Shown here piece by piece: positions 1 through 43,761 of a stretch of DNA of 43,761 nt. The stretch spans positions 1 through 43,761 of the forward strand of contig JACNFR010000062.1 of NCBI GenBank assembly GCA_014384555.1. The letters are read 5' to 3'. The stretch's first letter is position 1. Every line of letters starts with the position of its first letter. The DNA is from Candidatus Nitrosopumilus sp. (GTDB taxonomy: Archaea > Thermoproteota > Nitrososphaeria > Nitrososphaerales > Nitrosopumilaceae). The notes beneath the pieces were generated by a model. The model saw nothing but the letters and a program-made list of their open reading frames with translations, ran no database searches and was not told the origin of the DNA. A program made the translations under genes and the position numbers.

Positions 1-1406
1 GCTTTCTTTTGTTGAATTTCGATTCTACCATCAATTCTCAATAGCTCTGGTTGCTCTTCGTCTTCAGCATACTTGTTAACGCCAACAATTACCCTTTCAG
101 CATCATCAGTTTCTTTTTTCAAACGATATGCATTTGCACGAATTTCTGATTGGAAAAATCCTTTCTCTATTGCCTTAACAGAACCACCCATTTTCTGGAT
201 TTTTTTAAGATATTTCCACACATCAGCCTCAATTTGGTCACATAGTTCCTCCAAGTAATAAGAGCCAGCTAGAGGATCAGCAGTCTTCGTAATTCCACTT
301 TCATGAGCCACAATTTGTTGAGTTCTCAAGGCGATTTTTGCAGATTCTTGAGTCGGAAGTGCTAATGCTTCATCACGAGAATTTGTGTGTAAGGACTGGG
401 TACCACCTGCAACTGCAGCCATTGTTTGAATTGCAACACGAACAATGTTGTTGTTAGGTTGCTGTGCAGTTAATGATTCACCACTAGTTTGAGTATGGAA
501 TTTTAATTGTAATGAACGAGGATTTTTTGCATGAAACATTTCTTTTAATATTTTAGAATAAACTTTTCTTGCAACTCTAAACTTTGCAACTTCTTCAAAG
601 AATTCTATTGTACAACAAAAGAAAAATGACAAACGTGGTGCAAAGTCATCAATTTTTAATCCTTTATCAATACAAGTTTGAATATATGCAATTGCATTAG
701 CCAATGTAAATGCAACTTCTTGTGTTGCAGTACAACCAGCTTCTCTCATATGATATCCTGAAATTGATACAGGATACCATGAAGGAACTTTCTCGGCACA
801 ATATTCTATCATATCTCCAATTAATCGCATGGATGGTTCTGGAGGATAAATGTAGGTGTTTCTTGCAATGTATTCTTTGAGAATATCATTTTGAGTTGTT
901 CCGCGTAGCTCATGGCTTTTGAATCCCTGAGCTTCTCCGACTGCAATGTAATATGCCAAAAGGGTAGATGCTGTAGAATTAATTGTCATGGAAGAACTTA
1001 CTTTTCCTAAAGGAATGCCATCAAAGGCAGTCATCATGTCTTTAATTGAAGTAATAGATACACCAACTTTTCCAACTTCACCTTCAGCTTGTGGAGAATC
1101 GGAATCATATCCAATTTGAGTTGGCAGATCAAATGCCATGCTAAGACCAGTTTGACCTTTTTCAAGCATGAATTTGAATCGCTCATTAGTTAATTTTGCA
1201 TCCCCAAAGCCAGAATATTGTCTCATGGTCCAAAATCGCTCACGGAACATCCCAGGATGAATACCCCTAGTGAAAGGATATGTTCCGGCATCTTCAACAG
1301 GTCTCTTTTTTGAAGATTTTTGATAAATTCTCTTTACGGCATATTTTGAATCTGTAAATATTTTCTTTTCAGGTGTTTTTGATTTTGTAGATTTTTTTGC
1401 AGTCAT
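1..1406 (-). CDS. mcmA1: Methylmalonyl-CoA mutase large (catalytic) subunit, C-terminus cut by window edge
   Basis: Interconverts methylmalonyl-CoA and succinyl-CoA; in ammonia-oxidising archaea this is a step of the 3-hydroxypropionate/4-hydroxybutyrate CO2-fixation cycle. ATG at 1406; 468 codons are in the window and the frame stays open to base 1, so the C-terminal end lies outside. The substrate-barrel residues that separate true mutases from isobutyryl-CoA or 2-hydroxyisobutyryl-CoA mutases can be read: Tyr64 in WTMRQYSGFG (family Y89), Arg182 in ARNTYIYPP (family R207) and His219 in SGYHMREAG (family H244). There is no B12-binding domain in the part seen; that is the separate gene at 8050. 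The meaB stop lies 4 bases before this start, so the two are probably co-transcribed and MeaB serves this enzyme. Confidence 0.96.
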   Translation of the reverse strand, partial: MTAKKSTKSKTPEKKIFTDSKYAVKRIYQKSSKKRPVEDAGTYPFTRGIHPGMFRERFWTMRQYSGFGDAKLTNERFKFMLEKGQTGLSMAFDLPTQIGYDSDSPQAEGEVGKVGVSITSIKDMMTAFDGIPLGKVSSSMTINSTASTLLAYYIAVGEAQGFKSHELRGTTQNDILKEYIARNTYIYPPEPSMRLIGDMIEYCAEKVPSWYPVSISGYHMREAGCTATQEVAFTLANAIAYIQTCIDKGLKIDDFAPRLSFFFCCTIEFFEEVAKFRVARKVYSKILKEMFHAKNPRSLQLKFHTQTSGESLTAQQPNNNIVRVAIQTMAAVAGGTQSLHTNSRDEALALPTQESAKIALRTQQIVAHESGITKTADPLAGSYYLEELCDQIEADVWKYLKKIQKMGGSVKAIEKGFFQSEIRANAYRLKKETDDAERVIVGVNKYAEDEEQPELLRIDGRIEIQQKK

Positions 1407-1410
1407 AATA

Positions 1411-2355
1411 TCACTTTATCAAAGATTTTGTAATTTTGTCCCCAGCTAAGAAAGGATCAATGTCTTTTGATTGTAATTTTTTAAGATATTTTGAAAAGGT
1501 TTTATCAGAAACTAGCAACTCATCAATCTTTTCTTTGATGTTATTTAAAACAATATCCTTTAGTTCTGCCTCTAGCCGTTCTTTATCCTTGGCTTCTTTG
1601 AATTGTCTTTTGGATTTCATCATATCTTTCAAAGTTTTAGCAAATACAGTGATTCCAGAATTCTTTTTTACAGATGTTTTTAGAATCACGGGGTTTCTAA
1701 CAGAATCCCCAATAAAATCACGTACAGCATCAAATAGCTGGTTTGTTCCGGCAAGGTCACTTTTGTTAACTAGATAGATATCTCCAATTTCAGTCAAACC
1801 TGCTTTGATTGTTTGAATGCTATCACCAGTGTTTGGATTAAACACAACAACGGTAATATCAGCAATATTTGAAATTTCAACTTCAGTTTGTCCTGCCCCC
1901 ACACTTTCAATGATTATAGGATTAAATCCAGCATATTCTAAAACTCGAATACTATTTCGTAATGAACGAGATACAGCTCCTGTTGCACCTCTTGATGCAA
2001 TGCTGCGAATGTATGTACCAGAATCAGTCGATTCACTCATTCTAACTCTATCACCAAGTATAGCCCCGCCAGTTACATGACTTGTAGGGTCAACTGCCAA
2101 TACGGCAGGTTTTGTGCCTAATTTTTTCATGGCCATTGCAGTTTTGTTAATCAATGAACTTTTTCCAGCTCCTGCAGGGCCCGTAATTCCAATTATAATT
2201 GAATTTCCACTAGATTTGAAAATTTTCTTTAACAATTTTTTTGCTTCTATTTGATCATTTTCAACAATAGTTATTGCCTTAGCAATTGCTCCACGTTTTC
2301 CTTTTTTAAGATCAGCAAGCAAATCCAAGATATAGTGAATTAAGTAGAGGTGCAA
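1411..2355 (-). CDS. meaB: MeaB/ArgK-type P-loop GTPase, mutase chaperone
   Basis: G3E-family GTPase that protects methylmalonyl-CoA mutase and gates its cobalamin loading. Walker A GPAGAGKS at residues 59-66, a switch-like ESVGAGQTEVEIS at 150-162 and the guanine-specificity motif NKSD at 197-200 are visible. The length of 314 aa fits the family. The start is uncertain: the reading given begins with TTG at 2355, and a second in-frame TTG at 2328 gives a product starting nearer the usual LLADLKKGKRGAIAKAIT region; no in-frame ATG lies upstream of the conserved part. It sits 18 bases after the membrane-protein gene and 4 bases before the mutase large subunit, so it belongs to the same transcript. 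Confidence 0.95.
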   Translation of the reverse strand: MHLYLIHYILDLLADLKKGKRGAIAKAITIVENDQIEAKKLLKKIFKSSGNSIIIGITGPAGAGKSSLINKTAMAMKKLGTKPAVLAVDPTSHVTGGAILGDRVRMSESTDSGTYIRSIASRGATGAVSRSLRNSIRVLEYAGFNPIIIESVGAGQTEVEISNIADITVVVFNPNTGDSIQTIKAGLTEIGDIYLVNKSDLAGTNQLFDAVRDFIGDSVRNPVILKTSVKKNSGITVFAKTLKDMMKSKRQFKEAKDKERLEAELKDIVLNNIKEKIDELLVSDKTFSKYLKKLQSKDIDPFLAGDKITKSLIK

Positions 2356-2373
2356 TAAAATCTTGTGTTCGAT

Positions 2374-2781
2374 CTAAGGGGTAGAATAGATTACAGGTGG
2401 AATAGCATCACCTAAAGGATGAATTTCAGTTTTTAATTGTATATGACCTAATTCTTCATGATCAATTTCTAAAACAATTGGATGAATTGCCCAACCATAT
2501 TTTGGCTCATTTGAAAATGGGATAATTTCAATAAATTCTGAATCAGAAAATGTTTTTTGGAAGGATTCATCCATACCAAGAATTTCCATTATAACATTAG
2601 TTGTTTTTTGAGATTTGTCATAAAAAGAAACTTCAACATAGCCAGCATCATAGTAAACAGCATCTACTTGAAATGTTTCTCGCAAGACATCTTTATCATC
2701 AGAGGCACCTCCAGTTAAAAATACAATTGCCAATACAGTGAAAACTCCTAGGAAAATAGGAGGGCCTAGTTTTTTAGCCAT
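2374..2781 (-). CDS. Small membrane-anchored protein of unknown function
   Basis: 135 aa, not recognised. Residues 8-25 (PIFLGVFTVLAIVFLTGG) form one membrane segment or uncleaved signal anchor. The rest is an acidic, beta-rich domain with many aromatic residues, probably outside the cell, with no Cys and no catalytic signature seen. ATG at 2781 overlaps the last 8 bases of the aminopeptidase gene, so translation is probably coupled. It lies between the aminopeptidase and meaB in one unit. Nothing in the sequence links it mechanistically to the mutase. Confidence 0.8.
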   Translation of the reverse strand: MAKKLGPPIFLGVFTVLAIVFLTGGASDDKDVLRETFQVDAVYYDAGYVEVSFYDKSQKTTNVIMEILGMDESFQKTFSDSEFIEIIPFSNEPKYGWAIHPIVLEIDHEELGHIQLKTEIHPLGDAIPPVIYSTP

Positions 2782-5275
2782 CTTTAAACTCTTTTCTCAT
2801 TCGTCTAAGGAATTTTGAGTTTATTCTAATTCGTTCTAGAGTTTGGGATTGAGTGCGTTCAGTTCCAGGTGTAGGATTCTTTTTGAAAAATGTTTTAATT
2901 TCTTTTTCCATAGAATCATCTGCAACAGATGTAATACTTGCTACAATTCGATTAAATAATGGGTTTCCATGTCCAACTTTTTTGTTGATATTTTTCCAAT
3001 TTTTCTTCAACCAGAACCACAAAACTTTATCTCCATATGGATTTGCAGCCACTTTCATAATTGGTAATTGCATATTTTGAGAACGAACATGGGAGGTTTG
3101 TGAGAAATCAAGAGATTTTAAAAGTAATTTTTTGTCTTTAAATCCGCATAATGCACCCAAGAATCGAAGTTTTTCCTCCATCGTTTTGGCATTCTTGTAG
3201 AGTTTTGTTAGTTCTGCATGAGTTTTTGAATTTCCATTCCATGCAGCAATAGAAAGAATTGGTTCTACCAAGTCAGGAGAAATAGAATTAGGAGATTTTA
3301 AGAATTTTTTATAACGCCTTAGTGCCTCATCAGTAACGTCATCATCATTCATTTTACCTAAAACAGAAATTGTAAATCCACGTAATAATGCATCAGTGTG
3401 TTTATCAGATTTTTGTGGCTCCCAACCTAAATTAAACAAAATCTTTCTAAAGTAATTTACAGCGTACCCACGAATTTCTTCTGCAAAGGGTTCATCAAAT
3501 GCACGGAAATACAATGATGCCAAATTATGTGCAACGTTAACAGAAGCAAGATAACTATCTTCATCAAAATATGCATCTGAAAAGTCCAGATAATTTCTAA
3601 CTTGTTCATCACCTGAAACACATAAAGAAAACAAATCATTTTGAATAGCCCATCTGTCAATTGCAGGCATACGTTTCTCATCTACCAACATTTTCAAATC
3701 AAGTAAAATACCTTCATCATATTTCACTCGATAGAATCCTTTACGTCCATAATTTGCAACAAATCCCAAGGTATTCTTTGGCAGTTTAACAGACATTGAT
3801 TTTGTAGTGAATAGTTTTTTTGAAATCTCAGATTCCAATCCCAGAGACATAGGGATAGACCACAACCCTTTACTGAATTTTTTATCAGGTTCAAGAAGAT
3901 ATCTTTTCTGTTTTAATTTCAAATTATTTCCATCTTGATTTATTTCAACTAGAGGGAATCCAGGCTGTTTTAGCCATGTATTTACCATTGAAGATACAGG
4001 CATTTTAGATGCCTTACCAATTGCATCCCACAAATCTTGGCCTTTTGCATTTTGATATTTGAAATCAGACAAATATTTTTTCAAACCTTTTTGGAAATTT
4101 GGTTCACCAACATAATTTTCAAGCATTCGAAGAACACATCCACCTTTATCATATGAAATAGCATCAAAGATTTCACGGATTTCTGCAGGAGAATTCACTT
4201 TAACATCAATAGGATGAGTTGTCTTTAGAGAATCAAGACCCATTGCAACATTCATTGCATCTTCAACAAACTGATCCCACAAATCCCATTCAGGATAGAA
4301 TTTATCAACAAATTTTGTTGCCATAAAAGTTGCAAAACTCTCATTTAGCCACAAATCATTCCACCATTTCATAGTTACAAGATTTCCAAACCACTGATGT
4401 GCAATTTCATGTGAAATTACTTCAGCAATGAATTGCTTAGTTCTGGTAGAAGATGTTTTAGGATCATATAGTAAAATAGTCTCTCTGAAAGTAATTGCAC
4501 CCCAGTTTTCCATAGCTCCTGCTGCAAAATCAGGAACTGCAATCAAATCTAGTTTTGGTAATGGATATTTGATTCCAAAATATTTTTCATATGACGTAAG
4601 AAGTTTCTTTCCCAAATCCAAAGAGAACTTTCCTTTGGATTTGTTACCCTTAGTTGTAATCACACTAATCTTTATTTTACCAACTTTGCCTGTCAGATAT
4701 TCAAATTCTCCAACTCCAAGATAGATCAAATATGTAGAAACTATTGGAGTTTTTGAAAAACTATACAAAGTTTTACTACCAATTTTTTTCTTGGATTTAA
4801 TTGGCATGTTTGAAATTGCAGTGAATTTGTTATCTGCAATAATAGAAATATCAAATGTTGCCTTAGCCTCAGGCTCATCCCAACATGGAAATGCACGTCT
4901 AGCATCAGCTGCTTCGAATTGAGTAGTTGCAAGATACTTGGTCTTTCCATTTTGAACATATTGACTTCGATAAAATCCAAGTAATCTATCATTTAGAATT
5001 CCTTTAAATTCCAAATCCACAGTAATTTTACCTTTGACTTTTTCAGATAATTTAATTTCCAACTCTTCATTTTTTTCATGTAATTTTGGGATAGATTTGA
5101 TAATTTTCCCCTTGAATTTGACTTGACAGAAAATAATTTTTAATTCAGCACAATGCATAATGATAGAATTTGTAGATTTTCTACAATCTGCAGTGATAGA
5201 TTCAATTCCATCAAAAGTAAATTTCTTGAGATCAGGTTCAAATGTTAACTGATAGTTGATTGGAATTACGTTCAC
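2774..5275 (-). CDS. M1-family zinc aminopeptidase (tricorn-interacting factor F2/F3-like)
   Basis: Removes N-terminal residues from peptides, probably in the cytosol downstream of the proteasome; there is no signal peptide. The 833 aa chain has the exopeptidase motif GAMENW at 253-258 and the zinc site HEIAH at 289-293, with the third ligand Glu312 in LNESFA, which gives the exact HExxH-x18-E spacing. The C-terminal half is the ERAP1-like helical domain. The start is GTG at 5275. A TATA-like ACTTAAAGTG (5294-5303) lies about 24 bases upstream, which supports a leaderless transcript from this GTG. First gene of the four-gene operon ending in mcmA1. Confidence 0.95.
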   Translation of the reverse strand: MNVIPINYQLTFEPDLKKFTFDGIESITADCRKSTNSIIMHCAELKIIFCQVKFKGKIIKSIPKLHEKNEELEIKLSEKVKGKITVDLEFKGILNDRLLGFYRSQYVQNGKTKYLATTQFEAADARRAFPCWDEPEAKATFDISIIADNKFTAISNMPIKSKKKIGSKTLYSFSKTPIVSTYLIYLGVGEFEYLTGKVGKIKISVITTKGNKSKGKFSLDLGKKLLTSYEKYFGIKYPLPKLDLIAVPDFAAGAMENWGAITFRETILLYDPKTSSTRTKQFIAEVISHEIAHQWFGNLVTMKWWNDLWLNESFATFMATKFVDKFYPEWDLWDQFVEDAMNVAMGLDSLKTTHPIDVKVNSPAEIREIFDAISYDKGGCVLRMLENYVGEPNFQKGLKKYLSDFKYQNAKGQDLWDAIGKASKMPVSSMVNTWLKQPGFPLVEINQDGNNLKLKQKRYLLEPDKKFSKGLWSIPMSLGLESEISKKLFTTKSMSVKLPKNTLGFVANYGRKGFYRVKYDEGILLDLKMLVDEKRMPAIDRWAIQNDLFSLCVSGDEQVRNYLDFSDAYFDEDSYLASVNVAHNLASLYFRAFDEPFAEEIRGYAVNYFRKILFNLGWEPQKSDKHTDALLRGFTISVLGKMNDDDVTDEALRRYKKFLKSPNSISPDLVEPILSIAAWNGNSKTHAELTKLYKNAKTMEEKLRFLGALCGFKDKKLLLKSLDFSQTSHVRSQNMQLPIMKVAANPYGDKVLWFWLKKNWKNINKKVGHGNPLFNRIVASITSVADDSMEKEIKTFFKKNPTPGTERTQSQTLERIRINSKFLRRMRKEFKDG

Positions 5276-5321
5276 ATTTGAGGTATTTTGATTACACTTT
5301 AAGTAGATTTTCTATTCTAAA

Positions 5322-5483
5322 TCAGGTCCAAGGATCAGATTTTTCATCCCAAGTGATAGCACTGAATCCAGTTTCATCTAATGTGTCACTATTCTTAATC
5401 GTAAATAATAGACATTCATCAGAACAATGAGTGACCTCAGAATTTTTCATAAATTTTTTGCAATTTTTACAATATTGTCCCAT
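5322..5483 (-). CDS. 53-aa cysteine-rich mini zinc-binding protein
   Basis: ATG at 5483, TGA at 5322. Cys5-x2-Cys8 near the start and Cys20-x3-Cys24 after the sequence EVTHCSDEC make four likely zinc ligands, with His19 as a possible alternative. The C-terminal half is acidic and ends in WDEKSDPWT. I do not recognise the family. It resembles the small treble-clef or zinc-ribbon proteins common in archaea. It stands alone between the aminopeptidase and the divergent regulator at 5646. No strong promoter is obvious, so expression is inferred only from the well-formed frame. Confidence 0.65.
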   Translation of the reverse strand: MGQYCKNCKKFMKNSEVTHCSDECLLFTIKNSDTLDETGFSAITWDEKSDPWT

Positions 5484-5611
5484 ATCACAAATGAATTATT
5501 GGTGTATCCTTCACAAAAATTCCCTCATTAAGTATAGAAGAATTATTTTATTTTATAATTAATTACGATTATCAAATTTGAGAACAGATTTTTAGTCATA
5601 TTTGAATCAAC

Positions 5612-5619
5612 TTTATATT
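5612..5619 (+). promoter_or_regulatory. TATA-like box for the gene at 5646
   Basis: TTTATATT lies about 30 bases before the ATG at 5646. That fits a transcript beginning only a few bases before the start codon. Assigned from base composition and spacing only. Confidence 0.5.
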
Positions 5620-5645
5620 CAATCCATTTAGGGTATCTGTGTAAA

Positions 5646-6230
5646 ATGGATTCCACCATTAAACGACAGCAACATACTCCGAAAAAGGAAAAAACACGTA
5701 GTATTACATATCGTCTTCCAGTGAAACTAGTAGAAGCGATTGAAACTGAAGCCATGAATAGTAACATTTCCCACAACGTGATGGCAAAGCAAATTTTAGA
5801 AAAATATATTCAATGGGACAGATTTGCAAACAAAATAGGAATTATTCCAGTCCCTAAAAAAATTCTCGATACTTTGGGAATAGAAATGACATCTGGAGAA
5901 ATTAATGAAATCATCAACGTCATAAAACCCGTAATCAAAGACACAGTATTATTTATCAAAGGAAAATATGATTTGAAAAGATGTATTGAGACATTAGAAG
6001 ATTATATGCGCGCATCAGGAATGAAATCAGATCATAGGATAGAAGGCGACATGCACCATTTCATTATTCAGCATGAATTGGGAAGTAATTGGTCCATATT
6101 TACACAGCAACTGTTACAAGAAATATTCAAAGAATTTCTACCAGATGCAAAAATGGAATGTCAAACAACAGAATCAACAGTTATTGCATCAATTGCATTA
6201 GGCGGAGATTTCAGCGAACATGTCTATTAA
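5646..6230 (+). CDS. Probable ribbon-helix-helix regulator with unknown C-terminal domain
   Basis: 194 aa. Residues 1-16 are a basic, Lys/Arg-rich tail. Residues 17-53 (SITYRLPVKLVEAIE... followed by two helices) have the strand-helix-helix pattern of Arc/CopG-type DNA-binding proteins. The remaining 140 residues are predicted alpha/beta, with a conserved-looking HHFIIQHELGSNWSIF stretch around 138-153. I cannot assign this domain; a ligand-sensing or oligomerisation role is only a guess. Convergent with the winged-helix gene at 6242, with 11 bases between the stops. The upstream TATA-like box supports the ATG chosen. Confidence 0.75.
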   Translation: MDSTIKRQQHTPKKEKTRSITYRLPVKLVEAIETEAMNSNISHNVMAKQILEKYIQWDRFANKIGIIPVPKKILDTLGIEMTSGEINEIINVIKPVIKDTVLFIKGKYDLKRCIETLEDYMRASGMKSDHRIEGDMHHFIIQHELGSNWSIFTQQLLQEIFKEFLPDAKMECQTTESTVIASIALGGDFSEHVY

Positions 6231-6241
6231 AAAAATAAAGA

Positions 6242-6571
6242 TTAGATTTTGTTAAAAACCACTTCGACATCTATTTTCCCATTACTGAAACTAGTATTGA
6301 CTTCTTTGATTTTGCTTTTATACAAAAACAATCGTTTACCCTCTTCTGTGATTACACCTGAAGTTCTAATCATCTTTGAATCATGTAATTGTTGTATTCT
6401 TCGATAAACAGTACTCAAGGGAATAATTTTTTCTCGCGATACTTCTATGGCAGATTTTGGAGTATCCATTATTGCATCTAAAATAGATCTACAATATTTG
6501 TCAGAAAGAATTTCAAGAAAGGATTCTTTTTGTTCAGGTTCTTCAATTTTTAATTGTGTTAGTGTTTGCAT
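6242..6571 (-). CDS. Winged-helix (ArsR-like) transcriptional regulator
   Basis: 109 aa, single wHTH domain. The recognition region IEVSREKIIPLSTVYRRIQQL (about 43-63) is followed by a wing MIRTSGVITEEGKRLFLYKS (about 69-88). This is typical of archaeal one-domain regulators in which the helix STVYRRI reads DNA. No metal-binding cysteines are present, so an ArsR-type metal sensor is unlikely despite the fold. It lies downstream of the TFB gene on the same strand, separated by 78 bases, and is convergent with the RHH-like gene. The target is unknown. Confidence 0.85.
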   Translation of the reverse strand: MQTLTQLKIEEPEQKESFLEILSDKYCRSILDAIMDTPKSAIEVSREKIIPLSTVYRRIQQLHDSKMIRTSGVITEEGKRLFLYKSKIKEVNTSFSNGKIDVEVVFNKI

Positions 6572-6649
6572 AACTTAACTAGGTGATTTTAGGATATAAT
6601 CACTGGGCAGACACATGCGTGCAGTGCAAGGCAGAAATGAATTGTAGTT

Positions 6650-7543
6650 TTATTGATGTTCGGCCTTTAAGCCCTTGTAACGATTTCTAATTGTAACTTC
6701 AGTTACCCCTGCAGCTTCTGCAAGATCTCGTTGGGTAATGGACACACCATTTTTGACACATGACAGATAAAGTGCAGTTGCAGCAAGTCCCATAGGATCT
6801 TTTCCAGCAGATTCTTTACGTTCTTGTGCTTCTTTGAGTACTTTAACAGCATATCGTTTAGTTTTTTCAGATATCTCAAGCTTGCTTGAAATTCTTGCAA
6901 TACATTGAATTGAATCAACTACAGGCATTTTTAATTCCAATTCATGATGCAGTAATCTATAGCATCTTGCAATATCTTTTCGTTTAACATTTGCAGCATC
7001 TGCAACATCTTTCAAAGTTCTAGGAGTTTCAGTGTCTCTACATGCAGCATACAAAGATGCGGCAATCATTGCAGAAATAGATCTTCCTCTAACAAGTTTT
7101 TTTTCTAATGCTTTTCTGTAAATATAAGCTGCTTTTTCCAAAACATTTGCAGGAACTGAAACTTTGTCTTTTAATTTATTTAAATCACTTAGAGCTTGTC
7201 TTAGATTTCTATCTACAGGAGCATGAACTTGACTTCTACTATCCCACGTTCTTAATCTTTCAATAGTACTTTTCATAGATGTGGAAAGTGGTTTTCCAGA
7301 TGCATCTTTGTTTAAGGGGTTAATCACAGTAGACAATCCCATGTCATGTATCATCAGTGATGAAGGAGCGCCAGTTCGTGCAGGATCTGCACCACCATCC
7401 TTTTGAAATGATCTCCATTCAGGACCAGACTCTTGAGATTTTTCAGTAATTACATATCCACATTTTCCACAAAATTGTTCACCTGTAACTTCATCAGACA
7501 ATAGAGAATTTTTTCCACAACGGGCACATGTTGGATTATCCAT
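6650..7543 (-). CDS. tfb: Transcription initiation factor B (TFB), first of two copies
   Basis: Bridges TBP-bound promoter DNA and RNA polymerase. 297 aa: N-terminal zinc ribbon with Cys6, Cys9, Cys25 and Cys28 (CARC...CGKCG), a B-reader/linker containing SGPEWRSF, then two cyclin-like repeats (about 105-195 and 205-295). The second repeat ends in the BRE-reading helix-turn-helix TQRDLAEAAGVTEVTIRNRYK. The ATG at 7543 leaves the usual 5 residues before the first Cys. A second TFB is encoded at 28529; multiple TFBs are normal in this lineage and may give promoter selectivity. Confidence 0.97.
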   Translation of the reverse strand: MDNPTCARCGKNSLLSDEVTGEQFCGKCGYVITEKSQESGPEWRSFQKDGGADPARTGAPSSLMIHDMGLSTVINPLNKDASGKPLSTSMKSTIERLRTWDSRSQVHAPVDRNLRQALSDLNKLKDKVSVPANVLEKAAYIYRKALEKKLVRGRSISAMIAASLYAACRDTETPRTLKDVADAANVKRKDIARCYRLLHHELELKMPVVDSIQCIARISSKLEISEKTKRYAVKVLKEAQERKESAGKDPMGLAATALYLSCVKNGVSITQRDLAEAAGVTEVTIRNRYKGLKAEHQ

Positions 7544-7684
7544 GTTAATTTTCTACCTCGTTAATTGTAATAGATACGATTGACATACAATAAGTTGTGA
7601 CATAATTAGACATGATTTAGAAGCATTTCTCATCTATAAGAAGTGTGAGTATTTTCGTAGTGGGATGGCAAAGAAGTTTAGAGT

Positions 7685-7948
7685 TTATGCTCCAACTATA
7701 ATTTCAGGGGAAGACATGCCTCCATAACCAGGATCAATGGTTTGTTTAGGATTCAACGATGTGTCATGATGACATTTTTTATTGCATACGGGACAAAATT
7801 TTCTATCAAGGACAATACATTGGCAAATATGATTTTTCACATATGCTTGAGCTGCGTTATTCCATTCACCAGTACCATTACAATATACGCAAGTATTTGT
7901 GGATGACGAACCTGCACCTTTACAAAAATCACAAACATCATCAGTCAT
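7685..7948 (-). CDS. Small cysteine-rich protein with DnaJ-type zinc motifs
   Basis: 87 aa with CDFCKGAG (6-13), CVYCNGTG (20-27) and CPVCNKKCHHD (53-63), plus CQC at 43-45. The CxxCxGxG pairs are the zinc-binding repeats of DnaJ, but there is no J domain. A role as a small chaperone-like or metal-handling protein is inference. The nearest TATA-like sequence upstream is an AAATATATTG element near 7982. It is flanked by the TFB gene and the divergent mutase small subunit. It is the largest of the tiny zinc proteins in this window. Confidence 0.8.
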   Translation of the reverse strand: MTDDVCDFCKGAGSSSTNTCVYCNGTGEWNNAAQAYVKNHICQCIVLDRKFCPVCNKKCHHDTSLNPKQTIDPGYGGMSSPEIIVGA

Positions 7949-8018
7949 ATCTTATCTACAATATTGAGGAATGAATCAATATATTTGAAGAGGTGTAGGA
8001 GTGTAAATCAAATAAAGC

Positions 8019-8028
8019 TTTTAAAATA
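8019..8028 (+). promoter_or_regulatory. TATA-like box for mcmA2
   Basis: TTTTAAAATA is centred about 26 bases before the ATG at 8050, the spacing expected for a leaderless archaeal transcript. Confidence 0.6.
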
Positions 8029-8049
8029 TCCCAGAATACAACTATAATC

Positions 8050-8472
8050 ATGAAGCAAAAAGCAGCATCTCGAAGTATCAAAATTTTAGTTGCCAAACTA
8101 GGATTAGATGGACACGATAGAGGAGCCCTCGTATTGTGCAGAGCATTTAGAGATGCAGGGATGGAAGTAATCTATTCAGGACTTTTTGCCACTCCAGATA
8201 GAATTGCACAAATTGCAGAAGATGAAGATGTAGATGCAATTGCAATGAGTTTGTTAAACGGTGCTCATGGAACATTATTTCCAAGGGTAGTCAAGACTCT
8301 CAAAAAGAAAGGAATCAAAGACGTGTTAATAGTGGGAGGAGGAGTAATACCGGAAATTGATCACAAAGATTTAGTAAAATCAGGAGTTGATCATGTATTT
8401 GGTCCAGGTACACCACTGCCAACAATCATTGATCATATTACAACTGGTGTATCTAAATTAAGAAAAATATAA
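8050..8472 (+). CDS. mcmA2: Methylmalonyl-CoA mutase small subunit, B12-binding domain
   Basis: 140 aa Rossmann-like cobalamin-binding domain that partners the catalytic subunit encoded at 1-1406. The base-off/His-on motif is visible as GLDGHDRGALV at residues 18-28: Asp-x-His-x-x-Gly, where the His coordinates cobalt. The later GGG at 97-99 and GPGT (about 120) match the tail-binding loops. In bacteria this domain is usually fused to the barrel; here, as in other archaea, it is a separate gene about 6.6 kb from the large subunit, with its own promoter. It is convergent with ilvC, with 9 bases between stops. Confidence 0.96.
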   Translation: MKQKAASRSIKILVAKLGLDGHDRGALVLCRAFRDAGMEVIYSGLFATPDRIAQIAEDEDVDAIAMSLLNGAHGTLFPRVVKTLKKKGIKDVLIVGGGVIPEIDHKDLVKSGVDHVFGPGTPLPTIIDHITTGVSKLRKI

Positions 8473-8481
8473 GAAAAAAGA

Positions 8482-9480
8482 TTATTCTGTGGAATCAGGC
8501 CACATCATTTTACGCATTTCTTTACCAACTTTTTCAATTTGGTGTTCGTCATATACTTTCATGTGTTTATCAAATGCATCTTTACCATTTTTCTGATATT
8601 CAGAAATCCACTCGCTGTTGAATGTACCATCTTGAATCATGGTGAGAACTTTTTTCATGTTCTCTTTGTTTGCAGAATCCATTACCATTGGTCCGCGTGT
8701 TAATCCACCATATCTGGCAGTTTCACTTACACGTCTCCACATTCCATTAATTCCATATCTCTGAATCATATCTACAATGAGTTTAAGTTCATGTAAAACT
8801 TCAAAGTATGCAATTTCTGGTTGATACCCTGCTTCAACAAGAGTTTCAAATGCATTTGTAACCATAGAAGCTGCTCCACCACAAAGGTCAGCTTGTTCAC
8901 CAAACCAATCAGTCTCTACTTCTTCTTTGAAAGCAGTTTTGATTAATCCAGCTCTTGCACTACCAATTGCTTTTGCAATTCCCAATGTTCTATCCCAAGC
9001 TTTTCCTGTAAAATCTTGTTCAACTGCAACAATTGCAGGAGTTCCAAAATTATCAAGATATGTTTCTCGAACTTTAGAACCAGGTCCTTTTGGCGCAACC
9101 ATGATTAAATCAACGTTGCTTGGTGCTTCAATCCATTTCCAATAGATTGCAGCTGCATGAGAAAATGACAATGCTTTTCCTTCTGAAAGATTTGGGCCGA
9201 TTTCATCTTTGTATACTTGACCTTGAATCATATCAGGAATCAATATGTGAACAATGTCTGCTTGTTTTGTTGCATCTGCAACAGACATTACTTTGTGACC
9301 GTCAGATTCTGCCTTTTTCCAGCTGTTACCGCCTTCTTTAAGACCGATTATAACATTAAGACCAGAGTCTTTCATGTTGTTTGCTTGTGCATCACCTTGG
9401 ATTCCGTAACCAATTACAGCGATTGTTTGATCTTTAATTGGATCAAGACGGATATCAGCATCTTTCCATGTTTTTGCCAT
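8482..9480 (-). CDS. ilvC: Ketol-acid reductoisomerase, class I
   Basis: Second step of valine and isoleucine synthesis: rearranges and reduces acetolactate or acetohydroxybutyrate with NAD(P)H and Mg2+. 332 aa, the short class I size. The dinucleotide motif GYGIQG is at 24-29. The acidic metal-binding region is visible in EVETDWFGEQADLCGG, and the C-terminal knotted domain includes the EVLHELKLIVDM helix. ATG at 9480. It stands alone here; the other branched-chain genes (ilvB, ilvN, ilvD) are not in the window. Confidence 0.97.
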   Translation of the reverse strand: MAKTWKDADIRLDPIKDQTIAVIGYGIQGDAQANNMKDSGLNVIIGLKEGGNSWKKAESDGHKVMSVADATKQADIVHILIPDMIQGQVYKDEIGPNLSEGKALSFSHAAAIYWKWIEAPSNVDLIMVAPKGPGSKVRETYLDNFGTPAIVAVEQDFTGKAWDRTLGIAKAIGSARAGLIKTAFKEEVETDWFGEQADLCGGAASMVTNAFETLVEAGYQPEIAYFEVLHELKLIVDMIQRYGINGMWRRVSETARYGGLTRGPMVMDSANKENMKKVLTMIQDGTFNSEWISEYQKNGKDAFDKHMKVYDEHQIEKVGKEMRKMMWPDSTE

Positions 9481-9516
9481 GATTCTAGAACAAATATTGC
9501 AAATATTAACTATGAT

Positions 9517-9636
9517 TTAGATTTCAATTATTTTCTCACAAGAACGACATTTTACAGTAACCTTCTCACCGGGAAGTCGGATGAATCTCTTTGAACCGCA
9601 TTTAGGACAAATAGGACACGCACGAACAGGTTCCAT
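9517..9636 (-). CDS. 39-aa zinc-ribbon microprotein
   Basis: ATG at 9636, TAA at 9517. The reading contains CPICPKCGSKRF and, after a short beta stretch, VKCRSCEKIIEI: Cys7, Cys10, Cys13, Cys30 and Cys33. Two CxxC knuckles about 17 residues apart are a classic zinc ribbon, with one extra Cys. A TATA-like TTTAATTAAATC (9656-9667) is centred about 26 bases before the ATG, so the gene probably has its own leaderless transcript. Function unknown; nucleic-acid or protein binding are possible. Confidence 0.7.
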   Translation of the reverse strand: MEPVRACPICPKCGSKRFIRLPGEKVTVKCRSCEKIIEI

Positions 9637-9674
9637 GAATAATCAAATACGATATTTGATTTAATTAAATTAGT

Positions 9675-10595
9675 CTATTGTATTATTCCACTGCCAAGAA
9701 TTCTGATTGTGGCAGATTCAGGTTTTAGAATTACTGCAATTTGTCCCTTTTTACAAACAATAGGTTTCTCAAATGTTAATTTTAGAGGAGATATGGATGA
9801 GAATTTTGCAGCTTTGATTTGCAATCCAATACTTACTAGACATCCTTGATTTTCTGCAATATCACTTTTGTAAAAGGGGCTTTTTTGAAAATCAAGTAAA
9901 ACCTCAGTTTTTACATCAACTGTGCCTTCTGCTGAAATAACATCGCCACGACTAACTTCATCAGGTTTTGCACCCTTTACTGCCAATCCAACTCTTGCAG
10001 GACAAATAGATTCATTCACAGGATCATCATGCATTTGAATAGATTTTATCAAAACATCGATTCCAGCAGGATATAATTTCAAATTATCATATTGTTTTAT
10101 TGTTCCATTTGTGACTTTACCTAAAATTACAGTTCCAACACCCTTCACATCAAAACAATGATCAATTAGTAATTCAGAAGGATCATCATTAGTGATAGGT
10201 TCTAATTTATCCATTTCTTCTTTGATTTTATCTTGATCAACTTTGACATAATTTTCTACAACAGTTCCTTTGATCATCATGTTTAGTTTTGATTCATCAA
10301 CATCAAAAGTATGAGACAGTATCCCTTTCTCTTTTTTTAAAGAATCTAGTGCAATTATTTGCTCACCAGTGAATTTATCTAATTTGTCAACATGTAGTAT
10401 TGCATATTCAGCCAAGTTGATTGCCTGAAAGAGAGGCTGGATTTTATCTGGAAAGCCATTAGGAATTACCCACGTTTTGATAATATCTGATTCTTTTCGG
10501 TCAAAAAGAGTAAGATCTGACTCTGTACCTTTTTTCCCAAATTCTGATGCGATATCTTGTTTCCCTAAAACTACAAAATTTACAGAACGGACCAT
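9675..10595 (-). CDS. EF-Tu/SelB-like protein lacking GTPase motifs
   Basis: 306 aa. Residues about 145-306 read as the two beta-barrel domains II and III of the EF-Tu/EF-1A/SelB family (VKGVGTVILGKVTNGTIKQYD, then a domain III ending in LGSGII). The N-terminal 140 residues occupy the G-domain position, but the P-loop is missing: where GxxxxGKS should be, the chain has VVLGKQDIASEFGKKGTES. No DxxG or NKxD is seen either. It is therefore probably not a GTPase. It may act as a scaffold, an RNA-binding factor, or a structural partner of the ribosome or elongation factors. Comparable G-domain-degenerate paralogues are annotated in other archaea as EF-Tu-like. ATG start, monocistronic. Confidence 0.8.
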   Translation of the reverse strand: MVRSVNFVVLGKQDIASEFGKKGTESDLTLFDRKESDIIKTWVIPNGFPDKIQPLFQAINLAEYAILHVDKLDKFTGEQIIALDSLKKEKGILSHTFDVDESKLNMMIKGTVVENYVKVDQDKIKEEMDKLEPITNDDPSELLIDHCFDVKGVGTVILGKVTNGTIKQYDNLKLYPAGIDVLIKSIQMHDDPVNESICPARVGLAVKGAKPDEVSRGDVISAEGTVDVKTEVLLDFQKSPFYKSDIAENQGCLVSIGLQIKAAKFSSISPLKLTFEKPIVCKKGQIAVILKPESATIRILGSGIIQ

Positions 10596-10647
10596 AAATT
10601 TTGATTAAGAATCGATCTTATGAAGTTTTGATTTTTGAAAAAGATAA

Positions 10648-10764
10648 TCAGTGTTTATGATTTTTTATACAACTATCACAAAATTCTGAACCACAGTGAT
10701 CACATGAAATTAATTGTCCTGGACGATACCCTGTAAAACAATTATCGCAGCTAGTGCCATTCAT
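10648..10764 (-). CDS. 38-aa microprotein with three CxxC knuckles
   Basis: ATG at 10764, TGA at 10648. Three CxxC pairs, at Cys6/Cys9, Cys20/Cys23 and Cys28/Cys31, occupy a 38-residue chain that ends in a His-containing basic tail (KNHKH). Six cysteines plus histidines could bind one or two zinc ions, as in a minimal cross-brace or treble-clef. A TATA-like TTTTTAGA (10787-10794) is centred 26 bases before the ATG. Family not recognised. The high cysteine density without stop codons in an AT-rich region argues that it is a real gene. Confidence 0.65.
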   Translation of the reverse strand: MNGTSCDNCFTGYRPGQLISCDHCGSEFCDSCIKNHKH

Positions 10765-10807
10765 GACATTTTTGTAAAAAGTCCAATCTAAAAATGATTC
10801 GTGAAAT

Positions 10808-10918
10808 TTAACATGGGTATTCAGAAAGATCTGTGTTTAGATCATACTGTTCATCTAAAATCTGGAGATGATATAAAATCGACTTGTTTCCAGACGTAGA
10901 TTTCATGCTCGGGTTCAT
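10808..10918 (-). CDS. Possible 36-aa small protein
   Basis: ATG at 10918, TAA at 10808. It begins MNPSMKSTSGNKSILYHLQ and ends in LSEYPC. No known motif; a short amphipathic helix (ILYHLQILDEQY) is likely. The main support is a well-placed TATA box (TTTTATACAA, 10941-10950) centred 27 bases upstream of the ATG. It could instead be the transcribed part of a non-coding RNA. Confidence 0.45.
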   Translation of the reverse strand: MNPSMKSTSGNKSILYHLQILDEQYDLNTDLSEYPC

Positions 10919-10940
10919 TTCAACATCTGAAAGGGATTTT

Positions 10941-10950
10941 TTGTATAAAA
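10941..10950 (-). promoter_or_regulatory. TATA box upstream of the 36-aa ORF
   Basis: On the minus strand this reads TTTTATACAA, one of the best TATA matches in the window. Transcription would start about 10920, at the ATG at 10918. Confidence 0.55.
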
Positions 10951-10992
10951 GGCTGACGTACTAATCATACTGAACCTAAGGGCTCTAAAAAA

Positions 10993-11751
10993 TCATGGAA
11001 ATGAATTCAAAACTGCAGCATAACTAGCAAATCGATGATTTTTGGGTTTGACTAATTTCTGATGATATTTTTTTACAGGTTTGCCAGTTGCACCATTAAG
11101 ACCAAGTGGGCCTTTGACATATTTTTCATTATTTGCCCAACTAAGAACTTCATCTTTTGGGGCATAGTGATTAATGATTTTTGAATGAACCACAGATTGA
11201 AGTATTTTCCCGTATTTTATAGATGATGGAACATCTTCAGTAATAGATGCACCGAAAAAATATGCACCTTCTACAATCCCGACATTTTGTTTCTTTTTTG
11301 AAAGATATTCAAGAGTACTCAAAATTACCTGAGAGCCCAAAGAATGACCCATCAATCTAATCTTTGTTTTAGGACTAGACTTTTTGAAATCTTCAATAAA
11401 TTTTCCAAGATTTGACCCATTTTTCTTTGCAATTTTTTGACCAACAGCCAATGCATGTTTTGCATGTTTTATCAAATGAGCCCCAGTAGTGTTTGAATCA
11501 TAGCTAAATCCAATCACAGGATGAACGTATCCTAATTTTTTTAATTGTTTTTTTGCCAAAACAACCTTGGCAATAGCACCGGCATTATCATTTCTTAAAC
11601 CATGAATGATAATTGTAATTTCCTGCGAATCAATCAATTTTTTAAAATCATTTTTTGGGTATGTATAGTATGAATTATTTTTCAGTGTATTACCATTAGA
11701 AAGATCATAGTAACCCCTAGTAGAAATTCTTGGGACAGATTTCATTGTCAT
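10993..11751 (-). CDS. Alpha/beta-hydrolase family protein
   Basis: 252 aa, cytosolic. The nucleophile elbow GHSLGS places the catalytic Ser at residue 137; the oxyanion-side HG is at 50-51. The Asp in YAPKDEVLSW and the His in KNHRFASY are candidate acid and base. The overall pattern resembles lipase-like proteins of the DUF726/TMCO4 or DUF900 type, but the substrate is unknown. ATG at 11751 overlaps the metG stop in an ATGA arrangement, so it is translated from the metG transcript. No functional link to methionyl-tRNA synthetase is known to me. Confidence 0.82.
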   Translation of the reverse strand: MTMKSVPRISTRGYYDLSNGNTLKNNSYYTYPKNDFKKLIDSQEITIIIHGLRNDNAGAIAKVVLAKKQLKKLGYVHPVIGFSYDSNTTGAHLIKHAKHALAVGQKIAKKNGSNLGKFIEDFKKSSPKTKIRLMGHSLGSQVILSTLEYLSKKKQNVGIVEGAYFFGASITEDVPSSIKYGKILQSVVHSKIINHYAPKDEVLSWANNEKYVKGPLGLNGATGKPVKKYHQKLVKPKNHRFASYAAVLNSFP

Positions 11752-13403
11752 TCAAATGGACCTAATTGGCTTTTGTGTTTTTCAATATCAGATTCTTCAA
11801 CTTTTGCAAATATTGGAGATGCATCTCCCAATACATGGTTTGATGAAATTCCCAATAAAGACATGTCATTCCATGATGAACTACTTATTTTACCATCCAA
11901 TCCTAATTGATTCCAAATTTTTTGTGAAGATTCAGGTAAGAACGAGAATAGTGCAATAGCCATACTTCTAGCAGCATTTACTGAAAGATATACACAATTG
12001 GCAGTTCCGGGACCTTTTTTCCATGGCTCTTTATGTTGAAAATATTGATTGAAGAAGGATGAGAACTCCATAAGTTTTTTCAGAGCCCTGTCAAGATGAT
12101 TTTGTTCCATAAGTGTGCCTACATCAGATGCAAGGTTTTTGATTTTTTGTTCAGCCTCCAAATCTTTTTCATCAAAGGAATCATGTTCAGGAACTTTACC
12201 ATCAAATGCTTTTTTTGTAAATCCAAGTGCTCGATTAACAAAATTTCCAAGATTTCCAATTAATTCAGAATTGATTCGTGTTGTGAAATCATCCCAATCA
12301 AAATTCAAATCATCTTGAGAGTAGGGGTTTATGGAAATAAGATAAAATCTAAGATAGTCTGCAGGATAAAATTCTAAAAATTGTTTTAACCCAATATACC
12401 AATTTCTACTTTTAGAGATCTTTTTAGATTGTAAAGTTAAATGTCCACGAGTTGGAATATAATCTGGAAGTTTGTATTCAGAATCAATTCCCAATCTCAT
12501 TGCAGGTAAGAAAAGATAATGATGATATACAATATCTTTTCCGATAAAATGGTAAATATCAGCAGAATTCCAAAATTCTTTTCCGTCAATTCCTTTATCG
12601 TTAAGAAATTTTAAAGCAGTTGAAATGTATGCCAGGTGATTATCAAACCACCCATAGAAGACCTTGCCTTCGGCACCATCAAGAGGTACTGGAACACCCC
12701 AAGGAATATCTCGTGTGATATCCCAATCAATCAATCCAGATTTAATCCAATTTTGAACATATTTTTTTACATCTTTTTGCAAATGAGGGGCTTCATCCAA
12801 CCATTTAGTTAATGAATCACCAAAGTTTTTGAGTTTGAAAAAATAATGTTTAGTTTTTTCTTTAGTAGGTGTTGCTCCACATAATGAGCATTTAGGATCA
12901 GTGATTTCTTCAGGTACACGGCCACAACTTTCACAAAGATCAGAGTATTGATCTTCTGCCTTACAATAAGGGCATATACCTTTTACATATCTGTCAGGTA
13001 GGAATTTTTCATCATTATTGCAATAGAATTGGATAATTTCTTTTTCATAAATATGACCTGAATCATTTAATTTTTTGAAAACATCTTGAACAAATGCAAT
13101 GTTTTCCGGAGAGCTTGTTTTGTAAAAATAGTCAAATTCAATATTAAATGCCGAAAAATCATCATAATCTCGTTTATTCCAATGAGCAACATATTCAGCA
13201 GGAGTTTTTCCTTCTTTTTCAGATTGAATTAGAATAGGAGTTCCAAAATCATCAGATGCACAAACATAGTATGCCTCAACTCCATTTAATTTCAGAAATC
13301 TAGTGGTCACATCAGCAGGAAGATATGTTGAGGCCACATGACCCAAATGAATTTCGCCATTTGCATAAGGTAATGCACTTGTAATGATAGCTTTTTTGTT
13401 CAT
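11748..13403 (-). CDS. metG: Methionyl-tRNA synthetase
   Basis: Charges tRNA-Met. 551 aa class I synthetase: HIGH-type motif HLGH at 19-22, KMSKS-type motif KKISKS (Met replaced by Ile), and a double zinc knuckle between them (CPYC...CESCG...CSLCG). The chain ends soon after the anticodon-binding helical domain; there is no C-terminal EMAP-like tRNA-binding extension, which is a separate gene in many archaea. ATG at 13403. Co-transcribed with the alpha/beta-hydrolase gene through a 4-base stop/start overlap. Confidence 0.97.
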   Translation of the reverse strand: MNKKAIITSALPYANGEIHLGHVASTYLPADVTTRFLKLNGVEAYYVCASDDFGTPILIQSEKEGKTPAEYVAHWNKRDYDDFSAFNIEFDYFYKTSSPENIAFVQDVFKKLNDSGHIYEKEIIQFYCNNDEKFLPDRYVKGICPYCKAEDQYSDLCESCGRVPEEITDPKCSLCGATPTKEKTKHYFFKLKNFGDSLTKWLDEAPHLQKDVKKYVQNWIKSGLIDWDITRDIPWGVPVPLDGAEGKVFYGWFDNHLAYISTALKFLNDKGIDGKEFWNSADIYHFIGKDIVYHHYLFLPAMRLGIDSEYKLPDYIPTRGHLTLQSKKISKSRNWYIGLKQFLEFYPADYLRFYLISINPYSQDDLNFDWDDFTTRINSELIGNLGNFVNRALGFTKKAFDGKVPEHDSFDEKDLEAEQKIKNLASDVGTLMEQNHLDRALKKLMEFSSFFNQYFQHKEPWKKGPGTANCVYLSVNAARSMAIALFSFLPESSQKIWNQLGLDGKISSSSWNDMSLLGISSNHVLGDASPIFAKVEESDIEKHKSQLGPFE

Positions 13404-13441
13404 TTTGTATTAATCAGTGACTGGATTGAGGTTAAGAAGTT

Positions 13442-14692
13442 TTACCAGTTGTTTGCATATTTTACTTGCTCTGGAGTAAGTTTGTCAATTTTCACATCCA
13501 TTGCTTTTAGTGCATCAACTGCAATTTGTTGATCAATTTCTTCAGGAACATTGATAATTTTATTTTCCATTTTTTTGTGATTTTTAAGAATATACAATAC
13601 AGACAAGATTTGGTTTGAAAAGGATTGAGCCATCACTTCTGGAGGATGACCTTCGGCTGCAACCAGATTAGCGAGACGGCCTTGTCCGATAAGATAAACT
13701 ATTTTTCCATTCTTCAATGTACATTCATCAAGATTAGGACGTACTTCTTTAACAGATTTTGAAGATTTTAACAAGAATTTACTATCAATTTCAACATCAA
13801 AGTGACCTACATTGCCCATGATGGCACCATTTTTCATCTTCAAAATGTGTTCTTTTCTAATTACGCTGGTCATTCCAGTGCATGTGACAAACATCTCACC
13901 AATCTTTACAGCTTCACTCATGGGCATTACTTCAAATCCATCCATGTGAGCTTCAAGAGCTTTAATTGGATCAACCTCAGTTACAATAACTTTAGAACCC
14001 ATTCCTTGAAATCTAGATGCAACACCACGTCCTACCCAACCATAACCTACAACAACAACACGTTTTGATGCCATCAAAAGATTCATGGCACGAAGATACC
14101 CATCTATTGTACTTTGACCTGTTCCATATCGATTATCAAACATGTGTTTTGTATATGCCTCATTAACTAGGATTACAGGATAACGAAGCTTACCTTGATT
14201 CTCCACGGCTCTAATTCTAGTAACACCCGCTGTCGTTTCTTCAGTGGCTCCAAGTATTTCCATATCCTTGAATCGTTTATCAAAATGAGCTTTGATATTC
14301 ATATCAGCACCATCATCAGTGAGAATTGTTGGTTTATGTTTTAGAACTTGATCAATGCACCAATCATAATCTTTTACAGATTGCCCATGCCATGAATAGA
14401 CATGGATTCCTTGTGATGCCAAAAATGCTGCAATGTCATCTTGAGTGGTCAAAGGATTTCCACCGCAACAAGCAACTGTAGCTCCTAATTCTTTAGCACC
14501 CATCAACAAGACAGATGTTTCTTTAGTAATGTGAAGACAAAATCCAAGAGTGATTCCTTTGAGAGGTTTTGTTTTTTTATATCGATTAATAGTATTGTCA
14601 AGAATTTGCATATGAGATCGAGCCCATTCATAAGATAGTTTGCCTTCTTTGATTAATTTTGGACTAGACTTTACTTTACTCAATAAATCCAT
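13442..14692 (-). CDS. ahcY: Adenosylhomocysteinase (S-adenosylhomocysteine hydrolase)
   Basis: Splits S-adenosylhomocysteine into adenosine and homocysteine using bound NAD, relieving product inhibition of methyltransferases. 416 aa, the usual archaeal size. The NAD-binding loop GYGWVGRG is at 216-223 and the signature RLANLVAAEGHPPEVMAQSF lies near the C-terminus. Active-site stretches LVNEAYTKHMFDNRYGTGQS and LTDDGADM are present. ATG at 14692, divergent from the Rieske gene at 14759. Confidence 0.97.
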   Translation of the reverse strand: MDLLSKVKSSPKLIKEGKLSYEWARSHMQILDNTINRYKKTKPLKGITLGFCLHITKETSVLLMGAKELGATVACCGGNPLTTQDDIAAFLASQGIHVYSWHGQSVKDYDWCIDQVLKHKPTILTDDGADMNIKAHFDKRFKDMEILGATEETTAGVTRIRAVENQGKLRYPVILVNEAYTKHMFDNRYGTGQSTIDGYLRAMNLLMASKRVVVVGYGWVGRGVASRFQGMGSKVIVTEVDPIKALEAHMDGFEVMPMSEAVKIGEMFVTCTGMTSVIRKEHILKMKNGAIMGNVGHFDVEIDSKFLLKSSKSVKEVRPNLDECTLKNGKIVYLIGQGRLANLVAAEGHPPEVMAQSFSNQILSVLYILKNHKKMENKIINVPEEIDQQIAVDALKAMDVKIDKLTPEQVKYANNW

Positions 14693-14727
14693 CTAGACTA
14701 GCCATTATATGATTCTATCATGCGAAT

Positions 14728-14738
14728 GTAAATAAATG
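14728..14738 (+). promoter_or_regulatory. TATA-like box for the Rieske gene
   Basis: GTAAATAAATG is centred about 26 bases before the TTG at 14759, supporting both a leaderless transcript and the non-ATG start. Confidence 0.45.
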
Positions 14739-14758
14739 ACAAAGATATCAGAAATTTA

Positions 14759-15061
14759 TTGACTTGGAAGAAAATTGCCGATAAAGGGGCAGTAGAAGCA
14801 GGTAAAGGAAAAGCATTCAAAGTAGATGGAAAGCAGATTGCAATTTTCAATCAAGATGGCTATCATGCAATGGATGATCTTTGTGTTCATCAAGACGGGT
14901 CTATTGCACCAGGTAAACTAGAAGGAAACATTGTAGAATGCCCATTGCATTTTTGGCATTATAACATCAAAACAGGCGAACTAACAGATTACCTCAAAGA
15001 TGTAAAACTTGAAACATACCCAGTAGAAGCTAGAGATGACGGAATCTATATCGACATTTAA
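14759..15061 (+). CDS. Small Rieske-type [2Fe-2S] protein (NirD/ferredoxin-like)
   Basis: 100 aa, no membrane anchor, so a soluble electron carrier or a subunit of an oxygenase or reductase. The two cluster-binding boxes are complete: CVHQDG (Cys-x-His) at about 42-47 and CPLHFWHYN (Cys-x-x-His) at about 61-69, spaced as in NirD or dioxygenase ferredoxins. The start is TTG at 14759: the in-frame stretch back to a stop at 14729 contains no ATG, and the TATA-like box lies 26 bases upstream of this TTG. The partner enzyme is not evident here. Thaumarchaea carry several such proteins. Confidence 0.92.
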   Translation: MTWKKIADKGAVEAGKGKAFKVDGKQIAIFNQDGYHAMDDLCVHQDGSIAPGKLEGNIVECPLHFWHYNIKTGELTDYLKDVKLETYPVEARDDGIYIDI

Positions 15062-15205
15062 TTAGAAAATACCACTGTAAATTCAAAAAAATACAACCCA
15101 ATTCTAGTCATCATTTGTGTAATGTGAAAACATGACAAAACAGAACAAATTCCATAAATGGAAGGTTTGGGTATTTCTTTTATGTCTAAAAATAGGCATT
15201 AAATT

Positions 15206-15592
15206 ATGCAAAGTAAGATTATTCTCTCAGCATTATTGGCAATTCTAGTAATAGGTATCTCACAATTTACATTTGCAGAAGAACTAGAGAAAACAACACA
15301 CATTGCAGTAGATGAAGAAAAATTTCAACAACCAAGTTCAAAATACAATTATCAAGAAATTGTTTTTTTGGGATTTGTTGAAGATTATTCAAGAGGAGAG
15401 CAAGTTACAATAACAATAATTTCTCCAGACGAATCAAAGAATGAAATTAACACATATGCATCCAAGAAAGGAGAAATCTACACAATCATTCACATTACAA
15501 ATGAATCAGAAATTGGAGTTCATCAAGTAATCCTACAATATCATAATGTCGAGATAGCATCAACAACATTTGAGATTTTAGAAAATAGTTAA
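15206..15592 (+). CDS. Small secreted beta-sandwich protein, unknown function
   Basis: 128 aa. Residues 1-24 form a signal peptide (KIILSALLAILVIGISQFTFA, then EE). The mature part is a single Ig- or fibronectin-like beta domain (YNYQEIVFLGFVEDYSRGEQVTI..., ending IASTTFEILENS). This resembles the N-terminal domain of the secreted protein at 34726 (also a 'tension/extension' beta domain with VTI...PDES). There are no cysteines and no membrane anchor at the C-terminus. Cell-surface or periplasmic location is inferred. Confidence 0.82.
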   Translation: MQSKIILSALLAILVIGISQFTFAEELEKTTHIAVDEEKFQQPSSKYNYQEIVFLGFVEDYSRGEQVTITIISPDESKNEINTYASKKGEIYTIIHITNESEIGVHQVILQYHNVEIASTTFEILENS

Positions 15593-15636
15593 AATCATTA
15601 CAAAGTTTAGTATTTTGGATAGAAAACAGCAAAAGA

Positions 15637-15690
15637 GAAGGGAACTCCCTTCCCCAGTGCTAGGTATGGGTTATGTTGGGCACAGATAAT
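15637..15690. other. GC-rich palindromic patch in an AT-rich gap
   Basis: The gap from 15593 to 15807 is AT-rich except here. GAAGGGAACTCCCTTC (15637-15652) is a perfect inverted repeat (7-base arms, 2-base centre), and a GTGC/GCAC pair (15657-15660, 15684-15687) brackets a G-rich segment. Read on the minus strand, the palindrome is followed by TCTTTT. It could be a structured RNA, a terminator or an operator. Confidence 0.35.
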
Positions 15691-15807
15691 TCTGTAATAG
15701 TAATACACCAACAGAGTATATGGAATATTGTGTGTTCAAAATAAAATACATGTCGAGTTTTTATACAAAAGATAAAATTTCAAGTGTAAATTAATCAGTT
15801 TAGAATC

Positions 15808-15972
15808 ATGTCAGAAAGTATTAGAAAATTCATGATTGTATTCATCATCGGGGCCATCATGATTGTTATCGGTATGTCCACATCACTACTTGTTGTTGTT
15901 CTGTCTGGAGGGTTGTTGGCAGGTATTTCAGGATTGATTATAGTAGTTAGTATAGTGGCGAATTGGGAATAA
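15808..15972 (+). CDS. 54-aa two-helix membrane protein
   Basis: ATG at 15808, TAA at 15970. After a short polar N-terminus (MSESIRKF) come two hydrophobic stretches, about residues 9-28 and 30-50 (rich in I, V, G and L), ending ANWE. It is probably a small double-spanning membrane protein. The start of the next gene is 4 bases after this stop, so the two are likely co-transcribed. A TATA-like TTTTTATAC lies at 15759-15767, giving a leader of about 20 bases. Function unknown. Confidence 0.6.
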   Translation: MSESIRKFMIVFIIGAIMIVIGMSTSLLVVVLSGGLLAGISGLIIVVSIVANWE

Positions 15973-15975
15973 TGT

Positions 15976-16092
15976 ATGGATTATATCTGTAAAAAATGTG
16001 GAACATCTTGTAGAAGTTCTAGAGGAGTTGGTAAAAATTACAAACTCTGTGACAGGTGTGATAAAATAAGACAGAAAGAGAGCAAGAAGTAA
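15976..16092 (+). CDS. 38-aa zinc-ribbon microprotein
   Basis: ATG at 15976, TAA at 16090. The chain reads MDYICKKCGTSCRSSRGVG... then LCDRCDKIRQKESKK. Cys5/Cys8 and Cys25/Cys28 are the two zinc knuckles, with a fifth Cys at 12, followed by a very basic tail suited to nucleic-acid contact. It lies directly behind the 54-aa membrane protein gene and is presumably in its transcript. Family not recognised. Confidence 0.65.
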   Translation: MDYICKKCGTSCRSSRGVGKNYKLCDRCDKIRQKESKK

Positions 16093-16207
16093 TCTTACAG
16101 TTTAATTCTAAAAAAAGACCCAAGAAATATTGGAAAAACGAACTAGAATTAGCAGTACCGCTCCATCTTTAATCCAAAAAACAGATTTTGATTAGATATT
16201 AGGAATA

Positions 16208-16217
16208 AGTTTTATTC
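16208..16217 (+). promoter_or_regulatory. TATA-like box for nadE
   Basis: AGTTTTATTC is centred about 26 bases before the TTG at 16238. Confidence 0.45.
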
Positions 16218-16237
16218 TCACACATTCCCAAAAACAA

Positions 16238-17032
16238 TTGTTGAATCAAGAAATAGTTAATGAAATCAAAAATCAAGATTATTCAAAAATTACTGAGAAT
16301 ATAGAGAATTTCCTATCAGAGCAGATAGAGAAAAACCAGGTAAAAGGATTAATTTTAGGATTAAGTGGAGGAATAGATTCAGCAGTTTTAGCTTACATTT
16401 GTAAAAGAAAACTACAAGACAAAACGCTTGCACTAATAATGCCAGATACGTCAATCACCCCAAAATCAGAAACAGAAGATGCACTCAAAATGATTGCATT
16501 GACAGGAATAGAATACAAGTTAATTGACATCAAGCCAATCATAAACGAGTATTCAATGTATCTCGAACCAAATGAAAGATCAAAAGGAAATCTAAGAGCT
16601 AGAGTAAGAACAAATATTTTGTATTATTATGCAAATTCCAAAAATTATCTTGTTTTAGGATCAAGTGACAAAAGTGAGTACATGATAGGCTATTTTACCA
16701 AATTCGGAGACGGGGCATCAGATATTACTCCAATTATTTCACTGTACAAATTACAAGTAAGAGAGATTGCAAAATACCTCAAAGTGCCAGACAATGTTAT
16801 CGCAAAGAAAAGCAGTCCTCATTTATGGAAAGATCACCAAGCAGAAGAAGAGTTAGGAGGATCATATGAGGAGATAGATTCTATTTTGTACTGTTTGTTT
16901 GAAAAAAAATTATCAATAGATGAAACAGAAAAACTTACTCAAATTGATAAAGAAGTGATAGAAAAAATCCATCAATTACACACAAACAGTGAACATAAAA
17001 GATTGCCATCACAAAAACCAGATAGAGATTAG
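16238..17032 (+). CDS. nadE: NH3-dependent NAD+ synthetase
   Basis: Last step of NAD synthesis: amidates nicotinate adenine dinucleotide with ATP and ammonia. 264 aa without an N-terminal glutaminase domain, so it uses free ammonia, which fits an ammonia oxidiser. The pyrophosphatase loop SGGIDS is at 43-48. The substrate loops GSSDKSEYMIGYFTKFGDGASDI and KKSSPHLW are intact. The start is a TTG pair (16238 and 16241); the TATA-like box fits the first. cysS follows after one base. Confidence 0.96.
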   Translation: MLNQEIVNEIKNQDYSKITENIENFLSEQIEKNQVKGLILGLSGGIDSAVLAYICKRKLQDKTLALIMPDTSITPKSETEDALKMIALTGIEYKLIDIKPIINEYSMYLEPNERSKGNLRARVRTNILYYYANSKNYLVLGSSDKSEYMIGYFTKFGDGASDITPIISLYKLQVREIAKYLKVPDNVIAKKSSPHLWKDHQAEEELGGSYEEIDSILYCLFEKKLSIDETEKLTQIDKEVIEKIHQLHTNSEHKRLPSQKPDRD

Positions 17033-17033
17033 A

Positions 17034-18422
17034 ATGAAGATTCAAGATACATTGTCAAAATCAGAGCAAGAGGTAGACATCTCAAAAAAAGTCAAAATTT
17101 ACCTTTGTGGAGTTACAGTTTATGATGAATCACATATAGGCCATGCTAGGACAATCATAGTTTTTGACGTATTGAGGAAATATCTTGAAGATAAAGGAAT
17201 AGAAATTGAATTTATTCAAAACTTTACCGACGTGGATGATAAAATCATCAATCGAGCAAATACAGAAAACAAAACAGCTGAAGAAATCAGCACCAAATAC
17301 ATTGAAAATTATTTTCATGACTTTGATGGACTAAATGTAAAACGTGCAACAAACTATCCCAAGGCAACAGAACACATTGATGATATTGTAAAATTTATTG
17401 AAAAACTAATTGATAAAGAAATTTCATATCCAACAAAAAATGGAGTATATTTTTCAGTATCAAAATTTCCAGAGTATGGAAAATTATCTAAAAAGAAAAT
17501 TGATGATCTTCAATCAGGGGCAAGAATAGAAATAGATGAAGAGAAAAAAGATCCGCTAGATTTTGCAGTGTGGAAGTTATCAGATAAAGAGCCAACATGG
17601 AACAGCCCATGGGGAAAAGGACGTCCAGGGTGGCACATAGAATGTTCAGCCATGAGCGTAAAATATCTAGGAGAGAATTTTGACATTCATGGCGGAGGAC
17701 GAGATTTAATTTTTCCACATCATGAAAATGAAATTGCCCAATCAGAATCATGTACAGGCAGTCAATTTGCAAAAATTTGGATGCATGTGGGGATGGTGAC
17801 TATCAATGGAGAAAAAATGTCAAAATCCATTGGAAACGTAAAAACAATTAAACATGTTACAGAAAACTGGGGAGCAAACATCATCAGATTATTTTGTTTG
17901 TCAGGGCATTATTCAAAACCAATTGATTATTCAGAAGAATTACTAAAAGAAAATCTTACCAAGTGGAGGCAAGTAGAAACATGTCATTATGAGTTAATTC
18001 ATGCAAATAGTGAAAACAGTGAAAACATTGATGAATTTATTAAAAAGATAGGCACAGAATTCGACAATGCATTAGATAGTGATTTTAACACGCATTTGGC
18101 ATTATCTGCATTTTTTCAACTAGTAAAAGAAACAAATCGATTAGCAGCTGAAGAAAAATTAGGAAAAGAAAATACCCATACGATCAAAATCGAATTAAAA
18201 AGAATGTTAGAGATTTTAGGATTAACTATTCCAGAAATAACTGAGAATAAAAGAAATGAAATTAATACATTAATTGAACAAAGAGAACAATCAAGGAAAG
18301 AAAAACAATTTGAAGAAGCAGACAAAATAAGAGATAAACTAAACGAGATGAATATCGAATTAATTGATCATAAAGGAAAAACAATCTGGATGATTAAAGA
18401 AAACATTAAAGCTGAAAAATAA
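17034..18422 (+). CDS. cysS: Cysteinyl-tRNA synthetase
   Basis: Charges tRNA-Cys. 462 aa from the ATG at 17034. An upstream in-frame codon at 16989 would add 15 residues inside nadE that do not belong to the family, so I chose 17034. Class I signatures are HIGH at 34-37 and KMSKS in GEKMSKSIGN. Zinc ligands come from Cys25, the Cys in HIECSAMS and the HH in FPHHENE. One base separates it from the nadE stop, so the two genes form an operon. Confidence 0.97.
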   Translation: MKIQDTLSKSEQEVDISKKVKIYLCGVTVYDESHIGHARTIIVFDVLRKYLEDKGIEIEFIQNFTDVDDKIINRANTENKTAEEISTKYIENYFHDFDGLNVKRATNYPKATEHIDDIVKFIEKLIDKEISYPTKNGVYFSVSKFPEYGKLSKKKIDDLQSGARIEIDEEKKDPLDFAVWKLSDKEPTWNSPWGKGRPGWHIECSAMSVKYLGENFDIHGGGRDLIFPHHENEIAQSESCTGSQFAKIWMHVGMVTINGEKMSKSIGNVKTIKHVTENWGANIIRLFCLSGHYSKPIDYSEELLKENLTKWRQVETCHYELIHANSENSENIDEFIKKIGTEFDNALDSDFNTHLALSAFFQLVKETNRLAAEEKLGKENTHTIKIELKRMLEILGLTIPEITENKRNEINTLIEQREQSRKEKQFEEADKIRDKLNEMNIELIDHKGKTIWMIKENIKAEK

Positions 18423-18423
18423 A

Positions 18424-18508
18424 AATTAGTTCGTACTAATTAGTATGCACTAATTATTTTAATGCCTAAAACAATTAGGATGGTCTAATTAGGGGAATCT
18501 AATTTTAG
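18424..18508. promoter_or_regulatory. Cluster of CTAATTAG-like boxes
   Basis: The gap before the gene at 18543 contains a 12-base palindrome, TACTAATTAGTA (18434-18445), and related boxes: AATTAGT (18424), CTAATTA (18450), CAATTAGG (18472), CTAATTAG (18485) and CTAATTTTAG (18499). This looks like a multi-site operator, though AT-rich sequence alone could produce weak copies. Confidence 0.4.
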
Positions 18509-18542
18509 TTGTGTTTAATAGAATAGAAAAACAACATTATTC

Positions 18543-18830
18543 ATGAATGCTTGGAATAAGTTTTGGAATTGGTATGAAAATAAAATTTTAGGCAGTGTTG
18601 TTTTAATTGCAATCATACAGTTTATTCAAGTGCCACATATGGTGTGGAATGCAGACATTATGTTGGAAGCAGGAATTGTATCAAGAGTTCATCCGATAAT
18701 TGATTGGTTCCTATACGGAGTGGATCTAATTGAAATTATTTCAATCATCAATGTTGGAATGATAATGTACAGTCTGATCAAAAAGAAGAGAGTACAGAAA
18801 AAGCAAATTCAAAAAAATAGCATAAACTAA
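18543..18830 (+). CDS. Small membrane protein, unknown function
   Basis: 95 aa with two probable membrane helices (about 16-36, ILGSVVLIAIIQFIQ, and 60-82) and a strongly basic cytosolic tail (KKKRVQKKQIQKN). Not recognised. Its TAA overlaps the stop codon of the convergent mscS gene by 4 bases (18827-18830). The upstream gap carries repeated CTAATTAG boxes, so regulation by a dedicated repressor is possible. Confidence 0.75.
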   Translation: MNAWNKFWNWYENKILGSVVLIAIIQFIQVPHMVWNADIMLEAGIVSRVHPIIDWFLYGVDLIEIISIINVGMIMYSLIKKKRVQKKQIQKNSIN

Positions 18831-19651
18831 TCTTTTGCATTCCAAATAACACGTTGAGGAAATGGAATTTCTATTCCGTTATCATCTAATGCCTTTTTAG
18901 CAACCTTGAGCAAAACTGGACCAACCTGACCCCAATCATCTCGAGGATGCCAAACTAAAATTTCAATATTTACACTTGAATCAGCCAACTCCTTAACTCT
19001 GAATTCAGGTTCAGGCAATATCAAAACAAATTTCATAGATTTACGAATCTCTTTGCCCATAACAGAGATGGCGGCTTCAATGTCTTCCTTGTATGCAATT
19101 CCAATTATTGCCTCAGATCTTCTTATGGGAGTAGAGGATAATGAACGGATGTTAGACGTGAAAAAGGATTCATTCGGAATTCGAATTATAGTTCCATCGA
19201 ATTTTTGAACACGAACAGAAAAAGTGCTGATATCAAGCAAAGTTCCAATCACATCAGAACCGACAATCTCAATTTTGTCACCTTGTTTTACAGGTTTTTC
19301 AATCATCAAAAAGATGCCTGAAATTAAATTAGAAATAACAGATTGAGTTGCAAATCCAATTACAATTCCAAAGATTCCCCCTGCAACAAGCAATCCAGAG
19401 AAATCAACACCAGTAGTAGATGTAAAAACCAAAAACGAAATAATTATGATTCCAAAGTAAATTAGCTTACCAAAGTTTTTTGCAGAATCTTGAGGTAATT
19501 TTGGGGCATAGTATTTTGCAAATAAAACCCGTACAGTTCGTGCAATAATCACACCAACTGCCATGATTATTCCTCCAACAAATAATGAGAGAAGCGTCAA
19601 TCCACCAATTATTTCAATTTCAGATAAACTTGATAAAAATTCCAAAGCCAT
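18827..19651 (-). CDS. mscS: MscS-family small-conductance mechanosensitive channel
   Basis: Membrane channel that releases solutes on hypo-osmotic shock. 274 aa: three membrane helices (about 12-40, 60-80 and 84-110). The pore helix GLLVAGGIFGIVIGFATQSVISNLISG has the glycine/alanine packing of MscS TM3. It is followed by the beta domain (VKQGDKIEIVGSDVIGTL) and the C-terminal alpha/beta domain ending PFPQRVI. Its ATG shares one base with the stop of the upstream DUF432-like gene (TAATG), so translation is coupled. Confidence 0.93.
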   Translation of the reverse strand: MALEFLSSLSEIEIIGGLTLLSLFVGGIIMAVGVIIARTVRVLFAKYYAPKLPQDSAKNFGKLIYFGIIIISFLVFTSTTGVDFSGLLVAGGIFGIVIGFATQSVISNLISGIFLMIEKPVKQGDKIEIVGSDVIGTLLDISTFSVRVQKFDGTIIRIPNESFFTSNIRSLSSTPIRRSEAIIGIAYKEDIEAAISVMGKEIRKSMKFVLILPEPEFRVKELADSSVNIEILVWHPRDDWGQVGPVLLKVAKKALDDNGIEIPFPQRVIWNAKD

Positions 19652-20406
19652 TAATCAACACCCATATCCATATGTTTTACTGTTTCAATTTTCTCATATG
19701 TTGGAGATAAAGTGAAATCGGTTTGAATTTTTTCAAAATCAACATCAATTATTTCAAGTGTGAGTTTTTTCTTCAAAACTGCATGTAACGAATCAATTAT
19801 AGATTTAGAATCTTTATAGTAAATTGAATTAGAAGATACTGGAAATACGACTTTTGTTATACTAAGACCTTTAGACAGTGTATTTTGTAGATTGACTTTC
19901 AAAACAGCATTGATAAAAGGAATAGAATCATCATACGATTCAACTATCTCAGTTTTTGCGTATTTACACAAAGTACCAGATTCAGGAGAACCATACAGAC
20001 AGAATCGAGAGTCTACAGGATTACATGTAAAACAATCCAGAGAATCCTTGTGGCCATCATGTACAAAAAAGACACCTATCTCAATTGGACAGCGTAAAAA
20101 AACAGTAGCAGATGAATTTTCAGATAAAAAGACAGGAGTATCAACATCCAAATACATATGATTTGTTCGCCGTGCAGGAAAATTAAGAGGTCTAATTGGA
20201 CACAATTCAATTTGAAGTTTAGAGGATTGGATAGGGATTATTTTCTCAATTAAATCATCATCAAAATTTTGTCTAGAATATGAAAAGACATTTTCACTAA
20301 TTTTTTTAATTCTAATCTCAGTGTTTGGCAGGTCTAATTCAAGAGATTCATTAATATCATATAATCCATAATTTGAAAAAGTCTTTCCAGTAGTTTCTTC
20401 ACTCAT
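19651..20406 (-). CDS. DUF432-like protein coupled to mscS
   Basis: 251 aa, no membrane segment. The sequence (YGLYDINESLEL..., then ISENVFSYSRQNFDDDLIEKIIPI, ELCPIRPLNFPARRTNHMYLD, and a Cys-containing CFTCNPVDSRFCLYGSPESGTLC region at about 125-147) fits what I remember of the archaeal DUF432 family. The assignment is from memory and tentative. The three or four cysteines at 125-147 could bind metal. One-base TAATG overlap with mscS suggests a cytosolic partner or regulator of the channel; this is inference from context. Confidence 0.72.
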   Translation of the reverse strand: MSEETTGKTFSNYGLYDINESLELDLPNTEIRIKKISENVFSYSRQNFDDDLIEKIIPIQSSKLQIELCPIRPLNFPARRTNHMYLDVDTPVFLSENSSATVFLRCPIEIGVFFVHDGHKDSLDCFTCNPVDSRFCLYGSPESGTLCKYAKTEIVESYDDSIPFINAVLKVNLQNTLSKGLSITKVVFPVSSNSIYYKDSKSIIDSLHAVLKKKLTLEIIDVDFEKIQTDFTLSPTYEKIETVKHMDMGVD

Positions 20407-20468
20407 CTTTTCAATGTCAACAAAGAAATCTTGAATTTAATCTCTTGTATTATAAAAAATAAAGAGAG

Positions 20469-21626
20469 TCAGAAGAAATCAGAAATTGTTTTTTGTCTCA
20501 TCAATTCAAGAATTTTTCCATGAGAAAGCCATTCAGATTTGCTAATACTCATCTTATTTGACGCTAAAAGTAAGGCATGCTCAAAATTATCAGCGATTAA
20601 AGGAGACAGATTCATTGCCTCACGTATTCCCTCCCGGACTTGCCAAACACCTACAGGAATAGCATATTCAGGTCGAATCTCTCGTAAAATTACAACGCCT
20701 GCTTGAATTTTCTTCTTTTTCAGATACTCCAAAATACCCAATTTTGCAGCAAAATATGCACCAGCAATTGCAGGAGGATGATCAATTCCACGGGCATCCT
20801 CATAATCAGAACCAAACCCCATCACACCATTAGAATACCAAGCTTCAATCATTTCATAGACCCATCTATGTGGGAATAATACAATGGTGAAAATATTTCC
20901 TAAATGCTCATATGAAAAAACCCTGCACGAATCAATTAAACTATAATTTAAAACATCAGCGATAAGAGATTTACAAATAATATCATCAGTTGCAGTTATA
21001 CTCCATTTAGTAGGAACTAATTTTCTTTTTTGGCCCAACATTCCAATACTGAAACATTTTTGGATTTTTGAAATTTCAATTCCAGAATTGTATAAATTTA
21101 AAACCGCATCTTGTGCTTTCAAATCTTTATCATAATATGTTTTTTCTATAGATTTGACAGATGTTGTACCAGAAAATTTTGCAGATTTTATTTCACCAAT
21201 AGGGCCAAAAGGTGCACTTTCACCATCCAGTGAAATATTTGGAGAGGTATTTTTTTGAAAAATTAGATCAGAATCAATAGGTTTTGAAGACATTGCAACT
21301 TCTTGAAGATTTTCAATATAACGTCCATCAGTTTGGTCAATAGAAATTTTTTGTATGCCTCGAACTAGATTCAATCTGAAATTAACTATATCTTCTAATG
21401 ACTTTCCCTTCCATTGTTCAGGACTATCAAGTAAGCTTGTATCACCATGTATTGGAGGAACCATGGGGCCAACAAAGACTTTAGGATAATCATATGATCC
21501 AACAAAAACAGATGGAGGACTTGTTCCACTGATAGAATCAGAGGAGAACAAATTGCCATGTTTTGAAATGGATTCATGCCATTTAGCTAAAATTGTACGC
21601 CGAATATTTTGAGAATCAGAAGACAT
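20469..21626 (-). CDS. nreA: Nre-family archaeal DNA repair protein
   Basis: 385 aa. The N-terminal region (SPPSVFVGSYDYPKVFVGPMVPP, about 34-56) and the C-terminal half (PHRWVYEMIEAWYSN..., GAYFAAKLGILEYLKKKK) are the DUF650/DUF651 pair that defines the Nre family, implicated in mitomycin C and DNA-damage repair in haloarchaea. The last eight residues, QKTISDFF, match the PCNA-interacting PIP box (Q-x-x-I-x-x-F-F). The N-terminal zinc finger found in some Nre proteins is absent. ATG at 21626, divergent from the BtuF-like gene. Confidence 0.9.
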   Translation of the reverse strand: MSSDSQNIRRTILAKWHESISKHGNLFSSDSISGTSPPSVFVGSYDYPKVFVGPMVPPIHGDTSLLDSPEQWKGKSLEDIVNFRLNLVRGIQKISIDQTDGRYIENLQEVAMSSKPIDSDLIFQKNTSPNISLDGESAPFGPIGEIKSAKFSGTTSVKSIEKTYYDKDLKAQDAVLNLYNSGIEISKIQKCFSIGMLGQKRKLVPTKWSITATDDIICKSLIADVLNYSLIDSCRVFSYEHLGNIFTIVLFPHRWVYEMIEAWYSNGVMGFGSDYEDARGIDHPPAIAGAYFAAKLGILEYLKKKKIQAGVVILREIRPEYAIPVGVWQVREGIREAMNLSPLIADNFEHALLLASNKMSISKSEWLSHGKILELMRQKTISDFF

Positions 21627-21725
21627 GATAATTTGTGCCTAAAATGTGCCTATTAATCTGCCTAATAAGAAAAATTGATAGTTTGTCAACGGATGGTGTT
21701 TAAGTGATAAATTTTTGTAAAAAAT

Positions 21726-22661
21726 ATGACAGTGAATAGGATTGTTTCATTTCTGCCGAGTGCGACAGAATTGCTTTATGAATTAGAAGAACAGGATAAA
21801 TTATTCGGAGTGACTCACGAATGTAAATACCCACCAGATGCAACAAAAAAAGCCAAAGTCATAACCACTGTAATTAATTCACAAGAATTGACAAGTAAAG
21901 AAATAGACACAGCGACTTGTAATTTGTTAAAAGAGGGTAAAGATATTTTTGTTTTGCACGAAAACAATTTAAAAAATGCAAATCCAGATTTAATAATTTC
22001 TCAAGAAACTTGCGAAGTATGTGCAGCATATACAAATCAAGTTAGTAAGGCAGTAAAAGTTCTTGAAAAAAAACCAATTCTTCATTCAATGGATCCACAT
22101 AACATGCAAGAGATTTTAGAATCAGTTACACAGTTGGGAAAAATACTAGGGTGTGAAGAAAAATCTAGAAGAATTGTAGACTCACTTGAAAAAAGAATTC
22201 AAAAGATTAAAGAATCTACAAATTCAAAAAATCCAAAAGTGCTTGCAATAGAATGGATTGAACCTTTCTTTACTGCAGGACATTGGGTTCCAGAAATGAT
22301 TGAAATTGCAGGAGGAATCAACATGATAAGTAAAATTGGCGAACATTCCAGACGATTAACCATGGACGAGGTTACAAAATCAGATCCAGATATTATTATT
22401 TTGATGCCATGTGGTTTTGATGTAGAAAGAACAATATCAGAATACTATCAAATCCTAAAAAAAGACAACATATGGAATTCCTTAACTGCCGTAAAAACCA
22501 ACAGAGTTTTCGCAGTAGATGCAAATTCTTTTTTTAGCAAACCAAGTATTAGAACAGTTGAAGGGATAGAAATTCTTGCAAAGATTATCCAATCTGAAAA
22601 ATTTATCAATTTGAAAGTATCAGAGAACGCATTTACGCATATAGATAATACCAAAAACTAG
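21726..22661 (+). CDS. BtuF/FhuD-like substrate-binding protein without signal peptide
   Basis: 311 aa with the two-lobed class III binding-protein fold (RIVSFLPSATELLYEL at the start; SDPDIIILMPCGFDVERT in the C-terminal lobe), as in vitamin B12 and siderophore binding proteins. Odd point: it begins directly with the first beta strand, with no signal peptide or lipobox, and no ABC permease or ATPase gene is adjacent. A cysteine-rich stretch, QETCEVCAAYTN (about 97-108), could bind a metal or the cobalt ligand. A cytosolic cobalamin or corrinoid handling role would fit the B12-dependent mutase nearby, but that is inference. Confidence 0.85.
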   Translation: MTVNRIVSFLPSATELLYELEEQDKLFGVTHECKYPPDATKKAKVITTVINSQELTSKEIDTATCNLLKEGKDIFVLHENNLKNANPDLIISQETCEVCAAYTNQVSKAVKVLEKKPILHSMDPHNMQEILESVTQLGKILGCEEKSRRIVDSLEKRIQKIKESTNSKNPKVLAIEWIEPFFTAGHWVPEMIEIAGGINMISKIGEHSRRLTMDEVTKSDPDIIILMPCGFDVERTISEYYQILKKDNIWNSLTAVKTNRVFAVDANSFFSKPSIRTVEGIEILAKIIQSEKFINLKVSENAFTHIDNTKN

Positions 22662-22728
22662 GCTCAAAATAGACTGTCACATAAAATAACATACAATCTG
22701 TTATGTTCAATTTTAGAATTAAAATTGT

Positions 22729-22821
22729 ATGACTAGAACATTTGTAGGAGATCCAAAAATAGACAGTTTGTTAAAAATGACAAATGATGTTTTGATAAAA
22801 TTAAAAAATAAAATCCAATAG
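22729..22821 (+). CDS. Possible 30-aa small protein
   Basis: ATG at 22729, TAG at 22819. It begins MTRTFVGDPKIDSLLK and ends in a basic helix LIKLKNKIQ. No recognised motif. It stops 3 bases before the convergent GTPase gene stop. An AT-rich TATA-like ATAAAATAAC lies near 22681-22690. Evidence is weak; it may be a chance frame. Confidence 0.3.
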   Translation: MTRTFVGDPKIDSLLKMTNDVLIKLKNKIQ

Positions 22822-22824
22822 AAA

Positions 22825-24036
22825 TTATTTTTTTACGGCACTGACTAGAGAAACCACATCTCTGTCTCTTAATTGATAATCAGTAGGGAGTCTCAAATTA
22901 TATCGTAAATCTTTCCCGTAAAGCAACCCTTTTGTCAAATCAGAATGAATTTCATTGGCAAGATCATTGATTGTAGCCCCATCTTTTAGTAAAATAAGGT
23001 CAGGTAAAATTCTGCCTTTTTTATCAGACATGTTCTTTTCGTCAGCCACAGGATAAATAGAATTCATCTTGAGTAATTTGAAAACTGCAACATTAATTGC
23101 AAATTGAACTCCAGTTCTCATATACTCACCCATAATTCCTTGTTTAATGAAATTCAAAGCATTATTTTGCTTTTCATTTAGTTCATCTGATTTAATAATT
23201 TCAAATGTTTCAGACCCTGGAGAATATTTTATCAATCCTTTCTGCTCTGCACGTCTAAGAACGAATTCACTATCTCCACTCACAGGAATTACTATAGAAT
23301 CATTGTATCTCTCTCTTAGTCGGGCAAAGTTTTTGTCAGCACCCTCAACATCAACTTTATTTGCAACAATCAAAGTGGGTTTTGATATTTTACGCAAATG
23401 CGATGAAAATTTCTTAGTATCAGTCATGTCAAAATCATCAAAATCTTTTTCTTCAAGATCAGTTGCATGAAATGTATCTTTGATATGATTTTTAGTTACA
23501 CCAATTCCACGATAAAGATCAGTTAGGGCATCGGACACATCAGTTCCAGTTTTAATTAATTTTGAAACTTTGTCTCTGTTTCCTTCTAAAATTTTATGAT
23601 ACCACATGATTAATTCTTCTTCAATGTCTGCAAAATCAGATATCGGATCCCCAGTTCCAACTTCAGATATTTTTCCAGTAGAGTCAATTCCTCCAGAAGC
23701 ATCAACTACATGTAACAGAGCATCAGATTGTGCGGCAATAGATAAGAATTGATTTCCAAGTCCTTTTCCCTTCCAAGCATCTTTTATCAAACCAGGCAAG
23801 TCAATTAGTTCAATTGGGATGTATCGCCAACCATCAAGGCATTTTGAATTATTTGGATTGTCTTGAATTTTAAATTCAGGATGAACACATAGTGTAATTG
23901 CGTGGGCAATGCCAGATACAGGAGATTTTGTAGTAAACGGATATGATGAAATTTCTTCAGAAGATAGAGTTGCAGAGTTAAAGAATGTGGTTTTGCCAGT
24001 GTTAGTTTTACCAATTAAACCAATCTTAATAGGCAT
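22825..24036 (-). CDS. ychF: YchF/Obg-type GTPase with TGS domain
   Basis: 403 aa translation-associated P-loop NTPase. The G1 loop GKTNTGKT is at 9-16; DLPGLIKDAWKGKGLGNQFL gives G3 with the GxGxG switch; NKVD (about 221-224) is G4. The last 80 residues form the TGS domain (GATINDLANEIHSDLTKGL..., ending DVVSLVSAVKK). YchF of bacteria prefers ATP; the canonical NKVD here suggests GTP. ATG at 24036. Followed convergently by the tiny ORF at 22729. Confidence 0.93.
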   Translation of the reverse strand: MPIKIGLIGKTNTGKTTFFNSATLSSEEISSYPFTTKSPVSGIAHAITLCVHPEFKIQDNPNNSKCLDGWRYIPIELIDLPGLIKDAWKGKGLGNQFLSIAAQSDALLHVVDASGGIDSTGKISEVGTGDPISDFADIEEELIMWYHKILEGNRDKVSKLIKTGTDVSDALTDLYRGIGVTKNHIKDTFHATDLEEKDFDDFDMTDTKKFSSHLRKISKPTLIVANKVDVEGADKNFARLRERYNDSIVIPVSGDSEFVLRRAEQKGLIKYSPGSETFEIIKSDELNEKQNNALNFIKQGIMGEYMRTGVQFAINVAVFKLLKMNSIYPVADEKNMSDKKGRILPDLILLKDGATINDLANEIHSDLTKGLLYGKDLRYNLRLPTDYQLRDRDVVSLVSAVKK

Positions 24037-24070
24037 AAGAGAAGTAACACTCTAGAATATTTATCTCTGC

Positions 24071-24436
24071 CTAGCAAGTAGAAGGTTTTTTCTTTTTGAT
24101 TTTTTCCAAAGTTTGATTCAATTCTTTGATTGCCCATTCAATATCAGAAATATCGTCTTCAGAAAGAGCAGATTTCCATTTTTCTAAAACACTATTTGTA
24201 ATTTCAGAACAATTGTAGATTAAATTCCAATAAGGATGATGTTCTGCAGTAGTGTATGCAAGTTCAGTTACATCATTAAGACCGTTTTGAGCCCTAGATA
24301 GAGAAGAGATTTTTTCGCCAAAAATTTTAACAATATCATTTTCAAGATCTTTTTCAATTTTTAGAGGAACGTTTTGATTTTCATATTTCTTAACGAAATC
24401 CAACAAATCATGATAAAAATTTTCAAAATCAGTCAT
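24071..24436 (-). CDS. Helical protein of unknown function
   Basis: 121 aa, mostly alpha-helical, with acidic helices and a lysine-rich C-terminus (LEKIKKKKPSTC). No motif recognised; the central AEHHPYWNLIYNCSE segment is the most distinctive part. Its ATG shares one base with the stop of the CoA-binding protein gene (TAATG), so the two are translated together, and it lies 34 bases before the GTPase gene. It may be an accessory of one of these, but this is only context. Confidence 0.72.
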   Translation of the reverse strand: MTDFENFYHDLLDFVKKYENQNVPLKIEKDLENDIVKIFGEKISSLSRAQNGLNDVTELAYTTAEHHPYWNLIYNCSEITNSVLEKWKSALSEDDISDIEWAIKELNQTLEKIKKKKPSTC

Positions 24437-24855
24437 TATGATAATCTCTGATGTTCAGCCAACATGCATCGATTAAAAATCACTTTAATTCCAGCTTTTT
24501 TTGCCAAGTCTTCAGCTTCAGAATTATGAATTCCCTCTTGTAGCCAAATTACTTTGGGTTTTTTCTTTATTGCTTCTTGAATTATAGGCAACACCTGATC
24601 AGATGGTCTAAAGACATCAATGATATCAATTTCCTCATCGATTTCAGAAACAGAACTATAACATTTTTTTCCTAAAATTTCACTAGTCGTAGGATTCACA
24701 GGAGTAACATCATATCCATTTTCAGACAGATATTTGGGTACATAGTGTGCTGCTTTTGAGGAATTTTTAGACATGCCAACAACAACTATTTTCTTTAATG
24801 AAAGAATTTCACGGATTTGTTGATCTGATGAAGGATCTTGTTCCACGATAGGCAT
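24436..24855 (-). CDS. CoA-binding domain protein (YccU-like)
   Basis: 139 aa single Rossmann domain of the CoA-binding family: VVVGMSKNSSKAAHYVPKYL (about 21-40) forms the nucleotide-binding loop, followed by DVTPVNPT and a C-terminal VIFNRCMLAEHQRL. It corresponds to the first domain of ADP-forming acyl-CoA synthetases (succinyl-CoA ligase alpha) but stands alone. Function of the stand-alone family is unknown; CoA binding or an allosteric role is assumed. First gene of a pair with the 121-aa protein. Confidence 0.9.
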   Translation of the reverse strand: MPIVEQDPSSDQQIREILSLKKIVVVGMSKNSSKAAHYVPKYLSENGYDVTPVNPTTSEILGKKCYSSVSEIDEEIDIIDVFRPSDQVLPIIQEAIKKKPKVIWLQEGIHNSEAEDLAKKAGIKVIFNRCMLAEHQRLS

Positions 24856-24932
24856 TCAATGGTGCAGAATATAATTTTTGAATTTATATCATTTAAAGAA
24901 AGAATTTTTTACCAGTATCAAAGTGAAAACAT

Positions 24933-25436
24933 ATGGAATCAGAACCCAAAGATCTCATCGTGTTGGGAGCAATAAAACATGGAATTAAGAAATTTGATAA
25001 AATCCAAAAAATGACCCAAATCGAACCAGAGGAATTAAACTCAATTTTAGAACAATTAGAAAAAAGAGGATTTATCAAAGCTGAAGAAAAAAAAGGATGG
25101 TTTGGAATGAAAGTAGAAATTACACCTACAGAGAAAGGCTCCAAAGAAGCAGATGAGAGGATTCATGAATTACAAACAAAATGGAATCAGATGTCAATGT
25201 TGTACAAATCTGGAGATAAAGAGAAACTAAAACAAGAAATGGAAAATAACAAATCAATTATTCCATCAATGATGTTTTTTGGAATAATAGATATGATGAT
25301 GTTTTCAATGATGTTTAGTATGATGGGAATGGCCATGACCGATTATGTAGCCCCTGAAAATATGCCAGATACAGGAGATGGAGGCATGGATGATGGTATG
25401 GACGATGGCGGAATGGATTTTGACATAGGTTTCTAG
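24933..25436 (+). CDS. Winged-helix protein with Met-rich segment and GMDD tail
   Basis: 167 aa. Residues 5-75 are a winged helix (LIVLGAIKHGIKKFDKIQKMT..., EELNSILEQLEKRGFIKAEEKKG, wing MKVEITPTEKG). A short coiled region follows, then a methionine-rich hydrophobic stretch at about 112-136 (MMFFGIIDMMMFSMMFSMMG), which could be a membrane helix or a methionine-based metal site. The tail at 149-165 repeats Gly-Met-Asp-Asp. The unusual composition suggests copper handling or membrane tethering; neither is proven. ATG at 24933; the AT-rich gap from 24856 separates it from the divergent CoA-binding gene. Confidence 0.8.
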   Translation: MESEPKDLIVLGAIKHGIKKFDKIQKMTQIEPEELNSILEQLEKRGFIKAEEKKGWFGMKVEITPTEKGSKEADERIHELQTKWNQMSMLYKSGDKEKLKQEMENNKSIIPSMMFFGIIDMMMFSMMFSMMGMAMTDYVAPENMPDTGDGGMDDGMDDGGMDFDIGF

Positions 25437-25442
25437 TTTGTG

Positions 25443-25450
25443 TTTTATAC
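25443..25450 (+). promoter_or_regulatory. TATA box for birA
   Basis: TTTTATAC is centred 26 bases before the TTG at 25473, which supports a leaderless transcript and the TTG start. Confidence 0.55.
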
Positions 25451-25472
25451 TTGAAATAAAAACAAATCATAG

Positions 25473-26480
25473 TTGATTTACAATTCTTTTGACAATCCAG
25501 GGTTAGTCAAAGTACTGACATTTTTACAAACTCACAATACAGAATATCTCTCAGGTCAGGATTTGAGTGATGTTTTACGAATTAGCAGAGTTGCAGTATG
25601 GAAACATATCAAAAAAATTCAAGAGTTAGGATACATTGTTGAATCAAAACAAAAACTAGGATACAAGTTAATCTCAAATTCAGAATTATTGTTACCATGG
25701 GAAATTACTTCAAATTTAAAAACAAAGAGCATTGGACAACAAGCATATTATTTTGACTCGATAGACTCTACTCAAAATCAGGCTTTGAAAATGGCAGATG
25801 ACCCTTCTAATGTAGGAGCAATAATAGTTGCAGCAAAACAAACTGGAGGTAGAGGAAGGTCAGGTAGGAAATGGGTTTCTCCAAAAGGTGGAATTTGGAT
25901 TTCAATAATACTACAACCAAAATTTGACATTTCAATTACAACATTATTTCCAATAGCATCTTCACTTGCATTAGCAGTTGCAATAGAGAAGATATTTTCA
26001 ATCAAGCCGGAATTAAAATGGCCTAATGATTTAACAATTAAAGGTAAAAAAGTAGCAGGGATGTTAGTCGACGTATCATTAGAATCAAACAAAATTGAAA
26101 ACTTAGTTTTAGGTGTAGGAATTAATTTCGATATCAATGTAAAGCAAATTGAAAAATTACTTAAAGTAACTCCTAATTTCTACGGAGTGGCATCTCTTAA
26201 AAATGAAAAGCAAGGAATTAAACCAGTACAATTAGTTCAATCTTTTTTGTTAGAGTTAGAAAAAATTTACAAGATGTTAAATGCAAAACAAACAAAGGAA
26301 ATCATTTCACAATGGACAATAAGATCCTCAACCATAGGCAAAAATGTTGAATTAGACACTACCGAGGGGAAAATCAAAGGGAAGGCCATTAAAATCGATG
26401 ATGATGGAGCATTGATAATATCAGATAAGGGTAAAACGCATAAGGTCATAGCAGGCGATATCGTGCATTTATCAAAATAA
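25473..26480 (+). CDS. birA: Biotin-protein ligase with N-terminal DNA-binding domain
   Basis: Attaches biotin to the carrier domain of acetyl/propionyl-CoA carboxylase, the CO2-fixing enzyme of the carbon cycle in these archaea. 335 aa: N-terminal winged helix (residues about 10-65, with SRVAVWKHIKKIQELGY), catalytic domain with the ATP/biotin loop TGGRGRSGRKWVSPKGG (about 124-140) and KWPNDL (about 190), and a C-terminal SH3-like cap. The HTH makes it a bifunctional BirA that may repress biotin or carboxylase genes. The start is TTG at 25473, matched by the TATA box 26 bases upstream. Confidence 0.95.
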   Translation: MIYNSFDNPGLVKVLTFLQTHNTEYLSGQDLSDVLRISRVAVWKHIKKIQELGYIVESKQKLGYKLISNSELLLPWEITSNLKTKSIGQQAYYFDSIDSTQNQALKMADDPSNVGAIIVAAKQTGGRGRSGRKWVSPKGGIWISIILQPKFDISITTLFPIASSLALAVAIEKIFSIKPELKWPNDLTIKGKKVAGMLVDVSLESNKIENLVLGVGINFDINVKQIEKLLKVTPNFYGVASLKNEKQGIKPVQLVQSFLLELEKIYKMLNAKQTKEIISQWTIRSSTIGKNVELDTTEGKIKGKAIKIDDDGALIISDKGKTHKVIAGDIVHLSK

Positions 26481-26482
26481 AA

Positions 26483-26824
26483 TTATTTTTTCTTTAATTT
26501 TGTTTTAGGTTTTGGTGCTTTTTTAGACGAATCAGAAATTAGTGAAGATTGTTGTTTTAGAATATCTTTCAGATCTTTTTGAATATCAAAAACAGATGAA
26601 AGTAATTCTTCAAGGGCTGTAGAATACTTAGCATATGCAATTAATAATTCAGATTTTTTTTCATTGGCTTTTGAGAGATACTCATTTGAACGAAGTAAGT
26701 TGGCAGATTGAATCATCTCAGGCATATCAGTTACAGGTTCCCCTAATTGTTCCAAGCTTGATTGAATCTCCTGAATCTTTTTGCGTAAATCGTAAATAAT
26801 TTCCCCAGCACCAATATTTGTCAA
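26483..26824 (-). CDS. Coiled-coil protein of unknown function
   Basis: 113 aa, almost entirely helical (IYDLRKKIQEIQSSLEQLG..., LLRSNEYLSKANEKKSELL...), ending in a lysine-rich tail (KKAPKPKTKLKKK) suited to binding nucleic acid or an acidic partner. No family recognised. The start is TTG at 26824; a TATA-like CTTTAATTGA about 26 bases upstream is compatible. It is convergent with birA, with 2 bases between the stops. Confidence 0.7.
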   Translation of the reverse strand: MTNIGAGEIIYDLRKKIQEIQSSLEQLGEPVTDMPEMIQSANLLRSNEYLSKANEKKSELLIAYAKYSTALEELLSSVFDIQKDLKDILKQQSSLISDSSKKAPKPKTKLKKK

Positions 26825-26962
26825 TACAAAATCACGTAATTGTAATCAATTAAAGATTTTCTAAGAGATAGAGACAACTCAAATATCAATCAAAAAAAGG
26901 GCATGTATAGAGTATAAATTAGAAACAAAGTATAAACAAAATCAAAATATGAGAAAATAAAG

Positions 26963-28390
26963 ATGAAATTTATTTATTTATTATTTGTGATTTTGTTTAG
27001 TTCAACTCTGTTTATTCAAAACGCAATTGCTCAAGATAATCAGGATCCTGAAAGTATGTTTAATTTAGCTAAAGAGCATTTTGTCAAAGGGGAATATAAT
27101 GAAGCAATTACCATTTATGATGACATATTAGATATTGTTCCAAATAATATTTCCACACTTAAAATGAAAGGAATTGCTCAAAGTAACCTTGATCAGCATG
27201 CTAATTCATTAAAACAATTCTTTAAAGTATTACAACACAGGCCAAATGATGTTATTTCTTTAACAGGTATGGGAGTAGGTTTTGGAAATTTGGGAGAATA
27301 TCAGGAATCAATAGCATATTTTGAAAAAGCATCAAAAGAAAAGCCAAATAGTGTGGTGATAAATAATTACAAAGAATTTATCAACAAAGTTATTTCAAAA
27401 TACCCTTACACTCCAACTCAGAAGCCAAATGAAACAAAACAAATTACATCAATTCCAGAATGGATTAAAAACAATGCAAAATGGTGGTCTCTGACACAAA
27501 TATCTGATCAAGACTTTGCAAAAGGTATAGAATATTTAGTGCAACGTGGCATAATTCAAATTCCTGAAAACCAATCATCGGAAGGAACATCAGAGTCAGA
27601 ACTGCCTTCATGGCTTAGAAAAAATGCAGGTTGGTGGAGCCAAGGATTACTAGCAGATGATGAATTTTTTAAAAGCATTCAATGGTTAATCAATAACGGA
27701 TTCATCACAGTGAATTTTGAAAAAGATTCACAGAAATCTCAAGAGGATTTAGATCATGAATTTTATTTATTTGAAAAATATCTCAGAGATGTTTCAAACA
27801 ACATATCTAAAGAGAAAAGATACATCGAATATCCTAATCCCAGTCAAGACGTCATAAAAAAATTCCTCAGAGATTACATAAAATGGAATTTTGAAAACGA
27901 AGTTAAAACAGCATCAGATAAATTTCCTGATCCAACTTATCAAATTGAAAATGACGTATACGTTGTTTATTACAAAGTATTCATCAACGAGCAACCATCA
28001 GGACTTCCATTGGATCATATCAGCACATTAAAGAATTCTTTTGAATTTTGGGAAGGGCGAGAATTAGAGATTGAAAATTTAGATAAAGAGGCAAGAGTCA
28101 AATTCGAAGTTACAAATCTAAAACATGAAGCAAATGTTTGGATAACATGGGTTGTTCGCAACATTGGGGATGGAGTGTTAGGGCATGCACACCTTGGAAA
28201 GGGAGTAGTAGAAGTAACATTGGGAGATTATAATTGTGATGGAAGTTTTCAACTATACGACATACGTAGTGTTGAAACAATAATGACACATGAGTTAGGA
28301 CATTCACTTGGAGGAAAACATGTGACTGATGAAAACAATATCATGTATCCATCGTTCAATCCATCATACGCATACTGCTTGCTAAGTTAA
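26963..28390 (+). CDS. Secreted metzincin-like protease with TPR and W-rich modules
   Basis: 475 aa. Signal peptide 1-23 (cleavage after AIA). Residues about 30-140 are tetratricopeptide repeats. Two W-rich modules follow at 164-201 (IPEWIKNNAKWW...) and 214-250 (LPSWLRKNAGWW...); the same module occurs in the proteins at 34726 and 36325. The C-terminal catalytic domain carries the zinc site HELGHSLGGKH (443-453, HExxHxxGxxH) and a Met-turn-like NIMYPS (459-464), as in matrixin-type metzincins. It probably cleaves proteins at the cell surface. The combination of TPR, W-rich modules and metzincin is unusual. ATG at 26963. Confidence 0.88.
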   Translation: MKFIYLLFVILFSSTLFIQNAIAQDNQDPESMFNLAKEHFVKGEYNEAITIYDDILDIVPNNISTLKMKGIAQSNLDQHANSLKQFFKVLQHRPNDVISLTGMGVGFGNLGEYQESIAYFEKASKEKPNSVVINNYKEFINKVISKYPYTPTQKPNETKQITSIPEWIKNNAKWWSLTQISDQDFAKGIEYLVQRGIIQIPENQSSEGTSESELPSWLRKNAGWWSQGLLADDEFFKSIQWLINNGFITVNFEKDSQKSQEDLDHEFYLFEKYLRDVSNNISKEKRYIEYPNPSQDVIKKFLRDYIKWNFENEVKTASDKFPDPTYQIENDVYVVYYKVFINEQPSGLPLDHISTLKNSFEFWEGRELEIENLDKEARVKFEVTNLKHEANVWITWVVRNIGDGVLGHAHLGKGVVEVTLGDYNCDGSFQLYDIRSVETIMTHELGHSLGGKHVTDENNIMYPSFNPSYAYCLLS

Positions 28391-28406
28391 ACTTGAAAAT
28401 CTAAAT

Positions 28407-28430
28407 CATATTCTAAAAAACGAGAATATG
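28407..28430. repeat. Hairpin-forming inverted repeat after the protease gene
   Basis: CATATTCT (28407-28414) and AGAATATG (28423-28430) are perfect 8-base arms around an 8-base loop, 16 bases after the protease stop. It could help 3'-end formation or act as an operator for the TFB gene downstream. Confidence 0.4.
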
Positions 28431-28528
28431 AGTTAGCTCAACCTACACACAATTAACCTGCAGATATTATGTAAAATGGATAATAAGGGATTTTGATGAT
28501 TATCAATATTATGCTTAAAAATACAATG

Positions 28529-29422
28529 ATGTCAGGTCCAAAATGTCCATCTTGCGGAGATAAAAAAATGGTTACAGATCAAAACACAGGGGAATTATTC
28601 TGCAGTAAATGCGGTTTAGTTGTCACAGATAAAATTGCAGACACAGGTGCTGAATGGCGTTCCTTTTCAAATGATGAAGGCAACAAAGCAAGAACAGGTG
28701 CAGGTACATCTCTGACAATGCATGATATGGGATTATCAACTGTAATCGGTGCAGCAAACAAAGATGCAACCGGGAAACCACTTTCAACATCCATGAAAAC
28801 TTCAATTGAAAGATTAAGAACATGGGATAGCAGGAGTCAAGCACATTCTTCTGCAGATAGAAATTTGAGACAAGCCCTTAATGAAATGGATAAACTAAAA
28901 GACAAACTTGCACTAACTGATGCAGTAATTGAGAAAGCAGCTTACATTTACAGAAAAGCTATGGAGAAAAAACTTGTTCGTGGTCGCTCAATCCAAGGAT
29001 TAGTAGCAGCATGTCTTTATGCATCATGTAGAAATACAGAAACACCAAGAACATTAGATGATATTGCAAAGGGAATAAACATTAGAAGAAAAGATGTTGC
29101 AAGATGTTATAGATTAATTTTCAGAGAATTAGAATTAAAGATGCCAGTTGTAGATCCTGTCAAAGGAGTATCCAGAATTGCCAGCATTGCAGAGCTCAGT
29201 GAAAAAAGCAAACGTAAAGCAATTACAATTTTGAATCAAGCCAAAGAGGAAGGCATTGTAGCAGGAAAAGACCCAATGGGAATAGCTGCAGCTGCACTTT
29301 ATCTTGCATGTATTAGTACAGGAGAAGTAAAATCACAAAAAGATATCTCAATTGCATCAGGAGTTACCGAAGTAACCATCAGAAATAGATGTTCAGGGCT
29401 AAGAAAAATGCTCAACTACTAA
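28529..29422 (+). CDS. tfb: Transcription initiation factor B (TFB), second copy
   Basis: 297 aa from ATG 28529. An in-frame ATG at 28493 would add 12 hydrophobic residues; I prefer 28529 because the first zinc Cys then falls at residue 5, as in the copy at 6650. Zinc ribbon CPSC...CSKCG, the EWRSF linker, and two cyclin repeats ending in SQKDISIASGVTEVTIRNRCSGL. It is closely similar to the first TFB, with the same GAGTSLTMHDMGLSTVI and VRGRSI stretches, so the pair probably arose by duplication within the lineage. Convergent with the phosphoribosyltransferase gene. Confidence 0.95.
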   Translation: MSGPKCPSCGDKKMVTDQNTGELFCSKCGLVVTDKIADTGAEWRSFSNDEGNKARTGAGTSLTMHDMGLSTVIGAANKDATGKPLSTSMKTSIERLRTWDSRSQAHSSADRNLRQALNEMDKLKDKLALTDAVIEKAAYIYRKAMEKKLVRGRSIQGLVAACLYASCRNTETPRTLDDIAKGINIRRKDVARCYRLIFRELELKMPVVDPVKGVSRIASIAELSEKSKRKAITILNQAKEEGIVAGKDPMGIAAAALYLACISTGEVKSQKDISIASGVTEVTIRNRCSGLRKMLNY

Positions 29423-29434
29423 GAACGTTCAATA

Positions 29435-29851
29435 TTATTTTTGAGATCTTTCAAATTCTAATTTATCCCAAGGAAAGACAACATATGCATCATTGTTTGT
29501 TTTTTTCCCATAAAGTAATTGTAGAGGATAAGATTTCCCACTCCTTGCAAATAATGTAACGAAAAATAGTTTAGAGGGATCATCAACCATAGATTTTATT
29601 TTTTCAAATGTTTCTCCAGTGTCAAAAATATCATCGACAACTAATGAATCTGATGAAATTTTATTTTCATCAACAATAATTTTTTCAATTCCTAAATGAT
29701 CAGCCAGTAACCGAGAGGGTATCAATCCACCCCTGCTCAAGGTAGTAATACTTGAAAAAGTTCTAGACGATTTTAAAATGAGATCTGAAAGAGTTTCAAT
29801 TAACGAATCAATTTCAGACCAACTCACATATTGTCCCAAAGCCATAATCAA
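29435..29851 (-). CDS. Purine-type phosphoribosyltransferase
   Basis: 138 aa type I phosphoribosyltransferase fold. The PRPP-binding motif is LVVDDIFDTGETF (about 70-82), and TTLSRGGLIPSRLLAD forms the first loop. It resembles the Gpt/xanthine-type enzymes of archaea (COG2236), which salvage a purine base to its nucleotide; the exact base cannot be told from sequence alone. ATG at 29851 (an alternative ATG lies two codons downstream). It precedes no obvious purine gene. Confidence 0.88.
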   Translation of the reverse strand: MIMALGQYVSWSEIDSLIETLSDLILKSSRTFSSITTLSRGGLIPSRLLADHLGIEKIIVDENKISSDSLVVDDIFDTGETFEKIKSMVDDPSKLFFVTLFARSGKSYPLQLLYGKKTNNDAYVVFPWDKLEFERSQK

Positions 29852-29882
29852 GTGTTGGAAAAGAAGAATTAAGTTGTTATGA

Positions 29883-30275
29883 TTAGAATGTCTTCATAGG
29901 GGATTTTTTCAGAGGTTTAATAATTTCAAGAATTTTGAATGGTAATTTACCAAAATCAATTTCTTTTTCACAGGATACCAACAAAACATCGTCATTGTTC
30001 AAAGGAAAACTCATGACAATTACTTTGTCTCTATAAGACATTGAAAAATGAACTTCACCAAATTCAGCATCAAATTCATGTCTCATTCTAACTCGCAAGG
30101 CAAGTTCCATGAACATCATTTCATCTTGTTTTTGGGCCTCTAGTGATAATAGACCATCCTTCATCCCACCGGCTGTAAGATGACCCCTGCTATTGATGAG
30201 CCTAGATGAGCGCATCTTTGGATCTAATTGGATAATTTTTTGACACATTTTTTCAAGTTCATCAACATTGTCCAT
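29883..30275 (-). CDS. Small protein, paralogue of the gene at 35801
   Basis: 130 aa, soluble. It shares a pattern with the protein at 35801-36178: an N-terminal helix, then I/L...G.L.AGGMK.GLL..E (GHLTAGGMKDGLLSLE here), a second helix with MRHEFDAEFG, then YRDKVIVMSFPL and LLVSCEKE near the C-terminus. The two are clear relatives. The strand-turn-strand GxLxAGG resembles the roadblock/LC7 fold used in signalling or polarity modules; that is a guess. I believe such proteins are thaumarchaeal-specific. Upstream of the divergent phaE gene. Confidence 0.75.
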   Translation of the reverse strand: MDNVDELEKMCQKIIQLDPKMRSSRLINSRGHLTAGGMKDGLLSLEAQKQDEMMFMELALRVRMRHEFDAEFGEVHFSMSYRDKVIVMSFPLNNDDVLLVSCEKEIDFGKLPFKILEIIKPLKKSPMKTF

Positions 30276-30296
30276 TAGTCTAATTTAACAATCGAA

Positions 30297-30306
30297 CTAT
30301 TTATTG
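30297..30306 (+). promoter_or_regulatory. TATA-like box for phaE-phaC
   Basis: CTATTTATTG is centred about 27 bases before the GTG at 30329, supporting a leaderless phaEC transcript. Confidence 0.45.
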
Positions 30307-30328
30307 CGATCTGTAATAATAGATATCT

Positions 30329-30904
30329 GTGCAAGCAGATTCATCTAAAGACATTACTGATTATTACAAACATTTGTCGTTATTTTGGACAGATATCATG
30401 CATTTGATGTCAAGTAAGCCGCAAGCGTTGACATCGACAGGACCAATGAGAGCATTTGCGGCTAACTCAAAAAAAGTAACTACAGAGTTAATTGAGATAA
30501 ATGAAGATTTGGTGGGATTCAATCAATATCTTACAGAATATTACAAACAGCTTGCAGATGCATGGGATGTTGCTCAAAAGAAAGTGAATCTAAAAGCTCC
30601 AGAAGTGCCACAAGACGTAGAACAAATTGAAGCATTCAAGAGAATATGGATAGATATTTTCGATAATGATTTCACAGAACTATTTGATTCTAAAAAGTTT
30701 GGAGAGAATTATGGAAAACTCGTATCAAAAGAATTAGAACTAACCAAGCATTGGAATAACATTACAAATGTTGTTTTACAATCAGTTAATCTTCCAAGTA
30801 AAGAAGAGATTGATGAAGTATACAAAGAAATGCATTCATTGAAAAAAAGAGTTGGTAAATTAGAATTAGAATTAAAAAAAAGAGAGATGAAAAAGAATGC
30901 ATAG
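30329..30904 (+). CDS. phaE: PHA synthase subunit PhaE (class III)
   Basis: 191 aa, helical, with a C-terminal coiled coil (VYKEMHSLKKRVGKLELELKKREMKK). It has a PhaE-like region, DAWDVAQKKVNLKAPEVPQDVEQIEAFKRIWIDIFDNDFTELF. PhaE is the non-catalytic partner that activates PhaC in class III polyhydroxyalkanoate synthases. The start is GTG at 30329 with a TATA-like box 27 bases upstream. Its last 8 bases overlap phaC, so the two are translated together. Confidence 0.87.
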   Translation: MQADSSKDITDYYKHLSLFWTDIMHLMSSKPQALTSTGPMRAFAANSKKVTTELIEINEDLVGFNQYLTEYYKQLADAWDVAQKKVNLKAPEVPQDVEQIEAFKRIWIDIFDNDFTELFDSKKFGENYGKLVSKELELTKHWNNITNVVLQSVNLPSKEEIDEVYKEMHSLKKRVGKLELELKKREMKKNA

Positions 30905-31961
30905 TGAATCAAGAATAGATCCAAAAATAATTGAAGAAGTTTTAAAATTTAGTAAAAATGTAATGGATGCACCAAAATTAGTTTCAGCCCCAGACGAAAT
31001 TAGTTTAGAAGTAACGCCACACGATACAGTACAAAAATTAGATAAAACAAGATTACTACATTATAGGCCGCTTACAGAGAAACAACACAAAACACCACTT
31101 CTAATATCATACGCATTAATCAACAGATACCACATTTTAGATATTCAGCCAGAAAAGAGTTGGGTGCGAAATCTACTCGAACAAGGATTTGATGTATACA
31201 TGTTAGACTGGGGAACACCAACTAGTATGGACAAGTATTTGGATTTTGATGATTATGTTAATGGTTATTTGGATGCATCTGTAGAACATATCAAAAATGA
31301 ATCATCAACTGAAAAAATTTCATTGCAGGGATATTGTACTGGAGGAACAATTGCAACAGCATATGCAACATTACATCCAGAAAGTGTAAAAAACTACATT
31401 GCAACAGCACCAGTAATTGATGGATGGCGAGATACTACTGTAATCAGTAATCTTGCCAAGCACATGGATGTTGACAAAATGGTCGATACAATAGGTAACA
31501 TGCCACCAGAATTCATGTATTATTGTTTTTCAGTCTTAAAACCATTTGAGCAAGGAATTGAAAAATATGTGAAATTTTTTAAAAATATAGATAATAAAAA
31601 ATACGTAGATAATTTCCTCAGAGTTGAAAAATGGTTAGGCGACACTCCGCCAATTCCAGGTGAGTTGTTCAAGCAATGGATTAAGGATATCTATCAAGAC
31701 AATCTGTTAATTCAGAATAAAATGTATGTTGGAGGAGAACGTATAGATCTGAAAAAAATAGACATGCCCACATTCACACAAATAGCAGTAGGAGACCATT
31801 TAGTTTCTCCAGAATGTAGTATGCCACTTCATTATGCAATTGGAAGTGAAGATAAAACCTTGAGAATGTATCCAACTGGACATGTTGGAATGATAGCTAG
31901 TTCCTTATCACAGAAGAAAGTTTTGCCCGAGCTAGGAAAATGGTTAGCTGAAAGATCATAA
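30897..31961 (+). CDS. phaC: Polyhydroxyalkanoate synthase catalytic subunit, class III
   Basis: Polymerises hydroxyacyl-CoA into PHA storage granules. 354 aa, the class III size. The lipase-like box GYCTGG has its nucleophile Cys at residue 147; catalytic partners Asp300 (GDHLVSP) and His329 (TGHVGM) are spaced as expected. The N-terminal part carries the conserved RYHILDIQPEKSWV and LDWGTP segments. The start overlaps phaE by 8 bases. Convergent with the phasin genes 34 bases downstream. PHA would store carbon from the hydroxyacyl-CoA pool of the fixation cycle. Confidence 0.95.
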   Translation: MHSESRIDPKIIEEVLKFSKNVMDAPKLVSAPDEISLEVTPHDTVQKLDKTRLLHYRPLTEKQHKTPLLISYALINRYHILDIQPEKSWVRNLLEQGFDVYMLDWGTPTSMDKYLDFDDYVNGYLDASVEHIKNESSTEKISLQGYCTGGTIATAYATLHPESVKNYIATAPVIDGWRDTTVISNLAKHMDVDKMVDTIGNMPPEFMYYCFSVLKPFEQGIEKYVKFFKNIDNKKYVDNFLRVEKWLGDTPPIPGELFKQWIKDIYQDNLLIQNKMYVGGERIDLKKIDMPTFTQIAVGDHLVSPECSMPLHYAIGSEDKTLRMYPTGHVGMIASSLSQKKVLPELGKWLAERS

Positions 31962-31995
31962 AAAAAGAAAAAAGATTAAAAAAATAGATTTTCCA

Positions 31996-32424
31996 CTAGT
32001 TTGTTTTTGTAGTGAATGCAGAAATCCAAGATTGTAGAATGTTTTTGTTTAGGTCAGCAAATGATTTTGCATTATCGTTGAATGTTTTGATATTTTGTTG
32101 TGTTGCATCGATAGTTGCAAGAGTCACTTGGTTTTGTATAGAAGCTGCCTTCACAAATTCTTCAGTTGTATCATTAATTACTTTCAATGTTGCTTCAGGG
32201 ATATTTGCTGCAATACCAGATTTCTTTACATATTCTTTTTGTAGTGTGATAGTTGAATCTACTACATTTTCATATGCTTGAAGATATTCCTGTTGTACAT
32301 TAGTAATTGATTGATGATATTGTGGTACTGATTGTTTAATACCGTTGAAGAGTTTGTCAACATTTTCTTGATATACAGAAAATACATCTTTTGGATTTGT
32401 TTGTGTTGTTTCGTTTTTACTCAT
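31996..32424 (-). CDS. Phasin-like granule-associated protein
   Basis: 142 aa, wholly helical with long amphipathic heptad stretches (SVYQENVDKLFNGIKQSVPQYHQ..., QEYLQAYENVVDSTITLQKEY, FVKAASIQNQVTLATIDATQQNIKTFN), no membrane segment or cysteine. This composition and its place beside phaEC indicate a phasin, which coats PHA granules. Its ATG overlaps the stop of the AbrB-fusion gene (ATGA). A GGAGGTG Shine-Dalgarno sits 5 bases before the ATG, inside that gene's last codons. Confidence 0.8.
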   Translation of the reverse strand: MSKNETTQTNPKDVFSVYQENVDKLFNGIKQSVPQYHQSITNVQQEYLQAYENVVDSTITLQKEYVKKSGIAANIPEATLKVINDTTEEFVKAASIQNQVTLATIDATQQNIKTFNDNAKSFADLNKNILQSWISAFTTKTN

Positions 32425-32846
32425 TGTTTCACCTCCTTATTTTTTGATTTTTTTGCTATTGGTAGAATAATGACTTGAACTAAATCACCGTCACCTAAAC
32501 CAAGGGCATTACGTTCAGCTTCAGGAATAGAGATTCGCCCATTACTACTGATAGTAGTTTTGTAAGCACCCCAATTCATGAATGAGGGAAGCATTTGGCC
32601 GATGTTAAACATGGTATCCATACTTTTACTTTGCATGGTCGACATGTTATCCATCATGTTAGATTGAGTTTGTCGAGCACTGTCAGAAACTCCCTTTAGG
32701 GTTTCCAAAGGATTGAATGTTTGGCTAGTTTGATTTGTCATCAATGAACCAAAATTTTTCATAAATTCTGCTTGAGCGCGTCCACTTTTTTGAATCCAAG
32801 ATTTGAACATCTCAGAAGGATCGTATAGGTTTTGATTACCACTCAT
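32421..32846 (-). CDS. Phasin-like/AbrB fusion protein, candidate PHA regulator (PhaR-like)
   Basis: 141 aa. Residues 1-95 are helical and Met/Gln-rich, like a phasin or PhaE N-terminus (MFKSWIQKSGRAQAEFMKNFGSLMTNQT...). Residues 97-130 are a SpoVT/AbrB swapped-hairpin DNA-binding domain (TTISSNGRISIPEAERNALGLGDGDLVQVII). Haloarchaeal PhaR, an AbrB-type protein that binds both PHA granules and the phaRP promoter, is the closest known parallel. A single protein could here sense granules and control the operon. The ATG is 26 bases after a TATA box, so it is the leaderless first gene of a two-gene operon. Confidence 0.83.
   Translation of the reverse strand: MSGNQNLYDPSEMFKSWIQKSGRAQAEFMKNFGSLMTNQTSQTFNPLETLKGVSDSARQTQSNMMDNMSTMQSKSMDTMFNIGQMLPSFMNWGAYKTTISSNGRISIPEAERNALGLGDGDLVQVIILPIAKKSKNKEVKQ
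32430..32436 (-). promoter_or_regulatory. Strong Shine-Dalgarno site for the phasin gene
   Basis: Reads GGAGGTG on the minus strand, 5 bases before the phasin ATG at 32424, and complements the CCTCCT at the 16S 3' end (43711-43716). It lies inside the coding end of the AbrB-fusion gene, so it marks re-initiation for an internal cistron. Confidence 0.75.
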
Positions 32847-32867
32847 AGGTAATGGTTGGAATCATCA

Positions 32868-32877
32868 GTATTTAAAT
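32868..32877 (-). promoter_or_regulatory. TATA box of the phasin operon
   Basis: Reads ATTTAAATAC on the minus strand, centred about 26 bases before the ATG at 32846. A palindromic core (ATTTAAAT) lies at 32870-32877; an AbrB-type regulator could bind here. Confidence 0.6.
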
Positions 32878-32880
32878 GAT

Positions 32881-33693
32881 CTAAACCCCATTAAGGAATT
32901 CTAAAGATTTGGAAGCAAAAGTGTGTGGATCTTGAACATATGGAGTATGACCGCATCCGTCCATTCTAAAAAAGCGACAATCTTGAATAGATGAGATAAA
33001 ACTATCAGAATAACCAATTGGGATTACAGGATCGTCTGAACCCCAAATTATCAGAGTAGGTGTTGTAATAGATCCAAGTTTCGTAGTAATTAGTTCAGAG
33101 TTTTTTAATCCTAAAACAGTAGACATGAATGCAAGTTTTGCATTAGGTAATTGCATTCGCTCAATAAAACCAGTGACAATTTCTTGTGGAATTTCTTCAC
33201 CAGAACCCTCCATTAGCTCAAATGCATTTTTGGCAGTTTGTTCACTAGGATACAATGCAGCCATAACGTATGCATCAAGAGCAGGTGTTGATTGTGTCAT
33301 AGCTCCTGCAGGAGAAACAAGAATAAGTTTCTCAATTTCTTCAGAGTGTGATGAAGTGTAATTAGCTGCAATTTGTCCTCCCAATGAGGAGCCAATTAAG
33401 TTTGGACGAACAATTCCAGATTGTGCAAAAAATTTTTCTAAAAAGTCTGAAAAGAATTCAGGAGTATAATCAAGATGCGGTTTATCACTTAATCCAAATC
33501 CTATTAAATCAGGAACAATTACTCGGTAGTTCTTTGAAAAAAGAGGGATCACACTTAACCATCTTTCAGCTGATGCACCCAATCCATGAAGTAAAACAAT
33601 GATGTTTTTTGAATTGCCTGATTCCAAATAGCGAATTTTATGCCCATCAATTTTAAGAAATTTCTCTTCCACTATTTTAGCAACAATTATCAT
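32881..33693 (-). CDS. Alpha/beta hydrolase, possibly PHA-related
   Basis: 270 aa from ATG 33693. A TTG at 33726 would add 11 residues, but the domain itself needs only the shorter form (MIIVAKIVEEKFLKIDGHKIRYLESG). Serine hydrolase elbow GSSLGG has Ser103; the oxyanion HGLG is at 36-39; WGSDDPVIP and GCGHTPY carry the acid and the His. Such enzymes include esterases, C-C hydrolases and PHA depolymerases. Adjacent to the phasin operon on the same strand, so a depolymerase or thioesterase role is plausible but unproven. Confidence 0.88.
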   Translation of the reverse strand: MIIVAKIVEEKFLKIDGHKIRYLESGNSKNIIVLLHGLGASAERWLSVIPLFSKNYRVIVPDLIGFGLSDKPHLDYTPEFFSDFLEKFFAQSGIVRPNLIGSSLGGQIAANYTSSHSEEIEKLILVSPAGAMTQSTPALDAYVMAALYPSEQTAKNAFELMEGSGEEIPQEIVTGFIERMQLPNAKLAFMSTVLGLKNSELITTKLGSITTPTLIIWGSDDPVIPIGYSDSFISSIQDCRFFRMDGCGHTPYVQDPHTFASKSLEFLNGV

Positions 33694-33797
33694 CACTAGA
33701 TAAGTTTTAATGAATTTGGCGATCAATCACCTAAATAACAAACAAGATTTTTGGAAATAAGAAGTATGTTTTTTAGTATCAACCAAAGTGAATAATT

Positions 33798-34229
33798 GTG
33801 ATCAAAAAGAAAATTTTAAAAATATTGGTCCCATTAGATGGATCTAAAAACTCCACTAGAGGGCTAGAAACGGCAATTACACTAGCTAGAAGTTGTGGAG
33901 CTACAATTACTGGAATTTATTCAATTTACGCACCACCACACTCAGAATTTAGAGGTGTTGGCTCTGTAGAAAAAGCCCTAAACGATAAAGTTAAAAAATT
34001 CATGGAAGAGGCAAAGAATTTAGCTGCTAAAAACGGCATTGTGTTTAATGAAAAGATTGCCAGGGGCGAAATAGGATACAATATTATCAAAATGGCCCAC
34101 GGAAAAGGTAATTTTGATATGATTGTAATTGGATCACGTGGAAGAAGTTCAACAAAAGAAATGTTCTTTGGAAGTGTTTCTAATTATGTAATCCACACAT
34201 CAAAGATTCCAGTAGTAGTTGTAAAGTAA
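33798..34229 (+). CDS. Universal stress protein UspA family
   Basis: 143 aa single Usp domain. VPLDGSKNSTRGLETAI at the start gives the first strand and Asp of the ATP site; the ATP-binding loop GSRGRSSTKEMFFGSVSNYVI near the C-terminus has the G-x2-G-x9-G-S pattern. This makes it an ATP-binding type Usp. The start is GTG at 33798; a TATA-like TTTTTTAGTA about 25 bases upstream supports it. Thaumarchaea carry many Usp copies. No partner nearby. Confidence 0.94.
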   Translation: MIKKKILKILVPLDGSKNSTRGLETAITLARSCGATITGIYSIYAPPHSEFRGVGSVEKALNDKVKKFMEEAKNLAAKNGIVFNEKIARGEIGYNIIKMAHGKGNFDMIVIGSRGRSSTKEMFFGSVSNYVIHTSKIPVVVVK

Positions 34230-34230
34230 T

Positions 34231-34698
34231 CTAAGAAAATCCGTGTTTTTTAAAATATTTTTGATGGTATTCTTCTGCCCTGTAGAATGTAGGGGCAGGA
34301 ACTATTTCAGTGACAATAGGGTTATCGTATTTTCCTGACTTTTCTAGGAATTCTTTAGAGGATTCAGCAATTTCTTTTTGACTTTCATCATGATAAAAAA
34401 TGGATGAACGATATTGAATTCCAACATCAGGACCTTGGCGGTTTAATGTTGTTGGATTATGATTTGACCAAAATACATCTAAAAGTTCTTCAAAAGAAAT
34501 TTCATCAGGATCATATTCAATCTCTACAGCTTCTGCATGCCCGGTTTTATCAGTGCATACTTCTTCATACGTAGGATTTGGAAGTTGTCCACCAATGTAT
34601 CCTACTGCAGTGGATTTGACCCCTTTTGTTTTATTGAGTAAATCCTCAACATGCCAAAAACATCCTGCACCAAAAGTGGCTTTCATAAAATACATCAT
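34231..34698 (-). CDS. msrA: Peptide methionine sulfoxide reductase A
   Basis: Reduces methionine-S-sulfoxide in proteins. 155 aa (or 151 from the more usual start at Met5, 34686, giving [11 protein letters not shown]). The catalytic motif [12 protein letters not shown] has the nucleophile Cys in GCFW. The remaining signatures [27 protein letters not shown] and [19 protein letters not shown] are intact. Apart from the catalytic Cys, one Cys in the [10 protein letters not shown] stretch could serve in recycling. Convergent with uspA, with 1 base between the stops. Confidence 0.96.
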
Positions 34699-34725
34699 CA
34701 GAAACAGAATTAATAGTATTCTAAA

Positions 34726-35742
34726 TTATTCAACTAAAATAATATCTTCTTGGATCAAATATTTGACGGAATTAATGAATTCCTGTTGAGAGATAACTCC
34801 GGTAGCCCACCAATGAGATGTATTTCTAAACCAAGACGGCACATCTTCAGTGGAAAAAGAATTGTAATTGATTCCAGAGATTACAATAATCTTATTTTGT
34901 ATCATGAAATCCAACCCAAGCATAAATTCACTATCAGAAATTTCCCCAGTAGCCCAATTTCTTGCATAATCCTTTATCCAATCTGGAATATAGGTAGAAA
35001 ATCCTAGAATAGAGTAGATTGTTTTTCCAGGAAATTGTGAATCAAACCAAGATTTGTATGATGGCTCATTATTGTATCGGTCAACATAGTATTGTGGGGA
35101 TTTATCAAAAGCAGGAAAATTTTCCACATGGGTAGAAGGATAACCTATAACCTGATCAAGATCATATGATGGGAATTGTGAATCAAACCAAGATTTGTAT
35201 GATGGCTCATTATTGTATCGGTCAACATAGTATTGTGGGGATTTATCAAAAGCAGGAAAGCCAAAAAGTAGCATCTTAGGATTCTCAATAAACGAGTCAT
35301 TAACGTCAGTATTCGGTGTGGATGTTGGCGGTGTGGATGTTGGCGGTGTGGATGTTGGCGGTGTGGATGTTGGCGAAACATACTCAGAGGATTTTCGATA
35401 TTCTATAGATTTCTCTAAATTTCCACCATAAGAAATTTTTATTGTATAATCTCCATTTTCAGACCATGTAGGACCCCCAGCATTAATTATTTTTGTAAAA
35501 GTTCCATCATTGTTTGGAATAATGCTATCAACATGAGCCAAACCAGATCCACTAGGAGTAATGATTTGCACAATTATAGAAAAAAGATCAGGATCATAAT
35601 CAACACTACCAGAAATGATTATAGATTCATTAGTATTGTAAAGTGTTTTGTCAGTAGTAAAATCATTAACGCTTGCAAAAGAAGAAACGAAAAATATTGG
35701 AGACGTAAACAGTAGAAAAATAAAAATCAGAAGGACATTCAT
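34726..35742 (-). CDS. Secreted repeat protein with duplicated segments and W-rich modules
   Basis: 338 aa. Signal peptide 1-23 or 24 (FFVSSFA). Residues 27-116 are an extracellular beta-sandwich domain (DKTLYNTNESIIISGSV...). A Thr/Pro/Ser linker at 124-143 repeats STPPT four times. Two identical 30-residue units (162-191 and 209-238, FPAFDKSPQYY... to ...SQFP) follow, then two W-rich modules, 252-288 and 301-337, ending the chain. There is no C-terminal anchor. It is probably an S-layer-associated or adhesive protein. The duplicated units are identical even in DNA, which suggests recent duplication or gene conversion. Confidence 0.88.
   Translation of the reverse strand: MNVLLIFIFLLFTSPIFFVSSFASVNDFTTDKTLYNTNESIIISGSVDYDPDLFSIIVQIITPSGSGLAHVDSIIPNNDGTFTKIINAGGPTWSENGDYTIKISYGGNLEKSIEYRKSSEYVSPTSTPPTSTPPTSTPPTSTPNTDVNDSFIENPKMLLFGFPAFDKSPQYYVDRYNNEPSYKSWFDSQFPSYDLDQVIGYPSTHVENFPAFDKSPQYYVDRYNNEPSYKSWFDSQFPGKTIYSILGFSTYIPDWIKDYARNWATGEISDSEFMLGLDFMIQNKIIVISGINYNSFSTEDVPSWFRNTSHWWATGVISQQEFINSVKYLIQEDIILVE
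35033..35118. repeat. 86-bp perfect direct repeat, copy 1
   Basis: Identical over 86 bases to 35174-35259. The period is 141 bases (47 codons), inside the secreted-protein gene. No synonymous difference is visible between copies. Confidence 0.95.
35174..35259. repeat. 86-bp perfect direct repeat, copy 2
   Basis: Second copy of the repeat at 35033-35118, encoding most of the FPAFDK... unit (residues 162-191 of the secreted protein). Confidence 0.95.
35315..35374. repeat. 15-bp tandem repeat, four copies
   Basis: GGTGTGGATGTTGGC repeated four times without change; on the minus strand it encodes the STPPT linker. It is a minisatellite that can change length in 5-residue steps. Confidence 0.97.
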
Positions 35743-35800
35743 AATTAAAGATAATTTTTCAAGGTGTAATTAAAGAATTTGCCAAATGGCATAATTAGAT

Positions 35801-36178
35801 CTAATTAACGTCAGTGAAAATTTCGACCACTTTTTTTGCCAAATTTTCAATATTTGCAGATGGTTCTGCAGAAATTAGTAACAGTATTTGTGTGATAGGG
35901 AATGGAAAACTCACTAAAACTGCCTTGTCTCTTCGTGCTGCAAGGTAATTGATAGGTCCTAAACTTTCATCATATTCTTTTCGTATAGATGCTTTTGAAA
36001 CAAATTCTAAAAAGGATTGTAAACGAGTCTCATCACCTTCATGAGGAACAAGGCCTTCTTTGAAGCCACCAGCTATTAGTTTGCCCTCTTTGTCAACAAT
36101 ACCTGCAAATCGAATCTCAGATTCAGTCAGCAATTGGTTACATTTTTCACCAAATAATTTCAAGCCAGCATCAGACAT
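35801..36178 (-). CDS. Small protein, paralogue of the gene at 29883
   Basis: 125 aa, soluble. RFAGIVDKEGKLIAGGFKEGL (about 22-42), the charged helix ASIRKEYDESLG, RRDKAVLVSFPF (about 81-92) and ILLLISAE align with the protein at 29883, which has the same GGxKxGL, RxEfDxxxG and RDKxxxxSFP landmarks. The GIVDKEGKLIAGG strand-turn-strand is reminiscent of roadblock/LC7 domains. No direct partner is visible. It stands alone between two secreted-protein genes. Function unknown. Confidence 0.78.
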   Translation of the reverse strand: MSDAGLKLFGEKCNQLLTESEIRFAGIVDKEGKLIAGGFKEGLVPHEGDETRLQSFLEFVSKASIRKEYDESLGPINYLAARRDKAVLVSFPFPITQILLLISAEPSANIENLAKKVVEIFTDVN

Positions 36179-36324
36179 TATATTTAGAATTAAAATATCA
36201 AAAATAAAAACCTAGCCAATTTAAGAAATACAGGATTATGACATGGGTCATAATTCCAGATTGGTCACCATGTTTAAGAAATTTTTACATGGAATTAATA
36301 AGTAAAACTTGAAACATAAAATTA

Positions 36325-37407
36325 TTGAGAATACTAGGCTTTGGAATTATGGCAATTGTGTTAATATCAAGTTTTGGTCTTCAAAACAGTTATGCTCATG
36401 ATCCAGGATTTCCAGTAAGTACATCAGAAGACATTTTAAAATTTTGTGAGTTTTTTTATGATGAATATGAATTACTTGGAATAGATAATCTGACTCAACA
36501 GCATTCAAATTTTCCCAATCTTAGAACATGTGCGATTTTATACAATCACGTTGCATGGAACAGTACACATCAAGCCAGAGACATAGTATTGATAGCAGAA
36601 ATTGAAAAATATCTAGGAGATTCAAGTTACATCAAAGAAAGACACTTGAGATATTCCGACGTTATTCCAAACTGGATTAAAAAAGAAGCCCAAATGTGGG
36701 TAGATAATGTGAATCAAGATACAGATTTTGCACATGGAATTAGAACCATGATAGAAGCAGGGATTATTTTTTCAGAAGCAAAAGAACGAAAATGTAATCA
36801 AAGTGAGTTATGTTTGAAGGAACGAGATTTTATTAAATATTCACATATTGACAAATACGATAACACAGTCACCATAGAACACGAAGTGTATTCAATTAGT
36901 GATAATGAAATAATTTTAAAAATTACTGAGACTTCGAAGGAAGGGACAGAGACAACACAAATGAATCTAGATATGAAAGGATTGATCAAAACAGAAGAAT
37001 GTTGTAAATTTTATGAATATGTCATACCAATTCCAATATACACAGAAGATATCATTGCAAAAGATTTGAAAATTACAAGTGAAACAACATACATGATAGA
37101 TGGACAGATAAAACAATCGTGGTTAGCAACGGATTCAACAGGTCAGAATGTCAAAATCGTCGATAAAGACACAGGCCTTGTTTTTTTGTATGAATTTCAT
37201 GAGACAAAAGTATTGTCAGTTGGAGAGAAAACAATAATTACAGATACCAATTTCTTTGATACAAAATACAATGGCAAATCATATCAAACAGAAATTCCAA
37301 AGTGGTGGAAAATAACTACAAAGTGGCTATTACAAGAAAAAATTTCTGAATCAGAGTATTTACGAGCTATGGAAAATTTGATTACACGAAATATACTAAA
37401 AGTGTGA
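36325..37407 (+). CDS. Secreted protein with two W-rich modules
   Basis: 360 aa. Signal peptide 1-24 (ILGFGIMAIVLISSFG...SYA). An N-terminal domain with two Cys (Cys41, Cys69) follows, then a W-rich module at 113-150 (VIPNWIKKEAQMWV...). Residues 151-322 are a beta-rich domain with a Cys pair (EECCKF). The last 38 residues (EIPKWWKITTKWLL...) are a second module. The chain is not anchored. The start is a TTG at 36325 with an AT-rich TATA-like AATTAATAAG about 27 bases upstream. Its stop abuts the stop of the convergent methyltransferase gene (TGATCA). Confidence 0.82.
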   Translation: MRILGFGIMAIVLISSFGLQNSYAHDPGFPVSTSEDILKFCEFFYDEYELLGIDNLTQQHSNFPNLRTCAILYNHVAWNSTHQARDIVLIAEIEKYLGDSSYIKERHLRYSDVIPNWIKKEAQMWVDNVNQDTDFAHGIRTMIEAGIIFSEAKERKCNQSELCLKERDFIKYSHIDKYDNTVTIEHEVYSISDNEIILKITETSKEGTETTQMNLDMKGLIKTEECCKFYEYVIPIPIYTEDIIAKDLKITSETTYMIDGQIKQSWLATDSTGQNVKIVDKDTGLVFLYEFHETKVLSVGEKTIITDTNFFDTKYNGKSYQTEIPKWWKITTKWLLQEKISESEYLRAMENLITRNILKV

Positions 37408-38241
37408 TCATAAATAACATTTTAACAAAACATAATCAATAATTTTAGATTCAGATGTTTTTTTCATTTTTTGGATTGATTTGAATAGAATTTTTTCAAC
37501 GTATGAAGGATAATTTTTCAAAATCGCTTCTCTTAGTTTTACTCTGTTTTTCAAATAATAATCTGCGAGAGGATCATAAACTTTGGAGCCAATTAATTTT
37601 TCTTCAGATATTGAAAATCCAGCAGATAGAATTGAATTTTTGATGTAATCTATACTGTAATGTTCAGAGGACCATGTGAATTTTAAAAGTCCCAATTCTC
37701 TTAAGGAAGATTTTTTGAGAGTTACAGGAACAGCCATGACAAGCAATCCAGATGGCTTTAAGATTCTTTTAGATTCAGCAATAAAAGTAGAGAGAGGTTT
37801 GAAATGTTGTGCAGACTCTAATGCCAACACACGATCAAGGGAATTGTTTTGAAATGGTAATTTTGTCGAAGTTGAATTTAAAAATTCAATGTTTTTTTGA
37901 TGTCCAGGAAAAACCAATTGTTTGAAATTAATATTTACATCATACAATTTAAGATCAGAATATTCATCCCTCCACATCTTAGATGGTGCAGATAGTCCAC
38001 TACCCACGTCAGCAACATCCATTCCAGAAGATAACTCTGCCATATCTGCAAAAACTCGACAGAGATTTTTTTGTGCAGAAATAGGATCCTCATGATTTTG
38101 ATCCCAAAATCCAAAATTAAGCATAGAGCCACCTGTAGCCAACTGCATGACGGGAGAAAGAGAAGTGTATAGATTTACAACATCTTTTTCACTTCTACGA
38201 AATGTCCATAAAAATAGGTCTAGAGGATTTATAGATATCAA
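37408..38241 (-). CDS. SAM-dependent methyltransferase
   Basis: 277 aa class I methyltransferase. SAM motif I is DVADVGSGLSAPSKMW (about 75-90); motif II/III regions are VLALESAQHF and RILKPSGLLVMAVPV. The N-terminal LNFGFWD and the overall layout resemble the cyclopropane/sterol/tocopherol methyltransferase group acting on lipids or small molecules; the substrate is unknown. The start is a TTG at 38241, with a TATA-like TTTAAAAT about 20 bases upstream, so the start is less certain than the domain. Confidence 0.87.
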   Translation of the reverse strand: MISINPLDLFLWTFRRSEKDVVNLYTSLSPVMQLATGGSMLNFGFWDQNHEDPISAQKNLCRVFADMAELSSGMDVADVGSGLSAPSKMWRDEYSDLKLYDVNINFKQLVFPGHQKNIEFLNSTSTKLPFQNNSLDRVLALESAQHFKPLSTFIAESKRILKPSGLLVMAVPVTLKKSSLRELGLLKFTWSSEHYSIDYIKNSILSAGFSISEEKLIGSKVYDPLADYYLKNRVKLREAILKNYPSYVEKILFKSIQKMKKTSESKIIDYVLLKCYL

Positions 38242-38281
38242 AAATAATTCTAAATTATTTTAAAGATATGACTATTAATTT

Positions 38282-38413
38282 CTAAGGTAATCCTTCTGAA
38301 TCCTCAACACAGTGTTTGTGAACCCAATTTTCATCTTTATTTTTTGCAATCTCTTTACCAGGTTGTATTTTATCACCACAAGAGTCGCATGATGTTGCAA
38401 ATTTTGCTTTCAT
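38282..38413 (-). CDS. 43-aa zinc-binding microprotein
   Basis: ATG at 38413, TAG at 38282. CDSCG (Cys9/Cys12) near the start and WVHKHC (His33, His35, Cys36) near the end give a Cys2-His-Cys type site, as in LIM or PARP-like finger halves. A TATA-like GATTTATTCTC is centred about 25 bases before the ATG. It follows the same pattern as the other tiny zinc proteins in this window. Family unknown. Confidence 0.65.
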   Translation of the reverse strand: MKAKFATSCDSCGDKIQPGKEIAKNKDENWVHKHCVEDSEGLP

Positions 38414-38510
38414 GGATAGTTTTCATAAAGAGAGAATAAATCAACTATGTTGTAAATAGTGTCAACCAATGATTAACATGTTTTATTAATTTGAAATATT
38501 TACTCACAGT

Positions 38511-38996
38511 ATGAGTAATGAAAGGAATGGATCAGATTCTAAAATCATACTTGCAAAATGGATTGATCGATTTCTTGCGTGGCTGATTGATTTTGTAATA
38601 ATTTCAAGCTTATCCACCATGATTATTTTTTTATCATTTGGATCAATATATTATGAATTTGATGATGCTGGACTATGGGCTGAAAACATACAGTATATTC
38701 CAGCCAGTATCTTATTCTTTGTTTATTGGATAATTTTAGAATACAAGACAGGTCAAACAATTGGGAAAAAAATTCTCAATTTGAAAGTAGTAGACATTAA
38801 AGGTGGAAAGCCAAAATTAACAGGAATCATACTAAGTAGTTTTGGTAAATCATTTCTACTTCCAATCGATGTGATTTTGGGATGGATTTTAACTAATGAA
38901 AAACGACAAAGAGTTTTCAATAAATTAGGAGACACCATAATTGTGAAAATAAAAGATTTTCCAGAGACGACAGATTTGAAATATGTAAAAGACTAG
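38511..38996 (+). CDS. RDD-family membrane protein
   Basis: 161 aa with three membrane helices. Conserved charged residues: Arg-Asp-Asp-like positions in LAKWIDRFLAWLIDFVII (about 14-31), the acidic segment before TM2, and TGQTIGKKILNLKVVDIKGGK in the loop before TM3. RDD proteins are of unclear function; ion or Na+/H+ exchange has been suggested for some. ATG at 38511. No partner gene. Confidence 0.88.
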   Translation: MSNERNGSDSKIILAKWIDRFLAWLIDFVIISSLSTMIIFLSFGSIYYEFDDAGLWAENIQYIPASILFFVYWIILEYKTGQTIGKKILNLKVVDIKGGKPKLTGIILSSFGKSFLLPIDVILGWILTNEKRQRVFNKLGDTIIVKIKDFPETTDLKYVKD

Positions 38997-39075
38997 GTTT
39001 TGTCATATTTTGTTGAATATTTACTTTGAAGAATTAAGCAACAGATCTATTAGCAACTCTAGATCACTTTGACTA

Positions 39076-39150
39076 ATGCCTGAGAACCAAAATGAATGGT
39101 GGGTAGGATTACCAAAAGAACTTCAAAAAGATATTGAGTTAGAAGAGTAA
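39076..39150 (+). CDS. Possible 24-aa peptide
   Basis: ATG at 39076, TAA at 39148: MPENQNEWWVGLPKELQKDI followed by ELEE. The WWVGLPKELQ stretch looks like protein rather than random frame. No strong promoter is visible; it lies downstream of the RDD gene on the same strand and could share its transcript. Low certainty. Confidence 0.35.
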   Translation: MPENQNEWWVGLPKELQKDIELEE

Positions 39151-39171
39151 ACGCCAGCCCACTAATAATAT

Positions 39172-40302
39172 CTACAGAGGTAAAGTAACAGTGAATGTAG
39201 TAGGCTTGTTACTCATAGAAATAGTGCCACCGTGTTGTTCTACTATACTTTTACAAATTACCAATCCCAATCCAGTACCAGTAGTTTTAGTGGTGAACAT
39301 TGGCTCAAATATCCTGCTCATGTTTTCCTCAGGAATACCAGGTCCAGAATCAGAAACTTTTATAGTTAAAAATTTGGAATCGGCAGAAGCAGTTACATTT
39401 ACTTCACCCTGTCCATCCACTGCCTGTACAGCATTATTGATCAGATTAGATAACACCGCCTCTATTTTTCGAGGATCACATTTGAGAGTGAAATTTTTTT
39501 CAGGTAAATTCACAGTAATTCCATAGGAAAATTTTATGTGATTCATAGCTAACTTCAAAATATTCATAAACGAACTAGTTTTCTTTTTGATTTCAGTAGT
39601 TCTAGCAAAATCTAAAACATCTTCGATGATTCTATCCATATCAAAAATTGAATTTTGCATCCTTAGCCATTTTTCTTTATCTTTAGATTCAAGTTTTGAT
39701 AAAATTTCAGGAGTTAGCATTTCTGCATAAGTGTGCATTATGGTTAATGGATTTTTCAAATCATGTGCAACTCTACTTGCCATAGTTCCAATGGTAGCCA
39801 ATCGTTCAGATCTAACTAAATCACTGCTTTTACTTTCAACTTCAGAAATTAAATTCTTATTTTGTTTAAGGAGTTTTTTTTCTAATGCTAAAAGTTTGGC
39901 CTCTACTTTTTTTTCTTTAGTAATATCAGTTCTAATTGCAACATAATTTTGAATTTTCTTATCAGAATCAAATGTAGGAATAATAGTGGATTTTAACCAA
40001 TAAAATGTGCCATCTTTTGCACGATTTTTTATTTCACCGCTCCAAACTTTGCCAGAAGAGATAACATCCCACAACTCAGTAAAAAATTCATCAGAATGTT
40101 CATCAGATTTTAAAATTCTATGATTCTGTCCAATTAATTCTTCTTCAGAATATTTTGATAGTTCACAGAATTTTTTATTTGCAAAAATTATTGTTCCTTC
40201 TGAATCAGTAATTGCAACAATAGAATGATCAGATAGGATTTCTTCAAAATCATCAAAATTAATATTTAGTTTTTCAAAAGAAGCAGAAATTCCCATTACC
40301 AT
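39172..40302 (-). CDS. Cytosolic PAS-domain sensor histidine kinase
   Basis: 376 aa, no membrane helices. PAS at about 25-130 (IVAITDSEGTIIFANKKFCELSKYSEEELIG...). A coiled linker follows at 131-165, then HisKA with the phosphoacceptor His180 in VAHDLKNP. The HATPase domain has N box NLINNAVQAV, G1 DSGPGIP and G2 TTGTGLGL. All catalytic residues are intact. The PAS has no visible haem or flavin ligand motif. No response regulator gene is adjacent, so its partner is elsewhere. ATG at 40302. Confidence 0.95.
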   Translation of the reverse strand: MVMGISASFEKLNINFDDFEEILSDHSIVAITDSEGTIIFANKKFCELSKYSEEELIGQNHRILKSDEHSDEFFTELWDVISSGKVWSGEIKNRAKDGTFYWLKSTIIPTFDSDKKIQNYVAIRTDITKEKKVEAKLLALEKKLLKQNKNLISEVESKSSDLVRSERLATIGTMASRVAHDLKNPLTIMHTYAEMLTPEILSKLESKDKEKWLRMQNSIFDMDRIIEDVLDFARTTEIKKKTSSFMNILKLAMNHIKFSYGITVNLPEKNFTLKCDPRKIEAVLSNLINNAVQAVDGQGEVNVTASADSKFLTIKVSDSGPGIPEENMSRIFEPMFTTKTTGTGLGLVICKSIVEQHGGTISMSNKPTTFTVTLPL

Positions 40303-40449
40303 ACTAAAATTCTCATTTGATATAATAGAATTGGTTGTATGTTATTTTTCAATAACAGAGTAAATAGTCGTGTATAGTTTTCACTAGGCAGATTTCAAAT
40401 AATTACAATTCATAGCTAACGCTAAGAGTTAATTATCAAATCAAAAATG

Positions 40450-40465
40450 CATAGCTTACGCTATG
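40450..40465 (-). terminator. Hairpin after 23S rRNA, possible operon terminator
   Basis: CATAGC and GCTATG arms around TTAC, followed on the minus strand by CATTTTT. A second, degenerate copy of the same word (CATAGCTAACGCTA) sits at 40411. The stretch 40303-40530 has no gene; it holds the kinase promoter and these repeats. Confidence 0.45.
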
Positions 40466-40531
40466 TATGATTTGAAATGAAATCATCGTACAAGTCGTGT
40501 ATTATGTAATCCACTTGATGATATGAAATTT

Positions 40532-40547
40532 GATCATCGCGCATAGT
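40532..40547 (-). other. 23S precursor processing stem, 3' strand
   Basis: Pairs with 43579-43594: on the minus-strand transcript ACUAUGCGCGAUGAUC faces GAUCGUCGUGCAUAGU, 16 pairs including two G-U. Such stems flank 23S rRNA in archaea and carry the bulge-helix-bulge cut site. Confidence 0.7.
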
Positions 40548-40559
40548 CTCTATGTAAGT

Positions 40560-43560
<3,001 letters not shown>

Positions 43561-43710
43561 TCAGCCACATATTACACGACTATGCACGACGATCATTGCA
43601 AGCCACCGGTGAGTGGCCCACTACATCCTTCATACATCACTTTTGGTGATGCATTGCATCGATGATTTCAATGTGAAGATTATGTACACCCGTACACTTT
43701 TCCATGTCTA
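43561..43710 (-). other. 16S-23S internal transcribed spacer without tRNA
   Basis: About 150 bases. It contains the 5' strand of the 23S processing stem (43579-43594) and a GCATCACC/GGTGATG-type hairpin (about 43636-43655). There is no tRNA-Ala, which euryarchaea have here; its absence is normal for Thaumarchaeota. Confidence 0.85.
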
Positions 43711-43761
43711 AGGAGGTGATCCGACCGCAGGTTCCCCTACGGTCACCTTGTTACGACTTTT
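43711..43761 (-). rRNA. 16S ribosomal RNA, 3' end only
   Basis: Minus strand; the window holds the last 51 bases, ending GGATCACCTCCT, including GTCGTAACAAGGTGACCGTAG-type sequence and the anti-Shine-Dalgarno CCTCCT (43711-43716). The rest lies beyond base 43761. Confidence 0.97.

Follow-up and report, generated by a model that had tools for sequence, protein, structure and literature searches.

A PhaR-family protein in a Nitrosopumilus archaeon and candidate operator sites at phasin-like genes

The pha cluster and the R protein

The analyzed window, 43,761 nucleotides of a Candidatus Nitrosopumilus genome and contig 80 of its 84-contig assembly, carries PHA genes in a convergent arrangement. 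On the plus strand lie phaE and phaC (30329-31961), the former encoding a PhaE-like PHA synthase subunit (30329-30904; PF09712 at 44 bits, over the cut-off, start codon uncertain) and the latter a class III PHA synthase (30897-31961; TIGR01836 at 418 bits, cut-off 365). Facing them on the minus strand is a pair of small genes, the first of which, R (32421-32846), encodes a PhaR-type regulator of 141 residues. The second, P (31996-32424), encodes a phasin-like helical protein of 142 residues, and its start overlaps the end of R by 4 bp. An alpha/beta hydrolase gene (32881-33726, minus strand; PF00561) is the conserved neighbor upstream of R, and almost every long locus preserves the hydrolase-R-P order facing C-E.

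The surrounding DNA holds several other features. Not far from the pha genes is one for a universal stress protein (33798-34229), and such a gene likewise adjoins phaC in Haloferax larsenii (L032:5404-5826). Between phaE and a divergent gene for a 130-residue protein (29883-30275) is a short conserved region (30276-30328), whose core, AATAAATAG/CTATTTATT, could be a two-way TATA element. Farther along, positions 34726-35742 on the minus strand encode a protein predicted to be secreted, in which TPPTS is repeated in tandem and a stretch of ~30 residues recurs (two copies of FPAFDKSPQYYVDRYNNEPSYKSWFDSQFP).

The open reading frame that the initial annotation had placed at 32421-32846 is real and runs on the minus strand. 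Orthologs of R are present in 39 of 61 relatives, which are exactly the 39 with a class III PhaC over the cut-off, their frame being intact nearly always; all 22 others are without both proteins. Most of the 61 relatives belong to one genus and hence are not independent, but the five genomes in four other genera agree. The possibility that relatives with phaEC might lack the protein, raised as a check on the initial regulatory reading, was not borne out, since R occurs in 39/39 PhaC genomes, and the reading is not refuted. Of 398 genomes sampled across the phylum, 69 contain R, and every one of these belongs to the taxonomic order of the window's genome. One locus (L086) keeps R without an adjacent P, and no P was found in that genome. 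A single in-frame stop (TAA or TAG) interrupts some R frames, namely L082:6001-6420 and those of G340, G371, and G267; these are decayed copies or sequencing errors.

The C-terminal part of R, residues ~94-130 (32457-32567, minus strand), forms an AbrB-type DNA-binding domain with the motif GRISIPEAER...GDLVQ. Its score against TIGR01439 is borderline, reaching 26.7 bits in a protein scan and 28.6 bits in a genome search, the latter over the family cut-off of 28.3. A profile of the R family retrieves PDB 2glw_A (E 2.7e-8), and there is a weak match, below the cut-off, to PF04014 (MazE_antitoxin; E 0.0008).

The phaC matched in Haloferax mediterranei (L031) has no phaR beside it, so the loci of H. 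larsenii and Haladaptatus were taken for comparison with haloarchaea instead. The PHA clusters of both have the order AbrB protein, phasin-position gene, phaE, phaC. H. larsenii PhaR shares 58% identity with R over 36 residues of the AbrB-type domain (E 9e-15, a single-comparison value), and a second single-comparison alignment of R, to haloarchaeal AbrB proteins, gave E 2e-16. A profile built only from thaumarchaeal proteins (37 R sequences) retrieves three haloarchaeal PhaR at E 2e-16, 5e-15, and 4e-14, and scores two other AbrB proteins at only E 0.01 and 0.015. The R proteins in other families of the same order, at ~100-120 residues, bridge the thaumarchaeal and haloarchaeal groups (FKTTVQSGGRISIPEAER vs FKTRVQSGGRISIPDAER). 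Because the thaumarchaea-only profile selects haloarchaeal PhaR specifically, the relation is one of homology; the initial annotation was right about the likeness and, in calling it a parallel, understated it. By its sequence relationships, R is thus a previously unrecognized member of the archaeal PhaR family in ammonia-oxidizing marine archaea.

The N-terminal half of R is helical in a structure model of low confidence (mean pLDDT 52, too poor for a fold search) and probably contains an internal duplication, in Nitrosopumilaceae, of a helical unit of ~38 residues. Copy 1 (residues 9-36; 32739-32822, minus strand) is conserved in the thaumarchaea-only profile, helical in the model, and matches the single Nitrososphaerales unit; copy 2 (residues ~45-72; 32631-32714, minus strand) is its probable repeat. 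The two copies align with z values of 6.4 to 7.5 in three sequences and 3.9 in a fourth, scores reached by none of 300 shuffles, and a shorter R (L215) has a single unit that matches both copies (z 13.9 and 12.5). Compared with the N-termini of haloarchaeal PhaR, that of R gives z values of 0.2 to 1.8, which are not significant.

The initial annotation had described this region as phasin-like and the whole protein as a phasin-AbrB fusion. That description fails: profiles of R and P have no similarity (hhalign probability 0.5%), and Pfam and NCBIfam searches gave no phasin family match for R. R is therefore no phasin fusion by homology. The N-terminus may bind granules, by analogy with Haloferax PhaR, which has been reported on them (PMC7137286).

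Sites at the promoters of R and of unlinked phasin-like genes

Upstream of R lies a TATA box, ATTTAAATA (32869-32877, minus strand), centered ~27 bp from the ATG, and the R-P transcript is probably leaderless. The TATA box includes the palindrome ATTTAAAT, which had been proposed as an operator core. Its position, 32870-32877, was correctly given, but the operator role does not hold. Of 76 orthologous R promoters, 30 retain the palindrome, whereas 75 retain TTA[AT]A at positions around -30 to -26 relative to the ATG. Nor does the window show any enrichment of the 8-mer (two found vs 6.4 expected by chance). Judged by its position and by what is conserved, ATTTAAAT is the TATA box of the R promoter.

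A different element occupies the interval between the TATA box and the ATG. The candidate operator, ATTCCAACCATTACC(T) (32847-32862, minus strand; ATTCCAACCATTACC itself at 32848-32862), follows the pattern ATTCC-N4-ATTACC and comprises two half-sites whose CC pairs are 10 bp apart. The sequence ATTCCNANNATTACC has one exact match in the 1.39-Mb genome, at this site. Of the 76 R promoters, which are related sequences rather than independent events, 54 have CC pairs at -13/-12 and -3/-2, as against 0 of 279 controls. A TTACC or GGTAA no more than 20 nt from the start is present in 61/76 R promoters and 7/272 controls. The control promoters were taken from the same loci and stand in for a genome-wide promoter statistic. 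Conservation summed over the R spacer is not exceptional, some of the controls reaching similar values, so that the evidence for an operator is the specific register of the half-sites. On this evidence the two 10-bp-spaced half-sites are likely an operator. R promoters of Nitrososphaerales, outside Nitrosopumilaceae, are without a clear half-site pair. In a pelagic clade (L063, L067, L075, L082, L086, and L091) the start region of R reads TTGGTAATG, where an inverted TTACCAA overlapping the start codon replaces ATTACC.

The genome has two paralogs of P away from the pha cluster, P2 on contig 49 (G000:C49:60636-61046, L149; 44% identity) and P3 on contig 28 (G000:C28:25578-25961, L150; 30% identity). 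P is modeled as a helical protein (pLDDT 81), and a fold search with this model gave no match at an E value of at most 0.001. Phasin_2 is matched weakly by four of 26 family members, and no family match lies over the cut-off. We therefore call P phasin-like from its context, its helicity, and the weak Phasin_2 matches only.

Just upstream of its TATA box, the P2 promoter carries two TTACCA repeats with a 10-bp period, CATTACCACT CATTACCAAT, and is the only place in the genome with the exact arrangement TTACCA-N4-TTACCA. Across the genus, TTACC repeats, mostly two or three in tandem, occupy this position in nearly all of the P2-type promoters that were examined; the P3 promoter has no TTACC-type site. 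A strict search of 61 genomes for TTACC-N5-TTACC-N2-9-TATATA returned 22 distinct sites in 20 genomes, against one for the reversed control, and all 22 precede P-family genes, 21 of them intact and one with a broken frame. These include a site in another family of the order (G043), ahead of a gene for a 189-residue protein judged P-like from its sequence. A looser genome scan for the TTACCA pair, allowing two mismatches, was no richer than its reversed control, and only strict matches were therefore counted.

The sites follow the phasin gene. In a Nitrosotalea relative, P is gone from the R operon (L119), whose promoter lacks half-sites, and is found at another locus (L146), where three TTACC-type repeats stand before TATATA. 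In G027 neither R nor PhaC was detected, yet the repeats at P2 are kept; a missing contig could explain this lack.

Proposed mechanism and alternative readings

Taken together, we consider it likely, with some room for doubt, that R is a thaumarchaeal PhaR that responds to PHA and controls several phasin genes. The homology, the co-occurrence, and the conservation of the sites were computed here; R as the protein occupying the TTACC sites, repression as its effect, and granule binding as the signal are what we infer. The initial annotation had proposed an AbrB-type regulator governed by the PHA state, a core that the PhaR homology and the co-occurrence with PhaC support; it named the operon promoter, and the predicted regulon is wider than the operon, including unlinked phasin paralogs.

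In the mechanism we propose, free R would bind pairs or arrays of TTACC-type half-sites, whose 10-bp spacing puts them on one face of the helix. At the R-P operon these sites fall between the TATA box and the start; at the unlinked phasin genes they come right before the TATA box. R bound there would hinder assembly of the basal transcription machinery. Once granules form, R would be drawn off the promoters to the granule surface via its helical N-terminal units, and the output of phasin and of R itself would then be proportional to that surface. In the fullest version, ammonia-oxidizing archaea would have a PHA-state regulon under a single PhaR whose helical N-terminal module is doubled. This PhaR would govern the R-P operon through the site beyond its TATA box and several unlinked phasin genes through 10-bp-spaced TTACCA arrays abutting TATA, the granule surface titrating it off many promoters at once. 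We regard this version as slightly short of an even prospect. Counted against this best explanation are the repeats without R in G027 (a mild objection), the unclear pair in Nitrososphaerales, the siteless P3, a second AbrB protein in the genome, the nonsignificant comparison of the R N-terminus with haloarchaeal ones, the R without P of L086, and the sites upstream of TATA at P2, from which activation is also thinkable.

The position of the P2 sites is also the starting point for an unlikely, though not negligible, alternative in which R activates the unlinked phasin genes by recruiting TBP/TFB just upstream of TATA and represses its own operon from the downstream site. The two placements differ in just this way, and the unrelated bacterial PhaR of Ralstonia eutropha is reported to repress phaP1 and activate phaP3 (PMC12849132). 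The P2 array, however, lies ~3-4 bp from TATA and could equally block TFB, and Haloferax PhaR represses phaRP (PMC9049629). A somewhat less probable reading assigns the TTACCA arrays to another protein, leaving R as a PhaR homolog that regulates its own operon only or is mainly a granule protein. The genome does encode another AbrB-type protein that scores above the family cut-off, a 66-residue frame on contig 65, which is the main rival for the DNA-binding step; G027, where R was not detected, keeps its repeats at P2; and the site at the R promoter is a degenerate version. Against this reading, the same 10-bp register recurs in R's own promoter, and the strict sites occur only at P-family genes, in genomes where R is present as well.

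The combination of a helical N-terminus with a DNA-binding domain would also suit a protein that mainly tethers PHA granules to the nucleoid, as bacterial PhaM or PhaF do, binding DNA for granule placement. L086, with R but no adjacent P, and the reported PhaP-independent promotion of PHA synthesis by PhaR in Haloferax (PMC9049629) point the same way, but precisely placed, conserved sites at phasin promoters fit transcription control and a tether needs none, which makes this role improbable. Finally, two small genes overlapping by 4 bp, one of them with an AbrB domain and a weak PF04014 match below the cut-off, might suggest a MazE/AbrB-type toxin-antitoxin pair. We give this hardly any credence and reject it on the pha context and the P family: the AbrB domain lies at the C-terminus and its grouping is with PhaR, P belongs to a multicopy helical family with no match over the cut-off, and the pair is fixed beside phaEC while P paralogs are encoded elsewhere in the genome.

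Comparison with known systems

Nitrosopumilus-type archaea are major oceanic ammonia oxidizers. N. maritimus has been reported to contain PHA, its proteome including PhaE and PhaC (PMC11082331); that study included the PhaR orthology group, yet its list of six PHA genes in N. maritimus SCM1 is without PhaR. Literature searches returned no regulator of PHA storage for Nitrosopumilus-type archaea, no paper with both AbrB and Nitrosopumilus, and, for phasin with ammonia-oxidizing archaea, no title on thaumarchaeal phasins. The PhaR family and its regulatory logic are known from haloarchaea; what these searches did not find described is a PhaR in thaumarchaea, the doubling of its N-terminal unit, and an operator candidate shared by several phasin genes. 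The reach of archaeal PhaR thereby extends from haloarchaea to a second phylum. With a likely regulator, phasin-like paralogs, and a candidate operator at single-base resolution now named, transcriptional control of carbon storage in these archaea becomes testable with purified protein and short DNA.

The closest known system is PhaR of Haloferax mediterranei (Cai et al. 2015), as described in reviews (PMC9049629, PMC7137286, PMC10948481). Haloarchaeal PhaR sits on PHA granules and represses phaRP, whose expression in Haloferax is higher in the presence of PHA and whose promoter activity rises on deletion of phaR (PMC7137286, PMC9049629). Like R, it has a C-terminal AbrB-type domain with the same GRISIP[ED]AER core, and its gene is directly followed by one in the phasin position and has class III synthase genes beside it, the order AbrB protein-phasin-phaE-phaC being also that of the reviews (PMC7137286, PMC9049629). 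Its promoter, like that of R, has repeated elements, four tandem repeats having been reported (PMC9049629). The H. larsenii phaR promoter, too, has ACCAT-like repeats. Its elements (L032:2495-2556), TACCAT-TGCCAT and ATGGTA-ATGGGA spaced ~10 bp apart, are possibly the haloarchaeal counterpart of the TTACC sites. The thaumarchaeal system differs in that phaEC runs toward R-P instead of following it on the same strand, the R of Nitrosopumilaceae has two copies of the N-terminal unit, and the candidate targets include unlinked phasin genes; P, moreover, has no detectable similarity to haloarchaeal PhaP (no BLAST match).

Bacterial PhaR of the Ralstonia and Paracoccus type belongs to what we take to be a different protein family, and Pfam and NCBIfam searches gave R no match to the bacterial PhaR families. 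Its described logic is nevertheless the one proposed here for R: phaP is repressed, and the promoter is left once granules form (PMC3079617). Bacillus subtilis AbrB and archaeal AbrB-like proteins (TIGR01439; PDB 2glw, 2l66, and 5itm) share with R the AbrB-type swapped-hairpin domain but, unlike R, have no link to PHA, and they score at an E value of only ~0.01 on the R profile. The AbrB motif is TGGNA, which resembles TGGTAAT, the reverse complement of ATTACCA.
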